DNA of 64,000 bases, taken from contig NZ_FMAE01000007.1 of the NCBI RefSeq assembly GCF_900094575.1, positions 124,001 to 188,000 on the forward strand, in the 5' to 3' direction. Positions 1-64,000 of this stretch are shown one piece after another. Source of the DNA: Bradyrhizobium yuanmingense (lineage in GTDB: Bacteria; Pseudomonadota; Alphaproteobacteria; Rhizobiales; Xanthobacteraceae). Position 1 is the stretch's first letter, and every line of letters begins with the position of its first letter. The notes under the pieces were generated by a model. It saw only the letters and a program-made list of their open reading frames with translations. It made no database searches and was not told the DNA's origin. The position numbers and the translations under genes were made by a program.

Positions 1-114
1 CTTGGCCTTGGCGACCACTTCAGGCCCGAAATCTCCGAGATCAACGGCAAGTGCGCTCCGCGCCATCTGGCGCGCGAGCGATACCTTGCCTGATCCGGTC
101 GGGCTGTTCGTCAT
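1..114 (-). CDS. MmgE/PrpD-family protein, N-terminal fragment cut by the window edge
   Basis: Only the first 38 codons are inside the window, starting at the ATG at 114-112. The readable end, DLGDFGPEVVAKAK, matches the usual opening of MmgE/PrpD proteins (a short stretch ending 'P-E-V-V-x-x-A-K'), the family of 2-methylcitrate dehydratase. A purine-rich stretch (gggagaa) lies upstream at about 125-131. It runs the same way as, and follows within 30 bp, the dehydrogenase at 145-1038, so the two are likely co-transcribed. A second, complete MmgE/PrpD protein sits at 1262-2638. The call rests on a short segment and could be wrong. Confidence 0.5.
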   Translation of the reverse strand, partial: MTNSPTGSGKVSLARQMARSALAVDLGDFGPEVVAKAK

Positions 115-144
115 CGCAAGTGTTTCTCCCAAAGGCTCTTGCGC

Positions 145-1038
145 TCAGCCGCGCATCTCGACCCCGGCCCACTCCTCGAGCACCTTGGCGATCGAGGTGA
201 AATCGGATGACGGGCCGTATTTGGCGTTGGTGATCGCCAGCATCTGCCGTACCACTGCGCCGCAGACCATCGGCACGCCCATGGCCTCGGCCTCGTCCAC
301 GCAGAGACGGACGTCCTTGTAGGAAAGGCCGGTGGCGAATCCGAAATCGAACGTGCCCGGCAGCACCGAACGGGGAAATTTGTCTTCGGAGGCGCTGTTG
401 CGGCCGCTGCTGGCGTTGATGATATCGATCAGCACCTTGGCGTTGACGCCGCCCTTGACGCCCATGGCGACCGCTTCCGACGTGATCACCAGCGCCGCCG
501 CCGCCATCAGATTGTTGGCTAGCTTGGCGGTCTGCGCCACGCCGGGCTTGTCGCCGGTGTAGAACAGCTTGCCGAAATTCTTCAGGATCGGCTGCACGAT
601 GTCGTAAGTCGCTTGCGGGCACGATACCATAACGGCGAGCGTGCCGTTCACGGCGCCCTTGATGCCGCCGCTGACGGGCGCATCGACCAGCGTCATGCCT
701 TTGGCTTTCAGCCCTTCCGCAACGAGCTTCGCCGCGCCGGGACCAGAGGTCGAGAGATCAACGACGATCTTGGCGCGGTTGCCGCTGCTGATGCCGTCCT
801 CGCCGAGAGTGACGGCCTTGACGATGTCGGGCGTCGGCAGACTGGCGAGCACGATGTCGGCGCGCGAGGCGACGTCGGCCGGCGACTTGCCGACCAAGGC
901 GCCGCGCTTGACCAGCGGCTGCGTCGCGTCGGCCTGCGTGTCGTAGACGACGAGCGAATAGCCCGCGTCCATCAACCGCCCCGCCATGGGGCCGCCCATG
1001 CGGCCCGTTCCGATCACACCGAGCGTCTCTCCCGCCAT
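145..1038 (-). CDS. NAD(P)-dependent oxidoreductase of the 3-hydroxyisobutyrate dehydrogenase family
   Basis: This 297-residue protein has the length and layout of beta-hydroxyacid dehydrogenases. A Rossmann motif GVIGTGRMGGPMA is at residues 7-19, the substrate-binding DAPVSGG motif is near residue 120, and the catalytic lysine is in the AKLANN segment (about Lys172). Such enzymes oxidise a 3-hydroxy acid to its semialdehyde or keto acid with NAD(P)+. The C-terminal half is the usual all-helical dimerisation domain. It lies upstream of the MmgE/PrpD fragment and divergent from the complete MmgE/PrpD gene, which suggests catabolism of a branched or hydroxylated acid. The substrate cannot be read from the sequence; tartronate-semialdehyde reductase and GLYR-type activities are alternatives. 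Confidence 0.85.
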   Translation of the reverse strand: MAGETLGVIGTGRMGGPMAGRLMDAGYSLVVYDTQADATQPLVKRGALVGKSPADVASRADIVLASLPTPDIVKAVTLGEDGISSGNRAKIVVDLSTSGPGAAKLVAEGLKAKGMTLVDAPVSGGIKGAVNGTLAVMVSCPQATYDIVQPILKNFGKLFYTGDKPGVAQTAKLANNLMAAAALVITSEAVAMGVKGGVNAKVLIDIINASSGRNSASEDKFPRSVLPGTFDFGFATGLSYKDVRLCVDEAEAMGVPMVCGAVVRQMLAITNAKYGPSSDFTSIAKVLEEWAGVEMRG

Positions 1039-1261
1039 CGTTCACTCCCTATCGCGCGATCCCACGCGGGGCGCGCCGTCTTGATCTTGTCGTTGTCAGT
1101 TCGCCGGCCGGCCCTGACGACCGCCGTCGTTGCGGCGGCGGGTTCCCGTGCCAGCGTGCCGGATTGTTATGATTGTCAGACAAGCTGTCAAGCATAACAT
1201 TTGGGGTCGACAGTTTGCCGCGGATCGGCATAAGGTCCGAAAAACGAGGAAGACGCCCCGC

Positions 1262-2638
1262 GTGCCGCAAGACCCGATTCCCAGCGTGAGCAGGACGCTC
1301 GCCGATTTCGTCGCGGCGACATCGTGGGCGGACGTGGAGGCGCAGAGCGGCGAGGCGCGACGCTCGATACTGAATTTCTTCGCCACGGCACTCGGCTCCG
1401 CACGCGATCCGGTGGTGATGGCGGCGACGCGAACCCTGTCGCCGTTCAGCGGCGCCGCGACCGCGACGGTCATCGGTCATTCGCAGCCGATGGACGCGAT
1501 GTGCGCATCGTTTCTCAACGCCATCTCGGCCAATCTGCTCGATTTCGATGACACCCATCCCGAGACGATCATTCATCCGGCAGCCCCGGTCGCAGCTCCA
1601 GTCCTCGCACTCGCCGAGACGCATAAACTGTCTGGACGCGAATTGTTGACGGCGTTCATCCTCGGTGTGGACGTCGAATGCCGCATCGGCGCCGCCGTTT
1701 CGCCGCGCCATTATGCGCGCGGCTGGCACATCACTTCGACCTGCGGGATCTTTGGCGCCGCGGCGGCTTGCGCGAAACTATTGGGTCTGCCCGCGGAGGG
1801 CATTGCGAATGCCATCGGGCTCGCGGCGAGCCAGTCGGCAGGCAATGTCGAGAACCTGCCCAGTGCCGCGAAGAATGTCAGCGTCGGTAACGCGGCGCGC
1901 AACGGTTTGTTTGCGGCGCTGCTTGCAGAGCAGGGTTATGAGGCAGCCCCCCACGCCATTGAAGGCCCGCTCGGTTGGGCACGCACCATGGGTGACGAGC
2001 CGGATATTGCCCGCTTGCTTGATGGTCTCGGCAAGACCTTTGAGATCGCCAAGAACACCTACAAGCCCTATCCCGCCGGCATCGTTTTTCATGCGGTCAT
2101 TGATGCCTGCCTTCAGTTGCGGGAGCGGATCGGTCGGCGATTCGACCAGATTGACACCGTGACCGTTCAAGGCTCGACGCTGCTGCTTGCGCGCGGCGAC
2201 CGCCCCGTCAACAACGAGCGCGATGCGCGCGTCAGCATCCATCATTGCGTGGCGTGCGGATTGCTGCTCGGCAGAGCCGGCGTTGCCGAGTTTGCACGCG
2301 AGACGGTCGTCCGGCCCGATATTGTGCAGCTGCGGCAGAAGGTGAGGGCGGAGTGGGATGACGGGATGCCGGATGGTGCGGCACGCGTGACCGTGCGCCT
2401 GTCGTCCGGCGAGGTTTTCACCGAGACCGTCATCTCGCCGCGCGGCAGCCGGGCAGCGCCGCTTGAAGATCGCGATCTCGAGGCCAAGCTGCGCGAAAGC
2501 GTGCGAACGGGCCAGAGCAATTGGGACGCGGACGGTGTTATCGACGCCGTCTGGCGTCTCGATGCGGTGGCTGACGTCGCCGAACTGCTGCGATCGTTGC
2601 GGCCGCCCTCGGCGATGCGCCGAACAACTTCCATCTAG
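1262..2638 (+). CDS. MmgE/PrpD family protein (2-methylcitrate dehydratase-like)
   Basis: The protein is 458 residues long from the GTG at 1262, which has a GAGGA ribosome site at 1246-1250; the frame is open further upstream but that extension is basic and unlike the family. Family landmarks are the early LADFVA motif, the LDFDDTHPETIIHPAA segment, and the NTYKPYPAGIVFHAVIDA segment, which matches the conserved K-x-Y-P-x-x-x-x-x-H region. Known members dehydrate 2-methylcitrate or isomerise related acids; iminodisuccinate epimerase also belongs here, so the substrate is open. The next gene follows within 28 bp and probably shares its transcript. About 220 bp separate it from the divergent dehydrogenase, and that interval should hold both promoters. 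Confidence 0.85.
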   Translation: MPQDPIPSVSRTLADFVAATSWADVEAQSGEARRSILNFFATALGSARDPVVMAATRTLSPFSGAATATVIGHSQPMDAMCASFLNAISANLLDFDDTHPETIIHPAAPVAAPVLALAETHKLSGRELLTAFILGVDVECRIGAAVSPRHYARGWHITSTCGIFGAAAACAKLLGLPAEGIANAIGLAASQSAGNVENLPSAAKNVSVGNAARNGLFAALLAEQGYEAAPHAIEGPLGWARTMGDEPDIARLLDGLGKTFEIAKNTYKPYPAGIVFHAVIDACLQLRERIGRRFDQIDTVTVQGSTLLLARGDRPVNNERDARVSIHHCVACGLLLGRAGVAEFARETVVRPDIVQLRQKVRAEWDDGMPDGAARVTVRLSSGEVFTETVISPRGSRAAPLEDRDLEAKLRESVRTGQSNWDADGVIDAVWRLDAVADVAELLRSLRPPSAMRRTTSI

Positions 2639-2666
2639 ACTCTCGCAAGACGTGAAAGGGACGATC

Positions 2667-3056
2667 ATGACCAAGACCGAACTGTTCGAAAAGGGCCTCA
2701 AAGTCCGCAAGGAGGTGCTCGGCGAGGACTACGTCAACAAATCGATCGCCGGTGCCGACGAGTTCACGCGCACGATGGCGGAATGGTCCACCGAATTCTG
2801 CTGGGGCGCGCTGTGGACGCGGCCCGGCGTCGACCGTCGCACGCGCTCGATCGTCAATTTGGCGATGCTCGGCGCACTGAACCGGCCGCACGAGCTGAAG
2901 CTGCACGTGAAGGGTGCGTTGAAGAACGGGCTGACCAAGGAGGAGATCAAGGAGATCCTGCTCCAGGTCGCGGTCTATTGCGGCGTGCCCGCCGGCATCG
3001 ACGCCTTCCGCAACGCACGCGAGGCCTTCAACGAGGTCGACGCGGCCGGCTCCTGA
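2667..3056 (+). CDS. Carboxymuconolactone decarboxylase family protein
   Basis: This 129-residue protein matches PcaC-type gamma-carboxymuconolactone decarboxylase in length. It has the family's central run of R-x-R-x-I-x-N-L-A-M-L followed by NRPHELKLHVKGALKNG and the tail segment VAVYCGVPAGIDAFR. The CxxC of the AhpD-type peroxidase branch is absent, so a decarboxylase-type role on an aromatic-derived lactone is more likely than peroxide reduction. It sits 28 bp after an MmgE/PrpD gene and 8 bp before a lactonase-like hydrolase. That order suggests a route handling a lactone or muconate-like acid; the exact reaction is inferred, not shown. Confidence 0.85.
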   Translation: MTKTELFEKGLKVRKEVLGEDYVNKSIAGADEFTRTMAEWSTEFCWGALWTRPGVDRRTRSIVNLAMLGALNRPHELKLHVKGALKNGLTKEEIKEILLQVAVYCGVPAGIDAFRNAREAFNEVDAAGS

Positions 3057-3064
3057 GCAAATCC

Positions 3065-3874
3065 ATGGCTGACCCGATCTACGAACTCTTCGCCATCCGC
3101 TACGCAACGCGGGATGCGCAGCGGAGCGACCACTTCATCGGCGGCGATCCGCATGACGGGCCGATGCCGATGGACTATTTCATGTGGCTGGCGCGGGGAG
3201 GTGGGCGCACCTTCGTCATCGATACCGGATTCAACGCCGAAATTGCGAAGCAGCGCAGGCGGACATTCTTGCGCTGCCCGGTGGAGACTCTTGTGGCGTT
3301 CGATATCGAGCCGGCCGAAATCGAGGACGTGATCCTCACACATCTGCACTACGACCATGCCGGCAATTTCGACCGCTTTCCGAACGCGCGATTTCATCTC
3401 CAGGAGCGCGAGCTTGCCTACGCCACCGGCCGCTACATGCAATATCCGAGGTTGTCGCATTCTTTCGAGGTCGAGGACGTCTGCGGCATCGTGCGGCTGA
3501 ACTATGCGCGCCGAGTCCTGTTCTACGATGGCGATGCTGAGATCGCTCCCGGGCTAACGGTCCATGCGGCGGGCGGACATTCCGCCGGGCTTCAATTCGT
3601 CCGGGTCAACACGCGCCGCGGTCCGGTCGTGCTCGCTTCCGACGTCAGTCATTTCTACGAAAACCTGACCAGCGAGCGTCCTTTTACGACGGCGTTTCAT
3701 GTCGGCGACATGCTGGCGGGGTTCGACAAACTGCGCGCCGCAGCGCCGGATGCGGACCACATCGTTCCAGGTCACGATCCGCTCGTCATGATGCATTATC
3801 CAGCGCCGACCCCGGATCTGGACGGGATCGCGGTCCGCTTGGATGTGGCGCCGTCCGGGCCTGCTCACTCCTAG
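3065..3874 (+). CDS. Metallo-beta-lactamase-fold hydrolase, N-acyl-homoserine-lactonase-like
   Basis: The 269-residue protein has a full dinuclear-zinc site: HLHYDH at residues 93-98, His172 in AGGHSAG, Asp193 in SDVSHFY and His237 in VPGHDP. The order and spacing match the AiiA/AttM lactonase branch, and Tyr within HLHYDH is also common there. No signal peptide is visible, so it acts in the cytoplasm. The start ATG at 3065 follows the preceding stop by 8 bp. Because it lies in an apparent acid-catabolism operon, the natural substrate could be a pathway lactone instead of a quorum signal. Confidence 0.85.
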   Translation: MADPIYELFAIRYATRDAQRSDHFIGGDPHDGPMPMDYFMWLARGGGRTFVIDTGFNAEIAKQRRRTFLRCPVETLVAFDIEPAEIEDVILTHLHYDHAGNFDRFPNARFHLQERELAYATGRYMQYPRLSHSFEVEDVCGIVRLNYARRVLFYDGDAEIAPGLTVHAAGGHSAGLQFVRVNTRRGPVVLASDVSHFYENLTSERPFTTAFHVGDMLAGFDKLRAAAPDADHIVPGHDPLVMMHYPAPTPDLDGIAVRLDVAPSGPAHS

Positions 3875-3961
3875 GGCGGCGAGAGGACCACGCACCGCAT
3901 CCTTGTCGAGCTTCCGCATCTTCAACTCTGGCACGATCTGCGGCCGATCGGAGACGGCTGA

Positions 3962-4055
3962 CTATCCTGCCAGAAAGCCGCCATCGATGGCAACGACAGT
4001 GCCCGTTGCATATTGCGAGGCCGGCATGCAGAGGACCGCAACCGCGCAGCATCTA
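3962..4055 (-). pseudogene. C-terminal remnant of a short-chain dehydrogenase/reductase
   Basis: On the minus strand a short reading frame ends ASQYATGTVVAIDGGFLAG and then a stop at 3964-3962. This is the canonical SDR C-terminus (Y-x-T-G-x-x-x-x-x-D-G-G). Nothing recognisable as an SDR precedes it: about 30 codons upstream the similarity ends, and no Rossmann motif or YxxxK is present. I read it as the tail of a deleted gene. Confidence 0.6.
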
Positions 4056-4120
4056 GATCATGATGCGGTCAGGTTGGAGGCGCCAAGCGGATTGGAACGA
4101 AAGGTCTTCGCCAAGCATCG

Positions 4121-4294
4121 CTACATCGGCTCGATGCCGATCTTCTTGATGATCCCGGCCCACTTCGTGGACTCGGAGCTCATGAAGTCGGTCAGGCCCT
4201 TGGAGTCCATCACATCTCGGCTTACCCAAGCGAAAGGTCTGCGCTGGTTGTCGAAATATCCGGTTTGACGTCCGTCAGGCAGGGTGACAGGCCA
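4121..4294 (-). pseudogene. C-terminal remnant of a Bug/TctC-type solute-binding protein
   Basis: The minus-strand frame runs from a stop at 4297-4295 to a stop at 4123-4121. It ends with ESTKWAGIIKKIGIEPM, which matches the closing helix of Bug-family tricarboxylate-binding proteins (E-x-x-K-W-x-x-x-x-K-x-x-G). The signal peptide, the ligand loops and the start are all missing. Together with the SDR tail just downstream it marks a deletion scar. The first residues of the frame do not clearly match the family, so its upstream limit is uncertain. Confidence 0.5.
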
Positions 4295-4329
4295 TCACTA
4301 TCGGTCACAGGCGCAGCCGTGAGAATAGG

Positions 4330-5670
4330 TCACTTGGGATTGGTGTCTTTGTAGATGATCCCGTCCTTCATGATGACGACAAGCTTATTTGCGGGGTCCT
4401 CGATGAGGCGAATGTCTTCCAGCGGATTGCCATCGACGAGCAGGAGATCGGCCAATGCGCCTTCCTCGACCACTCCGATCCTGCCGGGATAAGGATTCCG
4501 CGCTCCGGAAAGCGCGAGCAGCTCTCCATTGGTTGAGGTCGCCATCGTCAGCGCTTCCGCCGGCGTGAACCACCGCGTGAGGTCTACGATGCCCTGACCC
4601 TGATGCTCGGCCAGTGGCTTCGAGAAGAGGATATCTGTTCCAAAGGCGGTCTTGATCCCAAACTTCTTGACGAGCCCGTACACGGTGTCCGTTCCCGCAA
4701 CAACCTGGCGCATCTGCGCCTGTTGGGCGGGCGGGAGCATGGCTGCGCCGCCGAGGTCTACGAACGGCTGAGTGCTCAGCCAGATTTGCTTCTCGGCGAT
4801 GAGGCGTGCAGTCGGTTCATCCATGAGATGACCATGCTCGATCACTTTGACGCCCGCGGCGATGGAACGTCGAATTGCGCTCGGTGTATATGCGTGTGTT
4901 GCAACATACGTCCCCCAATCGGTGGCGGTTTCGACGGCCGCGCGCAAGTCCGCTTCGCTGAATGTGGTCACATCAAGTGGGCTGAAAGGCGAGGCGACGC
5001 CTCCCCCTGCCGTCAGCTTGACCTGGGACGCGCCCTGCATGAGCTGTTCGCGCACGCGCTTGCGGACCTCGTCGGGATCATCCGCGATGATGCTTCCGCC
5101 GAGCTGTTCGACGCGGCTTGTTCCGCCCTGACTTTGCGGCAGCTCCCAAAGCTCGCGGAAGTCTCCATGGCCGCCGGTGACCGTGATGACGGCTCCCGAT
5201 GGATAGATGCGAGGACCCGGGACGAGACCTTCATCGATCGCGCGTTTGAGTGAGAAGGTGGGGCCGCCCATGTCCCTGACTGTCGTGAATCCGCGCATCA
5301 GTGTCGCTGTCGCTTCCGCGCTCGCCAGCAGCGTCGTATATCCGAGGTCGCTCGACAGCATCTGCGCGGGTGTCGGACGGACCATCATCGCGTGCCAATG
5401 CATGTCGCTGAGCCCGGGCATCAGCACGCGTCCACCGCCTTGTATGACGCGGGCGTCCACGCGACGATCGGTTGGAATGGGAGCGGTCACGATCCGCTCG
5501 ATGATGTTTCCGCGGATGACGACATTCGATGGGACGGAAAGCGTCTGGCTCTTCCCGTCAAAGATGCGCACGTTCTCGAAGACGGTGACTGCAATCCGCT
5601 CTTGCGGCTCTGCCGGCGTGAGAAAGGTGCACGTCGCAACAATGATCGTGGCACACTCGGCTATCCGCAT
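4330..5670 (-). CDS. Metal-dependent amidohydrolase (imidazolonepropionase/prolidase-like)
   Basis: This 446-residue protein carries a complete amidohydrolase-superfamily site: the HxH motif in SDMHWHA (near residue 90), the bridging lysine in QVKLTAGGG, histidines in THAYT and IEHGHL, and the aspartate in FGTDILF. The opening 22 or so residues are hydrophobic and could be a secretion signal, which is usual in this branch, so a periplasmic location is likely. Enzymes of this subgroup hydrolyse amide or dipeptide-like bonds; the substrate is not evident. It stands alone, with degraded genes downstream and a long non-coding stretch upstream. Confidence 0.85.
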   Translation of the reverse strand: MRIAECATIIVATCTFLTPAEPQERIAVTVFENVRIFDGKSQTLSVPSNVVIRGNIIERIVTAPIPTDRRVDARVIQGGGRVLMPGLSDMHWHAMMVRPTPAQMLSSDLGYTTLLASAEATATLMRGFTTVRDMGGPTFSLKRAIDEGLVPGPRIYPSGAVITVTGGHGDFRELWELPQSQGGTSRVEQLGGSIIADDPDEVRKRVREQLMQGASQVKLTAGGGVASPFSPLDVTTFSEADLRAAVETATDWGTYVATHAYTPSAIRRSIAAGVKVIEHGHLMDEPTARLIAEKQIWLSTQPFVDLGGAAMLPPAQQAQMRQVVAGTDTVYGLVKKFGIKTAFGTDILFSKPLAEHQGQGIVDLTRWFTPAEALTMATSTNGELLALSGARNPYPGRIGVVEEGALADLLLVDGNPLEDIRLIEDPANKLVVIMKDGIIYKDTNPK

Positions 5671-6209
5671 TTGCAGTGTTCCTTCCTAGCATGTCGTATT
5701 CTCTCGCCAGCGGCGCGGAGCCCGGCGGGAGTTGTCACGCCGCATACGAGTTCGTTCCGAGTCGCTCGACCGACGACCATCGGACCGTGACCATTTGGCG
5801 AGAGCCATTCATCAGAATATTCGTGGCAAGGTCGGGTCCCTATGCTGTTACATTCGACTTGCGCCAGCTTCCGCTTGATGTGAGCTCCGTTGCACCAAAG
5901 GACCCGCGTAGAAGTACGTTCCGCGGATTGAGCGGGATCCCCGAGCCTTCCAGTCCGCCAGCTTAGAGACGCCGTCTGTCCCGTACATTAGGGATTCTCT
6001 GTACACCGGCGGAGCAGGAATCGGGGTGCCAACTGTGGAAATAGCGCTCTATCAAAGCTCTACCCGGGTAAACTTGGTTCAACTTTCTGCGCAGCTTACT
6101 AATAATCTCTCGTAATCCGGCAGCGTACTCCTCAATCATCGAAGTAGCTCATCTAAGCCAGACGACATTCTTTCGTTACGTTCTATGTTTTTGTTAGGAT
6201 CGGGCATTC
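5671..6209. other. Non-coding interval between amidohydrolase and RND pump
   Basis: I see no convincing gene in these roughly 540 bp. A 96-codon open frame at 5676-5966 (plus strand) has no ribosome site and no recognisable motif. The interval is less G+C-rich than its surroundings. Its one notable content is a block at 5963-6024 that resembles the region upstream of the antiporter gene at 14437-15876. Confidence 0.6.
5963..6024 (-). promoter_or_regulatory. Block shared with the upstream region of the antiporter at 14437-15876
   Basis: Three islands of identity are spaced almost the same as at 15931-15992: TTAGAG at 5963, ACATTAGGGATTCTCTGTA at 5985-6003 (two differences from the other copy) and GCAGGAA at 6014. 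At the other copy the block sits about 55-115 bp upstream of a start codon, so a promoter or regulator site is a fair reading. Here the nearest minus-strand start is about 300 bp away. Confidence 0.35.
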
Positions 6210-9200
6210 TTAGCCGCTTTTGATTGTGCCTTTCGCGCGCTCCCGTATGCGCTGGAAGGTGACGTAGAGCATCGGCACCAGGAAGATCCCGATCGAGCTT
6301 GCTGCGAGCATACCAGCGAAGACAGCGGTGCCCACTGCTCTGCGGCTCAGCGCGGCAGCTCCGGTCGCAATGACCAGCGGCAGAAGGCCGAGGATGAACG
6401 CAAGTGACGTCATCATGACCGCACGAAAACGCATATGAGCACCCTGAACCGCGGCCTCACAGATCGGGATACCCGCCTCCCGCTGTTCCCTCGCAAACTC
6501 GACGATCAGGATGCCGTTCTTGGCGGCAAGAGCGATCAGCACAACGAGGCCGATCTGGCCATAGAGGTCGAGATTGAGGCGCGCAGTCATGATGCCGAGA
6601 TAAGATCCGAGCACACCGACGACCACCGACAGCAGCACCGGGATCGGGATCACCGTGCTCTCGTAAAGTGCGACCAGGAACAGATAGGCGAACATCACGG
6701 CCAGCGCGAGCACGATTCCGGTCTGACCTGCCGCTCCCTGCTCCTGAAAGGCGGTGCCGGTCCAGGCGAAGTCGTAGCCGGACGGCAGCACGGTGTCGGA
6801 GATCTGCGCCATCGCGGATAGCGCGGTGCCCGAAGAGGTCCCCGGCGCAGGGCTGCCGTTCACCGTCACGGAACGATGATTGTTGTAGCGAGTGATGACC
6901 TGCGGCCCGGTTACGACCCTGACGTCGGCCAGCGCCCGCATCGGCACCATCTCGCCTTTGTTGTTGCGCACGTAGATCCGCCAGATATCCGAGACGTGGG
7001 CGCGATCGGATGCGTCGCCCTGAACGTTGACCTGCCAGGTGCGTCCGAACAGGTTGAAGTTGTTGACGTAGACGCCGCCGAGCGTCGCCTGCAGCGCCAT
7101 GAAGATGTCATTGACCGCGATCCCCAGCGCTTGGGCCTTGCGGCGGTCGACGTCGAGATAGAGCGACGGATTGGTCGCGGTGAAGGTCGAGAACACGCGC
7201 GTGAGCCGCGAATCGGCGTTGGCGGCGCCGATCAGGGCGTTTGCCACGCTGGAGATCGCGGCTGGGCCCTGTCCTTCCAGAGCTTGAAGCTGGTACTCGA
7301 ATCCGCCGCCGGTGGAGAGGCCGATGATCGGCGGCAGGTTGAACGGCAGCACATTGGCTTGTCGTACCTGGGCACCGGCTGCGAATGTCCTGGAGATTAG
7401 CGCCTGCGCCGAGTCTGCGGCCGCCGTCCGGTCGGAAAATGGCTTGAGCCGCGCCACCACCAGTGCGCTGTTCGATTGGGAGACGCCATCGAGCAGTGAA
7501 AAGCCGATCACCGCGAGCACGTGATCGACGGCCGGCATCTGTTTCAGGACGTCTTCGATCTGGCGCGTAACCTGGCTGGTGCGCGCGACCGACGCGCCGT
7601 CGGGCAGTTGTACGGAGGTGAAGAAGGCGCCCTGGTCCTCCTCCGGCAGGAAGCCGGTCGGGGTTAGCAGTGAGACACCGAAGATGCCGGCGGCGAATAC
7701 CGCAACCAGCAGCAGCGAGAGGGCGGCCCGGCGCACGAGGTAGCGGACGCCGTTGCCGTAGCGCTCGCGCAACCAGTCGATACCGCCGAGTACACGGCCG
7801 ATGATGCCGCGGGGCCGTCTGCCGTGACGCATCAGCAGCGCGCACAGTGCAGGGGATAGCGTCAGGGCGTTCAGCGCCGAAATCAACATTGCGGCGCTGA
7901 TCGTCACGGCGAACTGACGGAACAACGTGCCCGAAATGCCGGGAATGAACGCAATCGGCACGAAGACCGAGAGCAGCACCAGCGTGATCGCGATGATCGG
8001 CGCGGTGATCTGGGTCATGGCTTTCTTGGTGGCCTCGGCTGGAGCCAGGCTTGGTTCCGCCGCCATGACGCGCTCGACATTCTCCACGACGACGATGGCA
8101 TCGTCGACGACGATGCCGATGGCGAGGACCATCGCGAGCAGCGATACCGTATTGGCCGAATAGCCGAACGCGAGCAGAACTGCGAACGTGCCGATCAGGC
8201 TCACCGGTACTGCGATGGCCGGGATCACCGTCGCACGGAGACTACCGAGGAAGATATAGACGACCAGCATCACGAGGACGAAGGCTTCGGCCAGTGTCCG
8301 CAAGACCTCCGCGATCGTGTCCCGAACGAAGCTCGTGGAATCGTATTGGACGAGATAGTTCAGTCCAGGCGGAAATCGCGTTGACAGCCGTTGCATCGTC
8401 TCGGCCACCGCTCGCGCCGTGGTCACCGCGTTCGCTCCCGGCGCAAGGTAGACTGCGATCGGAACGGCGGCGCGCCCGTCGATCCGCGCCTCGCTGTCGA
8501 CGTTTTGCGCACCGATCTCGACGCGCGCGACGTCTTTCACCAGCAGCGAGGATCCGTCGGGATTGGCGCGCAGCACGATGTTTGCGAATTGATCGGCGCT
8601 GGCGAGTCGGCCGAGGGTCTGCACGTTGAATTGGAACTGCTGATCGTCGCTGATCGGCCGCGCGCCGATGCGGCCGACGGCAGCTTGGACGCTCTGCGCG
8701 CGGATCGCGGCAATCACGTCCGACGGGGTCAAGCTGAGGCTGGTGAGCCGCTGCGAATCGAACCAGATTCGCATCGAATAGTTCATCTTTGCGAACAGGT
8801 TCGCTTGGCCGACACCCGGCGTGCTCGCGATCGCGTCCAGCGCGTTGATGATGGCGTAGTTGGTGATGAAGAGGGGATCCTGCTGGCCGTCGGCGCTGTA
8901 GAGCACGAGGAACTGCAGGATCGACGAGGATCGCTTCTGCACCCTCACGCCTTGCTGCTGCACCTCCGTCGGCAACTGCGACAGGGCGCTCTGCACGCGA
9001 TTATTGACGTTGACCGTGTTGATGTCGGCATTGGTGCCATGCGCGAACGAAATGGTGAGCGTGTAGCTGCCGTCATTGCCGCTTGTCGATTTCATGTAGA
9101 GCGCGCGGTCGACGCCGATCACCTGCGCTTCGAGAGGCTGGGCGACGCTGCTTTCCACGACCTCGGCGGACGCGCCTGGGAAGGTCGTGGAGACGGTCAC

Positions 9201-9329
9201 CTGCGGCGGCACGATATCCGGAAATTGCGCCACGGGAATTTGCGTGAGTGCCAACGCGCCGGCAATGGTGATGAGAAGTGCGATCACTATCGCAAGGCGC
9301 GGACGATCGACGAAGACGCCCGATATCAT
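6210..9329 (-). CDS. RND multidrug efflux permease, HAE1 (AcrB/MexB) family
   Basis: The 1039-residue inner-membrane protein has the family's usual length: two six-helix repeats with large periplasmic loops between TM1-TM2 and TM7-TM8. The proton-relay pair Asp409-Asp410 is in TM4 ([13 protein letters not shown]), and the opening [11 protein letters not shown] and the [10 protein letters not shown] segment are classic HAE1. It exports hydrophobic or amphiphilic compounds by proton antiport. Its start overlaps the adaptor stop by 4 bp (ATGA), so the two are translationally coupled. No outer-membrane factor lies nearby; a TolC-type partner must be encoded elsewhere. Confidence 0.93.
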
Positions 9330-10567
9330 GGAGTGCGGTCCGCGGCGTGGGGCCGGATCGGAGTGCCGCGGCCGCTCCGCGGTGGCGCCTCGCTCGCTGC
9401 GCCGTCCATGCTCGACCGCAGGAGTGCGCTTGCTGCATCCGGAGCGACGGTCTGACCCGCGCGAACCCGCTGCAACCCTTCGGCGATCACCTTGTCGCCG
9501 GCAGCAAGCCCGCCGATGACGGCGGCAATTGTTGCGGTCGATTGTCCGAGCTGAACGCGCCGCTCCTCTGCCTTATTGTCCTTGCCGACGACGAGAACAT
9601 AGTCGCCGCGCTGGTCGGACAACACCGCCGCGCGTGGGATCGCAAGTACTTCGATCGGCTGGACGCCTTCGAGCAGAACGGTGACGAACTCGCCGTCGGT
9701 CAGCTCGTGCGCGGTCACGCCTGCGGCAGACGGGGCGCGCAAGATCGGGTTGGCAATCTCGCCGCGGACCATGATCGTGTCGGTATTCTGGGCGATGCTG
9801 TTGTCGACGAAGTTCAGTCTGCCGGACTGACCGTACATACGGCCGTCCGGCAGCCGCAGCCTGATCGTCACCGCCTCGAGACCGCCTTGTGGGAGGTACC
9901 GCTCGCGCAGCTCGAGCCCCTCTCGCAGCGGCACCGGGAAAGTGACGTGCATCGGGTCCTGGCTGACGATCGTGGTCAGCACGCCGGAGGAGGGCCCGAC
10001 GATGTTGCCTTCGGTTACCGCCGTGCGACCGATCTTGCCGTCGATCGGAGCATTGATGACGGTGTAGTCGAGATTGATTTGCGAGGCCTGGACCTGCGCC
10101 TGGGCAGCCTGGACCTGGGCCTGTAAGCTGCGCTGGGTGGCGAGCGCGGCGTCATAGGTCGATTGCTGCCCGGCCGGCCCGCCGAGAAGGGTGTGCGCGC
10201 GCTCCGTCGTCAGCCTGGCGTTTTCCAGCATCGCCTCGAGTTGCGCCACCTGCGCCTGCTTGGCTGCGAGATCGGCCTCGAATGGGCCGCGCTCCAGCCG
10301 ATAGAGCTGGTCGCCCTTTTTGACCTCGGCACCCTCGTTGAACAGCCGCTGCTCCAGAGCGGCGGTGACACGGGCCGTCACGTTGACCCGGTTGACCGCC
10401 TCAACTCGGCCGAGGAACTCGTTGCTTTCGGTGATCAGCCGGCGCGTTGCCTCCACAACGCCGACGGCAGGCGTGGAAGGCGTCGGCTGGGTCCGGACAG
10501 TCCCGCCGATCGAGACCGTAACCAATCCTGCCGCCAGTAATCTCGTCGCGACGTCAGCAAGGTTCAT
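9326..10567 (-). CDS. RND efflux periplasmic adaptor (membrane fusion protein)
   Basis: The 413-residue protein has a short N-terminal hydrophobic export signal, a lipoyl half-motif ([14 protein letters not shown]), a long alpha-hairpin rich in Gln and Ala ([14 protein letters not shown]), the second lipoyl half ([12 protein letters not shown]) and a beta-barrel domain, in AcrA/MexA order. It bridges the permease at 6210-9329 to an outer-membrane channel. No lipobox cysteine is seen, so it is probably anchored by its N-terminal segment. The tail is Arg/Pro-rich and variable. Confidence 0.92.
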
Positions 10568-10632
10568 GGTCCGCTCCGTGTTCCAGAGCTCCGAACGCCG
10601 ACGTCACTTCGTTCGGCGTCTGGCGGACTGCA

Positions 10633-10872
10633 TTACTCGCGCTGCGTCCTGTTGCTGCGGGCTGGTTCGTCGTAACCTTTGCGATGGCTGTAGAACATCA
10701 GCGCGATCAGGCCGCAGCCTAAGATCAGGATGAGAATCACGGCTCCGGTCAGGATGACGTTTCCATAGAGGGGCATCGGCGTCGATCGCCAGACCGACAC
10801 GCAAAACCAGCTCGCCCCGACCAGCAGACCGGCCAGCAAGGCGGCGATCGCCCATTGGTTCCTGTCGCGCAT
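10633..10872 (-). CDS. Small two-helix membrane protein
   Basis: This 79-residue protein starts at the ATG at 10872, directly behind a strong GGAGG ribosome site; the frame is open upstream but the extension looks like antisense of the next gene. It has two hydrophobic helices (AIAALLAGLLVGASWFCV and ILTGAVILILILGCGLIAL) joined by a short loop, then a basic and hydrophilic tail. No family is recognised. It lies between the Tat-signal protein and the efflux adaptor on the same strand and may be part of that transcript. Confidence 0.65.
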   Translation of the reverse strand: MRDRNQWAIAALLAGLLVGASWFCVSVWRSTPMPLYGNVILTGAVILILILGCGLIALMFYSHRKGYDEPARSNRTQRE

Positions 10873-10910
10873 CGTTACCTCCATCAGCTCGCAAGGCTTC
10901 GGAGACCCGC

Positions 10911-11189
10911 CTAGACCCAACGCCATCCGCAGCGGCGCCGGCCGCGATGCCACCAGCAGACCCAGCGCCGGTGCCGGCGACGGCGCGGTGGAGGGCCCCA
11001 GCCGGGTCGCGGAGGCGGTCCCCACTGCGTCTTGATCAGTTCTGATGACGTGGTGGCGCGTCGCGGATCTGGATCGATCGGCAGCGCTTCGGCAACGTCG
11101 ATCAAGCGAACGCCGGTGGCGCCGAGCGCGGCAGCGGCAAGGGCGCTCGTTGCAAAGCCTAGGAAGGCTCGGCGGCTGGAACCAACCAT
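10911..11189 (-). CDS. Small Tat-exported protein with Trp/Arg/Cys-rich tail
   Basis: The 92-residue protein starts at the ATG at 11189 after an AGGAGGAC ribosome site. Residues 4-11 (SSRRAFLG) form a twin-arginine signal, followed by an Ala-rich hydrophobic segment. The mature part has two W-G-P-P-P repeats and an unusual end, RRWVCWWHRGRRRCGWRWV, with five tryptophans, two cysteines and many arginines in 19 residues. I know similar small proteins only as uncharacterised rhizobial proteins. Tat export suggests it folds or takes a cofactor before export. It sits 17 bp after hdeD. Confidence 0.7.
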   Translation of the reverse strand: MVGSSRRAFLGFATSALAAAALGATGVRLIDVAEALPIDPDPRRATTSSELIKTQWGPPPRPGWGPPPRRRRHRRWVCWWHRGRRRCGWRWV

Positions 11190-11205
11190 GTGTCGTCCTC
11201 CTCTG

Positions 11206-11763
11206 TCACGCAGTCGATCGCAGCGATTGCAGGGCGTAGAGCAGCCATGCGAGGCCATGTGAGATCAGGTCGACGCCGAGCAGGAAGCCGAGCGCCCAGA
11301 CGCTAATATCCGGGAAGCCAAACAGGATGAGCACGCCGGCGGCCATGGCGAAGACGCCAGAGATCAGCATCATCCAGCCGTTCTGTCGCCAATAGGCGAA
11401 ACTCAGCACGCATCGAACGACGCCGGATGCGAATAGCAGCGCGCCGAGGAAATAGGTCAGGATCAGTGCACCCGACACCGGCTGGGTGAGAAGGATCAGG
11501 CCGAATGCGAGGTAGAGCGCACCGAGAATGATCCGCCACAGGAAACTGCCCCAACCCTTTGTCCAGAACGCATGCGCGATCTCGAAGGCGCCGGCAGCGA
11601 TTGCGGTGAGCCCAATGAACTTGACACTGATGATCGTGGCGAAGGCGAGATCGCCGAGGGCGAGGAGGCCGGCGGCGATCAGGACAATTCCGAGGAGAGC
11701 GCAAGCCCATAGCGGTGGGGCACCCAGCGTGTTGAGATCGTCGCGGCTGTCGTAGACGGTCAT
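11206..11763 (-). CDS. hdeD: HdeD-family acid-resistance membrane protein
   Basis: The 185-residue protein has six hydrophobic helices and the paired repeat typical of HdeD (WACALLGIVLIAAGLLAL early; GWMMLISGVFAMAAGVLIL later). HdeD proteins are inner-membrane proteins linked to acid resistance at high cell density in enterobacteria; the mechanism is not known. An AGGAGG ribosome site precedes the ATG. It heads a same-strand set that includes the Tat-signal protein, a small membrane protein and an RND pump. Confidence 0.85.
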   Translation of the reverse strand: MTVYDSRDDLNTLGAPPLWACALLGIVLIAAGLLALGDLAFATIISVKFIGLTAIAAGAFEIAHAFWTKGWGSFLWRIILGALYLAFGLILLTQPVSGALILTYFLGALLFASGVVRCVLSFAYWRQNGWMMLISGVFAMAAGVLILFGFPDISVWALGFLLGVDLISHGLAWLLYALQSLRSTA

Positions 11764-11910
11764 GCGAACCTCCTGGGTGCTTACGCTCCGATCGACACGC
11801 CTTCGATCCTAGACTTGAACCAGCAGGTCCAACATCGGACGAAACCCGGAGTTGAGGGGCGGGAATATTCTCATTCCAACTTGTTGCGACCTTTCCTGAG
11901 CGGACACGGC

Positions 11911-12396
11911 TCATCGCGGTCCGCGCGGGCCCAGTGTCAGATGGGTCACGCCGGCCGCGAGATTGAGCCCGATCGAGCGTTCGATCGAGATCGGCTGGAG
12001 CATGATGCTCCTGCGCGAGCCGCCAATCAGGACGTTGGCGCCGAGGCCGGGGCCTAGAGCGAAATTGCCACTCGCGCCCACATAGCTGCCGCGCAAAGTG
12101 CCGGCACCAATCCGCGAACTCCTTGCGAAAACGGCCCAGGACAGCGTGCCGGCGCTGGTCACGCCGAGATCAAGGCCGAGGCGTCTGATCCGTCCCTCGT
12201 AGATGTAGCGGCGGGCAGGGCGCACCCCATCGAACACGCAGCGCAGCGACTGCGTCGATCCGAGCACCAGTCCAACGCGTGGCTCCGAGAAGCATAGCAG
12301 CCTGCCTATTCTGAATCTCTCGGCTCCTGCGGGCGAGGGAATCGTCAACAGCACCGCCACTGCGCCGACGGCCGCGAGATATAGCAATTGTCGCAT
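11911..12396 (-). CDS. Exported DUF992-type protein
   Basis: This 161-residue protein has a clear Sec signal (MRQLLYLAAVGAVAVLLTIP..AGA) with cleavage near residue 25. The mature part has two cysteines (LLCFSEP and LRCVFDG) and a glycine-rich middle, as in the DUF992 family found mainly in Rhizobiales. No function is established. Its ATG immediately follows the stop of the membrane-protein gene at 12397-12996, which shows co-translation. A gap of about 150 bp separates it from hdeD. Confidence 0.75.
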   Translation of the reverse strand: MRQLLYLAAVGAVAVLLTIPSPAGAERFRIGRLLCFSEPRVGLVLGSTQSLRCVFDGVRPARRYIYEGRIRRLGLDLGVTSAGTLSWAVFARSSRIGAGTLRGSYVGASGNFALGPGLGANVLIGGSRRSIMLQPISIERSIGLNLAAGVTHLTLGPRGPR

Positions 12397-12996
12397 TCAA
12401 GCCTCCGCGTGGTGCTTTGTTTCGGTCGGCGCCCGCGGCGGGCCGCCGTCCCGGCGCAGCCAGAACGAAATGGCCAGCCCGATCAGCAGCACGGCGCCGA
12501 GCAGGAAGAAGAAGATGGATTGCTTCAGCCACGAGATCGCCGGGACGGCTGCGCCCATTGCAAGGCCGAGAAAAGCGATCTGCAATGACAACAGGCTGAT
12601 GCCTGCGAGGAATGTGCCGAGCGCGAGCAGCGTCAGCAGGACGAGACCGGTTGCCGGCGTCGGGAGCAGTTGCTGAACGCCGGAGACCAGGATGATGTTC
12701 ATCGTGATCAGGACGGCGATCCAGTGCAGCGCCTGGGTCCAGATCAGACGAATCTGGCCCTCCCTGCCTTCGATCTCCGGCCATTTGGTGATGACGCAGA
12801 CCACCCCGATCGCCAGCGCCAGGAATTCCCAATAGCCGATCAGCGGCTGGTGCGAGACGTTGGTATAGGCAACTCCTGCGATGGCGAGCAGCAGCGCGAC
12901 GGCGTACGGAAGCTGCTGCCAGACAAGACGCCCCATTCCCGAGCGAGCCTGTTGAGGCACGTGGTCTTCACGCTGCTGTGCATCCGTTTCGCTCAT
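12397..12996 (-). CDS. Conserved multi-pass membrane protein
   Basis: The 199-residue protein has a hydrophilic N-terminus of about 25 residues and six hydrophobic segments, ending with a basic, proline-rich tail. A charged loop with W-P-E-I-E-G-R-E-G-Q lies between the second and third pairs of segments. I do not recognise the family. It overlaps the upstream AI-2E-type permease gene by 4 bp (ATGA) and abuts the DUF992 gene, so all three form one translational unit. Confidence 0.75.
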   Translation of the reverse strand: MSETDAQQREDHVPQQARSGMGRLVWQQLPYAVALLLAIAGVAYTNVSHQPLIGYWEFLALAIGVVCVITKWPEIEGREGQIRLIWTQALHWIAVLITMNIILVSGVQQLLPTPATGLVLLTLLALGTFLAGISLLSLQIAFLGLAMGAAVPAISWLKQSIFFFLLGAVLLIGLAISFWLRRDGGPPRAPTETKHHAEA

Positions 12997-14150
12997 GGCT
13001 GCTCACCCAGGATTGGGGGATCGGTCGTTGCCGGTTCGATCCTGTCTCCGAGATAATCCTCGACATACAACCTGATGATCGCCACCCGTCCGACCGCGAC
13101 GAGCGGCATCGCGAGCGCAATGCCCATGACGCCGAACAAGGCGCCCAGCAGGACGATGGCGACCAGGGTCCAGGCTGGCGGGGTCTCGACCGCATGCCGC
13201 TGAATCAGCGGGCCGATGACGTAACCTTCGATCGACTGGATGATGGTGTAGACCGCGACCGCCCAGATCAGCGGCGAGGCTCCGAGCGGCATCGCAACGA
13301 GCGCGATCGGGATCGCGGCGACGATTGGCCCAAGATAGGGGATGAAGTTCGACAATCCTGCCTGCAATCCGAGAACGAATGGGCCAGGCAGGCCGATGAG
13401 ATAAAGGGCAAGCCAGACGAAGAGCGTCATCAGGATGATGCGGATCAACTGGCCGACGAACCACAGTCGCATCACGGTGCCCATCTCGTCCATCACCTCG
13501 CGCGCGCGGGCCCGGTAAGATTGCCTGACCAGCACGACCACGCTGTCGCGGTAGCTGATGGGATCGAAGGCGAAGAGAATGCCGAGGAACAAGATCACGA
13601 GCACGGCGGTCAAAAGGCTCGAGGCGCCGCCGAGCAGGAATTGCGCATGGCTGAGGAACCGACCCTGGTCGGCGAACAGCCACTGCGCGAAGTCACGCCC
13701 CCATTCCGGGCCGAGCAGATCCACGCCATAAGACAACAAATGCTCTTGCAGGATGTCGACCTGGGCATCCATGACTTTCAGCAGCACACGCGTCTGCTCC
13801 GGCAGCTTACCGGTCCCCCAGGCCAGCCCGAAGCCTGCCAGCGCCGACAGCAGCAGGAGAACGAGCGTCAGACGCCAGACGCGGCTGAGAGGAAGAACCG
13901 GCGCCAGAGCCCGGGCTGCGGCATCGAGAAAGGCTGCGAAAAGCACGCCTGCGAACACGATCAAGAGACTCGACACCGTTTGCCAGACCAGGAAGAGGGC
14001 CACGGCCACGACGAGCACGGTGAGGCCGATCGCAAGCAGGCTCGGTCGTCCGGGTTGGACCGACTCGTCGATCGGGCTCTCATTCCGAACGAGGCCGCGG
14101 ACCCGCTCGGATCCGACCCTGGCGTCGCTCATCGATCGGTCCGCCGTCAT
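12993..14150 (-). CDS. AI-2E family transporter (PerM-like permease)
   Basis: This protein is 385 residues from the ATG at 14150, which has a GAGG site about 8 bp upstream. It shows the family pattern: two N-terminal helices, a long amphipathic middle, then four or more helices with GLSNFIPYLGPIVAAIP and the late VIGPLIQRHAVETPP segment. Members move small molecules across the inner membrane; substrates are mostly unknown, and some act as Na+/H+ or fatty-acid exporters. Co-translated with the next gene. An alternative start 18 bp downstream (14132) cannot be excluded. Confidence 0.85.
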   Translation of the reverse strand: MTADRSMSDARVGSERVRGLVRNESPIDESVQPGRPSLLAIGLTVLVVAVALFLVWQTVSSLLIVFAGVLFAAFLDAAARALAPVLPLSRVWRLTLVLLLLSALAGFGLAWGTGKLPEQTRVLLKVMDAQVDILQEHLLSYGVDLLGPEWGRDFAQWLFADQGRFLSHAQFLLGGASSLLTAVLVILFLGILFAFDPISYRDSVVVLVRQSYRARAREVMDEMGTVMRLWFVGQLIRIILMTLFVWLALYLIGLPGPFVLGLQAGLSNFIPYLGPIVAAIPIALVAMPLGASPLIWAVAVYTIIQSIEGYVIGPLIQRHAVETPPAWTLVAIVLLGALFGVMGIALAMPLVAVGRVAIIRLYVEDYLGDRIEPATTDPPILGEQP

Positions 14151-14161
14151 GTGGTCACGCC

Positions 14162-14407
14162 TCACGAGCGAACGCGGCGGCTGCCAAAATGCGGATGCTT
14201 GCCGCCGCGATGACGCCAATAGCGATGCTTGAATGGATTCGTGTTGGTGTTGATGTTGGGCCTCGCATCGCCCGGGGCGGCCGTGCCGGTTTGCTTCGGC
14301 GCGGCCACGGTATCGTCCTTCGGCTGAGCCGGGGAAATGCTTGACGGCAGAGTGGCGGCTACGACTGCGGTGAGGAACAGGGTACGATAGTTGATCCACA
14401 TCTTCAT
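14162..14407 (-). CDS. Small exported protein with His/Arg-rich C-terminus
   Basis: The 81-residue protein starts at 14407 behind GGAGG. Residues 1-27 form a Sec signal (MKMWINYRTLFLTAVVAATL..). The mature part is Pro/Thr/Asn-rich, then ends in a cluster of His, Arg and Gly (KHRYWRHRGGKHPHFG). No family recognised. The composition would allow metal or nucleic-acid binding, but nothing shows it. It lies 11 bp upstream of the AI-2E permease gene and 29 bp downstream of the antiporter. Confidence 0.6.
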   Translation of the reverse strand: MKMWINYRTLFLTAVVAATLPSSISPAQPKDDTVAAPKQTGTAAPGDARPNINTNTNPFKHRYWRHRGGKHPHFGSRRVRS

Positions 14408-14436
14408 CCTCGCCTCCATGCGGTCAGCGACATCGG

Positions 14437-15876
14437 TCAGATCGCGATGGCTCCGACAGCCAGGCCGTAGATTCCGATCCCCGCGGCGATGGCCACCGCG
14501 CCGAACAGGACGGACTCGACCGGCCTGAAAAGCCGCTCCTTGCGTTCGCGCTTGGCGATCAGGAACAGCAGCGTTCCCGGCGCGTAGAGGATCGCGGATA
14601 GCAGGAGAAATTTCGCCCCGCCGGCGTAGATCATTCCCGCCGCGTAGAGCGTCGCGACGGCCGCGAAGATCCCCTCGCTGGTGCGGGCGCGCTCGCCGGA
14701 AGCATAAGCCTCACCGGTCCATGCGAGCTTCAGGCCGTAAGCCGCCACGAGGAAATACGGGACCAGTGTCATTGCGCTCGTCATCTTGAGGGCGAGCGTG
14801 AAGGCATATTCGGCGAACCAGCTCACAAGAAGCAACGCCTGGATCACGCAGTTGGTGAGCCAGAGCGCGCCGACAGGGACCCTGTGAACGTTCTCGCGCG
14901 CCAGAAAGGCCGGCATCGTGCGCTGAATGGCCGCTGAGTGCAGGATCTCGGCCGCAAGGAGGGACCATGACAGGTAATTGCCGAGGATCGAGATCAGCAA
15001 TGCGATACTGATGAACACACCGCCCCAGCGGCCGACCATGGCCTCCATCACGCCTGCCATCGATGGTGTCGGCAGGTCCGCGAGCCCGCTCCGCGGCAGG
15101 ATGCCGTAGGACAGGAGTGTCACGAGCACGAGAAGGCAGAGAACGGTGAGAAAGCCGGTGACCGTCGCGATACCGATGTCGTCGCGCCTTCGTGCGTAAC
15201 GCGAATACACGCTCGCGCCCTCGATGCCGACGAAGACGAACACCGTGAGCAGCATCGTGCTGCGGACCTGGCTCAACACCTGCCCGGCGTCGGGCTCGGT
15301 CGTTCCCCAGAAATTGTCGGAGAAAAGCCCGCGGTTCAGGGCGACCGCAGCCACCACGATGAACAGCACGATGGGGATGATCTTCGCGAAAGTTGTGACC
15401 GTGTTGAGCGCGGCAGCCCCCTTGATGCCGCGCAGCACCAGAATATGGACGCTCCAAAGCAGCACGGAGGCCGAAGCGATGGCTACCGGCGTGGTGCCGT
15501 CGCCGAACACGGGGAAGAATTGGCCGAGCGTGGCCTTGATCAGGATGAGGCAGGCGACGTCGGCTAGACAACAGCCGATCCAGTAGCCGGCGGCGGACGC
15601 AAAGCCGATGTAGTCACCGAAACCGGCTTTGGCATAGGCGTAGATGCCCGCATCGAGCTCCGGCTTGCGCCGGGATAGCGATTGGAACACGAAGGCCAGA
15701 GTCAACATGCCGGTGCCAGCAATCATCCAGGCAATGATCGCTCCCAAAGCGCCGGTGGTGCGCCCGAACTGAGCCGGCAATGCGAAGATGCCGGAGCCGA
15801 CCATCGACCCGATCACCAGGGCGATCAGCGCATTGCGCGAAAGCTTCTGATCGGCCTCGCTTGTCGAAGCAGCCAT
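14437..15876 (-). CDS. APC-family basic amino acid antiporter (ArcD-like)
   Basis: The 479-residue protein has about twelve hydrophobic segments and the APC signature [12 protein letters not shown] near residue 24, plus DAGIYAYAKAGFGD and the conserved [14 protein letters not shown] segment. It is closely similar by eye to the antiporter at 22702-24135, which lies next to arginine deiminase, so arginine/ornithine or a related exchange is the best guess. It sits at the head of a run of stress-type genes on this strand. The region upstream holds the block at 15931-15992. Confidence 0.85.
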   Translation of the reverse strand: MAASTSEADQKLSRNALIALVIGSMVGSGIFALPAQFGRTTGALGAIIAWMIAGTGMLTLAFVFQSLSRRKPELDAGIYAYAKAGFGDYIGFASAAGYWIGCCLADVACLILIKATLGQFFPVFGDGTTPVAIASASVLLWSVHILVLRGIKGAAALNTVTTFAKIIPIVLFIVVAAVALNRGLFSDNFWGTTEPDAGQVLSQVRSTMLLTVFVFVGIEGASVYSRYARRRDDIGIATVTGFLTVLCLLVLVTLLSYGILPRSGLADLPTPSMAGVMEAMVGRWGGVFISIALLISILGNYLSWSLLAAEILHSAAIQRTMPAFLARENVHRVPVGALWLTNCVIQALLLVSWFAEYAFTLALKMTSAMTLVPYFLVAAYGLKLAWTGEAYASGERARTSEGIFAAVATLYAAGMIYAGGAKFLLLSAILYAPGTLLFLIAKRERKERLFRPVESVLFGAVAIAAGIGIYGLAVGAIAI

Positions 15877-15930
15877 GATGGATGCCTTCCGATCCGAGGC
15901 GGCTGCATTCGCGGCCTCCCTCCCGGAACC

Positions 15931-15992
15931 TTAGAGCCACCTCCCGCGTGCGCACATCAGGGATTGTCTGTAGGAAGAGAGGCAGGAAATCG
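15931..15992 (-). promoter_or_regulatory. Candidate regulatory block upstream of the antiporter gene
   Basis: This stretch carries TTAGAG, ACATCAGGGATTGTCTGTA (15954-15972) and GCAGGAA with nearly the same spacing as the block at 5963-6024. It lies 55-116 bp upstream of the start at 15876, the right place for promoter elements. No regulator is assigned. Confidence 0.4.
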
Positions 15993-16004
15993 GTGGCCGC
16001 CGAT

Positions 16005-16235
16005 TCAGATATCGCCACGGGAAGCGGCGGTGTCGTCCTCGCCCTTGTGCCAGGACGTCGGCAACGTATCCCGCGCGACCAGCACGACGCTGCCACGGAA
16101 GAACTCGCCGGACTTGGCGAGTTCGGCGGCCAGGCGCCTGGCATGTAGGACGGCCGCATCCTGCTCGCTAAGATCGCATCCGATCGTGTCGGGCGAGACG
16201 CCGTATCGATCGGTGATATGGAAGAAGAAGCGCAT
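16005..16235 (-). CDS. DUF6894-type small protein
   Basis: This 76-residue protein starts at the ATG at 16235 with a GGAG site just upstream. It opens MRFFFHITDRYGVSPDTIGCDL, the pattern of the DUF6894 family common in Bradyrhizobium (aromatic start, short acidic 'D-x-x-G-x-x-L' strand, then a helix rich in Ala and Glu, then V-V-L-V-A-R-D). No signal or membrane segment; function unknown. The frame is open upstream but without a ribosome site. Confidence 0.65.
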   Translation of the reverse strand: MRFFFHITDRYGVSPDTIGCDLSEQDAAVLHARRLAAELAKSGEFFRGSVVLVARDTLPTSWHKGEDDTAASRGDI

Positions 16236-16473
16236 GTCTCCGGTTAGGTCATGGCGCCTCCGGTCTCCAGTGACAAAAGCGCAAGGTGCCTCAGTCAAAA
16301 GTCTTACGACCCCGAAGCAGGTTCCAGTCTTACGGATCGGCAATCAGCGCCATGCCGTCCCCATTCGGGCAAGAGTGGTTTTCACCTGATGTCTTCGGGT
16401 GATTGTCCGATGTTGTTCCGTCGAAGCAGAGCCTAGCGTGGTCGCGCTTTAGGGGGCTGCACAGGAGGATGCG

Positions 16474-17184
16474 ATGTCGAATCTCGATCAGAACTTGGCG
16501 GCGACAGACGTCGTCGGCGGCCGGATCACCGTGGATGCCGGACTGCGCCAGTACATGTTGCGGATCTATGGCTACATGGCCGCTGGTGTCGCCCTGACCG
16601 CCGTCGCCGCCGGCCTGACCTATCAGGTCACCGGCCCCGCGCTGCTGCAGAGCCCGCTGATGTGGGTTTTCATCCTGGCGCCGCTTGGGTTGGTGTTCTT
16701 TCTCAGCTCGCGCATCGAGACATTGTCGGTGCCAACTGCGCGCCTGCTGTTCTTCCTCTATGCTGCCCTGGTCGGTATCTCGCTCTCGATCCTACTACAC
16801 ATCTACACCAGTTCATCGATAACCCGCGTCTTCGTCATCGCTGCTGCAATGTTCGGCGGGCTCAGCGTCTTAGGCTACACGACCCGGCGCGACCTTTCGG
16901 GATTGGGTACCTTCCTGTTCATGGGGCTGATTGGGATCATCTTCGCGAGCGTCGTCAACCTGTTCCTGTGGTCGACTGCGCTCGACTGGCTGATCTCGAT
17001 CGTAGGAGTCGGCGTGTTTGCCGGCTTGACGGCCTATGACACGCAGCGGATCAAGACGATGTACGACAGCGCGGATGACCAAACCGCTTCGGGGCGAAAG
17101 TCGGTCCTTGCCGCGCTGTCGCTCTATCTCAATTTCCTCAACCTGTTCCTGATGCTGCTGCGTCTTGCGGGCGGCCGCCGTTGA
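16474..17184 (+). CDS. Bax inhibitor-1/YccA family membrane protein
   Basis: The 236-residue protein has a short cytoplasmic N-terminus and seven hydrophobic helices, with the family marker GLTAYDTQRIKTMY near residue 185. Bacterial members are inner-membrane proteins linked to pH-sensitive calcium leak or protection of membrane protein turnover. An AGGAGG site precedes the ATG. It is the first plus-strand gene of the stress block, and is convergent with the DUF1269 gene 18 bp away. About 240 bp upstream are non-coding. Confidence 0.9.
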   Translation: MSNLDQNLAATDVVGGRITVDAGLRQYMLRIYGYMAAGVALTAVAAGLTYQVTGPALLQSPLMWVFILAPLGLVFFLSSRIETLSVPTARLLFFLYAALVGISLSILLHIYTSSSITRVFVIAAAMFGGLSVLGYTTRRDLSGLGTFLFMGLIGIIFASVVNLFLWSTALDWLISIVGVGVFAGLTAYDTQRIKTMYDSADDQTASGRKSVLAALSLYLNFLNLFLMLLRLAGGRR

Positions 17185-17202
17185 GAAGGGAAGGGCGGCG
17201 GC

Positions 17203-17706
17203 TCAGGCCGCCGGCCGCTCCACCGTGCTGGCGAGGGCATCGCGCAACGCCTTTTCCTTCGTCTCGTCGAGGGAGGTCTTGAGTACGACGCCGCCCGCGT
17301 CCTTGATCTCCTTGATCACCTTGTCGGCGGTCATGTGCTTGATCAGGACGAACAGGGCGGCGTTGCCGGGCTGAAGGCTGGCGGAGAGACTCTTCATAAA
17401 GGCATCGTCGATTCCGACGTCCGAAAGAACGCCGCCGAGTGCACCCGACGCTGCGCCTACGGCAACTCCGAGGATCGGATTGAGAAAGAGGACACCGATT
17501 AAAAGGCCCCAGAAGCTTCCCGTCACCGCGCCCATGGCGGTCGTGTTGACGAGTTGGTTGAGCTTGATGCTGCCCTGGTCCGTCTTTACGGCGATCACGG
17601 CGTCACTGATCGTGATCAGATATTCCTTCTGCAGCCTGAGCAATTGCTGACGCACTTCCTCGGCCTTCGCCTCGGACGGATATACGATGGCGACCAGATC
17701 TGACAT
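17203..17706 (-). CDS. DUF1269 domain membrane-associated protein
   Basis: This 167-residue protein starts at the ATG at 17706 (GGGAGG site). It opens with the DUF1269 pattern MSDLVAIVYPSEAKAEEVR, has a glycine-rich hydrophobic hairpin (GAVTGSFWGLLIGVLFLNP..) in the middle, and ends with an alpha/beta domain (LFVLIKHMTADKVIKEI). Such proteins are frequent in acid or general stress clusters, but have no defined activity. Confidence 0.85.
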   Translation of the reverse strand: MSDLVAIVYPSEAKAEEVRQQLLRLQKEYLITISDAVIAVKTDQGSIKLNQLVNTTAMGAVTGSFWGLLIGVLFLNPILGVAVGAASGALGGVLSDVGIDDAFMKSLSASLQPGNAALFVLIKHMTADKVIKEIKDAGGVVLKTSLDETKEKALRDALASTVERPAA

Positions 17707-17910
17707 GAAGACCTCCCGTTGGAGCATGCAAGCGGACCCGAGGAAGCTACCGCGCGAGAGCTGCCTCAGGGGATCGGAGAAAACCCTCGGTCCCGGTGGG
17801 GAATGTTCCGAATGAGATTGGACGCTGTAGACTGTGTCCCGAAGGGGCGGCGCAAAGTGAAATTGCTGGCGCCGCCCGATCGATGCTACCTCGGCGATCA
17901 ATTGCGGCAT

Positions 17911-18111
17911 CTAGCGGCGCGGATTGGGGACGCAGGTGCCGGACCGCCCGCTCACCGACGCGCGGCATTGGGCACGAGTGTCATACATACAGGTCAGCGT
18001 TCCCCTGAACTTTCTGCACCATGCCAGATTCTGCGCTTGTCCTGGCGTCCACGAGCCCATGGCACCGAGCGCAATGAATACGGCAGCGGAGAGCAAAGCC
18101 AGCTTTGTCAT
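17911..18111 (-). CDS. DUF3551-type small exported cysteine-containing protein
   Basis: The 66-residue protein starts at the ATG at 18111, with AAGGAGA about 9 bp upstream. It has a Sec signal (KLALLSAAVFIALGAMGS) and a mature part with four cysteines in the DUF3551 pattern (W-C...L-T-C...Q-C...G-T-C-V-P-N-P). This family is abundant in Bradyrhizobium, and its role is unknown; two disulfides in the periplasm are likely. Confidence 0.7.
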   Translation of the reverse strand: MTKLALLSAAVFIALGAMGSWTPGQAQNLAWCRKFRGTLTCMYDTRAQCRASVSGRSGTCVPNPRR

Positions 18112-18165
18112 CTTGGTTTCTCCTTGTCGTTGAGCAATCACGTCGAGCCGCGGATCGCAGGCTCG

Positions 18166-18312
18166 TCAAACCCGCCGCGGCTTTGACGAAGGGGTCGCAT
18201 GCGCCGCAACGGCGGCAGCTGCAGGCTTATGCACCGTCTGCGCGCTTGGGCTGTCGGGTGATCGCGTGACTTCGCTGCCGGAATCTTTCGGCTCCGCCGG
18301 ATGTTCGTTCAC
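18166..18312 (-). CDS. Possible 48-residue hydrophilic protein
   Basis: A minus-strand frame from GTG at 18312 to the stop at 18168-18166 encodes a soluble peptide opening VNEHPAEPKDSGSEVTRSP and ending in an Ala/Pro/Lys-rich tail. The composition is like small conserved rhizobial proteins rather than random antisense sequence, and nothing else explains this interval. No good ribosome site is visible, so this is a weak call. Confidence 0.3.
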   Translation of the reverse strand: MNEHPAEPKDSGSEVTRSPDSPSAQTVHKPAAAAVAAHATPSSKPRRV

Positions 18313-18400
18313 GATTGCACCCGCGGATGCTCAGTAGATTTACCGATACAAGCGGGATGAATTCTCCGCAAAATCCTCAGCGGCACGGACGGGTCGATTC

Positions 18401-19492
18401 ATGCAGCTGCGGTCACTGAGCACGACGCTTGTTGCAGGGGTTTCTGCGTTGCTGCTGGTCGCCTGTGAGAGGGAGGCGGCGACGGTCTCCCTGCCGACGC
18501 CGGCGCGTCCCGTCCGCACCATGACAGTCGAGAAGCGGGATCAACTCACGCCCCTCACCTTTTCCGGCCGCATCGAAGCCGAAGACGAAGTGAATCTGGC
18601 ATTTCGAATTTCCGGTCGGCTGCACTCGAGCGACATCCGGCTCGGTGAGCGCGTCGAGGCCGGCCAGCTGTTGGCGCAGCTTGAATCGCAGGACCAACTC
18701 AGCGCGTTGCGGCAGGCGCAGGCCGCCCTTGCCGCAGCTCAGGGCCAGCTCACTCAGGCACGCAATCATTTCGAACGCCAGCAGACTCTGTTGGCGCAGG
18801 GATGGACCACGCGCGCCAACTTCGAGGCCGCGACGCAGGCGCAACAGACTGCGCAATCGAATGTTGAAATGGCCGAAGCTCAGTTGAATTCCGCCCACGA
18901 CCAGGTCAGCTTCACCGAGCTGCGGGCCGATGCACCGGGCAAGATAACCGAAACGGGGCCCGCCGCCGGAGAGGTCGTCCAGGCCGGACAGACGATTGCG
19001 CGGATCGCGCGGCAGGATGGCCGAGACGCGGTCTTCGACATGCCGGCTCGATTCGTCCGCGCGGCACCGTCCAATCTGCAGGTGAGCGTCAGTCTAACGG
19101 ACGATCCAGCGGTGACTGCGGAAGGGCGTATCCGGCAGGTTGCCGCGCAGGCCAATCCGCTCACGCGAACCGTTGAGATCAAGATAGGACTTCGCGATCC
19201 CCCTGCCGCGATGCGGCTGGGGGCGACTGTCACGGGGCGCGTCGAGATGAGCGCCGGACCAATGATCGACATTCCGGCAACGGCGCTGACCAGGATGAAT
19301 CGCCAGCCGGCGGTCTGGATCCTGGATCCCGCGACGAAGACGGTCGCCATCCGCAATGTCGACGTCTTGAGGTTCGATCAGGCGCAGGTGATCATCTCGC
19401 AAGGTTTGGACATAGGCGAGGTCGTGGTGACCGCGGGCGTCCAGGCACTTCATCCGGGTCAGCGGGTGCGCGTCCTTGGGTCGGAGCCATGA
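18401..19492 (+). CDS. RND efflux adaptor lipoprotein
   Basis: The 363-residue protein has a lipoprotein signal with lipobox LLVAC at residues 18-22, then lipoyl, alpha-hairpin (QAALAAAQGQLTQARNHF), second lipoyl (LRADAPGKITETG) and beta-barrel segments in MFP order. It is shorter than the adaptor at 9326-10567 and belongs to a different branch. It overlaps the pump gene by 4 bp. The lipid anchor places it on the periplasmic face of the inner membrane. Confidence 0.9.
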   Translation: MQLRSLSTTLVAGVSALLLVACEREAATVSLPTPARPVRTMTVEKRDQLTPLTFSGRIEAEDEVNLAFRISGRLHSSDIRLGERVEAGQLLAQLESQDQLSALRQAQAALAAAQGQLTQARNHFERQQTLLAQGWTTRANFEAATQAQQTAQSNVEMAEAQLNSAHDQVSFTELRADAPGKITETGPAAGEVVQAGQTIARIARQDGRDAVFDMPARFVRAAPSNLQVSVSLTDDPAVTAEGRIRQVAAQANPLTRTVEIKIGLRDPPAAMRLGATVTGRVEMSAGPMIDIPATALTRMNRQPAVWILDPATKTVAIRNVDVLRFDQAQVIISQGLDIGEVVVTAGVQALHPGQRVRVLGSEP

Positions 19493-22400
19493 CCGGGCTC
19501 AACCTCTCGGAATGGGCGCTCGGGCGCCGCTCGCTCGTCATTTATCTGATGATTGCCGCCGTCATCGCCGGCGTGCTGTCCTATCTGCGGCTGGGCCGGA
19601 ACGAAGATCCTGCATTCACCATCAGGACTATGGTTGTTCAAGCGGCCTGGCCTGGAGCGACGGCCGAAGAGACGATGAAGCAGGTGACCGAACGGCTCGA
19701 GCGGCGGTTGCAAGAGACGCCACATCTGGACTTCCTGCGCAGCTTCACTCGGGCCGGTCTCACCACTATTTTCGTGAACTTGAAGGGGAGCGCCAACGCA
19801 AGGGACGTCTCCGATACCTGGTACCAGGTGAGGAAATCCATCGGGGACATCCGTCACACGCTGCCGGCGGGCATCGTGGGGCCAGCGTTCAATGACGATT
19901 TCGGCGACACGTTCGGGATCATCTATGGATTCACCAGTGATGGATTTACCCAGCGCGAGCTGCGTGACTGGGTCGAGGCGGTCCGCTCGCGTCTTCTAGA
20001 CGTGCCCGATGTCGCGAAGATCGAACTGCTGGGTGCGCAGGACGAAGTGATCTTCGTCGAGTTCTCGAAACGGCAACTCGCAAGTCTCGGGGTCGATCGC
20101 ACGGCTCTGATCGCCGCCCTGCAGGCACAGAATATCGTGAGCCCGGCCGGCACCATCCAGACCGGGACCGAGCGAATTTCGTTTCGGGTGTCCGGGGCGT
20201 TCCAGTCGGAGCAGGACATTGCCGACATCAACTTCAGCGCGGGCGGTCGCACGCTACGTCTGAGCGATCTCGCGACGGTACGGCGAGGCTATGCCGATCC
20301 GCCGCAACCGCTGTTCCGGGTCGGCGGTCGTCCAGCGATCGGGCTCGCGATCGCGATGCGCGAGGGCGGCGATATTCTCGTTCTCGGCAGGAACATCAAG
20401 GCGGCGATGGCAGAGATCACGGCCGATCTGCCGATCGGAATCGAACCGAGCCTCGTGGCCGACCAAGCCGTCGTGGTGGACAAAGCGATCCGCGAGTTCA
20501 TGACCTCGCTGGTGCAGGCGATCGCGATCATCCTCGTCGTGAGCTTCATCAGCCTCGGCGTTCGGCCGGGCCTCATCATCGCACTGGCTATTCCGCTCAC
20601 GCTTGCGATCGTGTTCCCGACGATGGAGTTTCTTCGCATCGATATGCAGCGAATTTCCCTCGGCGCTCTCATCATCGCGCTCGCGCTGCTGGTCGACGAC
20701 GCCATGACGACGACGGACGCCACGCTTAATCGGTTGGCGCTGGGCGACGGCAAGATCGCGGCCGCGGCCTACGCCTTTCGCACGCATGCATTCGCCATGC
20801 TCACGGGCACACTCGTAACGATCGCCGGGTTCATTCCGGTGGGCTTTGCAGCCAGCGCGGCCGGCGAATACACGTTCTCGCTGTTTGTGGTGGTTACGAT
20901 CGCTCTCCTGGCGTCGTGGTTCGTCGCCGTCATCTTCACGCCGCTGCTCGGCGTCGCTATCCTCGCGCCGCCCAAGACCACAGCCGATGCGCCGGGAATG
21001 GCCTTTCGCCTGTACCGGCGCTTCCTGGTCCTGGCGATCCGCGCCAAATGGCTGACGATCGGCGCGACGGTTGCGCTTTTTCTCGCTTCTGTGCTCGCGC
21101 TTCCGCTGGTTCCGCAGCAGTTCTTTCCATTGTCCGACCGGCCGGAACTTCTTGTGGACATCGGCCTGCCGCAGAATGCATCGATTTACGCCAGCGAGGC
21201 GGCGGCCAAGCGCCTCGATCAAGTACTGACCGGTGATCCCGACGTTGGTCATTGGAGTACCAATGTCGGGCGCGGTGCGATCCGCTTCTATCTGCCGCTC
21301 AGCGTCGAGCTGCCGAATGACTTCTTCACCCAGGCGGTCGTTGTGGCCAAAGACGTCGCGGCACGCGAGCGCCTGCATGCCAAGCTGGAACGGTTCCTTG
21401 TGGAAGAATTCCCGAACGCCATCTCCTCGGTTTCGCCGCTTGGGCTCGGTCCCCCCGTGGGATGGCCGCTGCAGTATCGCGTCAGCGGTCCCGACGTCGA
21501 GCTCGTGCGTGACATCGCGGTCGAAGTCGCGCGGATCGTCGGCTCCGATCCGAGGGCCAAGAGCCTCAATTTCGACTGGATGGAGCCGGATCGCCAGATC
21601 CGCGTTCGCGTCAACCAGGATGAGGCGCGCCGTCTCGGCCTGAGCTCGCAGGCGATCTCAATCGTTCTGAACACCGTGATCTCCGGCCTGCCCGTGACCC
21701 AGGTGCGGGACGATATCTACCTCGTCGATGTGCTGGCCCGCGCAACGGACGAGCAGCGCGTCTCGCTGCCGAGCTTGCGGACGCTGCAGGTGCCGATCCC
21801 GGGAGGGCAGACCGTTCCGCTAAGCCAGTTTGCCACCTTCGAATACGGTCAGGAGTTTCCGCTGATCTGGCGGCGCGATCGCATGCCGACCCTGACGGTG
21901 CGGGCCGCCGTTCCCGACGAGATGCCGCCGGAGACGGTGGTCAATCGGCTGGCTCCCGCTATCGCCAAGCTGAAGGCCACTCTGCCGCGTTCCTACGATG
22001 TCGTGGTCGGCGGCACGGTGGAGGAGAGCCGAAATTCGAGGTCGTCCGTGATGGCAGTCGTACCGATGATGTTGTTCGTCATGTTTACGGTGCTGATGGT
22101 GCAGCTGCAGAGCTTCCCGCGACTATTGATGGTCGTTAGCGTCGCGCCGCTCGGCCTGATCGGCGTCGTCGCGGCGCTGCTCGTGTCCGGGCGGCCGCTG
22201 GGCTTCGTCGCCATCCTCGGCGTGTTGGCGCTGCTTGGCATGATTAGCAAGAACGCGGTGATCCTGATCGGGCAAATCGAGGCGGAGCGCTTGCAAGGGA
22301 AGGGGCCCTGGCAGGCGGCAGTGGATGCAAGCAGCTCCCGCTTTCGTCCGATCATGCTGACGGCCGTCTCAACCGTACTCGGCATGATCCCGATAGCGCC

Positions 22401-22557
22401 GACCGTCTTCTGGGGGCCGATGGCCTTTGCGATCATGGGCGGCCTGCTCGTCGCAACCGTTCTAACTCTGGTGCTGCTGCCGACCTTGTATGTCGCCTGG
22501 TTCGGCGGGAAAGAAATGGCGCCAGCTTCCGATGCTTCCAGCCCGGCGCGAGGGTAA
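19489..22557 (+). CDS. RND efflux permease, second pump of the window
   Basis: This 1022-residue protein has the two-repeat RND layout and the TM4 aspartates Asp403-Asp404 (ALLVDDAMTTTDA). Its N-terminus (GRRSLVIYLMIAAVIAGVLSY) and the LGRNEDPAFTIRTMVV segment match the subgroup of HAE1-like pumps that partner short lipoprotein adaptors. Its export substrate is unknown. It is co-translated with the adaptor. No outer-membrane factor gene follows; the ArcD-like antiporter begins 144 bp later. Confidence 0.92.
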   Translation: MTGLNLSEWALGRRSLVIYLMIAAVIAGVLSYLRLGRNEDPAFTIRTMVVQAAWPGATAEETMKQVTERLERRLQETPHLDFLRSFTRAGLTTIFVNLKGSANARDVSDTWYQVRKSIGDIRHTLPAGIVGPAFNDDFGDTFGIIYGFTSDGFTQRELRDWVEAVRSRLLDVPDVAKIELLGAQDEVIFVEFSKRQLASLGVDRTALIAALQAQNIVSPAGTIQTGTERISFRVSGAFQSEQDIADINFSAGGRTLRLSDLATVRRGYADPPQPLFRVGGRPAIGLAIAMREGGDILVLGRNIKAAMAEITADLPIGIEPSLVADQAVVVDKAIREFMTSLVQAIAIILVVSFISLGVRPGLIIALAIPLTLAIVFPTMEFLRIDMQRISLGALIIALALLVDDAMTTTDATLNRLALGDGKIAAAAYAFRTHAFAMLTGTLVTIAGFIPVGFAASAAGEYTFSLFVVVTIALLASWFVAVIFTPLLGVAILAPPKTTADAPGMAFRLYRRFLVLAIRAKWLTIGATVALFLASVLALPLVPQQFFPLSDRPELLVDIGLPQNASIYASEAAAKRLDQVLTGDPDVGHWSTNVGRGAIRFYLPLSVELPNDFFTQAVVVAKDVAARERLHAKLERFLVEEFPNAISSVSPLGLGPPVGWPLQYRVSGPDVELVRDIAVEVARIVGSDPRAKSLNFDWMEPDRQIRVRVNQDEARRLGLSSQAISIVLNTVISGLPVTQVRDDIYLVDVLARATDEQRVSLPSLRTLQVPIPGGQTVPLSQFATFEYGQEFPLIWRRDRMPTLTVRAAVPDEMPPETVVNRLAPAIAKLKATLPRSYDVVVGGTVEESRNSRSSVMAVVPMMLFVMFTVLMVQLQSFPRLLMVVSVAPLGLIGVVAALLVSGRPLGFVAILGVLALLGMISKNAVILIGQIEAERLQGKGPWQAAVDASSSRFRPIMLTAVSTVLGMIPIAPTVFWGPMAFAIMGGLLVATVLTLVLLPTLYVAWFGGKEMAPASDASSPARG

Positions 22558-22701
22558 TCCCGGACAGCGACTAGGTAATCACCTGATGGGCCGGGCCGAG
22601 GCCACGGCGCATGGTTCGATCTCGCAATGAGGAGGTCGGCAACGCATCGTTCGAGACATCGATGACGGCGTCGGTCTTCGCTCGCTCTTCGAGGCCATTC
22701 A

Positions 22702-24135
22702 ATGACTGCGACGACATCGGCCCAGAAGCTCTCATTGTTCGCACTGACGGGAATGGTCGTCGGCTCCATGGTCGGCTCCGGCATCTTCTCGCTGCCCAGA
22801 ACCTTCGGCACCGCAACCGGTCCCTTCGGCGCCATCCTCGCCTGGTGCATCGCAGGCGGTGGCATGTACACCATGGCGCGCGTGTTCCAGTCTCTGGCCG
22901 AGCGAAAGCCTGGTCTGGATGCCGGTGTTTATGCCTATGCGAAAGAGGGCTTTGGCGACTATCCCGGATTCCTGTCGGCGCTCGGTTACTGGATGGGAAG
23001 TTGCATCGGCAACGTGTCCTACTGGGTCCTCATCAAATCGACCCTGGGCGCGTTCTTTCCCGTGTTCGGCGACGGCAATACGGTCATCGCGATCGTCGTA
23101 GCCTCGATCGGGATCTGGCTGTTCCACTTCATGATCCTGCGCGGGGTGCAGCAGGCCGCCGCGATCAATACGATCGTCACCATCGCCAAGATCGTGCCGA
23201 TCCTGATCTTCATCGTCATCCTGATCCTTGCCTTCAAGGCCGACCTGTTCCGTGCCAATTTCTGGGGCGGCGAGGGCATGCCGGACACGGGACTCTTCGA
23301 GCAGATCCGCGCGACCATGCTGGTCACGGTGTTCGTCTTTCTCGGGATCGAGGGGGCCAGTGTCTATTCCCGCTACGCCAAGGAGCGGTCCGACGTCGGC
23401 GCGGCGACGATCATGGGCTTCCTGGTCGTCACGAGCCTGATGGTGCTCGTCACCATGCTGCCTTATGCCGTGCTGCCGCGTGCGGAGATTGCAGACATGC
23501 GGCAACCGTCAATGGCCACGGTGCTGGAGGCAGTGGTCGGACATTGGGGTGCCGTCTTCGTCAGCATCGGGCTCCTGGTCTCGGTGCTCGGCGCCTATCT
23601 CGCCTGGTCGCTGATCTGCGCCGAGGTGCTTTCGGCGGCCGGTCGAACCCGGGACATGCCGCGCGTGTTCGGTACCGAGAACGCCAACAAGGTGCCGGCC
23701 GCCGCGCTCTGGCTGACCAATATCGTGGTGCAGCTCTTCGTCATCAGCACATATTGGTCCCGGGATGCCTTCTCGCTGATGCTCAATCTCACGAGCGTCA
23801 TGAACCTCATTCCGTTCTTCCTGGTCGCCGCCTACGGATTGCTGCTGGTGAAGCGCGGCGAGACGTACGAGAAGAGCGCGGGCGAGCACAGACGAGATCT
23901 GATCTTCACCGGCATCGCCGTCATCTACACACTCTTCCTGATCTACGCGGCCGGAATGAAATACCTGCTGCTATCCGCGCTGCTCTACGTGCCCGGCACG
24001 GCGCTGTATGTCTGGGCGCGGGTCCAACAGAAGGCGAGGATTTTTGCACCGGTGGAGTGGGGCATCTTCATCGTGGCTGCGATCGGCGCGGCCGTCGGCA
24101 TTCACGGCCTCGCCACCGGCTACATCACGATCTAG
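22702..24135 (+). CDS. arcD: Arginine/ornithine antiporter, APC family
   Basis: The 477-residue protein has about twelve transmembrane segments, the APC motif [12 protein letters not shown] near residue 21 and [14 protein letters not shown] near residue 215. It lies 26 bp before arginine deiminase, so exchange of arginine for ornithine or citrulline is a well-founded inference. It is a paralogue of the gene at 14437-15876. The ATG at 22702 begins the family's usual N-terminus; an open frame 91 bp upstream belongs to another register. Confidence 0.87.
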
Positions 24136-24161
24136 GCGGATCGATTGCGGAGGTTGCGCTC

Positions 24162-25424
24162 ATGACACAACAGACATCAAACGGAGCGCTTCCTTTTGGC
24201 GTTCATTCGGAAGTCGGTCAGTTGCGCAAAGTAATGGTCTGCTCGCCGGGCCGCGCTCACCAGCGTCTCACTCCGACCAATTGTGACACGCTGCTGTTCG
24301 ACGACGTCCTTTGGGTCGACAATGCCAAGCGCGACCATTTCGACTTCGTGCAGAAGATGCGCGACCGCGGCATCGAGGTCGTCGAGATGCACAATCTGCT
24401 CGCGGACACCGTCGCCATCCCGGAGGCCAGGCGATGGATCCTCGACAATCAGGTGGTCCCAAACCAGGTCGGCCTCGGCCTGATTGACGAGCTCCGCGGC
24501 TATCTGGAAAGCCTCGCCCCCCGCGCGCTGGCGGAAACCCTGATCGGCGGATTGTCGACCCACGATTTCCCCGACGCACATGGCGGTGAAATGCTCCGGT
24601 TGATCCGGGAGGCGGCCGGCATGACCGAGTATCTGCTGCCGCCACTTCCGAACACGCTGTACACGCGCGATACCACCTGCTGGATCTATGGCGGCGTAAC
24701 GTTGAATTCGCTGTTCTGGCCGGCGCGTCACGAGGAGCCGATCCTCGCCGCCGCCATTTACAAGTTCCATCCGGATTTCGCCGGCAAGGTCCACGTCTGG
24801 TGGGGCGATCCGACTCAGGATCACGGCCTTGCCACTCTGGAAGGTGGCGATGTGATGCCGATCGGGAAGGGAAACGTCCTGATCGGATTGAGCGAACGGA
24901 CATCGAGACAGGCGATCAGCCAGCTTGCCGCCGCTCTTTTCAGGAAAAAGGCCGCTGAGCGCGTCATCGTGGCGGCCATGCCCAAGCTGCGTGCGGCGAT
25001 GCATCTCGACACGGTCTTCACGTTCGCCGATCGGGATTGCGTGCTGCTTTACCCCGATATCGTCAATAACATCACGGCGTACTCCTACCGGCCGGCGGAC
25101 AACTCTGCCGGAATCGAGCTGCGCAAGGACGAGAAGCCTTTCGTCGACGTCGTGGCTGGGGCGCTCGGCCTGAAGAAGCTCCGCGTCGTGGAGACCGGTG
25201 GCAATGCCTATCTGCGCGAACGAACCCAGTGGGACAGCGGCGCTAACCTGGTTTGCGCCTCTCCAGGCGTCGTCTTCGCCTACGATCGCAACACCTACAC
25301 CAATACGCTGCTGCGCAAGGAGGGAATCGAAGTGATCACCATCGTCGGCGCGGAGCTCGGCCGCGGCCGCGGCGGTGGTCACTGCATGACCTGCCCGATT
25401 ACCAGGGATCCGGTCGACTACTAG
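24162..25424 (+). CDS. arcA: Arginine deiminase
   Basis: The 420-residue enzyme hydrolyses arginine to citrulline and ammonia. Family motifs are clear: the N-terminal [43 protein letters not shown] and the C-terminal [13 protein letters not shown], with the catalytic cysteine at residue 408 (close to Cys406 of the Pseudomonas enzyme). A GGAGG site at 24149-24153 precedes the ATG. It follows arcD directly. No ornithine carbamoyltransferase or carbamate kinase (arcB, arcC) is present nearby, so here the enzyme may serve mainly to make ammonia against acid. Confidence 0.94.
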
Positions 25425-25436
25425 CCGGCGGAGGAA

Positions 25437-25450
25437 TCGACCCAGATCAA
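25437..25450 (+). promoter_or_regulatory. Candidate FNR/FixK-type box
   Basis: TCGACCCAGATCAA resembles the FixK/FNR pattern TTGA-N6-TCAA, with one difference in the left half. It is centred about 99 bp upstream of the start at 25543, so a start of transcription about 40 bp downstream of the box would leave a normal leader. Confidence 0.3.
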
Positions 25451-25542
25451 CCTGTGATTTATCATCTGAACATTAACACGCCACAATCGGCGCGCAGTGT
25501 GACACGAATCCCGGTGTCCGGCTGCAGCATCGGAGGGGACCT

Positions 25543-26379
25543 ATGCGACCGTCTGGATTTTTTCTGCCGGTTGCCGCACTGCTCGGCAGTAGTACGGCTT
25601 GGGCGGCGGACCTCGATCTCACCGACTTCAAATCGAGCGGAGCCGCTACATCCTCCTACGCGGTTCCTTATTACCAAGCCCCGTCCTGGAGCGTCGTTGG
25701 CTCCATCTCGCCGACTTTCACCGACAACGCGCTCTTCACCCGCGATAACCGCAGGTCCGACGTCTATTACGCGCCAGACGTGAGCGTCAGGCTTGACGGG
25801 AACCTCACCAACGATCTGTCATACCGGCTCTATGCGCGGGCTCAATACGAAGCCTTTTCGCGGGAAAAGGACGGCAATTTCGCCGTCGCGCGTATGGGCG
25901 CGCGTCTGACCGAGAACTGGGACGGCTGGCGCTTGTCTGGCATTTACGAAAATCGATATGATTTCGATGGCATCTACCGCGATCTCGCCTTCACGTCCCA
26001 CGACGTGATGGGCTCAGTCGCGCGCGATTTCCGCGTTGGCAACGCGACGTTCTCGCCACTAGTGCTTTTGACCTACCGTTTCTCCGATCTGGCCGAGGCG
26101 CGCCGCTGGCGCTTTGACGCCGTGCTCGGAATCGAGGTCAAGCTTGATCCCAGATGGTCGATCGTCAGTACGCCCCTGTTCGAAGCCTATTGGTTCACCG
26201 ATGGACTCAATACCGGTCGCCAGGATCAGCTCTATTCGGTTGACCTCGGCCTGAAGTACAACGTTGCCAACAACGTGTCGCTCACGACGACCGTGCTCTA
26301 CGAGGCACGAACCTCGAACGTCCCGCTGCGGCGATACAGGGACGTTCGGATTGGGCCTCGCCTGGACTTTGCCTTTTAG
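25543..26379 (+). CDS. Outer-membrane beta-barrel protein
   Basis: The 278-residue protein has a Sec signal ending ..STAWA-AD near residue 22. The mature part is built of alternating-residue strands with many aromatic residues (YRLYARAQYEAFS, WRLSGIYENRYDF, LYSVDLGLKYNV) and ends with Phe (RLDFAF), the usual outer-membrane assembly signal. It resembles uncharacterised barrel proteins rather than porins. A GGAGG site at 25531-25535 supports this start. The small exported protein gene follows 13 bp later. Confidence 0.8.
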   Translation: MRPSGFFLPVAALLGSSTAWAADLDLTDFKSSGAATSSYAVPYYQAPSWSVVGSISPTFTDNALFTRDNRRSDVYYAPDVSVRLDGNLTNDLSYRLYARAQYEAFSREKDGNFAVARMGARLTENWDGWRLSGIYENRYDFDGIYRDLAFTSHDVMGSVARDFRVGNATFSPLVLLTYRFSDLAEARRWRFDAVLGIEVKLDPRWSIVSTPLFEAYWFTDGLNTGRQDQLYSVDLGLKYNVANNVSLTTTVLYEARTSNVPLRRYRDVRIGPRLDFAF

Positions 26380-26392
26380 AGGTGCTCGAGAG

Positions 26393-26641
26393 ATGCCGGC
26401 AAGACGCCTTCTAATGCTGACCTGCCTCATCATCTCAAGCATGATGACGACGGTCGTGCTGGCCGATCCTCGCGATGCGGTCGATCGTAGCCATCGACTC
26501 GATACCGATGCACTTCGGGATGATGCCGCGACGCGCCGTCTGGAGCAACCATCTCACCCGCTCGCAATTGCGCCGGCCCCGGCGGCACCGCCCGCGAAGG
26601 CGACCAGAAAGAAGAAGTCGGACACGAGCAGTAGCCGATAG
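26393..26641 (+). CDS. Small exported hydrophilic protein
   Basis: The 82-residue product has a signal-like hydrophobic segment (LLMLTCLIISSMMTTVVL) and a soluble rest, with charged Asp/Arg repeats and a Pro/Ala/Lys-rich tail. No family is recognised. It begins 13 bp after the barrel gene, so co-expression is likely. The ribosome site is weak (GAGAG). Confidence 0.45.
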   Translation: MPARRLLMLTCLIISSMMTTVVLADPRDAVDRSHRLDTDALRDDAATRRLEQPSHPLAIAPAPAAPPAKATRKKKSDTSSSR

Positions 26642-26790
26642 CCCTGGCGAACCTGTCAGCGCATTAGGGGGGGAACGGTGGAGGACGCCCGGCGACCACG
26701 GAATGGCGGCGCGACGATCCCATTCGGGCTCGTTCGCCGCGCATCGCCATTTTTACTCTCTATTGCATCGGATTTGAGATTCGGCGGCCC

Positions 26791-26804
26791 TTGACGAAGG
26801 CCAA
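26791..26804 (+). promoter_or_regulatory. Candidate FNR/FixK-type box upstream of the kinase gene
   Basis: TTGACGAAGGCCAA fits TTGAC-N4-GTCAA in nine of ten fixed positions. It lies at least 64 bp upstream of any candidate start of the kinase. The rest of 26642-26867 is non-coding, with no other pattern that I could support. Confidence 0.4.
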
Positions 26805-26867
26805 GATTTCAATCCCCCACGAATACTACCTCATGTTGAATGAGCGGTTCGCTGGGTGTATAGTTGA

Positions 26868-28196
26868 TTGACCCCGCAGGTGCGCTATTCCGAATTCGGT
26901 GGAGGATTTCTCGCCGGCAGGGTGGGGAGAGACCCCGCTATTGTCGTCGTGGCCAATATCGGGAGTCGCCGGAATAGAGTGAGTAGTACAGTGAAGCCAC
27001 ATGGCTCCCCCGCCAGAGAGTCGAGGCAAACCAGTCCCAAGCGCTGGCTGCGCGTAGGTTTGCAACCATCGACCGAGGAGCTTTACTGGAACTCTTCTGC
27101 AGATCTCCTCTTCGTCGCGCGCCCCTCCTTTTGCGAACATTTCGTCTACGAGAGCATCAATCCGGCATTCGAGTCCCGGCTCGGCGTATCGTCGCGAGAC
27201 GTGCTCGACATGGATGTATCCGATTGCCTGAGCGCGGATGACGCGAGATCTGTCTGCGAAGCACTTCGGGCGAGCCTCGCGGAGAAGGCTGAGATCAGGA
27301 TCCGGCAGCGGCTGGCGTTTGGTGGTTCATCCCGCACGAGGGAAACGACGGTCACGCCGATCCTGGATCCCGCGACCCGCGGTGTCGTCCGGTTGATCGG
27401 CTGCCATCGCGAGGCGCGCGACGTTCGCTTCGAGGACCCCACCACATGGGGGAACGGGCTGGATGTCGAAGCTGGCCTGCTGTCGCTTCAGGAGAGCATT
27501 CAGCAGCGGATCGCTTCCGATCTCCACGATTCGACCTGTCAACATCTGATTGCCGCGAGTCTCGGCTTGATGCGGATCCGCGGCCAGCTTGACGGCACAC
27601 AAGCCGCCGAACGGATCTGCGACGAAATCGACGCGTCGATTGATGAAGCGCTCCGGGAGCTCCGGGCTTTTGCCTATCTGCTGCATCCGCGGGATCTGAC
27701 GGGTGACGGATTGAAGGCCACGATCGAAGGCTACGCGGAAGGGTTCGCGGCGCGCACCTCGTTGCATGTGAGGGTGAACATCGTGCCGGAGGTCGATGGG
27801 TTACCTTATGAGGCCCAACGCTCGCTGCTGCGCGTTGTTCAGGAGGCTCTGACGAACGTCTTCCGTCACGCAAAAGCGACGGAGGTGGCAATCGTCATCG
27901 ATGTTGTCGACAGTCGTTTCCAATTGATGATCAGCGACAATGGACGCGGTCTTCCCCACCCTGGCAGGCCGGGTGCCGGGACGCTATCGAGCGGCGTCGG
28001 AATTCCCGCGATGCGAGCAAGACTGCACGGGATCGGAGGTACGTTGGCCATCCAGTCCAGCGGGATGGCGCCGCATTCCGGTACCGTTCTGTCCGCGGTC
28101 TTCCCGCACGTCCTTGCAGTGAATCGGCGCAATCGACGCAGGACCACGACCAATACGAGGGCCGATACCGGCACACAATCAGCGAAAGAACACTAG
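26868..28196 (+). CDS. NarL-type sensor histidine kinase with PAS-like domain
   Basis: The frame runs 442 codons from a TTG at 26868. The true start is uncertain: GTG codons at 26922, 26979 and 26991 are alternatives, since conserved sequence begins near residue 65. A PAS-like region (FVYESINPAFESRLGV) is followed by the HisKA_3 motif RIASDLHDSTCQHLIAAS with the phospho-accepting histidine at residue 220. The ATPase domain follows (N-box QEALTNVFRHAKA, ISDNGRGLP). There is no membrane segment, so it senses in the cytoplasm. Two response regulators follow on the same strand, and a FixK-like box lies upstream. Confidence 0.85.
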   Translation: MTPQVRYSEFGGGFLAGRVGRDPAIVVVANIGSRRNRVSSTVKPHGSPARESRQTSPKRWLRVGLQPSTEELYWNSSADLLFVARPSFCEHFVYESINPAFESRLGVSSRDVLDMDVSDCLSADDARSVCEALRASLAEKAEIRIRQRLAFGGSSRTRETTVTPILDPATRGVVRLIGCHREARDVRFEDPTTWGNGLDVEAGLLSLQESIQQRIASDLHDSTCQHLIAASLGLMRIRGQLDGTQAAERICDEIDASIDEALRELRAFAYLLHPRDLTGDGLKATIEGYAEGFAARTSLHVRVNIVPEVDGLPYEAQRSLLRVVQEALTNVFRHAKATEVAIVIDVVDSRFQLMISDNGRGLPHPGRPGAGTLSSGVGIPAMRARLHGIGGTLAIQSSGMAPHSGTVLSAVFPHVLAVNRRNRRRTTTNTRADTGTQSAKEH

Positions 28197-28256
28197 CCAG
28201 CGGCGGCGGGTCGATAGTGTGACCCGAACCGCCGTCAAGAATAGGGAGTGTGCTGC

Positions 28257-28889
28257 ATGAAACGTATCCTCATAGCCGACGATCACGAAGCGGTGCGATC
28301 GGGTTTGCGGGCGGTCCTCGAACAGCGGGCGGACTGGGAAGTGGTGGCCGAGGCCACTGACGGGGGCAAGGCGGTCGCCGCGGCGATCCAGAGCCAGCCC
28401 CACGTCGCCATCCTGGACTTCTCGATGCCGAGGATGACCGGCGTGGAGGTGGCGCGGCGTATGAGGGACTATCGGTTGCAAACCGAGATCCTGATCTTCA
28501 CCGTGCACAATTCGGGTCTGATAGCGCAGCAGGCGTTCGAGGCCGGCGCCCGCGCTTTCTTGGTGAAGTCTGATGCGAACAAGCTGCTGCTGGCGGCTGT
28601 CGAGTCGCTGCTGATGCATAGGCCGTTCTTCTGTACGAATAGCATTATCGAATACGATGGCGGGCCGGGCCCCCACGGCGAACGACACCACCATGGGCTG
28701 ACCTCGCGCGAGCAGCTCGTCGTCAAGCTGGTAGCCGAGGGCTACAGCAACAAAGGGATTAGCGCGATCCTCGACCTGAGCGTTAAGACGACGGAGGCAC
28801 ATCGTGCAGCGGCGATGCGCAAGCTGGAGGTAAACTCGACGGCGGGCCTCGTGCGTTACGCGGTGCGGAGCGGACTCGTCGAGGCCTGA
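28257..28889 (+). CDS. NarL/FixJ-family response regulator, first of a tandem pair
   Basis: The 210-residue regulator has a receiver domain with phospho-acceptor Asp54 (AILDFSMP) and acidic pocket ADDH, and a C-terminal LuxR-type helix-turn-helix (LTSREQLVVKLVAEGYSNKGISAILDLSVKTTEAH). It starts at the ATG at 28257 after a GGGAG site, 60 bp behind the kinase stop. It is a likely target of that kinase. It differs from the second regulator in having a His/Gly-rich linker (GGPGPHGERHHHG). Confidence 0.9.
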   Translation: MKRILIADDHEAVRSGLRAVLEQRADWEVVAEATDGGKAVAAAIQSQPHVAILDFSMPRMTGVEVARRMRDYRLQTEILIFTVHNSGLIAQQAFEAGARAFLVKSDANKLLLAAVESLLMHRPFFCTNSIIEYDGGPGPHGERHHHGLTSREQLVVKLVAEGYSNKGISAILDLSVKTTEAHRAAAMRKLEVNSTAGLVRYAVRSGLVEA

Positions 28890-29053
28890 TCGCAAGCCGT
28901 GGCGATCCGTGGCTGTCAGTACCTTCGCCTGCATCTCTCAGGGTTTTGCTGGATAACCGTTCTTGTGGGACGCCGTATGATCGTTCGACCTGACGGCCGA
29001 TGACCGCTCTAGTCCACCTGGCTTGGCCGAGGGTAGGCAAACGGGAACGACCC

Positions 29054-29689
29054 GTGAAACGCATCTTGATTGCGGACGACCATGAAATCGTGCGCTCCGG
29101 ACTTCGTGCGATTGTTGAAACGCGGTCCAACTGGATCGTGAGCGGCGAGGCGACCAATGGTGAGCAGGCGGTCACGCTTGCGCTGGAAACCAGGCCAGAC
29201 ATCGTGATCGTCGATTATTCCATGCCGATCATCAACGGCCTGGAGGTCAGCCGCCGCCTCAGAGCGCTTCACATTCAAACCGAGGTGCTTATCCTCACGA
29301 TGCATGAAAGCGAGGAGCTGCTGACAGAGGCCATTCTGGCCGGAATCCGCGGCTTCCTGTTCAAGTCCGACGCTCGCAACCATCTCATTTCCGCGGTCGA
29401 AGCGCTGCTCGACGGCAGACCCTACTTCACGAGTGTTCTGCTGGAGAAGCTGCTCCGCGACTACCAGGCGAACAAGCAGAACCGGGCCGACATGCTGCTG
29501 ACCTCGCGCGAGGAGAGCGTGGTCCAGCTGATCGCAGAGGGGCACACCAACAGGTCGATAAGCGCGATCCTGAATCTGAGCGTCAAGACGGTCGAGACCC
29601 ACCGCGCCTCGGCCATGCGCAAGCTCAGGATGTCCTCCACCGCCGAGCTGGTTCGGTATGCTGTCCGCAAGCGGCTGGTTTCACCTTGA
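29054..29689 (+). CDS. NarL/FixJ-family response regulator, second of a tandem pair
   Basis: The 211-residue protein has phospho-acceptor Asp54 (VIVDYSMP) and a LuxR-type helix-turn-helix (LTSREESVVQLIAEGHTNRSISAIL). I chose the GTG at 29054 because it aligns exactly with the first regulator's MKRILIADDHE; an ATG at 29000 would add 18 residues. About half the residues match the first regulator by eye, so the pair arose by duplication. The 164 bp between them contain no evident gene and could carry a separate promoter. Confidence 0.88.
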   Translation: MKRILIADDHEIVRSGLRAIVETRSNWIVSGEATNGEQAVTLALETRPDIVIVDYSMPIINGLEVSRRLRALHIQTEVLILTMHESEELLTEAILAGIRGFLFKSDARNHLISAVEALLDGRPYFTSVLLEKLLRDYQANKQNRADMLLTSREESVVQLIAEGHTNRSISAILNLSVKTVETHRASAMRKLRMSSTAELVRYAVRKRLVSP

Positions 29690-29769
29690 ACGAGCGGGGA
29701 GCGCCATCGGCTGCTCGGGAGAATGTTATACGAGCAGTCTCAGTGTTCGAAGTGGATCGATCGAAAATC

Positions 29770-29797
29770 GTCGGTTCGAATACCACTCTCTCCGCCA
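29770..29797 (+). pseudogene. Decayed 3' end of a serine tRNA gene
   Basis: The stretch GGTTCGAATACCACTCTC plus TCCGCCA reads as the T-arm, acceptor strand and CCA of a class II serine tRNA (expected form GTGGG-TTCGAAT-CCCAC-TCTCTCC-G-CCA). Two T-stem positions are mismatched, and no 5' half lies upstream, so it cannot be a working tRNA. Confidence 0.4.
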
Positions 29798-30004
29798 CGG
29801 TTTGACGGCAGCGAACGCTTCGACCGCCAACTCCGGCGCGGCAGCCTTCGCATGCTTACTTTGAAGTGTGGCGTTGGCTTGCCGCTCCGAAGCTTGCTGC
29901 AACAGTTCGTCTTCGCTTCCGCTGCGCTCCAGCTACGCCGGACACCGCGCTTCGCCCCTCGTTCTCCGCTTGGCTGGGCCGCGCGTAGCCCGAACGGCGA
30001 AGCG

Positions 30005-30051
30005 TGGTGGGCCCGGCAGGACTCGAACCTGCAACCAGACCGTTATGAGCG
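30005..30051 (-). repeat. Displaced 3' fragment of tRNA-Ile2 (candidate att site)
   Basis: These 47 bp are identical to 40335-40381, the part of the tRNA gene from the anticodon loop to the CCA end, and lie in the same orientation exactly 10,330 bp away. Identity stops at both edges (30004 and 30052). Elements that integrate into tRNA genes leave exactly this kind of displaced 3' copy at their far end. Confidence 0.8.
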
Positions 30052-30242
30052 ACGGGCCGCGGCGAGCGTCGTTGATTTTGCTGCGCTTTCGTTTGATTTC
30101 GATGGCGTTCGTCCCGTTTCGACCGGGCTGTTTCTGGTGCGAAACGGGTGCGGCTAGTCTGAGCTTTCAGCTCTTGTTTTGCGTATCTTCCGCCTCCGAA
30201 TTGAGCCGCGGGTTGAACAAAACGCCAACCTCCCGATTGCCG

Positions 30243-30848
30243 CTATCGACCGCTGCGGCGCGTTGCGCGCCGCTTCTTGCGAGAGTCCGGCGGACTCGCT
30301 GTGGAGGCCCGCTGCTCCTCCTCCGACTTGAGCGTAGCCTGCATATGTACGGCCAGCTTCAACGCGCTATCAGCGTTTGATGCGAGCCGGGACAAAAGCT
30401 GGCCTAGCATTTTGAATTCCTCGCGCGTCAGCATTCCAAAGAGTGCGTCATTGACCGGTCGCTGCAATGCGGCAAGGCGGATCAACAAGCTCATTCCACG
30501 CTGGGTCAGAGCAAGTTGCACCCGACGTCCGTCTTCGGGATGGGGGGTTTTCTCGAGAAAGCCATCGGACACCAGTCTGTTGATCTCGTTGGTGACGAAA
30601 GCGCCGCTCAGGTACAGCCGTTCGGCGACCTGGTTCACTCCCATCGGTTCTTCCGCTGTGGAATTCTTGATCGCGATCAGGATCAGATACTGGGTAGGCG
30701 ACAGGTCGACAAAGCCTGCGAATATTTCCCGGCAGGCTTCCAGACTGCGCCCGAACGCGAAGTAGTCGTAGAGGAGGCCGCGAAGCGTACGGTCTCCTTC
30801 CTTGTCGAGCAGCTCGGGTTTCGACGCCGTCAAAAGCGCATCGGTCAC
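30243..30848 (-). CDS. MarR-family transcriptional regulator
   Basis: This 201-residue protein has the winged-helix core of MarR regulators: LSPTQYLILIAIKN, recognition helix NQVAERLYLSGAFVTNEINRL, and wing GFLEKTPHPEDGRRVQLALT (the D-x-R motif). The C-terminal 25 residues are basic and probably disordered. It is divergent from the flavin reductase gene; the shared 151-bp interval carries a perfect inverted repeat over the reductase promoter. Repression of the hydroxylase/transport operon, relieved by the substrate, is the natural inference. Confidence 0.9.
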   Translation of the reverse strand: MTDALLTASKPELLDKEGDRTLRGLLYDYFAFGRSLEACREIFAGFVDLSPTQYLILIAIKNSTAEEPMGVNQVAERLYLSGAFVTNEINRLVSDGFLEKTPHPEDGRRVQLALTQRGMSLLIRLAALQRPVNDALFGMLTREEFKMLGQLLSRLASNADSALKLAVHMQATLKSEEEQRASTASPPDSRKKRRATRRSGR

Positions 30849-30938
30849 GCGATCAATCTCCTCACCAAATCATGACGCTGCGGGCTGCTTAAGAAGCACG
30901 CATGCGCCCGCCCAGCAAGTGGGCTTGACATCTCGAAG

Positions 30939-30957
30939 TAGCTTTGTCAGAAAGCTA
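30939..30957 (+). promoter_or_regulatory. Probable MarR operator
   Basis: TAGCTTT-GTCAG-AAAGCTA is a perfect 7+7 inverted repeat with a 5-bp centre. It covers the -35 hexamer of the promoter at 30944-30972, so a bound regulator would block RNA polymerase. Confidence 0.6.
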
Positions 30958-30972
30958 TCTCGGAATTATAAA
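30944..30972 (+). promoter_or_regulatory. Sigma-70-type promoter of the hydroxylase operon
   Basis: TTGTCA at 30944-30949 and TATAAA at 30967-30972 are separated by 17 bp. Transcription should start near 30979, about 20 bp before the ATG at 31000. A second TTGACA at 30925 has no matching -10. Confidence 0.55.
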
Positions 30973-30999
30973 TCAGGACCAGGCGACGAGGCAGTGTCC

Positions 31000-31518
31000 A
31001 TGGAGGACCGTGCATTCAGGCGTGCCCTAGGCGAATTCGCCACCGGCGTTGCGGTGGTAACCGCGCGCGGGAAGGGCGAAGAGCTCATCGGCATGACCAT
31101 GAGCTCGTTCAATTCCGTCTCGCTCGATCCGCCGCTCGTTCTCTTCAGCGTCGACCGGAAGGCCCGCAGCCTGCCCGCAATGCTCGAAGCCAAGGGCTTC
31201 GCCGTCAACATTCTCGCGCGCGATCAGGAGCAGATTTCCAACCAGTTCGCGCGCGCTCTCTCCGACAAATGGGATCAGGTGAAGACGTCGGTCGGTCATG
31301 CCGAGGCGCCCCTGATCTCGGGCGCTATGGCGCATTTCGAATGCGCGCCGTATGCGATCTACGAGGGCGGCGATCACGTGATCTTCGTTGTCCGCGTCAT
31401 CAGGCACGCGAGCCGCGCCGAGGCCGCTGCTCCCCTGATCTTCTTTCGCGGTCGATACCGCGATCTCGTCGATGAAACCGAGCGCGAGCCGACCTGGCCG
31501 CTTCCCATCCACTACTAG
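31000..31518 (+). CDS. Flavin reductase (HpaC-like), partner of the monooxygenase
   Basis: The 172-residue protein starts at the ATG at 31000, 9 bp after GAGG. It shows the flavin-reductase-like split-barrel pattern: FRRALGEFATGVAVVTA, MTMSSFNSVSLDPPLVLFSVD, and FAVNILARDQEQISNQFA. It would reduce FAD or FMN with NAD(P)H and hand the free reduced flavin to the hydroxylase encoded 20 bp downstream. It has no predicted export signal. Confidence 0.88.
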   Translation: MEDRAFRRALGEFATGVAVVTARGKGEELIGMTMSSFNSVSLDPPLVLFSVDRKARSLPAMLEAKGFAVNILARDQEQISNQFARALSDKWDQVKTSVGHAEAPLISGAMAHFECAPYAIYEGGDHVIFVVRVIRHASRAEAAAPLIFFRGRYRDLVDETEREPTWPLPIHY

Positions 31519-31538
31519 CTTTGAACCGGAGACCTGCG

Positions 31539-33008
31539 ATGCGTAGCGCAAAGGATTATTTGTCGGGCCTGAAGGACGGCCGGACGATCTACATCAACGG
31601 CGCCGCGGTCAGCGATGTCACGACACACCATGCCTTCCGCAACCTCGCCACCTCTATGGCGGGCCTGTTCGACTTCGCGAGCGCGCCGGCGAACGCGGAT
31701 CTGATGACGTTTGACACGGGTGCAGGTCGCGCCAACCGCATCTGGCAGCTTCCGACCTCCTACGCCGAACTCGTCACGCGGCGAAAGGCGCTGGAGGCGT
31801 GGGCCTCGCTGCATGCCGGCTTCATGGGGCGCGCCCCGGACCACGTGGCGTCCTGTATTTCCGGGCTCTACATGGGGCTCGACGTGTTCAAAGCCTATGA
31901 TCCCGCGCGTGCCGGCGCGCTCGAGAGCTACTATCGCTACGCCCGAGACGAGGACCTCTACCTCACCTACGTCATTATCAATCCGCAGGCGGACCGCTCG
32001 AAAGGCGCAGCCGAACAGGCCGATCCGTTCCTCACCGCGGGCGTCGTCGATCGCGACTCCGAAGGCATCACCATCCGCGGCGCCAAGATGCTCGCCACCG
32101 GCGGCGTGGTCGCCGATGAGGTGTTCGTCACCACCATCCAGCCGATGCGTCCCGGCGAAGAGCGCTATGCGATGTCCTTCGCGATTCCGATGAACACGAA
32201 GGGCCTCAAGATGCTGTCGCGCAAGTCCTACGAGGATGCCGCCGGCGCCGTGTTCGACAATCCCTTGTCCAGCCGCTTCGACGAGAACGACTCGGTCCTC
32301 TATTTCGACGACGTGAAGGTGCCGTGGGACCGCGTCTTCATCGAGGGCAACGTCGAGATGTGCCAGAAGCAGTTTCACGGCACGCCGTGCCACGTCTACC
32401 AGAACTACCAGGCGATGGTGCGTCTGAGTGTCAAGCTCAAGTTCCTGACCGGCCTTGCGCATCGGACCGCCGACATGAACGGCGTCACCCAATTCCCGCA
32501 AGTGCGCGAAATGCTCGGCCAGCTCGCGGCCGAGACCGGCATGGTCGACGCGCTGGTGGCTGCGATGGAGGCCAAGGGCACGCAGGTCGGCCCCTATTTC
32601 ATCCCGGACCGGCACACGCTCTACTCCGCGCAGGTGCTGACGCAGCAGCTCTATGGACACGTCATCAACACGCTCCGCGAGCTCGCCGGCGGCGGCATGA
32701 TCATGCTGCCGTCGTCGGTCGCGGACTTCGAGAACCCCGAGATCGCGGCCTTGGTCGGCAAGACCCAGCAGTCGCCGAAGGCTAACTCGCACGATCGCGT
32801 GAAATTCTACAAGCTCGCCTGGGATGCCGTCGGCTCGGAATTCGGCTCGCGCCATCAGCAATACGAGATGTTCTACGCCGGCGCGACCTTCGTCACCAAG
32901 GGTCATTCCTATCGCACCTATGACTGGGCCGGCGCCGACCGCCTAGTGCAGACCATGCTCGATTCCTACGACCTCAACGGCGTGTCGGCCGCCAGCAAAG
33001 CTGCCTGA
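31539..33008 (+). CDS. 4-Hydroxyphenylacetate 3-monooxygenase (HpaB)-family flavin hydroxylase
   Basis: The 489-residue protein has the length and domain order of the HpaB family (acyl-CoA-dehydrogenase-like fold). Markers are MRSAKDYLSGLKDGRTIYING at the start, ESYYRYARDEDLYLTYVIINPQ, ITIRGAKMLATGGVVADEVF and YFDDVKVPWDRVF. It would use FADH2 from the reductase upstream to hydroxylate a phenol or an N-heteroaromatic ring. Family members differ widely in substrate (hydroxyphenylacetate, chlorophenols, pyrrole carboxylate). The start ATG at 31539 follows CGGAG. Neighbouring amidase and DUF2848 genes favour a nitrogen-bearing substrate, but that is inference. Confidence 0.87.
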   Translation: MRSAKDYLSGLKDGRTIYINGAAVSDVTTHHAFRNLATSMAGLFDFASAPANADLMTFDTGAGRANRIWQLPTSYAELVTRRKALEAWASLHAGFMGRAPDHVASCISGLYMGLDVFKAYDPARAGALESYYRYARDEDLYLTYVIINPQADRSKGAAEQADPFLTAGVVDRDSEGITIRGAKMLATGGVVADEVFVTTIQPMRPGEERYAMSFAIPMNTKGLKMLSRKSYEDAAGAVFDNPLSSRFDENDSVLYFDDVKVPWDRVFIEGNVEMCQKQFHGTPCHVYQNYQAMVRLSVKLKFLTGLAHRTADMNGVTQFPQVREMLGQLAAETGMVDALVAAMEAKGTQVGPYFIPDRHTLYSAQVLTQQLYGHVINTLRELAGGGMIMLPSSVADFENPEIAALVGKTQQSPKANSHDRVKFYKLAWDAVGSEFGSRHQQYEMFYAGATFVTKGHSYRTYDWAGADRLVQTMLDSYDLNGVSAASKAA

Positions 33009-33025
33009 TCCGAAGGAGACAATGC

Positions 33026-33406
33026 ATGCCCGTCAACAAGAAGCACGACGAATTCCATACGCTCGACATGACCACCGGCTGGGAAGTGCCGGCGGGATAT
33101 CCGGCCGGCATCCAGCAGAAGATCATCTCTGGCGGATTGGACGAGGAGAACCGGCGCGGGACGCGGACTCGGCTGCTGCGGTTTGCGCCCGGCGTCTACA
33201 CCACCGCGCCGTTCTCCCACGACTATTGGGAAGAGGTTTATCTGATCTCGGGCGATTTGATCGTCGGCAATGATGCGAAGGGCGAGGGCGGCAAGAGCTT
33301 CCCGCCGAACACTTATGCCTGCCGGCCACCGCATGCGTCGCATGGCCCGTTCAAGTCCGTGAACGGCTGTCTGCTTCTCGAGATGCACTATTTCGATCCG
33401 GTGTGA
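33026..33406 (+). CDS. Cupin-domain protein
   Basis: This 126-residue single-cupin protein has motif 1 as HDYWEEVYLISGDLIVG and motif 2 as CRPPHASHGPFKS. The first usual histidine pair is reduced to His plus Glu residues, and His-x-x-His is present in the second motif, so a metal site is possible. Short cupins in catabolic operons act as dioxygenases, isomerases or hydrolase helpers. It lies 17 bp after the monooxygenase and probably handles its product. Confidence 0.75.
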   Translation: MPVNKKHDEFHTLDMTTGWEVPAGYPAGIQQKIISGGLDEENRRGTRTRLLRFAPGVYTTAPFSHDYWEEVYLISGDLIVGNDAKGEGGKSFPPNTYACRPPHASHGPFKSVNGCLLLEMHYFDPV

Positions 33407-33459
33407 TCCGGATCGCTGCCGCACAACATCATTCGACCAGCACAGGGGGAAGAGAAGTC

Positions 33460-34848
33460 ATGACGTCCAGAGGTATCTCTATCGGAGTTTCGCGTTACCT
33501 GTCGTCACTTGAACGGCTCTTCAGGTTGGATCGCGGTGTGCCGCAGGGCAAGGTCCGATGGGCGGTGGACGGACTTGCCGGGGCGCTCGCGCTCGGTGTG
33601 GTAGCCGCAACGCCGGCCGCTGCGCAGGACAAGCCGAGCGCGTTGGGGCTGGGCATCTTCACGTTCACGTCAGGTCCTGCCGCAGCCTACGGCATGCCGG
33701 GCAAGAACGCGGCCGACCTCATGATCGACGAGATCAATGCAAAGGGCGGCATCGGAGGCGTGCCGGTCAGTGCGACCTATGTCGACGAGGCGCAGGGCGC
33801 GCAAGGTGTGATCGCGGAGTATCGGCGGCTCGCCGGTGATGCGAAGAACCAGGTTATGGTCGCCGCCCTCTCGAGCGCGAATTGCCTGGCGCTGGCGCCG
33901 CTCGCCGACCAACTCGAGGTCCCCACTGTCGGTTGGAATTGCGATACCCATCAGCTGCTGATGGATGGCAAGAGCAAATATGTGTTCCGGCCCAACGGCA
34001 ACACCGTGCCCGAATTCATCGCCTACGCGATCTACCTGCTGGATCGCAAACCTGATCTGAAGACGGTGGCGATCATCAATCCGGACTATGCCTTCGGCCA
34101 TGACGCGGCCAAGATCTTCACCGCGGCGTTGAAGGCCCTGAAGCCGGACGTCGAGATCGTCGCCGAACTCTATCCGAAGCTCGGCTCGCCGAACTATCAG
34201 ACCGAAATCTCGCGCCTTACCACCACGCGCCCGGACGTGGTCTTCTCAAATCTGTGGGGCGCCGACCTCGAGAACTTCGTCCGCCAGGCAGCACCGCGTG
34301 GAATCTTCACCTCCAGTCAGGTCATCCTGGCGCTCGGCGAGACCGTGCTGCAACGCGTGCCGTTGCCTGACGGCGTGATCGTCGGTGTTCTCGGTGATGG
34401 CTGGTGGATGTCGCCGGACGCCAAGAATAAGCCGGAGACGGTGAAGTTTGCCGAAGCCTACAAAGCGCGCTTCGGCGAGTACCCGGTGTTCCCGTCGATC
34501 AAGATGGCTAACGCGCTGATCTACGTGAAGGCAGCCTACGATGCCGCGATGCAGAAAAACGGCGGCAAATGGCCGACCCGTGGCGAACTCGCCGCGGCGA
34601 TGAAGGGGAGCAAGGTCGAGACCCTGACGGGCACGGCGCAGACGCGCGCGGACAATGACGGCCTCGTCGACCAGATCGTCGGCGTCACCGTGAAGACACC
34701 CGCGCAGCAGTCTCCCGTGATCGGCGACATGGTCCGTTACAAGGGCGACAGCCTGATGCCGCAGGCCGGCCAGGATCCGCTCGCCTGGATTGCGACCCTC
34801 AAGCCCGAGTTCGCAAAGAGCCTGCCGAAGCCCGGCAGTTACAAATAG
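33460..34848 (+). CDS. ABC transporter substrate-binding protein, branched-chain amino acid/amide type
   Basis: The protein is 462 residues from the ATG at 33460 (GGGGGAAGAG site). It belongs to Peripla_BP_6 (GIFTFTSGPAAAYGMPGKNAADLMIDEINAKGGIGG split over residues 64-100). The signal helix (AGALALGVVAATPAAAQ) lies unusually far in, ending near residue 56, after about 35 basic and polar residues. Either a downstream start such as the GTG at 33538 is used or it has a long signal. It captures the substrate for the permeases and ATPases that follow. Confidence 0.88.
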   Translation: MTSRGISIGVSRYLSSLERLFRLDRGVPQGKVRWAVDGLAGALALGVVAATPAAAQDKPSALGLGIFTFTSGPAAAYGMPGKNAADLMIDEINAKGGIGGVPVSATYVDEAQGAQGVIAEYRRLAGDAKNQVMVAALSSANCLALAPLADQLEVPTVGWNCDTHQLLMDGKSKYVFRPNGNTVPEFIAYAIYLLDRKPDLKTVAIINPDYAFGHDAAKIFTAALKALKPDVEIVAELYPKLGSPNYQTEISRLTTTRPDVVFSNLWGADLENFVRQAAPRGIFTSSQVILALGETVLQRVPLPDGVIVGVLGDGWWMSPDAKNKPETVKFAEAYKARFGEYPVFPSIKMANALIYVKAAYDAAMQKNGGKWPTRGELAAAMKGSKVETLTGTAQTRADNDGLVDQIVGVTVKTPAQQSPVIGDMVRYKGDSLMPQAGQDPLAWIATLKPEFAKSLPKPGSYK

Positions 34849-34881
34849 TCCGGGATGATGTTCACCTGAGGGCGAAGGCCG

Positions 34882-35781
34882 ATGTCGAATGCAATCATTC
34901 CCCTGCTGCTGGACAGTCTGGCGAGCGCCGCGTTGATCTTCTTCGCGGCGGTCGGCCTGACGCTGGTGTTCAGCGTGCTGCGCGTCCTCAACGTCGCCCA
35001 TGGCAGCCTGTATTCGATTGGTGGCTATGTGGCGGCCTCGATCTGCCTGTTCATCGCGAGCCGGCAGCTCAACCCGTATTTGTCGTTCCTGGCGCTGCTG
35101 TTCAGCGCCGTGTGCGTGGCGGCGATATTCGGTCCGCTGATCGAACGCGGCTTGGTTCGCTGGACCTATGGCAAATCGGAAGCCGTGCAGATCCTGATCA
35201 CGTTCGGACTGTTCCTCATTCTGGAGGACCTTCAGCGCGTGGTCTTCGGCGTCCAGTCCTTCTACGAAGACGCGCCGATGCGATTGCTCGGCACCACGAG
35301 TGTCGGCGGTGTCGTCTATCTCAACTACCAGATCCTCCTGATCGCCATGGCGCTCCTCGTCGTCGTCGGCCTGCGGCTCCTGATCAATCACACCCGGCTG
35401 GGGCGCCTGATCACGGCCGTCGTCACCGATCGCGAAATGGCGCAGTCGATCGGGATCGATACCAACCGGATCTTCATCGTGGCGTTTTCGCTCGGCGTGT
35501 TCCTCGCGGCATTGGGCGGCGCGCTGGCAACGCCGACCTCGGGTATCGCGCCGGGCCTCGGCGCCGACACCATGGTGCTCGCCTTTGCGGTCGCGGCGAT
35601 CGGGGGACTCGGACAGATCGAGGGCGCCGCCTTGGCTTCGCTGATCGTCGGGCTGGCGCGTGTGCTCGCGATCTATCTTGTGCCGTCGCTGGATGCGGTT
35701 GCGCCCTATGCGGCGATGCTCATCGTTCTCCTGATCCGCCCCTACGGCCTGTTCGGATCGGTGACGGCGCGGAGGATATGA
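34882..35781 (+). CDS. livH: Branched-chain amino acid-type ABC permease, LivH family
   Basis: This 299-residue protein has about eight hydrophobic helices and the LivH pattern: LTLVFSVLRVLNVAHGSLYSIG near the start and TNRIFIVAFSLGVFLAALGGALA with the EAA-like loop late. It forms half of the membrane channel with the LivM-type protein. Its stop overlaps the next start by one base (TGATG). The gene name gives family only; the true substrate is unlikely to be leucine. Confidence 0.9.
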   Translation: MSNAIIPLLLDSLASAALIFFAAVGLTLVFSVLRVLNVAHGSLYSIGGYVAASICLFIASRQLNPYLSFLALLFSAVCVAAIFGPLIERGLVRWTYGKSEAVQILITFGLFLILEDLQRVVFGVQSFYEDAPMRLLGTTSVGGVVYLNYQILLIAMALLVVVGLRLLINHTRLGRLITAVVTDREMAQSIGIDTNRIFIVAFSLGVFLAALGGALATPTSGIAPGLGADTMVLAFAVAAIGGLGQIEGAALASLIVGLARVLAIYLVPSLDAVAPYAAMLIVLLIRPYGLFGSVTARRI

Positions 35782-36704
35782 TGCCAACGATCATCGCCGC
35801 CGCGGCGGTCCTCGTCATCGCGCTGCTGCCCGTGGCCGCGCCCTGGCTGCAATTCGTGTTGACGCTTGCGATCGCCAAGGGGTTTGCGGCGCTCGGCGTC
35901 GCCGTGCTGCTCCGCGCGGGCCTGATCTCAATCGGCCATGCGATGTTCTTTGCCGCGAGTGCCTATGCGGTCGCGTTCCTGGCGCGCGCCGGCGTCAACG
36001 ACCTTGGGCTGCTATTGATCCTCTCGGTGCTGGGCGGGGCGCTCGTGGGCGCCGTGGCCGGATCGTTTCTCGTCCGCTATCGCGCGATCTTCTTCGCGAT
36101 GTTGAATCTTGCGGTCTCCATGGTGTTCTATGCGCTGTGCGCCAAGCTGTACGGCGTCACCGGCGGGACCGACGGCAAGCCGGTGCCGGTCCCGGCCGTG
36201 TTCGGCGTTGTCCTTGGCGAGCCGGCCTTCAAGAGCGTGCTGTTCTATCTCAGCCTGGGGCTGATGGTGCTGGTCGGTCTGGCCGTGCAGCGCTACCTCA
36301 ACAGCCCGCTCGGCCATGCTCTTTCGGCCGTCCATACCAACGAGATCCGGCTCGAATATCTGGGCATTCCGGTCTGGGCGGTCCTGCTGATCGCCTATGT
36401 CGTGTCGGCGGCGCTCGCCGGCCTTGGCGGCGCGATCGCGGGCTTTGCGATCGGTCGTGTGGTCCCGGATTTCGCGTTCTGGACCGCATCCGGTCACCTC
36501 GTGCTGATCGCCGTGCTCGGCGGCATCGGCGGCGTGCCGGGCGCGTTCATCGGTGCCCTGTTCCTGGAATTGCTGCACAGCGCGGCCGTGACGGTCACGG
36601 ATTCCTGGAACTTGATCGTGGGCATGGCGCTGATCATCGTGATCATGTTCATGCCGAAGGGGATCTATGGATTGTTCGCGCGCAAGGAGGCGACGGGCCT
36701 ATGA
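35781..36704 (+). CDS. livM: Branched-chain amino acid-type ABC permease, LivM family
   Basis: This 307-residue protein has about nine hydrophobic segments and LivM markers (LISIGHAMFFAASAYAVA; YLGIPVWAVLLIAYVVSAALAGLGG in two stretches; PGAFIGALFLELL). Two ATG codons in a row lie at 35778 and 35781; the second is better placed behind GGAGG at 35771. It overlaps the ATPase gene by 4 bp. It pairs with LivH in the inner membrane. Confidence 0.9.
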   Translation: MPTIIAAAAVLVIALLPVAAPWLQFVLTLAIAKGFAALGVAVLLRAGLISIGHAMFFAASAYAVAFLARAGVNDLGLLLILSVLGGALVGAVAGSFLVRYRAIFFAMLNLAVSMVFYALCAKLYGVTGGTDGKPVPVPAVFGVVLGEPAFKSVLFYLSLGLMVLVGLAVQRYLNSPLGHALSAVHTNEIRLEYLGIPVWAVLLIAYVVSAALAGLGGAIAGFAIGRVVPDFAFWTASGHLVLIAVLGGIGGVPGAFIGALFLELLHSAAVTVTDSWNLIVGMALIIVIMFMPKGIYGLFARKEATGL

Positions 36705-37447
36705 CCCATCCCATCCTGGAAGCCAGGAGCCTTCACGTCTCATTCAACGGCGTCAAGGCCGCCGACGATGTCAGCATCGCGATCCATGACGGCGAGTTCC
36801 TCGCGATCATCGGTCCGAACGGGTCGGGCAAGACGACGCTGCTCAACATCTGCACGGGCTACATCCGCCCGAGATCGGGCAACGTGCTGCTCGACGGCCA
36901 CGACATCACCCGTCTCTCGCCGCGTGCCATCGCCCGCCGCGGCGTCGCCCGCGCTTTCCAGATCCCACAGCTCTTCTCCGCACAGCGCGTGATCGACAAC
37001 ATGATGCTGGCCCTGGCGGGGACCGATGGTCTGTGGAGCGCGGTGCAGCCGCTCGAGACGGCGCGGCGGCGCGACGAAGCAAGGGCGCTGCTCGATCTCG
37101 TCGGCCTCGCCGACGATGCCGACCGGATCAGCAGCACCCTTCCGGAAGGGCATCGCAAGCTGCTGGATATCGCGGTTGCGTTGGCGCTCAAGCCGCGGCT
37201 GCTGCTGCTCGACGAACCGACCAGTGGTGTGAGCGCCCTCGAACGATTCCCGTTGATGGAGGCACTGATGGCGGCGCTGCGCCAGCGCCGCATCACCGCA
37301 CTGTTCGTGGAGCACGACATGGACGTGGTCGCGCGCTACGCCAGCCGCGTCCTGGTGTGGAACGCCGGGAACATCATGGCCGAGGGCCGGCCCGACGAGG
37401 TGTTCAGCAATGCGCAAGTGCGCCAACGTGTCGTAGGGGTGGCCTGA
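36701..37447 (+). CDS. livG: ABC transporter ATP-binding protein, LivG family
   Basis: The 248-residue protein has Walker A GPNGSGKTT, Walker B LLLLDEPTSG and the switch region FVEHDMDVV. The signature loop reads LPEGHRKLLDIAVAL instead of the common L-S-x-G-Q form, a variant but with the glycine intact. ATP binding and hydrolysis drive the importer. Overlaps on both sides (4 bp with livM, TGATG with the next gene) show tight co-translation. Confidence 0.9.
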   Translation: MTHPILEARSLHVSFNGVKAADDVSIAIHDGEFLAIIGPNGSGKTTLLNICTGYIRPRSGNVLLDGHDITRLSPRAIARRGVARAFQIPQLFSAQRVIDNMMLALAGTDGLWSAVQPLETARRRDEARALLDLVGLADDADRISSTLPEGHRKLLDIAVALALKPRLLLLDEPTSGVSALERFPLMEALMAALRQRRITALFVEHDMDVVARYASRVLVWNAGNIMAEGRPDEVFSNAQVRQRVVGVA

Positions 37448-38139
37448 TGCTCCGGCTCGACAAGGTCAGCGTCTCGATCGAGGGCGTTCGTGTGCTGCGC
37501 GGCGTCAGTTGCGAGATCATCGCGCGCAAGACGACGGTGTTGATCGGGCGCAACGGCGCCGGCAAGACCACGACCCTTCGCGCAATCATGGGCCTCATCG
37601 CGATGGACCAGGGCTCTGTCCGCCTCGATGCTGACGATCTCGGCAGCAGGCCTGCCTACACCCGCGCCCGCGCCGGGATTGGTTATGCGCCGGAGGACCG
37701 GCGCCTGATTCCGGAGCTGAGCGTGGAGGAGAACATCCGCCTCCCGGCCCTGGCGCTGAAGCTCGACCGCGCCGAGGTCGCACGCAGGCTTGACGAGATC
37801 TACCAGCTGTTGCCCGAATTGCACGTGATGCGGTCCCGGCCGGCCGGCGGCGTTTCCGGAGGGCAGGGCAAGATGGTCGCGCTGGGGCGCGCACTGACGG
37901 TGGCACGCAAGGTCCTGCTGCTCGACGAGCCGTTTCAGGGTCTGGCACCGGCCCTCGCGCTCGACTATGCGCGGACACTCGGCGAATTGCGCAAGCATCG
38001 ACCCGAGCTTGCCATGCTGATCACCGAATCCTCGCCCGCGCTGCTCGACCGCATCGCCGACAGGACGCTGCAGATCGAGCGTGGCGAAATCCTGGATACA
38101 TCGACCAAGGATAGGGAATTCCATGTTGCTGCAATTTGA
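37447..38139 (+). CDS. livF: ABC transporter ATP-binding protein, LivF family
   Basis: This 230-residue protein has Walker A GRNGAGKTT, signature VSGGQGKMVALGRAL, Walker B VLLLDEPFQGLAP and the family's GYAPEDRRLIPELSVEENI. The switch position carries Ser (LITESSPALL) where most ATPases have His, but LivF proteins often lack the His. It is the second ATPase of the importer. Its end overlaps the DUF2848 gene by 17 bp. Confidence 0.9.
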   Translation: MLRLDKVSVSIEGVRVLRGVSCEIIARKTTVLIGRNGAGKTTTLRAIMGLIAMDQGSVRLDADDLGSRPAYTRARAGIGYAPEDRRLIPELSVEENIRLPALALKLDRAEVARRLDEIYQLLPELHVMRSRPAGGVSGGQGKMVALGRALTVARKVLLLDEPFQGLAPALALDYARTLGELRKHRPELAMLITESSPALLDRIADRTLQIERGEILDTSTKDREFHVAAI

Positions 38140-38806
38140 CCGCCTCGCAAAGGACCGGACCGACCGGGTCGGGATCGAGATCCATTCTCTTGTCATCGCC
38201 GGCTGGGCGGGCAGGGATGCGGCGGCGATCGAGCACCATGTCGAGGAGCTCGCTGCGCTCGGCATTGCGCGCCCCTCAACGACACCGCTCTATTACCGCG
38301 TCGCCACGCAGACCTTGACCCAGGACAGCAACCTGACCGTCCTTGGCCCGGACAGTTCCGGCGAAGTCGAGCCTGTCATTGTCGCAATGGCTGACGGGCT
38401 ATGGATCGGCATCGGATCCGATCATACCGACCGCAAGGCCGAAGCGTCGGGCATTGCTCTTTCGAAGCAACTCTGCGGCAAGCCGATCGGCGCACAGCTC
38501 TGGTCCTATGCCGATGTCGAGGCTCATTGGGATGAGCTGGTCCTTCGTTCGTGGGCAACAATCGACGGGAATCGGGTGCTGTATCAGGACAGCCCGGTGT
38601 CCTCGCTCAGGACACCACGCGACCTCATTCGTCGCTACACCGGCACGGACATGCTACCAGCCGGCACGCTGATGTTCTGCGGAACGCCGGGCGCGATCGG
38701 CGGCATTCGGCCGGGGACGCGTTTTGAGATGGAGCTGAAGGACCCGGTCCTGAACCGGTCCCTGACCCATGGCTACGACATCGACGTTCTTCCGGTCGTC
38801 TCCTGA
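38123..38806 (+). CDS. DUF2848 family protein
   Basis: The 227-residue protein matches the DUF2848 pattern: an N-terminal VIAGWAGRDAAAIEHHVEEL, the YYRVA..LTQDSNLTVLGPDSSGEVEP region and the late LPAGTLMFCGTPGAIGGIRPG, which recalls fumarylacetoacetate-hydrolase-like folds. Members often accompany amide or urea-type ABC importers and amidases. A C-C or C-N hydrolase role is plausible but untested. Its ATG lies inside the end of livF, which couples translation. Confidence 0.75.
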   Translation: MLLQFDRLAKDRTDRVGIEIHSLVIAGWAGRDAAAIEHHVEELAALGIARPSTTPLYYRVATQTLTQDSNLTVLGPDSSGEVEPVIVAMADGLWIGIGSDHTDRKAEASGIALSKQLCGKPIGAQLWSYADVEAHWDELVLRSWATIDGNRVLYQDSPVSSLRTPRDLIRRYTGTDMLPAGTLMFCGTPGAIGGIRPGTRFEMELKDPVLNRSLTHGYDIDVLPVVS

Positions 38807-38827
38807 ACTTTCTGCCCGGCGCGTGTC

Positions 38828-40156
38828 ATGACAGCAACAAAGGATCCATCGCACCCTTCGGCCGTCGCACGGTTGGAGGCGGCACTTGCGCGGATCCATT
38901 CGCCGGAAGCGACGAACGTCTTCACGGCCGTCTTTGCGGATAGCGCCCGCTGGGAGGCCGAAGCTGCGGAGCGTCGCGCCGCTGCCGGAGCGTCTCGCGG
39001 TCCGCTCGATGGTTGTATTATTTCGGTGAAGGCGTTGTTCGACGTCGCCGGCACCGTCACGAGCTCGGGCTCGGCTGTCCTGCGCCGACTGCCACCGGCC
39101 GTTGAAGACGCCGAGGTCGTCAAGCGGTTGCGGGCTGCGGGTGCCATCGTCATCGGCAAGACGCAGATGACGGAATTCGCCTTCTCCGCGTTGGGTACGA
39201 ACCCACACGACGGGATGCCGGGCAATCCTCGAGACCGCAGCCGTGTTCCGGGAGGCTCGTCAGCGGGCGCTGTCGTGTCCGTAATTGGCGGCATGGCCGA
39301 CATCGCCATCGGCAGCGACACCGGCGGCTCCCTGCGAATCCCGGCCGCACTGTCGGGCGCGGTCGGCTTCAAGCCGACCAGCGGTTTCGTGCCGACCGCC
39401 GGCGCATTCTCACTATCTTCGAGCCTCGACACGATCGGTCCAATCGCCGCGAACGTCGAAGAGTGCTTCGTGGCTGATCAGGTGCTTTCAGGCGAAAGCA
39501 CGCCGTCGCGGTTGAAGTCCGCATCCCCCGGCACGTTCCGCCTGATCATTGCCCGCGGGCGCTTGTTCGATCGATGCGAACCCGAGGTGCTCGCCGCGTT
39601 CGAGAACGCCATGGAGCGGCTGCGATCAGGCGGCTTGCAGATCAAGGATGGATCCATCGAGGCTGCGCTCGATGACGTCGCCCAGATCGACAAGATCGGC
39701 ACCTTCCCGTCGATCGAGGTCGGCGCGACGCTGCGCGGTTTGGGTCTCTCGGAACTGGACGGGATCGATCCTCGGACGCGCGTCCGCATCGAGGCCGGCG
39801 CCGGCATTCTCGGCACGGACTATGTGTGCATGATGCGGCTCCGGCAGGCGGCCATCCGCTCGTTCGACCAGTATTTCAGCAACAACGAGGTGTTCGTCCT
39901 GCCGACGACGCCAGTCCGAGCGCCGTTGATTTCCTCCGTTGCGGAGGATGCGGCATTCCATGAGCTCAATGGCCTCGTCCTGCGCAATCCGCGCGTCGCT
40001 AACCTGCTCGACTGCCCATCGATTTCCCTACCGTTGCCCCTCGATGGCCTTCCCGTCGGCCTGATGCTGATCGGTCGTAGAAACGCCGACCGGCGCCTGG
40101 TGGAGATCGCAGCCAGTGTAGAAGCGCTGCTGCGCGGACATTTGCATGCTGCATAG
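38828..40156 (+). CDS. Amidase (amidase-signature family)
   Basis: The 442-residue enzyme has the full catalytic triad: Lys68 (ISVKALFD), Ser144 (PGGSSAGA) and Ser168 (GSDTGGSLRIPAA). The 76 and 24 residue spacings match those of well-studied members. It hydrolyses a C-N amide bond to acid plus ammonia or amine. It is not GatA: no gatC or gatB is near. As the last gene of the island operon it would release nitrogen from the imported or ring-opened compound. About 180 bp follow before the convergent tRNA. Confidence 0.9.
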   Translation: MTATKDPSHPSAVARLEAALARIHSPEATNVFTAVFADSARWEAEAAERRAAAGASRGPLDGCIISVKALFDVAGTVTSSGSAVLRRLPPAVEDAEVVKRLRAAGAIVIGKTQMTEFAFSALGTNPHDGMPGNPRDRSRVPGGSSAGAVVSVIGGMADIAIGSDTGGSLRIPAALSGAVGFKPTSGFVPTAGAFSLSSSLDTIGPIAANVEECFVADQVLSGESTPSRLKSASPGTFRLIIARGRLFDRCEPEVLAAFENAMERLRSGGLQIKDGSIEAALDDVAQIDKIGTFPSIEVGATLRGLGLSELDGIDPRTRVRIEAGAGILGTDYVCMMRLRQAAIRSFDQYFSNNEVFVLPTTPVRAPLISSVAEDAAFHELNGLVLRNPRVANLLDCPSISLPLPLDGLPVGLMLIGRRNADRRLVEIAASVEALLRGHLHAA

Positions 40157-40334
40157 CTTTTTCGTGCGAAAGGGCCGCCACATCTACGATCACGCGGAGA
40201 AATTGTGACGAGGCCGCCTGTGAAGCTGTAGCTTGCCGATTGCCAATGTATGTCCATGGAGACAGAAACGAGACGTTTCTGGTGCGGTGAACTGACGAAC
40301 GGCAACGGAGATCTGGTAACCCGCTGATTTTGAC

Positions 40335-40410
40335 TGGTGGGCCCGGCAGGACTCGAACCTGCAACCAGACCGTTATGAGCGGCCGGCTCTAACCATTGAG
40401 CTACAGGCCC
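40335..40410 (-). tRNA. tRNA-Ile2 (anticodon CAU)
   Basis: The 76-nt gene, including encoded CCA, folds as a cloverleaf. The acceptor is GGGCCTG paired with CGGGCCC, the D-arm is AGCTCAATGGTTAGAGC, the anticodon loop is CTCATAAC, and the T-loop is TTCGAGT. The short D-loop form AATGGTTAGAGC and the TCTGGTTGC variable region resemble the lysidine-modified minor isoleucine tRNA more than elongator or initiator methionine tRNA; tRNA-Met(CAU) remains the alternative. It reads AUA codons if the C is modified by TilS. It bounds the catabolic island. Confidence 0.85.
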
Positions 40411-40457
40411 CGCCGCAAGGCGGCCGCAGGTAGCGCGGCCGGCAACGGTGCGCGGTT

Positions 40458-40486
40458 CGTTTACAGGGCCTGAGGCGGGGGTGCAA
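40458..40486 (-). promoter_or_regulatory. Probable promoter of the tRNA gene
   Basis: On the minus strand TTGCAC (40486-40481) and TAAACG (40463-40458) are 17 bp apart, leaving about 40 nt of leader before the mature tRNA 5' end at 40410. Confidence 0.45.
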
Positions 40487-40686
40487 TGCTGGCGCTGGTG
40501 GATGGGAACGCCGGCACGGCATCATTGAAAAATTTCGAATAACCGAAATTGGCGATGATGCCTGTATAACCCTGTTTTGCCCGACGAAGCAAACCGCGTT
40601 TTCGCAGGTTTTTTCGACGTGGGTGGTAACCCATTGAAAACACTGGTCTCGTCTACTGTGCATGGGGTTGTTTTCGCAAACTTTGT

Positions 40687-40713
40687 CTGAGAGGGCCTTT
40701 TGGCCCCCTCAGA
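40687..40713 (-). terminator. Hairpin downstream of the Bug-type gene
   Basis: CTGAGAGGGCC and GGCCCCCTCAG face each other around a TTTT loop, with a single mismatch in 11 pairs. It lies 36 bp past the stop of the minus-strand gene at 40749. No long U-tract follows, so termination strength is uncertain. Confidence 0.5.
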
Positions 40714-40748
40714 TGCGGTGCGGGCGAGCTCGGCGGCACGGCCGCTGC

Positions 40749-41723
40749 CTAGTCCACCGAGACCCCGGCGAACTCGACCACCTTGCGCCACTTCGCGGTC
40801 TCGTCCGCGACCAGCTTGCCGAACTCGGCCGGCGTCATCGGCTTGGGGATGCCGCCAGTCTCGGCGAGCTTTGCCACCAGCTTCGGGTCCTTCAGCGCTT
40901 CGCCGACGGCTTTGTTGAGGATCTCGATCACCTCAGGCGGAGTGCCCTTCGGCGCGGAGATGCCGTAGAAGCCGACCGATTCGAAGCCTGGCACGGTCTC
41001 GGCGATCGCGGGCACGTCGGGCACGCTCGGCCAGCGCTGCGGCGAGGTCACGCCCAGCGCGCGGACGTTGCCGCCCTTCACCTGCTCCATCGCCGAGGGC
41101 AGATTGTCGAAGATCAGCTGCACCTTGTTGGAGATGATGTCGGGGAAGGCGATGGCCGAGCCGCGATAGGGCACGTGCACCATGTCGCACTTGGTCATGA
41201 CCTTGAACAGCTCGGCCGACATGTGCACCGAGGTGCCGTTGCCGGAGGAGGCATAGGAGGTCTTGCCGGGATTGGCCTTGCAATAATCGATGAACTCCTG
41301 AACCGATTTCGGCGGAAACGCGTTGGAGACGACCAGCATGTTGGTGAGCTGCATGATGCTCGCAACCGGGGTGGTGTCGCGCAAAAAGTCGAACGGCAGC
41401 TTCTTGTAGAGCGAGGTCGAGATCGCGTTGTTGGGCGCGACGAACAGCAGCGTGTAGCCGTCCGGCGGGGCGTTGATCGCAGCGGCAGCTGCGATGTTGC
41501 CGCCGGAGCCGGTGCGGTTCTCGACGATGAATTGCTGGCCGAGCCGCTCCGACAGCCACTGCGCCATGATCCGCGCCACGATGTCGACCGGGCCGCCGGG
41601 GGAAAAGCCGATCAGCCAGTGTACGGGACGATCGGGATAGGCTGCGGCGGCGGGAGGGGTGGCGCTGAAAAGACCCAACAGGACTGCGAGCCCGAAAACA
41701 CCGTGACGCAAAATTCGCAACAT
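40749..41723 (-). CDS. Bug-family (TctC-like) solute-binding protein
   Basis: This 324-residue protein starts at the ATG at 41723 after GGAGGTGTC. It has a Sec signal (LRILRHGVFGLAVLLGLF) cleaved near AAAA-YPDRP, then the Bug opening YPDRPVHWLIGFSPGGPVDI and the ligand-loop motif NRTGSGGNIAAAAA. Such proteins capture carboxylates in the periplasm for tripartite tricarboxylate transporters or for sensing. No TctA or TctB gene is near, which is normal for this amplified family. Confidence 0.9.
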   Translation of the reverse strand: MLRILRHGVFGLAVLLGLFSATPPAAAAYPDRPVHWLIGFSPGGPVDIVARIMAQWLSERLGQQFIVENRTGSGGNIAAAAAINAPPDGYTLLFVAPNNAISTSLYKKLPFDFLRDTTPVASIMQLTNMLVVSNAFPPKSVQEFIDYCKANPGKTSYASSGNGTSVHMSAELFKVMTKCDMVHVPYRGSAIAFPDIISNKVQLIFDNLPSAMEQVKGGNVRALGVTSPQRWPSVPDVPAIAETVPGFESVGFYGISAPKGTPPEVIEILNKAVGEALKDPKLVAKLAETGGIPKPMTPAEFGKLVADETAKWRKVVEFAGVSVD

Positions 41724-41830
41724 GACACCTCCCATTGTTCTATTGTCGTTGCGCGGCATGCTTTCATAAAAACCGGCGGCTGCCTACATCCCCGCAAGTC
41801 GGTGTTGACGCAGGCCCGTCAGGGACGACC

Positions 41831-42793
41831 ATGAGATTCGCGATGATCCTTCTCGGTGCGGCGCTGCTCGCCAGCCCCGCCGCCGCCCAGACCGGAGGCA
41901 CGGTCATTCCGACCACGACGATCAGCTTGGGAACAGCGACGCCCGGCGGCGGCTTCCCGCTCTATGGCAACGCCTTCGCGGAGGTAATGAACGCGGCCGA
42001 TCCGCAAATCATCATCGCCCCGCGCAACACCAAGGGCAGCAACGAGAACATTCCGCTTCTAGAGAAGGGTGAGCTCGATCTCGCACTGGTTGCGGGCGAG
42101 CCGGCCTACGAGGCTTTCGCCGGCATCGGCCGTGCGAAGGTAGCGCTGAAGATCCTCACCGCGATCTATTCCAACCCCGGCATGTTCGTGGTGCGCGCCG
42201 ACAGCCCCTACACGACCATCCGCGATCTCGTCGGTCAGCCCGTCGCATTCGGTGCCAGGGGCTCCGGCCTGCCGATCCTGGCGCGCTATGTGCTCGATGG
42301 TCTCGGCCTCAAGCAGGACGAGGACTTCAAGGCTGTCTATCTCGACCGCGCCGGCGACGGCCCCGCGATGGTCGAGGACGGCCGCGTCGCTGCGCTCTGG
42401 GGCGCCGGCATCGGCTGGCCCGGCTTTGCCGCGGTCGCCGCGAGCGCATCAGGCGCGCGCTTCATCGCGCCGAGTGCGGACGAGATCGCCCGCATCCGCG
42501 CCAAACATGCGTTCCTCAAGCCGCTGACCGTGCCGGCCGGCTCCTACCCGAAGCAGACCGAGCCGATCGCCTCGCTCGGTTCCTGGAGCTTCATCCTCAC
42601 GCGCGAGGATCTGCCCGACGACGTCGCCTACCGCCTCGCCAAGACGCTGCACGGCAATGAGGCGACGTTCTGCAAGAAGCTCGCCCAGGCCTGCGAGACC
42701 ACCGCCGCGAACACGGTCGCGGCCGCGCCGAGGCCGGAGCTGATCCATCCGGGCGTGATGAAGTATTTTCGCGAGATAGGGGTGGTGAAGTAG
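41831..42793 (+). CDS. TAXI-family TRAP transporter solute-binding protein
   Basis: The 320-residue protein has a Sec signal (MRFAMILLGAALLASPAAA) and TAXI-family motifs: ISLGTATPGGGFPLYGNAFAEV, RNTKGSNENIPLLEKGELDLAL and the late LHPGVMKYFREIG-like ending. It binds small acids such as glutamate or related compounds in the periplasm. No DctM/DctQ membrane component is present within the window. It is divergent from the Bug-type gene. Confidence 0.85.
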   Translation: MRFAMILLGAALLASPAAAQTGGTVIPTTTISLGTATPGGGFPLYGNAFAEVMNAADPQIIIAPRNTKGSNENIPLLEKGELDLALVAGEPAYEAFAGIGRAKVALKILTAIYSNPGMFVVRADSPYTTIRDLVGQPVAFGARGSGLPILARYVLDGLGLKQDEDFKAVYLDRAGDGPAMVEDGRVAALWGAGIGWPGFAAVAASASGARFIAPSADEIARIRAKHAFLKPLTVPAGSYPKQTEPIASLGSWSFILTREDLPDDVAYRLAKTLHGNEATFCKKLAQACETTAANTVAAAPRPELIHPGVMKYFREIGVVK

Positions 42794-42804
42794 CTCTCTT
42801 ACTT

Positions 42805-42949
42805 CCCTTCTCCGCTTGTGGGAGAAGGTGGCGCGAAGCGCCGGATGAGGGGTTGTCTCCGCGCATTCAAATGAGACTTGGGCTCGCGGTGAGAACCCCT
42901 CACCCGGCTTCGCTTCGCGAATCCACCCTCTCCCACAAGGGGAGAGGGT
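42805..42949. repeat. Large inverted repeat between convergent genes
   Basis: An arm at 42805-42852 (CCCTTCTCCGCTTGTGGGAG...) is matched in reverse by an arm at 42895-42949 (...CTCCCACAAGGGGAGAGGGT), each with a GCGAAGC core. It lies between the ends of two convergent genes and probably terminates both. The sequence type is a common dispersed intergenic repeat in Bradyrhizobium. Confidence 0.75.
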
Positions 42950-42981
42950 ACACCGTCATCGCGGCCTCATATTCGCCAATC

Positions 42982-44196
42982 TCACTTCTTCACCAGCGGG
43001 CAGGCCGGGTCCGGCGGGCCGAACGCCTTGTCGCCGGAAATAGTCGTGAGGATCTTGTAATAGTCCCACGGATATTTGCTCTCCTCCGGCGTCTTCACCT
43101 GCACCAGCCAGAGATCGTGCACCATCAGATTGTCTTCGCGCAGCTTGCCGTTGCGGGCGAAGAAATCCTCGATCGGCTTCTCGCGCATCTTGGCCGCCAC
43201 TTTCAGCGGATCGTCGCTGCCGGTCTCCTGGATGGCGTTGAGATAGTGCATCACGCTGGAATAGACGCCGGCCTGCCACATCGACGGCATCCGGTTCATC
43301 TTGGCGAAATAGCGCTTCGACCATTCGCGCGTCTTGTCGTCCATGTCCCAGTAGAACGAGGTGGTCAGCAGCAGGCCTTGCGCCGCCTGTAGGCCGATGC
43401 CGTGGATGTCGGTGATCAGCGCGAGCAGCGCCGCCATCTGCTGGCCGCCCTTGAACACGCCGAACTCGGCGCCGGTCTTGATCTCGTTCATGTTGTTGGG
43501 GGGACCGGCGGCAATGCCGATGATCTTGGCCTTGGAGGCCTGCGCCTGCAACACGAAGGAGGAGAGATCGGGTGTTGCCAGCGGCGGCCGCACCGAGCCC
43601 AGCACCTTGCCGCCATTGGCGGTGACGACGGCGGAAGCGTCGCGCTCCAGCGAATGGCCGAAGGCGTAATCGTCGGTGATGAAGAACCAGCTGTCGCCGC
43701 CGCGCTTGACCACGGCGTCCGCGGTGCCGACCGCGAGCGCGCGGGTGTCGAACACCCATTGGATGGCGTAAGGCGAGCAGAACTTGCCGTGGAAATCGGC
43801 GGTGCCGGTGGAGTGGGTGATGAACAGCCGCTTCTTCTCGTTGGCGATGGTCTGCACCGCGAGCCCGACCGCCGAGACGGGCACGTCCACGATCAGATCG
43901 ACCTGCTCGACGTCGAACCAGCGCCGCGCCAGCGAAGCGCCGATGTCGGCCTTGAGTTGGTGGTCGCCGATCACGACGCTGATCGGCTTGCCGAGCACCT
44001 TGCCGCCGAAATCGTCGATTGCCATTTGCGCCGCGGTCACCGAGCCCTGGCCGGTCGGCGCCGAGGCCGGGCCGTTCATGTCGGTGAGCACGCCGATCTT
44101 GACGACGTCGTCAGAAACCTGCGCCGACGCCGCGCCGGACAGCAGGGTCGCCAGCAAGGCGGCCGCGACGGGCACTCCAAATCTGATTGGGTTCAC
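42982..44196 (-). CDS. ABC transporter substrate-binding protein (Peripla_BP_6)
   Basis: The 404-residue protein begins with GTG at 44196, behind AGGGAGGAC. A Sec signal ends at GAASA-QVSDD. The body follows the branched-chain amino acid binding-protein pattern (VKIGVLTDMNGPASAPTGQGSVTAAQMAIDDFGG in two stretches; DYAFGHSLERDASAVV). It would bind a small amphipathic acid or amide. Permease and ATPase genes are absent here, so it must use a transporter encoded elsewhere. Confidence 0.87.
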   Translation of the reverse strand: MNPIRFGVPVAAALLATLLSGAASAQVSDDVVKIGVLTDMNGPASAPTGQGSVTAAQMAIDDFGGKVLGKPISVVIGDHQLKADIGASLARRWFDVEQVDLIVDVPVSAVGLAVQTIANEKKRLFITHSTGTADFHGKFCSPYAIQWVFDTRALAVGTADAVVKRGGDSWFFITDDYAFGHSLERDASAVVTANGGKVLGSVRPPLATPDLSSFVLQAQASKAKIIGIAAGPPNNMNEIKTGAEFGVFKGGQQMAALLALITDIHGIGLQAAQGLLLTTSFYWDMDDKTREWSKRYFAKMNRMPSMWQAGVYSSVMHYLNAIQETGSDDPLKVAAKMREKPIEDFFARNGKLREDNLMVHDLWLVQVKTPEESKYPWDYYKILTTISGDKAFGPPDPACPLVKK

Positions 44197-44297
44197 GCTT
44201 GTCCTCCCTGATCCGGCTCATTGGCCGGTGTTACTTGTCCGGGTATGGCCCGGTCGAATTGGTTTCTTTTGCAACTATTAGGGGGCTGGCGTCAATG

Positions 44298-45191
44298 TCA
44301 GGCTGCGAAGCGGATCTGTCCTGCGGGGGAGGGATCGTAGCCGGTCAGCTCCTCCGCGCGCTGGCGCAGCCGCCGCTCGTTCAGGAAGCGGAGCAAGGCC
44401 TGCATGGCGGGGCGGAAATAGCTGCGCTGCCGCATCGCGAGGTCGAAATTCTCCCAGACCAGCGGCACGAAATCGAGACCGGCCGAGCGCGCCGCGGCGC
44501 GCGTCGCGATGCCGCAATCGGCCTGGCCGGCGCGAACCAGCTCGGCCAGATCCGGGCCGGTCAGCGCCGGCGTCTCGATCCGGCGCAAGTCCCGCATCGA
44601 GGCGCCGGCGCGCTTGAGCAGCACGTCGAGCAGCATCTGCGCGCCCGTGCCCTGTTGCCGCATCGCCATCCGGGCCCCGGCTGCGAGCACGTCGGTCAGG
44701 CTGTGCAGGTGCTTGGGATTGCCGTGCGGCAGCAGGAGACCCTCTTCGCGGCGCACGAACGCGATCAGCACCGCATCATGCAGGTCCGGCGTGGTCCGCA
44801 GCGCTTCGATGCTGGCATCGCTAGAGAAATTGTCGCCGGCGTCGAGCGCGTGGAAGTGCACCGCCGCAGCCATCACCTCATTGCGCTGCAAGCGCTCGAG
44901 CCCGCGCGCGCTGCCCTCGCTCATCGATCCGAGCCCGGAGCCGGACTCGCGCAGGCTCCAATCGAGCAGTTCGTCGTGGCTGCCGCCCACGACCGGCGGC
45001 GGCTCGGCGATCAACATGCCGGCCGGGCGCGCGAGGCCCGACAGGACCCAGAGGTCGAGCTCGTGCCGTGGGAACAGCCATTTCCCCGTCACCTTGCTGC
45101 AGGGGATCGCACCGGTGGTGACGAGCTCGTAAAGCTTGCGTTCGCCGAGCCGAAGGTAATCGGCGGCTTCGCTGGTGGTCAGGAATTCCAT
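44298..45191 (-). CDS. HTH regulator with periplasmic-binding-protein-like effector domain
   Basis: The 297-residue protein starts with an excisionase/MerR-like helix-turn-helix (FLTTSEAADYLRLGERKLYELV, then GKWLFPRHELDLWV). From about residue 85 it has a type 2 binding-protein fold of the kind seen in molybdate/tungstate-responsive proteins (LLLPHGNPKHLHSLTDVLA; RQQGTGAQMLLDVLL; LVRAGQADCGIATRAAA). There is no signal peptide, so it reads a cytoplasmic ligand. It is divergent from the tungstate-binding gene and next to cofactor genes, so Mo/W-oxyanion control of that operon is likely. Confidence 0.82.
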   Translation of the reverse strand: MEFLTTSEAADYLRLGERKLYELVTTGAIPCSKVTGKWLFPRHELDLWVLSGLARPAGMLIAEPPPVVGGSHDELLDWSLRESGSGLGSMSEGSARGLERLQRNEVMAAAVHFHALDAGDNFSSDASIEALRTTPDLHDAVLIAFVRREEGLLLPHGNPKHLHSLTDVLAAGARMAMRQQGTGAQMLLDVLLKRAGASMRDLRRIETPALTGPDLAELVRAGQADCGIATRAAARSAGLDFVPLVWENFDLAMRQRSYFRPAMQALLRFLNERRLRQRAEELTGYDPSPAGQIRFAA

Positions 45192-45193
45192 CC

Positions 45194-45207
45194 TGCATTC
45201 CTATGCA
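45194..45207. promoter_or_regulatory. Candidate operator between the HTH regulator and tupA
   Basis: TGCAT-TCCT-ATGCA is a perfect 5+5 inverted repeat only 2 bp upstream of the regulator start codon. A related half (CTGCATTTC) recurs at about 45247-45255. The position suits autoregulation; the 281-bp divergent interval otherwise has no clear gene. Confidence 0.3.
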
Positions 45208-45472
45208 AATTCTTGCTTCTTTTTGACGTCCGACGCAGGTGGAATTCTGCATTTCAGATATTTGTCGCAGGGAACCATGCCCGATCATCTCGCTGCTTTG
45301 CAACACATCCGCACGCGCGATCTCTGCTTTGGTGAACGATCCTAAAGAGATCGCGCGCCCGGTGCGCCGCGATGAACTTGCCGAAATTTCCCGGCCGGCA
45401 GCGCAAAACGCGTCACGAGTGCGGCGCAATCGATCATCATCATGACGGCGTCAAACCTGAGGGAATCCGATC

Positions 45473-46300
45473 ATGGGCCGCCTGTCCGTTGCACTTGCGC
45501 TTCTCTGCGGCCTTGCCGCAGGCGTTGCGGCTTCGGCCGCGGAGGACCGCAGCATTGTCCTCGCTTCGACGACGGCGACGCAGGAATCCGGGCTGCTCGA
45601 CTATCTGCTGCCGATCTTCCGCGACAAGACCGGCATCGACGTCACCGTGATCGCGCGGCGCGCCGACGAAGTGCTCGATGGGGCGCGGCGGGGTGAGGTC
45701 GACGTCGTGCTGATGCACGCGCGGCCTCAGGAGGAGAAGTTCGTCGCCGACGGCTTTGGCGTGAAGCGATACGACGTGATGTACAGCGACTATGTGCTGA
45801 TCGGGCCGAAGAGCGATCCCGCGGGCGTAAAGGGCAAGGACATCGCGACGGCGCTGAAGGCGATCGAAGCCAAAGGCGCGCCGTTCGTGACGCGTGGCGA
45901 TCGGTCGGGCACTCATGCCGCGGAGCTCGCGCTTTGGATCGTTGCCGGCATCGACATCGCGAGCGCCAAGGGCGCCTGGTATCGCGAGGCCGGGCCCGGC
46001 ATGGCCGCATCGCTCGGGGCCGCGCGCGCGGCCAATGCCTATGTGCTTGCGGATCGCGGCAGCTGGATCGCGTTCAGCGATCGCGGCGATCTCGACATCG
46101 TCGTCGAAGGCGACCGGCGGCTGCTCAACCAATATGGTGTGATGCTGGTGAACCCTGCGAAGTTCCCGAACGTGAAGAAGGACCTCGCGCAGACCTTCGT
46201 CGATTGGCTGACATCGCCGGAGGGGCAGACGGCGATTGCCGGCTACAAGGTGGACGGGCAGCAATTGTTCTTCCCCAATTCGGACAGGTCGGGCGGCTGA
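45473..46300 (+). CDS. tupA: Tungstate-binding protein of an ABC importer, TupA-like
   Basis: This 275-residue protein has a Sec signal ending AASA-AED. Its body has TupA motifs: LASTTATQESGLLDYLLP, the DVVLMHARPQEEKFVADGFGV run, YDVMYSDYVLIGPKSDPAGV, and TRGDRSGTHAAELALW. TupA binds tungstate very tightly in the periplasm. A GAGGGA site precedes the ATG. The permease (tupB) and ATPase (tupC) genes normally next to it are not here; MoeA-like genes follow within 60 bp. Molybdate binding cannot be excluded. Confidence 0.85.
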   Translation: MGRLSVALALLCGLAAGVAASAAEDRSIVLASTTATQESGLLDYLLPIFRDKTGIDVTVIARRADEVLDGARRGEVDVVLMHARPQEEKFVADGFGVKRYDVMYSDYVLIGPKSDPAGVKGKDIATALKAIEAKGAPFVTRGDRSGTHAAELALWIVAGIDIASAKGAWYREAGPGMAASLGAARAANAYVLADRGSWIAFSDRGDLDIVVEGDRRLLNQYGVMLVNPAKFPNVKKDLAQTFVDWLTSPEGQTAIAGYKVDGQQLFFPNSDRSGG

Positions 46301-46360
46301 GGGTTGAGGCCGGGACCGCCGGCGGTTGCCAAACCGGACGATGCATGGTCCTCATGGCGC

Positions 46361-47467
46361 ATGACCCAGCGCCTGCCGCCTTCGCTCACGCCGCTCGACA
46401 CCGCGCTCGCCGCGCTGCTACGGGGCGTTGATCCCGTCGCGCCGATGGAGGTGCCGCTGGCGGACGCAATCGGCTGCATCGCGGCGGGTGCGCCGCTGCT
46501 TGCCGCCTATCCTTCCCGGGATGTTGCGGCCGTAGATGGTTGGGCGCTATCTGCCAACGATCTCGTCGGGGCGTCCGCTTACTCGCCCGTGCCGCTGGCA
46601 ATGGCTCCTGCATGGGTCGAGGCGGGCGAGGCGATGCCGGCGGGATGCGACTGCGTGCTCGATGCCGACGCCGTGGAGACGTCGGGGCCGCTTGCCCAGG
46701 TGCTCGCAGAGGGCGCGCCGGGGCAGGGTGTCAGGCGCGCAGGCAGCGACATCACCGCGCGTAGGGCCGTGGGGGACGCCGGCCATCCCATCCGTGCGGC
46801 GGACCTGTTGCTGGCGCGTGCGGCGGGCGGGGACAAACTCGCCGTGAGGCGGCCGCGGCTGCGCATAGTCAATGTGCCGGGTGGGACGGTCGCGGCGCAG
46901 ACGATTGCCGGGATCGCGCACACAGCGGGACTGGATGTGGAAACGCGTCCAGCGCGTGCGCGCGATGCAGCGTCGATTGCCGATGCGCTCGATGCGTCCT
47001 CCTGCGATGTCCTGCTGACCATCGGCGGCAGCGGCGTCGGCCGCCAGGACGCCGCCATCGCCGCCCTCGCCCGGCGCGGCGAGGTGATGGCGCACGGCCT
47101 TGCGCTGCAGCCGGGACGCACCGCTGCGGTCGGACGGCTGGGACGGGTTCCCGTCGTCGCCTTGCCCGGCTCGCCCGATTCCGCGCTTGCAGCTTGGCTT
47201 GCACTCGCGCTGCCGCTCGCGGACCGTTTGTCGGCGCGTCGGCCGCGTCGAAAAGTGTCGCTGCCGCTTGCGCGAAAGATCGCCTCCAGCGTCGGCATCA
47301 CGGAGATCGCTTTGCTGGCTGAGGAACATCGTGCCTGGATGCCGCTTGCCGTGGGCGAATGGCCGCTTCAGGCCATCGCCCGTGCGGACGCATGGCTGCT
47401 CATTTCCGCCAGCGACGAGGGATTTGCGGCAGGTACGCCGATCGATGCGTATCTGATGCGGGCGTGA
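46361..47467 (+). CDS. MoeA-like molybdopterin-binding protein (divergent)
   Basis: The 368-residue protein follows the MoeA plan: N-terminal LTPLDTALAALL..VAPMEVPLADAIG, the DVAAVDGWALSANDL segment corresponding to the S-N-M-D-G-Y-A motif, and a MPT-binding domain (DVLLTIGGSGVGRQDAAI; PVVALPGSPDSALAAWL). It is shorter and more diverged than the MoeA at 52391-53647. Start chosen at the ATG at 46361; a TTG at 46304 would add 19 residues. It probably handles metal insertion for a special cofactor. Confidence 0.8.
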   Translation: MTQRLPPSLTPLDTALAALLRGVDPVAPMEVPLADAIGCIAAGAPLLAAYPSRDVAAVDGWALSANDLVGASAYSPVPLAMAPAWVEAGEAMPAGCDCVLDADAVETSGPLAQVLAEGAPGQGVRRAGSDITARRAVGDAGHPIRAADLLLARAAGGDKLAVRRPRLRIVNVPGGTVAAQTIAGIAHTAGLDVETRPARARDAASIADALDASSCDVLLTIGGSGVGRQDAAIAALARRGEVMAHGLALQPGRTAAVGRLGRVPVVALPGSPDSALAAWLALALPLADRLSARRPRRKVSLPLARKIASSVGITEIALLAEEHRAWMPLAVGEWPLQAIARADAWLLISASDEGFAAGTPIDAYLMRA

Positions 47468-47480
47468 TAAGGGTTCTGGC

Positions 47481-49430
47481 ATGACGATGATCCCGAAATC
47501 ACCGGACCGCAGCGCGCTCGAGCAGGAGCAGTTCCTCAAGATCCTGTCGCGCGAAGAGGCCTTGGCGCGCTTCGAGGCGGCCTTGTTCCCGCGCGCGCTT
47601 CGAACTGAAACGCGCAAGCTCGCAGCCGCGCTGGGCGCTGCCCTCGCCGAAGATATCACGGCAACGATCGACGTGCCGCCGTTCGACCGCTCCAATGTCG
47701 ACGGCTTTGCCGTGCGCTCCGCCGACCTTGCGGCGGCCGGCGAGGGCGCGCCCGTGCGCCTCGCGCTGAATGGCGAGACCGTTCATTGCGGGACCGCGCC
47801 GACGCTGCAGGTGGCGGCCGGAACCGCAACGGCGATCGCCACCGGCGGTCCGTTGCCGCGCGGCGCCGATGCCGTGGTGATGGTCGAGCACACCCAGCCG
47901 GCCGGCCAGGATGCGATCGATGTCCGTCGCGCCGTCTCGCCGGGGCAATTCGTCTCGTATGCCGGCTCCGACATCGCGCGGGGCGAGGCGCTGCTGCGCG
48001 CCGGCACCATCATCGGCTCGCGCGAGATCGGCATGCTGGCGGCTTGCGGCATCGCCGAGGTGGGTGTCGCGCGCAGGCCGCGGGTTGCCGTGATCTCCAC
48101 CGGCGATGAGCTGGTTCAGCCCGGCGAGGTGCTCGGGCCCGCCGAGATCTACGATACCAATGGCGCCATCGTCGCGGCCGCGGTCGACGAAAACGGTGGC
48201 GAGGCCGTCTTCCTCGGCGCTGTTCCGGACGACGAAGCCAGGCTCGAAGCCGCCATGCGCAACGCGCTTGCGGAAGCCGACATGCTGGTGCTCTCGGGCG
48301 GCACGTCGAAAGGCGCGGGCGACCTCTCTCATCGCATCATCAGCCGGCTCGGCGCACCCGGCATCATCGCCCATGGCGTCGCGCTCAAGCCCGGCAAGCC
48401 GTTGTGTCTTGCGGTGTGCGACGGCAAGCCTGTCGTGATCCTGCCGGGTTTTCCGACTTCGGCGATGTTCACCTTCCACGACATGATCGTGCCGGTGCTG
48501 CGCAGGATGGCCGGACTGCCGCGGCGCTCCGATGCCAAGGTGAACGCGACCGTGCCGGTACGCATCGCTTCCGAGCTCGGCCGCACCGAATTCGTCATGG
48601 TCTCGCTGGTTGAGGGCAGGGAGGGCCTCATCGCCTATCCCTCCGGCAAGGGGTCTGGTGCGATCACGTCCTTTGCTCAGGCGGACGGCTTTCTGCGCAT
48701 CGACGCACTTGCCGACCAGATGCCGGCCGGCACCGAGACCGAGGTGACGCTGTTCACGCCGCATGTGCGCGTGCCGGATCTCGTCATCGTCGGCAGCCAT
48801 TGCACCGGCCTCGATCTCGTCACCGCACAGCTCGCGCATGCTGGTCTCACCGTGCGCTCGATCGCGGTCGGCAGCCTCGGCGGGCTTGCAGCAGCCAAAC
48901 GTGGCGAATGCGATCTCGCGCCGATCCACCTGTTCGACGATAGAAGCGAGACCTACAACACGCCCTATCTCGTCGAAGGTCTCGAGCTCGTGCCAGGCTG
49001 GCGGCGGATGCAGGGCATCGTCTTCCGCAAGGACGACAAACGTTTCGAAGGTCTTGGTGGAAAGGACGCCGTTGCGGCGGCGCTCGCTGATCCCGCCTGC
49101 ATCATGGTCAACCGCAACCAGGGCGCCGGCACGCGCATCCTGATCGACCGGCTGCTCGGCGGCGCGCGGCCGGAAGGCTACTGGAACCAGCCGCGTTCGC
49201 ACAACGCGGTGGCGGCGGCCGTCGCGCAGCACCGGGCCGATTGGGGCATGACCATTGCGCCGGTCGCCCACGCCGTCGGCCTCGGTTTCATTCCGCTCGC
49301 GGAAGAGCATTATGACTTCGCGGTGGTGAGTGCGCGAAAGCAACGGCCGGCAGTGCAGGCGTTTCTCGACGCACTCGGCTCGAACGAGGTACGCGCGTCG
49401 CTCGCGCGAGCGGGCTTCCGGCCCGCATAG
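47481..49430 (+). CDS. MoeA fused to a C-terminal binding-protein-like domain
   Basis: The 649-residue protein has a complete MoeA part in residues 1-420 (DVPPFDRSNVDGFAVRS; VISTGDELVQPGE; LVLSGGTSKGAGDLSH; VVILPGFPTSAMF). A type 2 periplasmic-binding-like domain without signal peptide follows in about 440-645 (DLVIVGSHCTGLDLVTAQLA; NRNQGAGTRILIDRLLGG; WGMTIAPVAHAVGLGFIPL). The fusion is known in archaea and bacteria that use tungsten or special molybdoenzymes. The extra domain may deliver or select the oxyanion. It follows the previous gene by 13 bp. Confidence 0.88.
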   Translation: MTMIPKSPDRSALEQEQFLKILSREEALARFEAALFPRALRTETRKLAAALGAALAEDITATIDVPPFDRSNVDGFAVRSADLAAAGEGAPVRLALNGETVHCGTAPTLQVAAGTATAIATGGPLPRGADAVVMVEHTQPAGQDAIDVRRAVSPGQFVSYAGSDIARGEALLRAGTIIGSREIGMLAACGIAEVGVARRPRVAVISTGDELVQPGEVLGPAEIYDTNGAIVAAAVDENGGEAVFLGAVPDDEARLEAAMRNALAEADMLVLSGGTSKGAGDLSHRIISRLGAPGIIAHGVALKPGKPLCLAVCDGKPVVILPGFPTSAMFTFHDMIVPVLRRMAGLPRRSDAKVNATVPVRIASELGRTEFVMVSLVEGREGLIAYPSGKGSGAITSFAQADGFLRIDALADQMPAGTETEVTLFTPHVRVPDLVIVGSHCTGLDLVTAQLAHAGLTVRSIAVGSLGGLAAAKRGECDLAPIHLFDDRSETYNTPYLVEGLELVPGWRRMQGIVFRKDDKRFEGLGGKDAVAAALADPACIMVNRNQGAGTRILIDRLLGGARPEGYWNQPRSHNAVAAAVAQHRADWGMTIAPVAHAVGLGFIPLAEEHYDFAVVSARKQRPAVQAFLDALGSNEVRASLARAGFRPA

Positions 49431-49471
49431 ACGAGGGACCACGACGCGTTCGAGCCATGAGAGGTCTACGG

Positions 49472-49702
49472 CTACGATGCCTGGTCGGTACGGCTGGCGG
49501 CCTGAGCGGCCTGCTCTCGCTTGCGCTCACGATCCTCGGCCTCGGCAAGCGCGCGCCGCGCGGCGGGTGGCAGCGGCTTTGGATCCGGCGGCACCTCGAC
49601 GATGTCAGGCTTGCTCAGCTGCCTCGTGCGATCGATCGTCTCGGAGAGATCGAAGACGAAGTCGACGAATTCGAAGATAGTATTCAAGAGAGGGGCGGCC
49701 AT
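49472..49702 (-). CDS. Small hydrophilic hypothetical protein
   Basis: The 76-residue frame from the ATG at 49702 opens MAAPLLNTIFEFVDFVFDLSETID, an amphipathic helix, then has a proline-rich link and a long Ala/Glu/Arg helix. No family known to me. The codon pattern looks coding and there is no better gene opposite it. A ribosome site is weak (GGA about 10 bp upstream). Confidence 0.45.
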   Translation of the reverse strand: MAAPLLNTIFEFVDFVFDLSETIDRTRQLSKPDIVEVPPDPKPLPPAARRALAEAEDRERKREQAAQAASRTDQAS

Positions 49703-49800
49703 GGCTTCGTCCGGGGAATGTCCAGACCTGTGGTCGCTCCCGTTCCAGGTCCGGTTCAAGACGTCATGAACTTGGCGGGGCGCCGCAGCGACCAAGGAAC

Positions 49801-50112
49801 ATGAGCCAGGTCATGACTGCATCGACGCCCCTCAACTTCCGCAAGATCGCTGCTCTCGTCGCGGCGGCCGGCACGCTGTTCTGGCTCTACACCTTCCATT
49901 ACATCGCGAATGTTCCGCCCGGGGACGGCAGCGGCTTTCAATGGCTCGCGGTGTTTCCGCTGGGCATGGTTTTCGGGGCGTTCTTCCTGCCGGCTTGGCT
50001 GCTGGTTGCGATCGGCCGTTTGCCGCGCTTCACCACTGCCGTCGGCATTTGCGGCCTGATCGCCTTCGCGATCATCTGGGCGCAGCTCCTCAACGAGTTT
50101 CCGAAATCATAG
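49801..50112 (+). CDS. Small three-helix membrane protein
   Basis: This 103-residue protein has hydrophobic segments at about residues 15-35, 46-70 and 80-95. AAGGA lies close before the ATG at 49801; the ATG four codons later is also possible. No known domain. It is convergent with mobA, 5 bp away, and does not look related to the cofactor genes. Confidence 0.6.
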   Translation: MSQVMTASTPLNFRKIAALVAAAGTLFWLYTFHYIANVPPGDGSGFQWLAVFPLGMVFGAFFLPAWLLVAIGRLPRFTTAVGICGLIAFAIIWAQLLNEFPKS

Positions 50113-50117
50113 AGTCG

Positions 50118-50753
50118 CTAAGACGCGTCATCCAGCGCCGCCAGCCGCTCGGCCTCGGCGATGTCCGCGACCGTGTTGGCATTGAAGAACGGATCGAGCG
50201 GCTCGTTCGGCCAGGTCACCGTTGCGAGCGGATAGCGCGCGGTCCAGCGGTCGATCTTGCGGAGGTCTTCGTCCACGAGCGCGTGGCGCAGCTCCTCGTG
50301 CAAGGCGACGCGCCACAGGCCGATCACCGGATGCGACTGCTCGCCTGATGCGGCGACCGCAAGCTGCGCATTCTCACGCGCGCGCGCCTCATGCAGCTGC
50401 GCGACGAGGTCGCGCGGCAGGAACGGGCAATCGCCGGCGGCGCTGAGCACCCATTCGATCTCCGGCCGGTTCGCCGCGGTCCAGTCGAGCGCCGCGAGGA
50501 TGCCGGCGAGGGGACCCGGGAAGCCGGGCACGTCGTCGGCGACGACCTGCAAGCCGTACGCGGCAAAGCGGGCGGGATCGCCGTTGGCGTTGAGGATCAG
50601 TTCGCTGCACTGGGGCGAAAGGCGCGCGATCACGCGTTCCAGAATGGTGCGGCCGCCGATGGTGCGCATCGGCTTGTCGCCGCCGCCCATGCGCCGCGCG
50701 AGCCCGCCGGCGAGCAGCACGCCGAGAGTCGGGGGAACGCGCGCCGCGGACAT
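50118..50753 (-). CDS. mobA: Molybdenum cofactor guanylyltransferase
   Basis: The 211-residue enzyme transfers GMP from GTP to molybdopterin to give the guanine dinucleotide form needed by formate dehydrogenase. It has the nucleotide-binding [15 protein letters not shown] near residue 13, and the conserved [11 protein letters not shown]. The ATG at 50753 comes one base after the fdhD stop, so the two are co-translated. Some upstream codons are open but overlap fdhD. Confidence 0.9.
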
Positions 50754-50754
50754 G

Positions 50755-51645
50755 TCAGTCGTCACCGCCTTCACCCTTGCGCTTGTGCTTGGCCGATTCC
50801 TCTTCGACATAAGCGAGGTTTTGGTCGTAGACGATGCGCTCTTCGCCGGCGAGCACGATGAAGCGTTTGCCGCGGGTGCGCCCGACCAGCGTCAGGCCGA
50901 CCTGCCTTGCCAGATCGACACCCCAGGCGGTGAAGCCGGAGCGCGACACCAGGATCGGAATGCCCATTCGGACGGTCTTGATCACCATCTCTGAGGTGAG
51001 GCGCCCCGTGGTGTAGAGGATCTTGTCGGACGCGTCGACGCCGTGGCGGTACATCCAGCCCGCGATCTTGTCGACGGCGTTGTGGCGGCCGACATCCTCG
51101 GTGTAGCAGAGCGGGGTCCCTTCTTTGCACAGCACACAGCCGTGGATCGCGCCGGCCTCCAGATAAAGCGAGGGCATGGTGTTGATGGTCTGCGTCATCT
51201 GGTAGAGCCAGGAGGTGCGCAGCTCTGCCTTAGGCAGCGCGACGCTCTCGACCGCCTCCAAGAGGTCGCCGAAGGCGGTACCCTGCGCGCAGCCGGAGGT
51301 CTGCGTGCGCTTCTTCAGCTTGGCTTCGAAATTGGTGTGGTGTGAGGTGCGCACGACGACCACCTGGAGGTCGTCGTCGTACTCGACCTCGGTGACCACG
51401 TCGTTATATTTCAGCATGTTCTGGTTCAGCAGATAGCCGAGCGCCAGATATTCCGGGTAGTCGCCGATCGTCATCATGGTGACGATCTCCTGCGCGTTCA
51501 AATAGAGCGTCAGCGGCCGCTCCATGGGTACCTTGATCTCGACCCTGGCGCCGGTCTGGTCGGTGCCGGTCACGCTCTGGGTCAGGCGCGGGTCGTCCGG
51601 ATTGGGGACGATCAGGGGCACCGGGGCTTTGTCGATCTTCATCAT
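50755..51645 (-). CDS. fdhD: Formate dehydrogenase accessory sulfurtransferase FdhD
   Basis: The 296-residue protein has the FdhD markers [25 protein letters not shown], the CxxC loop [25 protein letters not shown] and [11 protein letters not shown]. FdhD passes sulfur from a cysteine desulfurase to the bis-MGD cofactor, without which formate dehydrogenase is inactive. Two adjacent ATG codons (51645, 51642) could start it. It is transcribed away from the dehydrogenase genes but lies in the same locus. Confidence 0.94.
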
Positions 51646-51722
51646 GGCGGCGAGGTTAGCATGACATTCGGGTCAAGCCGATATAAGCATGGCGGGGAGA
51701 GAGCGAAATGCCACCTTGTCGT

Positions 51723-51796
51723 CATTGCGAGCGCAGCGAAGCAATCCAGGATCTTTCCGCAGCGGCAGTCTGGATTGCTTCGCTGCGCTCGCAATG
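51723..51796. repeat. Perfect 26-bp inverted repeat
   Basis: CATTGCGAGCGCAGCGAAGC..CA at 51723-51748 is exactly mirrored at 51771-51796 around a 22-bp centre. It lies between the divergent fdhD and mobB genes. A longer, imperfect relative is at 58721-58838. This is a dispersed palindromic repeat type. Confidence 0.85.
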
Positions 51797-51853
51797 AGGG
51801 GAGGGGATGGTGGTTCCATCGGCGAGCGCTGGTTGCTGGAAAAGAGAGCTGGA

Positions 51854-52381
51854 ATGAAAGTCATCGGCCTTGCAGGCTGGAGCGGTGCGGGCAAGACAAC
51901 GCTGTTGACGCGGCTGATCCCGCACTTCAACGCGCAGGGCCTGCGCGTCTCCGTGATCAAGCATGCGCATCACCAGTTCGACGTCGACGTGCCCGGCAAG
52001 GATTCCTGGCGCCATCGCGAGGCCGGCGCGGCGGAGGTTCTGGTGGCCTCGTCGAAACGCTGGGCGCTGATGCATGAGCTGCGCGGGGCGGCGGAGCCGC
52101 GACTGCCGGAGCTGCTCGACAAGCTCTCCGCGGTCGATCTCGTCGTGGTCGAAGGATTCAAGCGCGAGCCGCACCGCAAGATCGAGGTGCATCGTGCCGC
52201 CAACGGCAAGCCGCTGCTGTTTCCGGACGATCCCGGAATTGCCGGGATTGCGACCGACGTCGCGATTGACACGAGGCTGCCGACTGTCCATCTCGACGAT
52301 ATCGAAGGCGCGGCGGCATTGATGATACGGGCGGCGATGCCGGTCGAGGAAGCGGTAGCAAGAAGCGCAGCGACACGCTGA
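51854..52381 (+). CDS. mobB: Molybdopterin-guanine dinucleotide biosynthesis protein MobB
   Basis: The 175-residue P-loop protein has Walker A GWSGAGKTTLL at residues 8-18, SVIKHAHHQFDVDVPGKDSW, and VVVEGFKREPHRKIEVHR. It binds GTP and assists MobA in dinucleotide cofactor synthesis. The ATG at 51854 fits the family's N-terminus; the open frame upstream crosses the palindromic repeat. moeA starts 9 bp downstream. Confidence 0.92.
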   Translation: MKVIGLAGWSGAGKTTLLTRLIPHFNAQGLRVSVIKHAHHQFDVDVPGKDSWRHREAGAAEVLVASSKRWALMHELRGAAEPRLPELLDKLSAVDLVVVEGFKREPHRKIEVHRAANGKPLLFPDDPGIAGIATDVAIDTRLPTVHLDDIEGAAALMIRAAMPVEEAVARSAATR

Positions 52382-52390
52382 CGAGGCACC

Positions 52391-53647
52391 ATGGCGCAAC
52401 TGTCGGACGATTGCTTTGCCTTCGGCGGCCCGATGATGTCGGTCGACGAAGCCGTCGGCCTCATCACGGCGCGCGTCAACGCCATCGTCGATCTCGAGAC
52501 GGTGGCGCTGGTCGATGCCGACGGGCGCGTGCTCGCGCGCGATCTGGCCGCGCCTTTGCCGCTGCCGCCGTTCACCAACTCCGCCGTCGACGGTTACGCC
52601 GTGCGCAATGCCGACCTTCCGGCAAGCGCAGAGCAGGCCTTCCCGCTTGACGGCCGCATCCAGGCCGGCGGCCTTGCGCAAGCGCCGATCAAGCCCGGCC
52701 ACACCGCGCGCATCTTCACCGGCGCCCCGATGCCGCCGGATGCGGAGACGGTCTTCATGCAGGAGGACGTCCGCATCGATGCTTCAGGCAGGATCGTGCT
52801 GCCGCCGGGGCTGAAGCCCGGCGCAAATGTGCGGCCTGCAGGCGAGGACATTCCCCAAGGTCAGGTCGCGCTGCGCGCCGGCCAGCGCCTGCGGCCGCAG
52901 CACGTCGCCCTTGCCGCCGCGTTCGGCCTGACGAGGCTCGACGTCGTCAGGCGCATCCGTGTCGCCGTGTTCTCGACCGGCGACGAGCTCGCCTCGCCCG
53001 GCGAGCCGCGCGCCGCCTCGCAATTGTTCGATTCCAATCGCTTCATGCTGATGGCGATGCTGCGGCGGCTCGGCTGCGAGGTCAGCGATCTCGGCATTCT
53101 GCGCGATGAGCGAGCGTCGCTGGCGCGCGGCCTGAAGCAGGTCGCAGGCGGCCATGACCTGATCCTCACCACCGGCGGCGTCTCGACCGGCGAGGAGGAT
53201 CACGTCAAGGCGGCGGTGGAGAGCATCGGCTCGCTGGTGCTGTGGCGGATGGCGATCAAGCCCGGCCGTCCCGTGGCGATGGGCATCATCGACGGCACGC
53301 CGTTGATCGGACTGCCCGGAAATCCCGTCGCGAGCTTCGTGACATTCGTCCATGTGGTGCGACCGACGGCGTTGGCGCTGTCGGGCGCCTTGCCGGAGCC
53401 GCTCTTGGCGATCCCGCTGCGCGCGGCGTTCACCTACAGGAAGAAGTCCGGCCGGCGTGAATATGTGCGCGCCTCGCTGCGGCGCGCGCAGGACGGCGGG
53501 CTCGAGGCGATCAAGTTCCCGCGCGAAGGCGCCGGGCTCCTATCCTCGCTGGTCGAGACCGATGGCCTCGTCGAGCTCGGCGAGGACATTACGAATGTCG
53601 AGCCGGGGCAGGACGTGGGCTTCCTGCCCTACGCCAGCCTGATCTGA
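52391..53647 (+). CDS. moeA: Molybdopterin molybdenumtransferase MoeA
   Basis: This 418-residue canonical MoeA has PLPLPPFTNSAVDGYAVRNADL, VFSTGDELASPGEP, ILTTGGVSTGEEDHV and GLPGNPVASFVTF. It inserts molybdate (or tungstate) into adenylylated molybdopterin. It lies between mobB and the TusA-like gene and is the housekeeping-like member of the three MoeA-family genes in this locus. Its stop overlaps the next start (TGATG). Confidence 0.94.
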   Translation: MAQLSDDCFAFGGPMMSVDEAVGLITARVNAIVDLETVALVDADGRVLARDLAAPLPLPPFTNSAVDGYAVRNADLPASAEQAFPLDGRIQAGGLAQAPIKPGHTARIFTGAPMPPDAETVFMQEDVRIDASGRIVLPPGLKPGANVRPAGEDIPQGQVALRAGQRLRPQHVALAAAFGLTRLDVVRRIRVAVFSTGDELASPGEPRAASQLFDSNRFMLMAMLRRLGCEVSDLGILRDERASLARGLKQVAGGHDLILTTGGVSTGEEDHVKAAVESIGSLVLWRMAIKPGRPVAMGIIDGTPLIGLPGNPVASFVTFVHVVRPTALALSGALPEPLLAIPLRAAFTYRKKSGRREYVRASLRRAQDGGLEAIKFPREGAGLLSSLVETDGLVELGEDITNVEPGQDVGFLPYASLI

Positions 53648-53928
53648 TGCCTCCTAACGTTGACGCAGCCGCTCCGCCTCGCCATGGTGCGGCCATGACC
53701 AGGACGACACTCGATCTCACCGGGTTGAAATGCCCGTTGCCGGCCCTCAAGACGCGGAAGGCGCTCAAGCCGCTCAAGGCAGGGGACCAGCTCGAAGTTC
53801 ACTGCACCGATCCGCTCTCTGTGATCGATATTCCCAATCTGATCCGCGAGACCGGCGACAAGGTCGAGATCACCGAGCGCAACGAGGCGCGCATCGTGTT
53901 CCTGGTCGAAAAGAGCGACGCCCCGTAG
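53647..53928 (+). CDS. TusA-family sulfur-carrier protein
   Basis: The frame encodes 93 residues from the ATG overlapping the moeA stop; an ATG at 53695 gives a 77-residue form closer to the usual length. The active-site motif LKCPLPALKTRKAL places the persulfide-carrying cysteine at residue 29 of the long form. A role in passing sulfur towards FdhD and the formate dehydrogenase cofactor is inferred from its position between moeA and the dehydrogenase. Confidence 0.85.
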   Translation: MPPNVDAAAPPRHGAAMTRTTLDLTGLKCPLPALKTRKALKPLKAGDQLEVHCTDPLSVIDIPNLIRETGDKVEITERNEARIVFLVEKSDAP

Positions 53929-54020
53929 AAAGGCGAATGTTCACGGCGGCGGCCTTTGCGCTCCGCCGCGCCTCAGGCGACGTCGATAGGACTTCGCAAT
54001 CGCAGCATGAGACGCCTTTA

Positions 54021-54036
54021 TTGATCTTCCGGTCAA
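54021..54036. promoter_or_regulatory. Inverted repeat upstream of formate dehydrogenase
   Basis: TTGATCTTCCGGTCAA has TTGA and TCAA ends separated by 8 bp, two more than an FNR/FixK box, and a nested GATC-TTCC-GGTC. It lies 160 bp before the dehydrogenase start. It may be a regulator site or chance. Confidence 0.2.
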
Positions 54037-54132
54037 ATCGGGCTTGGCTCGGCCTTGCTCAAGAACGCAGGGCCGTGCTGGGCTCCGTTGAGCCGTGCAG
54101 CGTAACCACTTCCGCGAGCGTGATAATTTTCT

Positions 54133-54151
54133 TGGCATCTGGCATGCCAGA
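54133..54151 (+). promoter_or_regulatory. Candidate sigma-54 promoter overlapping a 14-bp palindrome
   Basis: TGGCATCTGGCATGCC at 54133-54148 has GG and GC dinucleotides with the 10-bp gap of -24/-12 promoters, though the -12 part (ATGCC) is a weak match. A perfect palindrome, TCTGGCATGCCAGA, covers 54138-54151 and could instead be an operator. The dehydrogenase start is 45 bp downstream. Confidence 0.35.
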
Positions 54152-54195
54152 GGATAGAAGTGGAGTCCTGATAAGGACGAGATCGAGACGAAGCG

Positions 54196-55902
54196 ATGAG
54201 CCACGAGGACGTGCACAAGGTCCGCTCCTTCGAGCATCCCGGTGAGGGACGCCGACGCGCCAAGGCGACCCCCAAGGGGCGGCAGGTCGATCCCACGGCC
54301 GCGCACGAGATCGAGCTGTTGCTCGGCGACAGGCCGCGGCGGCGCGATCTGTTGATCGAATATCTGCACCTGATCCAGGACAAGTATCACCAGATCTCGG
54401 CGGCGCATCTGGCCGCACTCGCCGACGAGATGAAGCTCGCCTTCGCCGAGGTGTTCGAGACGGCGACCTTCTACGCGCATTTCGACGTGGTGAAGGAAGG
54501 CGAGCCCGACATTCCCCCGCTGACGATCCGCGTCTGCGATTCGCTCACCTGCGCGATGCTTGGCGGCGAGAAGCTGCTCGAAGATCTGCAGAGCGCGTCA
54601 GGTCCCGGCATCCGCGTCGTGCGCGCGCCGTGCGTCGGACGTTGTGATACTGCGCCCGCCGCGGAAGTCGGTCACAATTTCGTCGACCACGCAACAATCG
54701 CCAACGTCATGGCGGCGGCGAAGGCCGGCGACACGCACGCGCATCTGCCCAGATATACCGAGTACGATGCCTACCTCGCCGGTGGCGGCTACAAGCTGCT
54801 CAATCGTCTGCGCTCCGGCGAATTGTCGAAGGACGATCTCCTGAAAGCGCTCGACGACGCTTCGCTGCGCGGCCTTGGCGGCGCCGGCTTCCCCACCGGG
54901 CGTAAATGGCGCGCCGTGCTGGGCGAGCCCGGGCCGCGGCTGATGGCGATCAACGGCGACGAGGGCGAGCCCGGCACGTTCAAGGACCGCTATTATCTCG
55001 AAACAGATCCGCATCGCTTCATAGAGGGCATGTTGATCGGCGCCCACGTGGTGCAGGCGAGCGACGTCTACATCTATCTGCGCGACGAATATCCGGCCTC
55101 GCGCGAGATCCTCCAGCGCGAGATCGCAAAGCTTCCGTCGGGCGGCCCGACGCTGCATCTGCGGCGCGGCGCCGGCGCCTACATCTGCGGCGAGGAATCC
55201 TCGCTGCTGGAGAGCATCGAGGGCAAGCGCGGCCTGCCCCGGCACAAGCCGCCTTACCCGTTCCAGGTGGGCCTGTTCGGCCTGCCGACGCTGATCAACA
55301 ATATCGAGACGCTGTGGTGGGTGCGCGACATCGTCGAGAAGGGCGCCGATTGGTGGAAGGGCCATGGCCGCCACGAGCGTCACGGCCTGCGCAGCTTCTC
55401 GGTCTCGGGCCGCGTCAAGAATCCCGGCATGAAGCTCGCGCCCGCGGGCATCACCGTGCGCGAGCTGATCGAGGAATATTGCGGCGGCATGGCCGACGGC
55501 CACCAGTTCTACGCCTATCTGCCGGGCGGTGCGTCCGGCGGCATTTTGCCTGCAGCGATGGACGACATCCCGCTCGATTTCGGCACGCTGGAGAAATACG
55601 GCTGCTTCATCGGCTCGGCTGCGATCGTGATCCTGTCGCACAAGGACAGCGTGCGGTCGGCCGCACTGAACCTGATGAAGTTCTTCGAGGACGAGAGCTG
55701 CGGCCAGTGCACGCCGTGCCGCGTCGGTACCCAGAAGGCGGCGCTGCTGATGCAAAGGCCGGTCTGGAACCGTGCCTTGCTGGAAGAATTGAGCCAGGCG
55801 ATGCGCGATGCCTCGATCTGCGGGCTCGGACAGGCGGCATCGAATCCGCTGTCTTCCGTGATCAAATATTTCCCTGACGAGTTCAAGGAAGCGGCCGAAT
55901 GA
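54196..55902 (+). CDS. fdhB: NAD-dependent formate dehydrogenase beta subunit (NuoE-NuoF fusion)
   Basis: The 568-residue protein fuses a thioredoxin-like [2Fe-2S] domain (residues to about 165; cysteines in RVCDSLTCAM and APCVGRCD) to a NuoF-like flavoprotein. NADH-binding GLGGAGFPTGRKW, FMN-binding INGDEGEPGTFKDRYY and the [4Fe-4S] motif ESCGQCTPCRVG..SICGLG are all present. It passes electrons from the catalytic subunit to NAD+. The two-domain fusion is that of tungsten-containing FDH1 of Methylobacterium. It overlaps the alpha-subunit gene by 4 bp. Confidence 0.93.
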   Translation: MSHEDVHKVRSFEHPGEGRRRAKATPKGRQVDPTAAHEIELLLGDRPRRRDLLIEYLHLIQDKYHQISAAHLAALADEMKLAFAEVFETATFYAHFDVVKEGEPDIPPLTIRVCDSLTCAMLGGEKLLEDLQSASGPGIRVVRAPCVGRCDTAPAAEVGHNFVDHATIANVMAAAKAGDTHAHLPRYTEYDAYLAGGGYKLLNRLRSGELSKDDLLKALDDASLRGLGGAGFPTGRKWRAVLGEPGPRLMAINGDEGEPGTFKDRYYLETDPHRFIEGMLIGAHVVQASDVYIYLRDEYPASREILQREIAKLPSGGPTLHLRRGAGAYICGEESSLLESIEGKRGLPRHKPPYPFQVGLFGLPTLINNIETLWWVRDIVEKGADWWKGHGRHERHGLRSFSVSGRVKNPGMKLAPAGITVRELIEEYCGGMADGHQFYAYLPGGASGGILPAAMDDIPLDFGTLEKYGCFIGSAAIVILSHKDSVRSAALNLMKFFEDESCGQCTPCRVGTQKAALLMQRPVWNRALLEELSQAMRDASICGLGQAASNPLSSVIKYFPDEFKEAAE

Positions 55903-58667
55903 CCAAGATTACGTTCGAACTCGACGGCAAGCAGGTCGAGGCCAAGCCCGGCGAGACCATCTGGCAGGTCGCAAAGCGCCAGGGCCGCGACATTCCGCAC
56001 CTCTGCTATTCGCCGGCGCCGGACTATCGCCCCGACGGCAATTGCCGCGCCTGCATGGTCGAGATCGAGGGCGAGCGCGTGCTCGCCGCGTCCTGCAAGC
56101 GCACGCCGTCAGTCGGCATGAAGGTGAAGACCGAGAGCGCTCGCGCGACTGCTGCGCAGAAGATGGTGATGGAGCTGCTGGTCGCAGACCAGCCGGCGCG
56201 CGAGACCAGCCACGATCCGGAGTCGAAGTTCTGGCATTGGGCCGAGACCACTGGCGTCACCGAGAGCCGCTTTCCAGCCGCCGAGCGCTGGGCCACCGAT
56301 GCCAGCCATCCGGCGATGCGCGTCAATCTCGATGCCTGCATCCAGTGCGGCCTGTGCGTGCGCGCCTGCCGCGAGGTCCAGGTCAACGACGTCATCGGCA
56401 TGGCCTACCGCAATGCCGGCGCCAAGATCGTGTTCGACTTCGACGACCCCATGGGCGAGTCCACCTGCGTGGCCTGCGGCGAATGCGTGCAGGCCTGCCC
56501 GACCGGCGCCTTGATGCCGGCCGTGATGCTCGACGACAAGCAGACGCGCGTCACCTATGCCGACAAGAAGGTCGATTCGCTCTGCCCGTTCTGCGGCGTC
56601 GGCTGCCAGGTCACCTATGAGGTCAAGGACGAGAAGGTGATCTATGCGGAAGGCCGCGACGGCCCCGCCAATCACAATCGTCTCTGCGTGAAGGGCCGCT
56701 TCGGCTTCGACTACATCCACCATCCGCATCGCCTGACGAAGCCGCTGGTGCGGTTGCCGAACGCGAAGAAGGATGCGAACGATCAGGTCGATCCGGCCAA
56801 TCCGTTCACGCATTTCCGCGAGGCGAGCTGGGAGGAAGCGCTCGACATCGCCGCCAAGGGCCTCGTCAAGATCCGCGACGAGAAGGGCGTGAAGGCGCTG
56901 GCCGGCTTCGGCTCGGCCAAGGGCTCGAACGAAGAGGCCTATCTGTTCCAGAAGCTGGTGCGCACCGGCTTCGGCTCCAACAACGTCGATCACTGCACGC
57001 GCCTCTGCCACGCTTCGTCGGTCGCGGCGCTGTTCGAAGGCCTCAGCTCGGGCGCGGTGTCGGCACCGTTCTCTGCCGCCATGGACGCCGAGGTCATCAT
57101 CGTGATCGGCGCCAATCCGACTGTGAACCATCCGGTTGCGGCGACCTTCATCAAGAACGCGGTCAAGCAGAACGGCGCAAAACTGTTCGTTATGGATCCG
57201 CGCCGGCAGTCGCTGTCGCGGCATGCGACCAAGCATCTGCAGTTCAAGCCCGGCTCCGACGTCGCCATGCTGAACGCGATGATCAACACGATCATCACTG
57301 AGGGCCTGACCGACGACCAGTACATCGCCGGCTACACCGAGGGTTTCGAGGACCTCAAGGAGAAGATCAAGGAGTTCACGCCGGAGAAGATGGAGCCGAT
57401 CTGCGGCGTCCCGGCGCAGACCTTGCGCGAGGTGGCGCGCACCTATGCGCGCGCGAAATCGTCGATCATCTTCTGGGGTATGGGCATCAGCCAGCACGTC
57501 CATGGCACCGACAATGCACGCTGCCTGATTGCGCTCGCGCTGATCACCGGCCAAGTCGGCCGTCCCGGCACCGGCCTGCATCCGCTGCGCGGCCAGAACA
57601 ACGTGCAAGGCGCTTCCGATGCCGGCCTGATCCCGATGTTCCTGCCGGACTACCAGCCGGTGGGGCGCGATGATCTGCGCGGCAGCTTCGAAAAGCTCTG
57701 GCAGCAGGATCTCGACCCCGTCCGCGGCCTGACCGTGGTCGAGATCATGAACGCGATCCATGCCGGCGAGATCACGGGCATGTATATCGAGGGAGAGAAT
57801 CCCGCGATGTCCGATCCCGATCTGCAGCACGCGCGCCATGCGCTGGCGATGCTCGATCATCTCGTGGTGCAGGATCTCTTTGTTACCGAGACTGCGTTCC
57901 ACGCCGACGTGATCCTGCCGGCCTCGGCTTTCGCCGAGAAGGACGGCTCCTTCACCAACACCGACCGCCGCGTGCAGCTGGCGCGTCAGGTGATCAAGCC
58001 GCCCGGCGATGCGCGCCAGGATCTCTGGATCATCCAGGAGATCGGCAAGCGCATGGGCCTGCCGTGGAACTATGCCGGACCCGGCGACGTCTTCACCGAG
58101 ATGGCAGAGCTGATGCCGTCGCTGAAGAACATCACCTGGGAACGGCTGGTGCGCGAAGGCGCGGTGACCTATCCGGTCGACGATCCGAACAAGCCCGGCA
58201 ACGAGATCATCTTCACCACGGGCTTCCCGACCGCGAGCGGCCGCGGCAAGATCGTGCCGGCCAAGGTCATCCCGCCGGACGAGATTCCCGACGACGAATA
58301 TCCGATGGTGCTCTCGACCGGCCGCGTGCTGGAGCACTGGCACACCGGCTCGATGACGCGCCGCGCCCAGGTGCTCGACCAGATCGAGCCCGAGGCGGTC
58401 GCGTTCATGTCGCCAAAGGACATGCGCAACAAGAAGCTGGTGCCCGGCGATTTCATTCGCCTGGAGACCCGCCGTGGCGCCGTCGAGGTCAAGGTCCGCT
58501 CCGACCGCGACGTGCCGGAGAACATGGTGTTCATGCCGTTCTGCTACGCCGAGGCGGCAGCGAACCTGCTCACCAACCCGGCACTGGACCCGTTCGGCAA
58601 GATCCCGGAGTTCAAGTTCTGCGCGGCGCGGGCCGAGCGCGCCGTGATGCAGGACGCGGCGGAGTAG
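55899..58667 (+). CDS. fdhA: Formate dehydrogenase alpha (catalytic) subunit
   Basis: The 922-residue protein has an N-terminal [2Fe-2S] ferredoxin domain (HLCYSPAPDYRPDGNCRACMVE), ferredoxin clusters (CIQCGLCVRACREV; CVACGECVQACP) and a molybdopterin oxidoreductase core with its own [4Fe-4S] motif (CPFCGVGCQVTYEV). The catalytic residue is Cys370 in VDHCTRLCHASS, followed by His371; no UGA codon, so it is the cysteine form. It oxidises formate to CO2 at a bis-MGD metal that may be W or Mo. It is cytoplasmic, with no Tat signal. Confidence 0.94.
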   Translation: MTKITFELDGKQVEAKPGETIWQVAKRQGRDIPHLCYSPAPDYRPDGNCRACMVEIEGERVLAASCKRTPSVGMKVKTESARATAAQKMVMELLVADQPARETSHDPESKFWHWAETTGVTESRFPAAERWATDASHPAMRVNLDACIQCGLCVRACREVQVNDVIGMAYRNAGAKIVFDFDDPMGESTCVACGECVQACPTGALMPAVMLDDKQTRVTYADKKVDSLCPFCGVGCQVTYEVKDEKVIYAEGRDGPANHNRLCVKGRFGFDYIHHPHRLTKPLVRLPNAKKDANDQVDPANPFTHFREASWEEALDIAAKGLVKIRDEKGVKALAGFGSAKGSNEEAYLFQKLVRTGFGSNNVDHCTRLCHASSVAALFEGLSSGAVSAPFSAAMDAEVIIVIGANPTVNHPVAATFIKNAVKQNGAKLFVMDPRRQSLSRHATKHLQFKPGSDVAMLNAMINTIITEGLTDDQYIAGYTEGFEDLKEKIKEFTPEKMEPICGVPAQTLREVARTYARAKSSIIFWGMGISQHVHGTDNARCLIALALITGQVGRPGTGLHPLRGQNNVQGASDAGLIPMFLPDYQPVGRDDLRGSFEKLWQQDLDPVRGLTVVEIMNAIHAGEITGMYIEGENPAMSDPDLQHARHALAMLDHLVVQDLFVTETAFHADVILPASAFAEKDGSFTNTDRRVQLARQVIKPPGDARQDLWIIQEIGKRMGLPWNYAGPGDVFTEMAELMPSLKNITWERLVREGAVTYPVDDPNKPGNEIIFTTGFPTASGRGKIVPAKVIPPDEIPDDEYPMVLSTGRVLEHWHTGSMTRRAQVLDQIEPEAVAFMSPKDMRNKKLVPGDFIRLETRRGAVEVKVRSDRDVPENMVFMPFCYAEAAANLLTNPALDPFGKIPEFKFCAARAERAVMQDAAE

Positions 58668-58720
58668 GCTTCGCCGGGAACGACGGCTGGAGTGTGGCGG
58701 GAAATTTCCACCCACACCGT

Positions 58721-58838
58721 CATTGCGAGCCACCGGGTCCGCGCGAAGCGCGGCCCCGATGACAGGCTCCGCGAAGCAATCCAGACTGCCTCCGCGGCAA
58801 GATTCTGGATTGCTTCGTTGCTTCGCTCCTCGCAATGA
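58721..58838. repeat. Palindromic repeat after the formate dehydrogenase genes
   Basis: Outer arms CATTGCGAG / CTCGCAATG-like and inner arms GCGAAGCAATCCAG / CTGGATTGCTTCG match the repeat at 51723-51796, with extra sequence inserted in each arm. It probably ends the dehydrogenase transcript as a long hairpin. Confidence 0.75.
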
Positions 58839-58856
58839 CGGTGGTAAATACCGTTC

Positions 58857-59330
58857 ATGTCCATAGTCACCCCCGCGACACGCGCACTCACGGCCGCCGG
58901 TGTTGCTTTCACGGTTCACACCTACGACTATGACCCCGACGCCGAGAGCATCGGGCTCCAGGCGGCGGCCGCGCTCGGCGAGGACCCGGCGCGCGTCCTG
59001 AAGACGCTAATGGCGCTAGTCGACGGCAAGCCGGTCTGCGTGGTCGTGCCGTCCGACCAGGAAGTCTCGATGAAGAAGCTGGCGGCGGCGGCGAGCGGCA
59101 AGTCGGCGCAGATGATGAAGCCGCCCGAGGCCGAGCGCGTCACCGGCTACAAGGTCGGCGGCATCAGCCCGTTCGGGCAGCGCAAGCCTGTGCGCACCGT
59201 GATCGAGCAGAGCGCGCTTGCGCATGATCTCGTCTATCTCAATGGAGGCCAGCGCGGCCTGCAGGTCCGGCTCAAGCCCACCGATGTGCGGGATGTTCTT
59301 AAGGCGATCGTGGCGGATGTGCTGGCTTGA
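58857..59330 (+). CDS. ybaK: Cys-tRNA(Pro)/Cys-tRNA(Cys) deacylase, YbaK/EbsC family
   Basis: The 157-residue protein matches YbaK in length and pattern: TPATRALTAAGVAFTVHTYDYDP, VLKTLMALVDGKPVCVVVPSD, the catalytic-region lysine in EVSMKKLAAA, and VGGISPFGQRKPV. It hydrolyses Cys-tRNA(Pro) made by mistake by prolyl-tRNA synthetase. It is a housekeeping gene unrelated to the flanking loci and starts right after the palindromic repeat. Confidence 0.92.
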   Translation: MSIVTPATRALTAAGVAFTVHTYDYDPDAESIGLQAAAALGEDPARVLKTLMALVDGKPVCVVVPSDQEVSMKKLAAAASGKSAQMMKPPEAERVTGYKVGGISPFGQRKPVRTVIEQSALAHDLVYLNGGQRGLQVRLKPTDVRDVLKAIVADVLA

Positions 59331-59348
59331 AGGCGATGGGACGGGATC

Positions 59349-60434
59349 ATGAGGTGGCCGCTTCTGGCGTGGCTCGCGGTGCTGCTCGGCCTCGCGTTTC
59401 CGGCAGAGGCACATGAGGTCAATCTCGTCACCGCGCGCGTGGGGCTGAGCCCTGATCGCTCGGTGAGCGTCGAGCTCGGGTTGAAGGGCAGCGATGTCGA
59501 TCGCCTGATCGGTACGAAGATCTATGATCCGAAACGGGACGCGGTCGATCCCGCCGCCGTCGAAGCGGCCAAGCCCGCGATCCTCGCCTATATGGTCACG
59601 CATCTGGCTGTTACAGGAGGTGCCAGGGCCTGCTCCGCCGGAAATGCAGCGATCCTGGCGGATGGTGACGGCATCGTCTACCGCAACAGCTTTGCTTGTG
59701 CCGACGCTGCCGGCGATATCATCTATCGCTCCACCGTGCTGACGGAGAAAGACAGGGCGGCGCGGCAGGTGGTGCTGATCGCGCAGGGCAGGTCCGAGAC
59801 ACAGGCCTTGCTCGACGCCGACAACACGACGGTGACCCTCTCGACGGCGCCGCCGTCGCTGTTCTCGACGATGCAGCGTTATCTCGTCACCGGCGTCGAG
59901 CATATCTTCCTCGGTTACGATCACGTCGCATTCCTGGTCGCGATTGTCTTGTGGGCACGGCGGCTCTTGCCGGTCGTCAAGATCGTGACCGCCTTCACCA
60001 TCGCTCACTCGATCACCCTGTCGCTGGCGGCCCTGAACATCCTGGTCATCCCGAGCCGCATCGTGGAGCCCGCGATTGCGGCTTCGATCGTCTTCGTCGC
60101 GGTCGAGAACTTCTTTTCGCGCGATGTCGACCGGCGCTGGCGGGTGGCTTTTCTGTTCGGCTTGATCCACGGCTTCGGCTTCGCCGGTGTGCTGCGCGAG
60201 ATCGGCCTGCCGCCCAATGCGATCGTTCCGGCGCTGGCCGCCTTCAATGTCGGCGTCGAGATCGGGCAGATCGCGATCGTCGCGCTGATGTTGCCGGTAC
60301 TTGGCCTGCTGGACCGCGTGACTGCGGCCGGCCGAGAGAAGCCGGCACGAGCGGCAAGGCTGGTCTATGCCATCTCCGCAATGATCGGTCTGCTCGGCGG
60401 CTATTGGCTGCTGACGCGAGTGTTCGAGGCGTGA
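59349..60434 (+). CDS. HupE/UreJ-family membrane protein
   Basis: The 361-residue protein has a Sec signal (LLAWLAVLLGLAFPAEA-HEV), a periplasmic domain of about 150 residues, then a six-helix membrane part with the family motif YLVTGVEHIFLGYDHVAFL and histidines in AFTIAHSITLSLAAL and FGLIHGFGFAG. Shorter HupE/UreJ proteins are nickel permeases or accessory proteins. The long periplasmic extension marks the second subfamily, whose substrate is not settled. It lies 18 bp behind ybaK. Confidence 0.85.
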   Translation: MRWPLLAWLAVLLGLAFPAEAHEVNLVTARVGLSPDRSVSVELGLKGSDVDRLIGTKIYDPKRDAVDPAAVEAAKPAILAYMVTHLAVTGGARACSAGNAAILADGDGIVYRNSFACADAAGDIIYRSTVLTEKDRAARQVVLIAQGRSETQALLDADNTTVTLSTAPPSLFSTMQRYLVTGVEHIFLGYDHVAFLVAIVLWARRLLPVVKIVTAFTIAHSITLSLAALNILVIPSRIVEPAIAASIVFVAVENFFSRDVDRRWRVAFLFGLIHGFGFAGVLREIGLPPNAIVPALAAFNVGVEIGQIAIVALMLPVLGLLDRVTAAGREKPARAARLVYAISAMIGLLGGYWLLTRVFEA

Positions 60435-60447
60435 TCGGGCAGACGAC

Positions 60448-61143
60448 TTACTGCTTCTGCAACAGTTTCAGCCGGCAGCGGAGAGCTTCGCGGATGTGTG
60501 CACGCGCGAGCTGCTCCGCCTTGTCGCCGTTGCGGGTGGCGATCGCATCGAGGATCTTCCGATGCTCGCCGTGGCTGGTCGTCGAGCGTCCCGCCACCGT
60601 GAAGGTGGTCGGGCCGAGCAGGGCGATCCAGTCCTGCAATTCCCGCGAGGCGTTGTCGAGATAGCGGTTGCGCGCTGCGCGGCAGATGGCCTCGTGGAAG
60701 GCGCGGTTGAGCCTTGCCATTTCTTTTGCCATCTCGGCGGCATCCGTCGCGGATGCCTCGACAAAGGCCTGCTCAATATCGCGGAGCGCGTCGATCTCCG
60801 GCTGTGAGGCGTGCTCAGCGGCAAGGCGCGCGGCGGCGCCTTCCATGATCTCACGCATGGCGTAGAGCTCAAGCACCTCGGAGATGTCGAGATTGCGGAC
60901 GATCAGCCCGCGGCCGCCGGCAGGCGCGACGAAGCCGCGCGCGGCGAGCCGGCCCAGCGCTTCCCGCACCGGCGTGCGACTGACCTTCAGCCGCTGGGCG
61001 ACCTCTTCCTCGCGAAGGCGGTCGCCGGCGCGGTAGCTGCCGGCCTGGAGCGCTTCGCACAGCGAGCGGAACACGGCTTCGCCGAGCGCAACGCCGCCGC
61101 CGCGCGCGATCGTTCCACTTGAGCCTGCCGGACGCCTGGCCAT
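60448..61143 (-). CDS. GntR/FadR-family transcriptional regulator
   Basis: The 231-residue regulator starts at the ATG at 61143 behind GAGGGAC. It has the GntR winged helix (RLREEEVAQRLKVSRTPVREALGRLAARGFV) and a helical FCD effector domain with metal/acid-binding residues (RLNRAFHEAICRAARN; SHGEHRKILDAI). It is divergent from tcuA-tcuB and should control them; a perfect palindrome lies between. Its ligand is probably tricarballylate or a related tricarboxylate. Confidence 0.9.
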   Translation of the reverse strand: MARRPAGSSGTIARGGGVALGEAVFRSLCEALQAGSYRAGDRLREEEVAQRLKVSRTPVREALGRLAARGFVAPAGGRGLIVRNLDISEVLELYAMREIMEGAAARLAAEHASQPEIDALRDIEQAFVEASATDAAEMAKEMARLNRAFHEAICRAARNRYLDNASRELQDWIALLGPTTFTVAGRSTTSHGEHRKILDAIATRNGDKAEQLARAHIREALRCRLKLLQKQ

Positions 61144-61201
61144 TGTCCCTCGATGCGTACCCTGCCCATGCAGAGATGCCGCTTGCGTAGCTGATGTATA
61201 T

Positions 61202-61215
61202 CTTTGTATACAAAG
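61202..61215. promoter_or_regulatory. Probable operator of the GntR regulator
   Basis: CTTTGTATACAAAG is a perfect 14-bp palindrome containing the TTGTATACAA core typical of FadR-subfamily operators. It lies in the 148-bp interval between the divergent regulator and tcuA genes, 77 bp before the tcuA start. Confidence 0.6.
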
Positions 61216-61291
61216 GTGCGCAATGGCCGATCGGCGCGATCGAGGCCCCGCTGGAAGAATGTCTCTAATTTGGCCGCATCGGGCAGACGGG

Positions 61292-62683
61292 ATGAGCAGC
61301 AAATACGACGTGCTGGTGATCGGCGGCGGCAACGCCGCCCTGTGCGCGGCGATCAGCGCGCGGCGCGGCGGCGCCTCGGTGCTCGTGCTCGAAGGCGCGC
61401 CGAAATTCTATCGCGGCGGCAACACCCGCCACACCCGCAACATGCGCTGCGCCCATGATGCGGCGACCGAAATCCTGACCGGCCCCTACACCGAGGAGGA
61501 ATTCTGGGAGGATCTGCTGCGCGTCACCGGCGGGCAGACCGACGAGGTGCTCGCCCGACATATGATCCGCGAATCCAAGGACATCCTGAACTGGATCGTG
61601 GAGCAGGGTGTGCGCTGGCAGCCCTCGCTCGGCGGCACGCTGAGCCTCGGCCGCACCAACTCCTTCTTCCTGGGCGGCGGGCGGGCGATGCTGAACGCGC
61701 TTTATCTCACCGCGGAGCGGCTCGGTGTCGACGTCGAATACGACGCCGAAGTCGTCGATCTCGTGATCGAGGACGGCATGTTCCTCGCCGCGCGCCTCCA
61801 GCGGCCGGTCAGGGGTGAGACCGAGATCCGCGCGACGTCATTGGTCGCCGCCGCCGGCGGGTTCGAGGCCAACATCGAATGGCTGAAGCAATATTGGGGC
61901 GAGGCCGCCGACAACTTCCTGATCCGCGGCACGCCCTATAACCGCGGCTCGATCCTGAAGATGCTGCTCGACAAGGGCGTGCAGGAGGTCGGCGATCCCA
62001 CGCAGTGTCATGCGGTCGCGATCGATGCCCGCGCGCCGAAATTCGACGGCGGCATCATCACGCGGCACGACTCCGTGGTGTTCGGCATCGTCGTCAACAA
62101 GCACGCGCAGCGATTCTACGACGAGGGCGAGGACATCTGGCCGAAGCGCTACGCGATCTGGGGCCGGCTGGTCGCGGCGCAGCCCGACCAGATCGCCTAC
62201 ATCATCTTCGATTCCACCGTCGTGACCAGCTTCATGCCGACGTTGTTTCCGCCGATCGCCGGGCAGACGATCGCGGAGCTCGCCGGCAAGCTCGCGCTCG
62301 ATCCGGCCGCGCTGGAACAGACCATCACCGAGTTCAACGCCGCGGTGCGGCCCGGGACCTTCGACCACACCATTCTGGATGATTGCGTGACGGAGGGCAT
62401 CACGCCGCCCAAGACGCATTGGGCGCGCCGGATCGAGACGCCGCCTTTTCTCGCTTATCCGGTGCGGCCCGGCATCACCTTCACCTACCTCGGCACGCGC
62501 GTGAACAAGGAGGCGCGAATGCTGATGAAGGACGGCAAGCCGTCCGCCAACATGTTCGCGGCCGGCGAGATCATGGCCGGCAATGTGCTCGGCAAGGGCT
62601 ATGCGGCCGGCATGGGCATGACGATCGGCAGCGTGTTCGGGCGGATCGCAGGACGGGAAGCGGCGAAACATGCACGGAACTAG
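61292..62683 (+). CDS. tcuA: FAD-dependent tricarballylate dehydrogenase TcuA
   Basis: The protein is 463 residues from the ATG at 61292, close to the 467 of the Salmonella enzyme. It has the FAD-binding VIGGGNAALCAAISARRGG, the TRHTRNMRCAHD segment typical of TcuA, and the end motif AAGEIMAGNVLGKGYAAG. It oxidises tricarballylate to cis-aconitate, feeding the citric acid cycle. An ATG at 61223 would add 23 unlike residues. It overlaps tcuB by 14 bp. Confidence 0.9.
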   Translation: MSSKYDVLVIGGGNAALCAAISARRGGASVLVLEGAPKFYRGGNTRHTRNMRCAHDAATEILTGPYTEEEFWEDLLRVTGGQTDEVLARHMIRESKDILNWIVEQGVRWQPSLGGTLSLGRTNSFFLGGGRAMLNALYLTAERLGVDVEYDAEVVDLVIEDGMFLAARLQRPVRGETEIRATSLVAAAGGFEANIEWLKQYWGEAADNFLIRGTPYNRGSILKMLLDKGVQEVGDPTQCHAVAIDARAPKFDGGIITRHDSVVFGIVVNKHAQRFYDEGEDIWPKRYAIWGRLVAAQPDQIAYIIFDSTVVTSFMPTLFPPIAGQTIAELAGKLALDPAALEQTITEFNAAVRPGTFDHTILDDCVTEGITPPKTHWARRIETPPFLAYPVRPGITFTYLGTRVNKEARMLMKDGKPSANMFAAGEIMAGNVLGKGYAAGMGMTIGSVFGRIAGREAAKHARN

Positions 62684-63770
62684 GATTCTCGACGAAGCCG
62701 ACCGTCTGATGACGGTCTGCAATTCCTGCCGCTATTGCGAGGGCCTGTGCGCGGTGTTTCCGGCCATGGAGATGCGGCGCGCCTTCTCCGACGGCGATCT
62801 CAACTATCTCGCCAATCTCTGCCATTCCTGCGGCGCCTGCTACGTCGACTGCCAGTTCTCGCCGCCGCACGAATTCAACGTCAACGTCCCGAAGACGTTG
62901 GCGGTTGCGCGCGCGGAGTCCTATGCGGCCTATGCCTGGCCGCGGCCGCTATCCGGCGCCTTCGCGCGCAACGGCCTCGTCATCAGCCTCACCGCCGCGC
63001 TCAGCATGGCGATCTTCATTCTCGGCTTTGCCGCCTTGAATGACCGCGGCGTGCTGTTCGGCGTGCACACCGGGCCCGGCGCCTTCTACAAGCTAATGCC
63101 GCACAACGCGATGGTCGCGCTGTTTGGCGCCGCATTCCTCTACGCGATCCTCGCACTCGTCATGAGCGTGCGTGCCTTCTGGCGCGACATCGGCACACCG
63201 ATCGGCAACCGCGCCGACGGCGGATCGATCTTTCAGGCGATCCGCGACGCCGGTGAGCTGCGCTATCTCCATGGCGGCGGCGTCGGCTGCTACAACGAAG
63301 ACGACAAGCCGACCGACCGGCGCAAGCTCTATCATCACCTGACTTTCTACGGCTTCATCCTGTGCTTCGCAGCGACGTCGGTCGCGACGCTCTATCACTA
63401 TCTGCTCGGCCGCGAGGCGCCGTATCCGTGGTGGGACCTGCCCGTGGTGCTCGGCACGCTCGGCGGCATCGGCCTGATCGTCGGGCCCATCGGCCTGTTC
63501 GCGGCCAAGATGCGGCGCGATCCCGCGCTGCTCGACGAATACAGCTACGGCATGGACGTCGGTTTCATCGCCATGCTGTTCCTGACCGGCCTCACCGGAA
63601 TGCTGCTGCTGGTGCTGCGCGAGACTGCCGCGATGGGACCGCTGCTCGCGCTGCATCTCGGCGCCGTGTTCGCGTTGTTCATCACCATGCCCTACGGCAA
63701 GTTCGTGCACGGCCTTTATCGCTTCACCGCGCTGGTGCGCTATGCGCAGGAGCGGCGGACGGCGGCGTGA
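62670..63770 (+). CDS. tcuB: Tricarballylate utilisation electron-transfer protein TcuB
   Basis: The 366-residue protein has two cysteine-rich iron-sulfur motifs (TVCNSCRYCEGLC and NLCHSCGACYVDC) at residues 16-62, then about six membrane helices with histidines suited to heme (KLYHHLTFYGFILCF; LYHYLLG). It reoxidises the reduced flavin of TcuA and passes electrons to the quinone pool. The transporter TcuC and regulator TcuR of enterobacteria are not here; a GntR regulator replaces the latter. Confidence 0.9.
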   Translation: MHGTRILDEADRLMTVCNSCRYCEGLCAVFPAMEMRRAFSDGDLNYLANLCHSCGACYVDCQFSPPHEFNVNVPKTLAVARAESYAAYAWPRPLSGAFARNGLVISLTAALSMAIFILGFAALNDRGVLFGVHTGPGAFYKLMPHNAMVALFGAAFLYAILALVMSVRAFWRDIGTPIGNRADGGSIFQAIRDAGELRYLHGGGVGCYNEDDKPTDRRKLYHHLTFYGFILCFAATSVATLYHYLLGREAPYPWWDLPVVLGTLGGIGLIVGPIGLFAAKMRRDPALLDEYSYGMDVGFIAMLFLTGLTGMLLLVLRETAAMGPLLALHLGAVFALFITMPYGKFVHGLYRFTALVRYAQERRTAA

Positions 63771-63797
63771 TCCGCGCGCCGCCCGTCTCGCAACCTC

Positions 63798-64000
63798 TTA
63801 CGCCACCTCGCGCTCGGGCGGGGATCCCTGCTCGCGGGCCATCGTCGTGGCCGTGACATAGTCGGTCTTGCCGGTGCCGAGCAGCGGCACCTTGTCGACC
63901 ACCATGATCGCAGCGGGCACGGTCAGCTCGGAGGCGCCGATCGCCTTGGCCTGGGCCTGCATCGCGCTGCGCTCGGCATTCTTCTCCGTCGTCAGCAGCA
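63798..64000 (-). CDS. AMP-binding acyl ligase, C-terminal end, cut by the window edge
   Basis: The last 66 codons of a minus-strand gene are inside the window. The segment ASELTVPAAIMVVDKVPLLG followed by TGKTDYV matches the C-terminal lid of acyl-CoA/acyl-ACP synthetases, with the catalytic lysine in GTGKTDY. The form is closest to Aas-type acyl-ACP synthetase/acyltransferase proteins, but the rest lies outside. It is convergent with tcuB, 27 bp away. Confidence 0.7.
   Translation of the reverse strand, partial: LLTTEKNAERSAMQAQAKAIGASELTVPAAIMVVDKVPLLGTGKTDYVTATTMAREQGSPPEREVA

Follow-up and report, generated by a model that had tools for sequence, protein, structure and literature searches.

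An integrase-less catabolic island at tRNA-Ile2 of Bradyrhizobium yuanmingense as a putative CIME-like module

Genomic islands without an integrase have been published at trnI-CAU in Bradyrhizobium japonicum USDA6 (G123), and the available text of that study still files them as genomic islands (PMC3927601). One of these, BJ6TGI13, resembles the island described here, which lies at 30005-40410 of the 64-kb stretch of B. yuanmingense DNA analysed (the window). Both are at the same tRNA locus, and BJ6TGI13 is likewise small (6.5 kb), has no integrase listed and is marked by a 48-bp duplication, comparable to the 47-bp core of the window's island (PMC3927601). Compared by position and ends only, the far end of BJ6TGI13 carries a left arm of the same kind. 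The USDA6 islands differ in that lower GC is reported for all of them, whereas composition is ordinary here, and in that the available text describes them as lacking nucleotide similarity except for one USDA6/USDA110 pair, whereas shared arms are found here (PMC3927601). These shared arms are the new detail in what is a known kind of island.

Cis-mobilizable elements (CIMEs), as described in the accessible part of PMC5704250, keep both attachment ends, carry no integration or transfer genes and occur in tandem arrays with other elements. The window's island appears to retain both attL and attR, with cores and arms at each end, and neither integration nor transfer genes were seen in it, as judged from gene content and a PF00589 search. 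Tandem accretion at the same site occurs outside the window, in relatives G002 and G018, where similar integrase-less units adjoin further elements. However, a CIME is defined by having lost its integration and transfer genes (PMC5704250), whereas for the window's island such loss is no more than suggested and mobility putative; the sole trace of decay from an ICE or IME is a possible, weak integrase 3' stub.

Two further systems share parts of this organisation. The ssrA islands of Dehalococcoides are also catabolic modules between repeats of one RNA gene, some recombinase-less, and in tandem, but are described with serine recombinases and tmRNA instead of a tyrosine recombinase and tRNA-Ile2 (PMC3146451). 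The symbiosis ICEs of Bradyrhizobium use a tRNA-Ile gene as target in the same genus, but measure about 0.63 Mb and carry symbiosis and conjugation genes; the likeness is drawn at the level of a tRNA-Ile target (PMC9239051, PMC9174649). Neither symbiosis nor conjugation genes were found among the genes of 30052-40334. A tRNA-Ile2 element in another genome, G141, was considered as a symbiosis ICE, which was not supported, as nifH lies outside the ~707-kb stretch between its cores.

Ends of the island and the empty site

The features at the two ends are as follows (window coordinates; strand where assigned).

29819-30004: native 3' flank of the tRNA, displaced by the island; abuts the intact tRNA in G040 and G080
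30005-30051, minus: left attachment core, the displaced last 47 nt of tRNA-Ile2(CAU), identical to 40335-40381
30052-30153: left arm, with TTTCTGGTGCG at 30131-30141 and a second, degenerate copy, AAACGGGTGCGG, at 30142-30153
40251-40295, plus: what may be left of an integrase 3' end (weak), reading CPWRQKRDVSGAVN and then a stop
40275-40334: right arm, with TTTCTGGTGCG at 40276-40286, 48 nt from the core
40335-40410, minus: intact tRNA-Ile2 (tRNA-Met, CAT, in ARAGORN), its last 47 nt being the right core; ARAGORN and Rfam

The cores form a direct repeat whose ungapped match reaches 53 nt at 96% identity, and a 46-nt core pattern allowing up to three mismatches occurs at exactly two places in the 64 kb and in none of 100 shuffles. 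Only the right end is called as a tRNA by ARAGORN and Rfam (Rfam at 40338-40410), with anticodon CAT, and the repeat corresponds to position 30 to CCA of that tRNA. The initial annotation had reported identical 47-bp copies in the same orientation, with the intact tRNA at one end and its 3' part alone at the other, and both observations stand. An intact tRNA whose 3' end recurs as a direct repeat at the other end is characteristic of a tRNA-targeted genomic island; the integrase gene that such islands usually carry is missing.

An empty site, which the initial annotation had proposed to look for in relatives, was found in two of them, as expected of a tRNA-targeted island. The DNA left of 30005 joins the intact tRNA within a single alignment block in G040 (655 bp, 87.5%) and G080 (614 bp, 87.3%), where 186 and 146 bp of it, respectively, run into the tRNA and the conserved right flank; flank plus core match over 239 bp and 200 bp, each at 87%. 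Junction-spanning alignments were present in five of 20 relatives, the others including 100 (G029), 71 (G135) and 41 nt (G016) of left flank. The gene order of 29-41 kb was absent from the left flank of each of the 20 relatives, compared over 20 kb in 18 of them and over 13-14 kb in two; the same order without a tRNA fragment, which had been named as contrary to insertion, was not seen there. At the tRNA locus, 11 of the 20 have an arm motif, four pass a strict test for the native flank and five have neither. Stretches like the displaced flank also occur elsewhere in the B. yuanmingense genome, some adjoining other tRNA genes.

Few window genes lie beside the tRNA in these relatives: three protein matches exceeded 35% identity and only one exceeded 45%, a G107 protein with 67% identity to the product of the gene at 4330-5670. 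These comparisons led to a conserved block far to the left, ending at contig position 89.2 kb. Between it and the island lies a second stretch of ~64.6 kb (contig 89.2-153.8 kb) that is absent here in the relatives compared and had not been foreseen.

Cargo and its copies in other genomes

The genes between the arms are the following.

30243-30848, minus: MarR-family regulator (PF12802/PF01047)
31000-31518, plus: flavin reductase (PF01613)
31539-33008, plus: oxygenase part of an HpaB-type two-component flavin monooxygenase (PF11794/PF03241)
33026-33406, plus: small cupin (PF12973, under the curated cut-off)
33565-34848, plus: ABC transporter substrate-binding protein, start possibly further upstream (PF13458)
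34882-35781, plus: LivH-like ABC permease (PF02653)
35778-36704, plus: LivM/UrtC-like ABC permease (profile match under cut-off)
36701-37447, plus: LivG-like ABC ATPase (PF00005)
37447-38139, plus: LivF/UrtE-like ABC ATPase (profile match under cut-off)
38123-38806, plus: DUF2848 protein (PF11010, 1e-80)
38828-40156, plus: amidase (PF01425)

Five of these are Liv-type transporter genes. The nearest solved structures to the oxygenase are 4-hydroxyphenylacetate and chlorophenol monooxygenases, and phenols are the usual substrates of the structurally solved HpaB-type enzymes; for the DUF2848 protein, a search for a solved-structure relative at E<=0.001 found none. The cargo forms a catabolic cluster whose substrate may be an aromatic compound that contains nitrogen.

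In G167 (B. ivorense) the same cassette, also integrase-less, is flanked by cores on both sides. So it is in G174 (B. mercantei), where it lies at the same tRNA, with a degenerate left core (39 nt at 92%) and no match to the exact right-arm pattern. These core-bounded copies support the earlier inference that 30052-40334 arrived as one unit. Among the ten cassettes with a core, that of G198 covers 24 nt and that of G140 31 nt at 90%, while G138, G042 and G148 have the left core with no matching left arm. The cluster also exists without such ends, which the initial annotation had not anticipated: 20 of 30 genomes have the cassette with no core within 400 bp of it. Copies in genomes with short matches only were left out of closer comparison. 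Island identity does not track chromosomal identity (89% versus 79% in G167, 84% versus 94% in G095; rho -0.33, p 0.35, not significant, one gene, 10 genomes), the comparison resting on a single 2.1-kb gene, for which 10 of the 27 genomes searched gave a match of >=79%.

Arms and integrases across the genus

A search of both strands over 288 kb of the contig gave three exact copies of TTTCTGGTGCG in all, two of which adjoin the inner edges of the cores. If one mismatch is tolerated, four matches to the 11-mer fall in the window, a count reached by five of 100 shuffles; the case rests on the exact copies and their position. Core edge plus left arm matched in 149 of 265 genomes of the genus (E<=0.001), and the right-arm motif, set at a fixed distance from a core, in 62 of 265, with none for a reversed-pattern control. 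Across 30 left-arm loci, the window's included, a core with exact CTGGTGCG within 125 nt was present in 24 (background 0.005 per 125 nt) and failed in six, and the first arm site fell at offset 82-83 in 22; as the loci were picked by likeness to the window's arm, these counts describe conservation and are not an independent test. To judge from such matches, the arms are end sequences of a mobile-element family spread through Bradyrhizobium. The USDA6 islands GI14 and GI15, compared by eye, each have one motif at both their own ends, unlike their neighbour's.

The right arm matches DNA adjoining the tRNA in relatives. It was considered as a mere alternative native tRNA flank and rejected as such, since in several relatives these stretches are integrase 3' ends. 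Five relatives encode a tyrosine recombinase of 416-417 aa, from a family that matches PF00589, whose gene stops no more than 20 nt from the tRNA, and in several its C-terminal end falls inside the right arm. In the B. yuanmingense genome (8.2 Mb), PF00589 has 17 matches, none of them on the window's contig, and no close copy of the relatives' tRNA-Ile2 recombinase was found. The island thus has no integrase inside, as the initial annotation had stated, and its suggestion of an enzyme encoded elsewhere is supported by an arm motif that stands at both ends and adjoins a tyrosine recombinase in relatives. Of eight genomes with a core-adjoining cassette, seven have no PF00589 match (E<=1e-8) on the contig that carries it, and in G002 the closest such match is 227 kb from the cassette. 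The arms probably bind the integrase. The window's right arm has one site, while most integrase-bearing right arms have two; this, with the degenerate second left-arm site, makes present mobility doubtful.

Origin of the island

We consider 30005-40410 to be an integrated tRNA-Ile2-specific element of ~10.3 kb, a CIME-like module mobilised by an integrase from elsewhere (probability about 0.87). It would have had a circular form with the attachment site [right arm]-core-[left arm], which would have recombined, via a tyrosine recombinase, with the last 47 nt of the tRNA-Ile2 gene on the chromosome, restoring the tRNA beside the right arm and placing the 47-nt copy beside the left arm. The element may have lost its own recombinase or never had one, and movement would depend on an integrase in trans or on a neighbouring element in a tandem array; it is as an element without an integrase that it is classed as CIME-like. 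The cores, arms, empty site and missing integrase are observed, as are similar core-bounded units and tandem neighbours in other species; the recombination itself and the supply of integrase in trans are what we infer from them.

Alternatively, the island may be a stranded remnant, an ordinary integrase-bearing island whose integrase was deleted later in this lineage only and whose module never moved without it. The degenerate left-arm site would fit such a history, as would the possible integrase stub, which is weak because its VSGAV is encoded by the arm motif itself (intact integrases end ..ERKAHVSGAV(SGAV)IP...). However, integrase-less units with one-site right arms stand in other surroundings in G018 and G167, which suggests loss before spread, and an integrase or remnant lies close upstream in 23 of 37 two-site arms versus one of 39 one-site arms, a search that spanned 0.3-3 kb and says nothing on the rest of the element. 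One-site arms therefore look like an old, separate class, and a deletion confined to this lineage is improbable, though it deserves serious weight. Tentative, and less likely than not, is the broader proposal that non-autonomous modules, the window's island among them, make up a long-lived class of their own in the genus, which would combine the core and left arm of tRNA-Ile2 elements with a one-site right arm of their own and borrow integrases in trans, moving between species like satellites.

It is quite unlikely that the 10.3 kb arrived together with the ~64.6 kb to its left as one composite element. The block ending at contig 89.2 kb does lie near the native flank or the tRNA in some relatives (G080; G002, 3.9 kb from the flank), but the native tRNA flank at 29819-30004 separates the two segments and a search of the contig's first 288 kb found no Ile2 core or arm beyond the island's own ends; the two look like separate events.

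Composition, which the initial annotation had suggested comparing with that of the flanks, gave no island signal and was rejected as a marker: the island has 63.5% GC where the contig's first 288 kb have 63.2%, and its tetranucleotide profile is closer to the 288-kb mean than that of 97% of 139 overlapping windows. This chromosome-like composition and the coreless cassettes elsewhere would suit a tRNA fragment duplicated by chance or conversion beside ordinary chromosomal DNA, an explanation that is nevertheless extremely improbable given that each end carries a matched arm, that an empty site exists and that G167 and G174 have two-core units.

A mobilised module of this kind represents a route by which an ordinary catabolic cluster can turn mobile in soil bacteria, with the empty site, matched arms, missing integrase and similar core-bounded units all readable from sequence. 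With the arm motif, such modules can be sought independently of composition and of an integrase gene, and could perhaps be assigned to a helper integrase. Should the one-site class prove real, Bradyrhizobium, a major nitrogen-fixing genus, would harbour satellite-like islands that integrase-dependent searches easily miss.

Ends of the island and its vacant site

The ~10.3-kb catabolic island is bounded by two identical 47-nt copies exactly as the initial annotation described, and the intact tRNA it had placed at one end only was confirmed, with the right copy forming the 3' part of a tRNA with anticodon CAT and the left copy consisting of its last 47 nt alone. The tRNA is named tRNA-Ile2 because the matching locus of B. 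japonicum USDA6 (G123, whose hit agrees in coordinates) is annotated as trnI-CAU in the accessible part of PMC3927601.

30005-30051, left core, tRNA-Ile2 tail
30052-30153, left arm
40275-40334, right arm
40335-40381, right core
40335-40410, minus strand, intact tRNA-Ile2(CAU)

Between the copies lie genes for MarR, a flavin reductase, an HpaB-type oxygenase, a cupin, a Liv-type ABC transporter, DUF2848 and an amidase. The claim that no integrase lies inside also held, as PF00589 had no match on the island's contig versus 17 genome-wide. Two more partial tRNA-Ile2 tails occur in this genome, at C53:683509 and at C34:610184, the latter next to a fragment of a tRNA-Ser tail, with an intact tRNA-Ser gene 1.2 kb away.

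The empty site that had been envisaged in relatives is present in two genus genomes (G-numbers), where the window's two flanks, joined without the island, gave a single unbroken alignment: G040 (655 bp, 87.5%, 186 nt of left flank) and G080 (614 bp, 87.3%, 146 nt). The junction was also crossed in G029, G135 and G016, with 100, 71 and 41 nt, respectively. The tRNA and right flank matched in all 146 genus genomes searched, and DNA left of the tRNA was compared with the window at the 30 best loci (the window's own among them), longer left stretches being taken for 20 of the 29 relatives (18 of 20 kb and two of 13-14 kb). Under a strict test, these 20 carried the native flank in 4 cases, the arm motif in 11 and neither in 5, including G016. 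Native-flank-like stretches occur elsewhere in the window's own genome, some beside other tRNA genes, and flank presence alone is therefore not unique. The native flank lies close to the chromosomal block ending at contig 89.2 kb in G080, and 3.9 kb from it in G002.

On the window's contig (C33), this conserved block, found near the tRNA in some relatives, is separated from the native flank by ~64.6 kb (89.2-153.8 kb; window -34.8 kb to ~29.8 kb) that the compared relatives lack at this site; no Ile2 core or arm was found at the left end of this segment. A 25-nt segment at 29773-29797, some 200 bp to the left of the island, agrees at 24 positions with a tRNA-Ser 3' end including CCA and may be what another element type left behind; the same genome has a similar fragment at C58:25617.

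Shared arm motifs and the integrase

In G141, G079, G117, G088 and G124, the gene of a 416-417-aa tyrosine recombinase points at the tRNA and stops at most 20 nt short of it; the same family is present in G002, G018 and G140 (PF00589 matches). Its final codons hold the repeat TCTGGTGCGGT. The window retains ~60 nt of this right arm, with a single repeat 48 nt from the core and an in-frame stub, CPWRQKRDVSGAVN*, whose descent from the integrase gene is only suggested because the motif itself encodes VSGAV. The same 11-mer occurs at the left end (30131); 288 kb of contig held three exact copies of TTTCTGGTGCG, two at the island's ends, and with one mismatch allowed the window has four, a count reached by 5 of 100 shuffles.

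The core edge and left arm matched in 149 of 265 genus genomes. Among 30 left-arm loci drawn from this search (the window's included), core and motif were present together in 24, with an offset of 82-83 in 22, and six failed. The right-arm motif stood at fixed spacing to the core in 62/265 genomes, the reversed pattern in none. In USDA6, the neighbouring islands GI14 and GI15 differ, with CTGGTGCG at both ends of GI15 and another motif, GGTCCACC, at both ends of GI14 (read by eye); the two arms of an element thus agree with each other, the pattern that arm sites of an integrase should show, and we infer that they bind the integrase.

Other arm types adjoin the same core at loci L249 (G146), L250 (G010) and L099 (G002), among them CTGTGGG and CTGAGGCG, the latter accompanied by a 64%-identical integrase; the motif may vary with integrase subfamily. 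The published 6.5-kb USDA6 island GI13 contains an extra copy resembling tRNA-Ile2 (G123:C1:7792911, L244), its 5' half degenerate.

Of 76 distinct right arms, including the window's and that of the G018 cassette, 37 had two sites and 39, the window's among them, had one. An integrase or remnant lay within the 0.3-3 kb searched upstream in 23/37 two-site arms and 1/39 one-site arms (Fisher p 7e-9, which overstates independence as the genomes are related).

In the accessible parts of PMC3927601, integrase-less islands at trnI-CAU are already known from USDA6, trnI-CAT is suggested as an integration hotspot, and no sequence similarity is reported among the paper's islands except for one USDA6/USDA110 pair. 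Shared arms are not described in the accessible parts of PMC3927601, PMC9239051, PMC9174649 or PMC11837538, nor hinted at in wider literature listings, whose coverage mostly excludes subscription journals.

A search of 20 genomes placed nifH 0.6-0.8 Mb from tRNA-Ile2, on its 3' side, in four (G002, G056, G185 and G241), the arrangement that a symbiosis ICE inserted at this tRNA would produce. G141 has just two Ile2 cores (at most 2 mismatches); they share one orientation and, if its contig is circular, are separated by ~707 kb (C1, from 7599.8 kb through the record's ends to 20.5 kb), with a left arm at the far core.

Cassette copies in other genomes

The island matched in one piece of at least 8.8 kb in 25/265 genus genomes including its own, at 80-90% identity in the other 24. 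Cassette ends were examined in 30 copy-bearing genomes, counting the window's; the copy in G227 is only 1.8 kb. At least one core lay within 400 bp in 10, and cores at both ends in three: the window, B. ivorense CI-1B (G167) and B. mercantei SEMIA 6399 (G174), the last with the same tRNA and right flank as in the window. Some cores were partial (G198, 24 nt; G140, 31 nt; G174 left, 39 nt), and G138, G042 and G148 had a left core without the matching left arm. In Bradyrhizobium sp. Ghvi (G018), the cassette's right arm and core run directly into the left arm of another element. In G002, the conserved block and native flank are followed by a core, 5.6 kb, a second core, 2.9 kb, a third core, the cassette, a fourth core and then the next left arm; the tRNA itself is at another chromosomal site.

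No core was nearby in the remaining 20/30 genomes, so the cassette occurs as an ordinary gene cluster too and has probably been captured. Relatives of its oxygenase occur in Afipia (91%), Bosea (78%) and Rhodopseudomonas (72%).

Possible transfer and mode of movement

Island identity was compared with that of a chromosomal reference, one 2.1-kb gene of the conserved block, which matched at 79% or more in 10 of 27 genomes.

Identity (%) of the chromosomal gene and the island
Genome, chromosomal gene, island
G095, 94, 84
G059, 91, 86
G060, 90, 89
G016, 90, 83
G018, 86, 90
G198, 86, 89
G094, 85, 89
G140, 82, 90
G138, 82, 82
G167, 79, 89

Island identity did not track the chromosome (rho -0.33, p 0.35), which suggests, on this one reference gene, transfer between lineages.

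A tyrosine recombinase would have integrated the island at the tRNA-Ile2 tail. In the window's own genome, a single protein is related to the family's integrase at E<=1e-40, with 39% identity, and the cognate integrase is absent. PF00589 (E<=1e-8) had no match on the cassette's contig in seven of the eight core-adjacent genomes searched (G148 outside the search), and the closest match in G002 is 227 kb from the cassette. Because integrase-less copies with similar ends occur in other species, the form that moved was probably the integrase-less one, with a helper. An integrase-less form moved by a helper would make the island CIME-like, as such elements are portrayed in the accessible part of PMC5704250.
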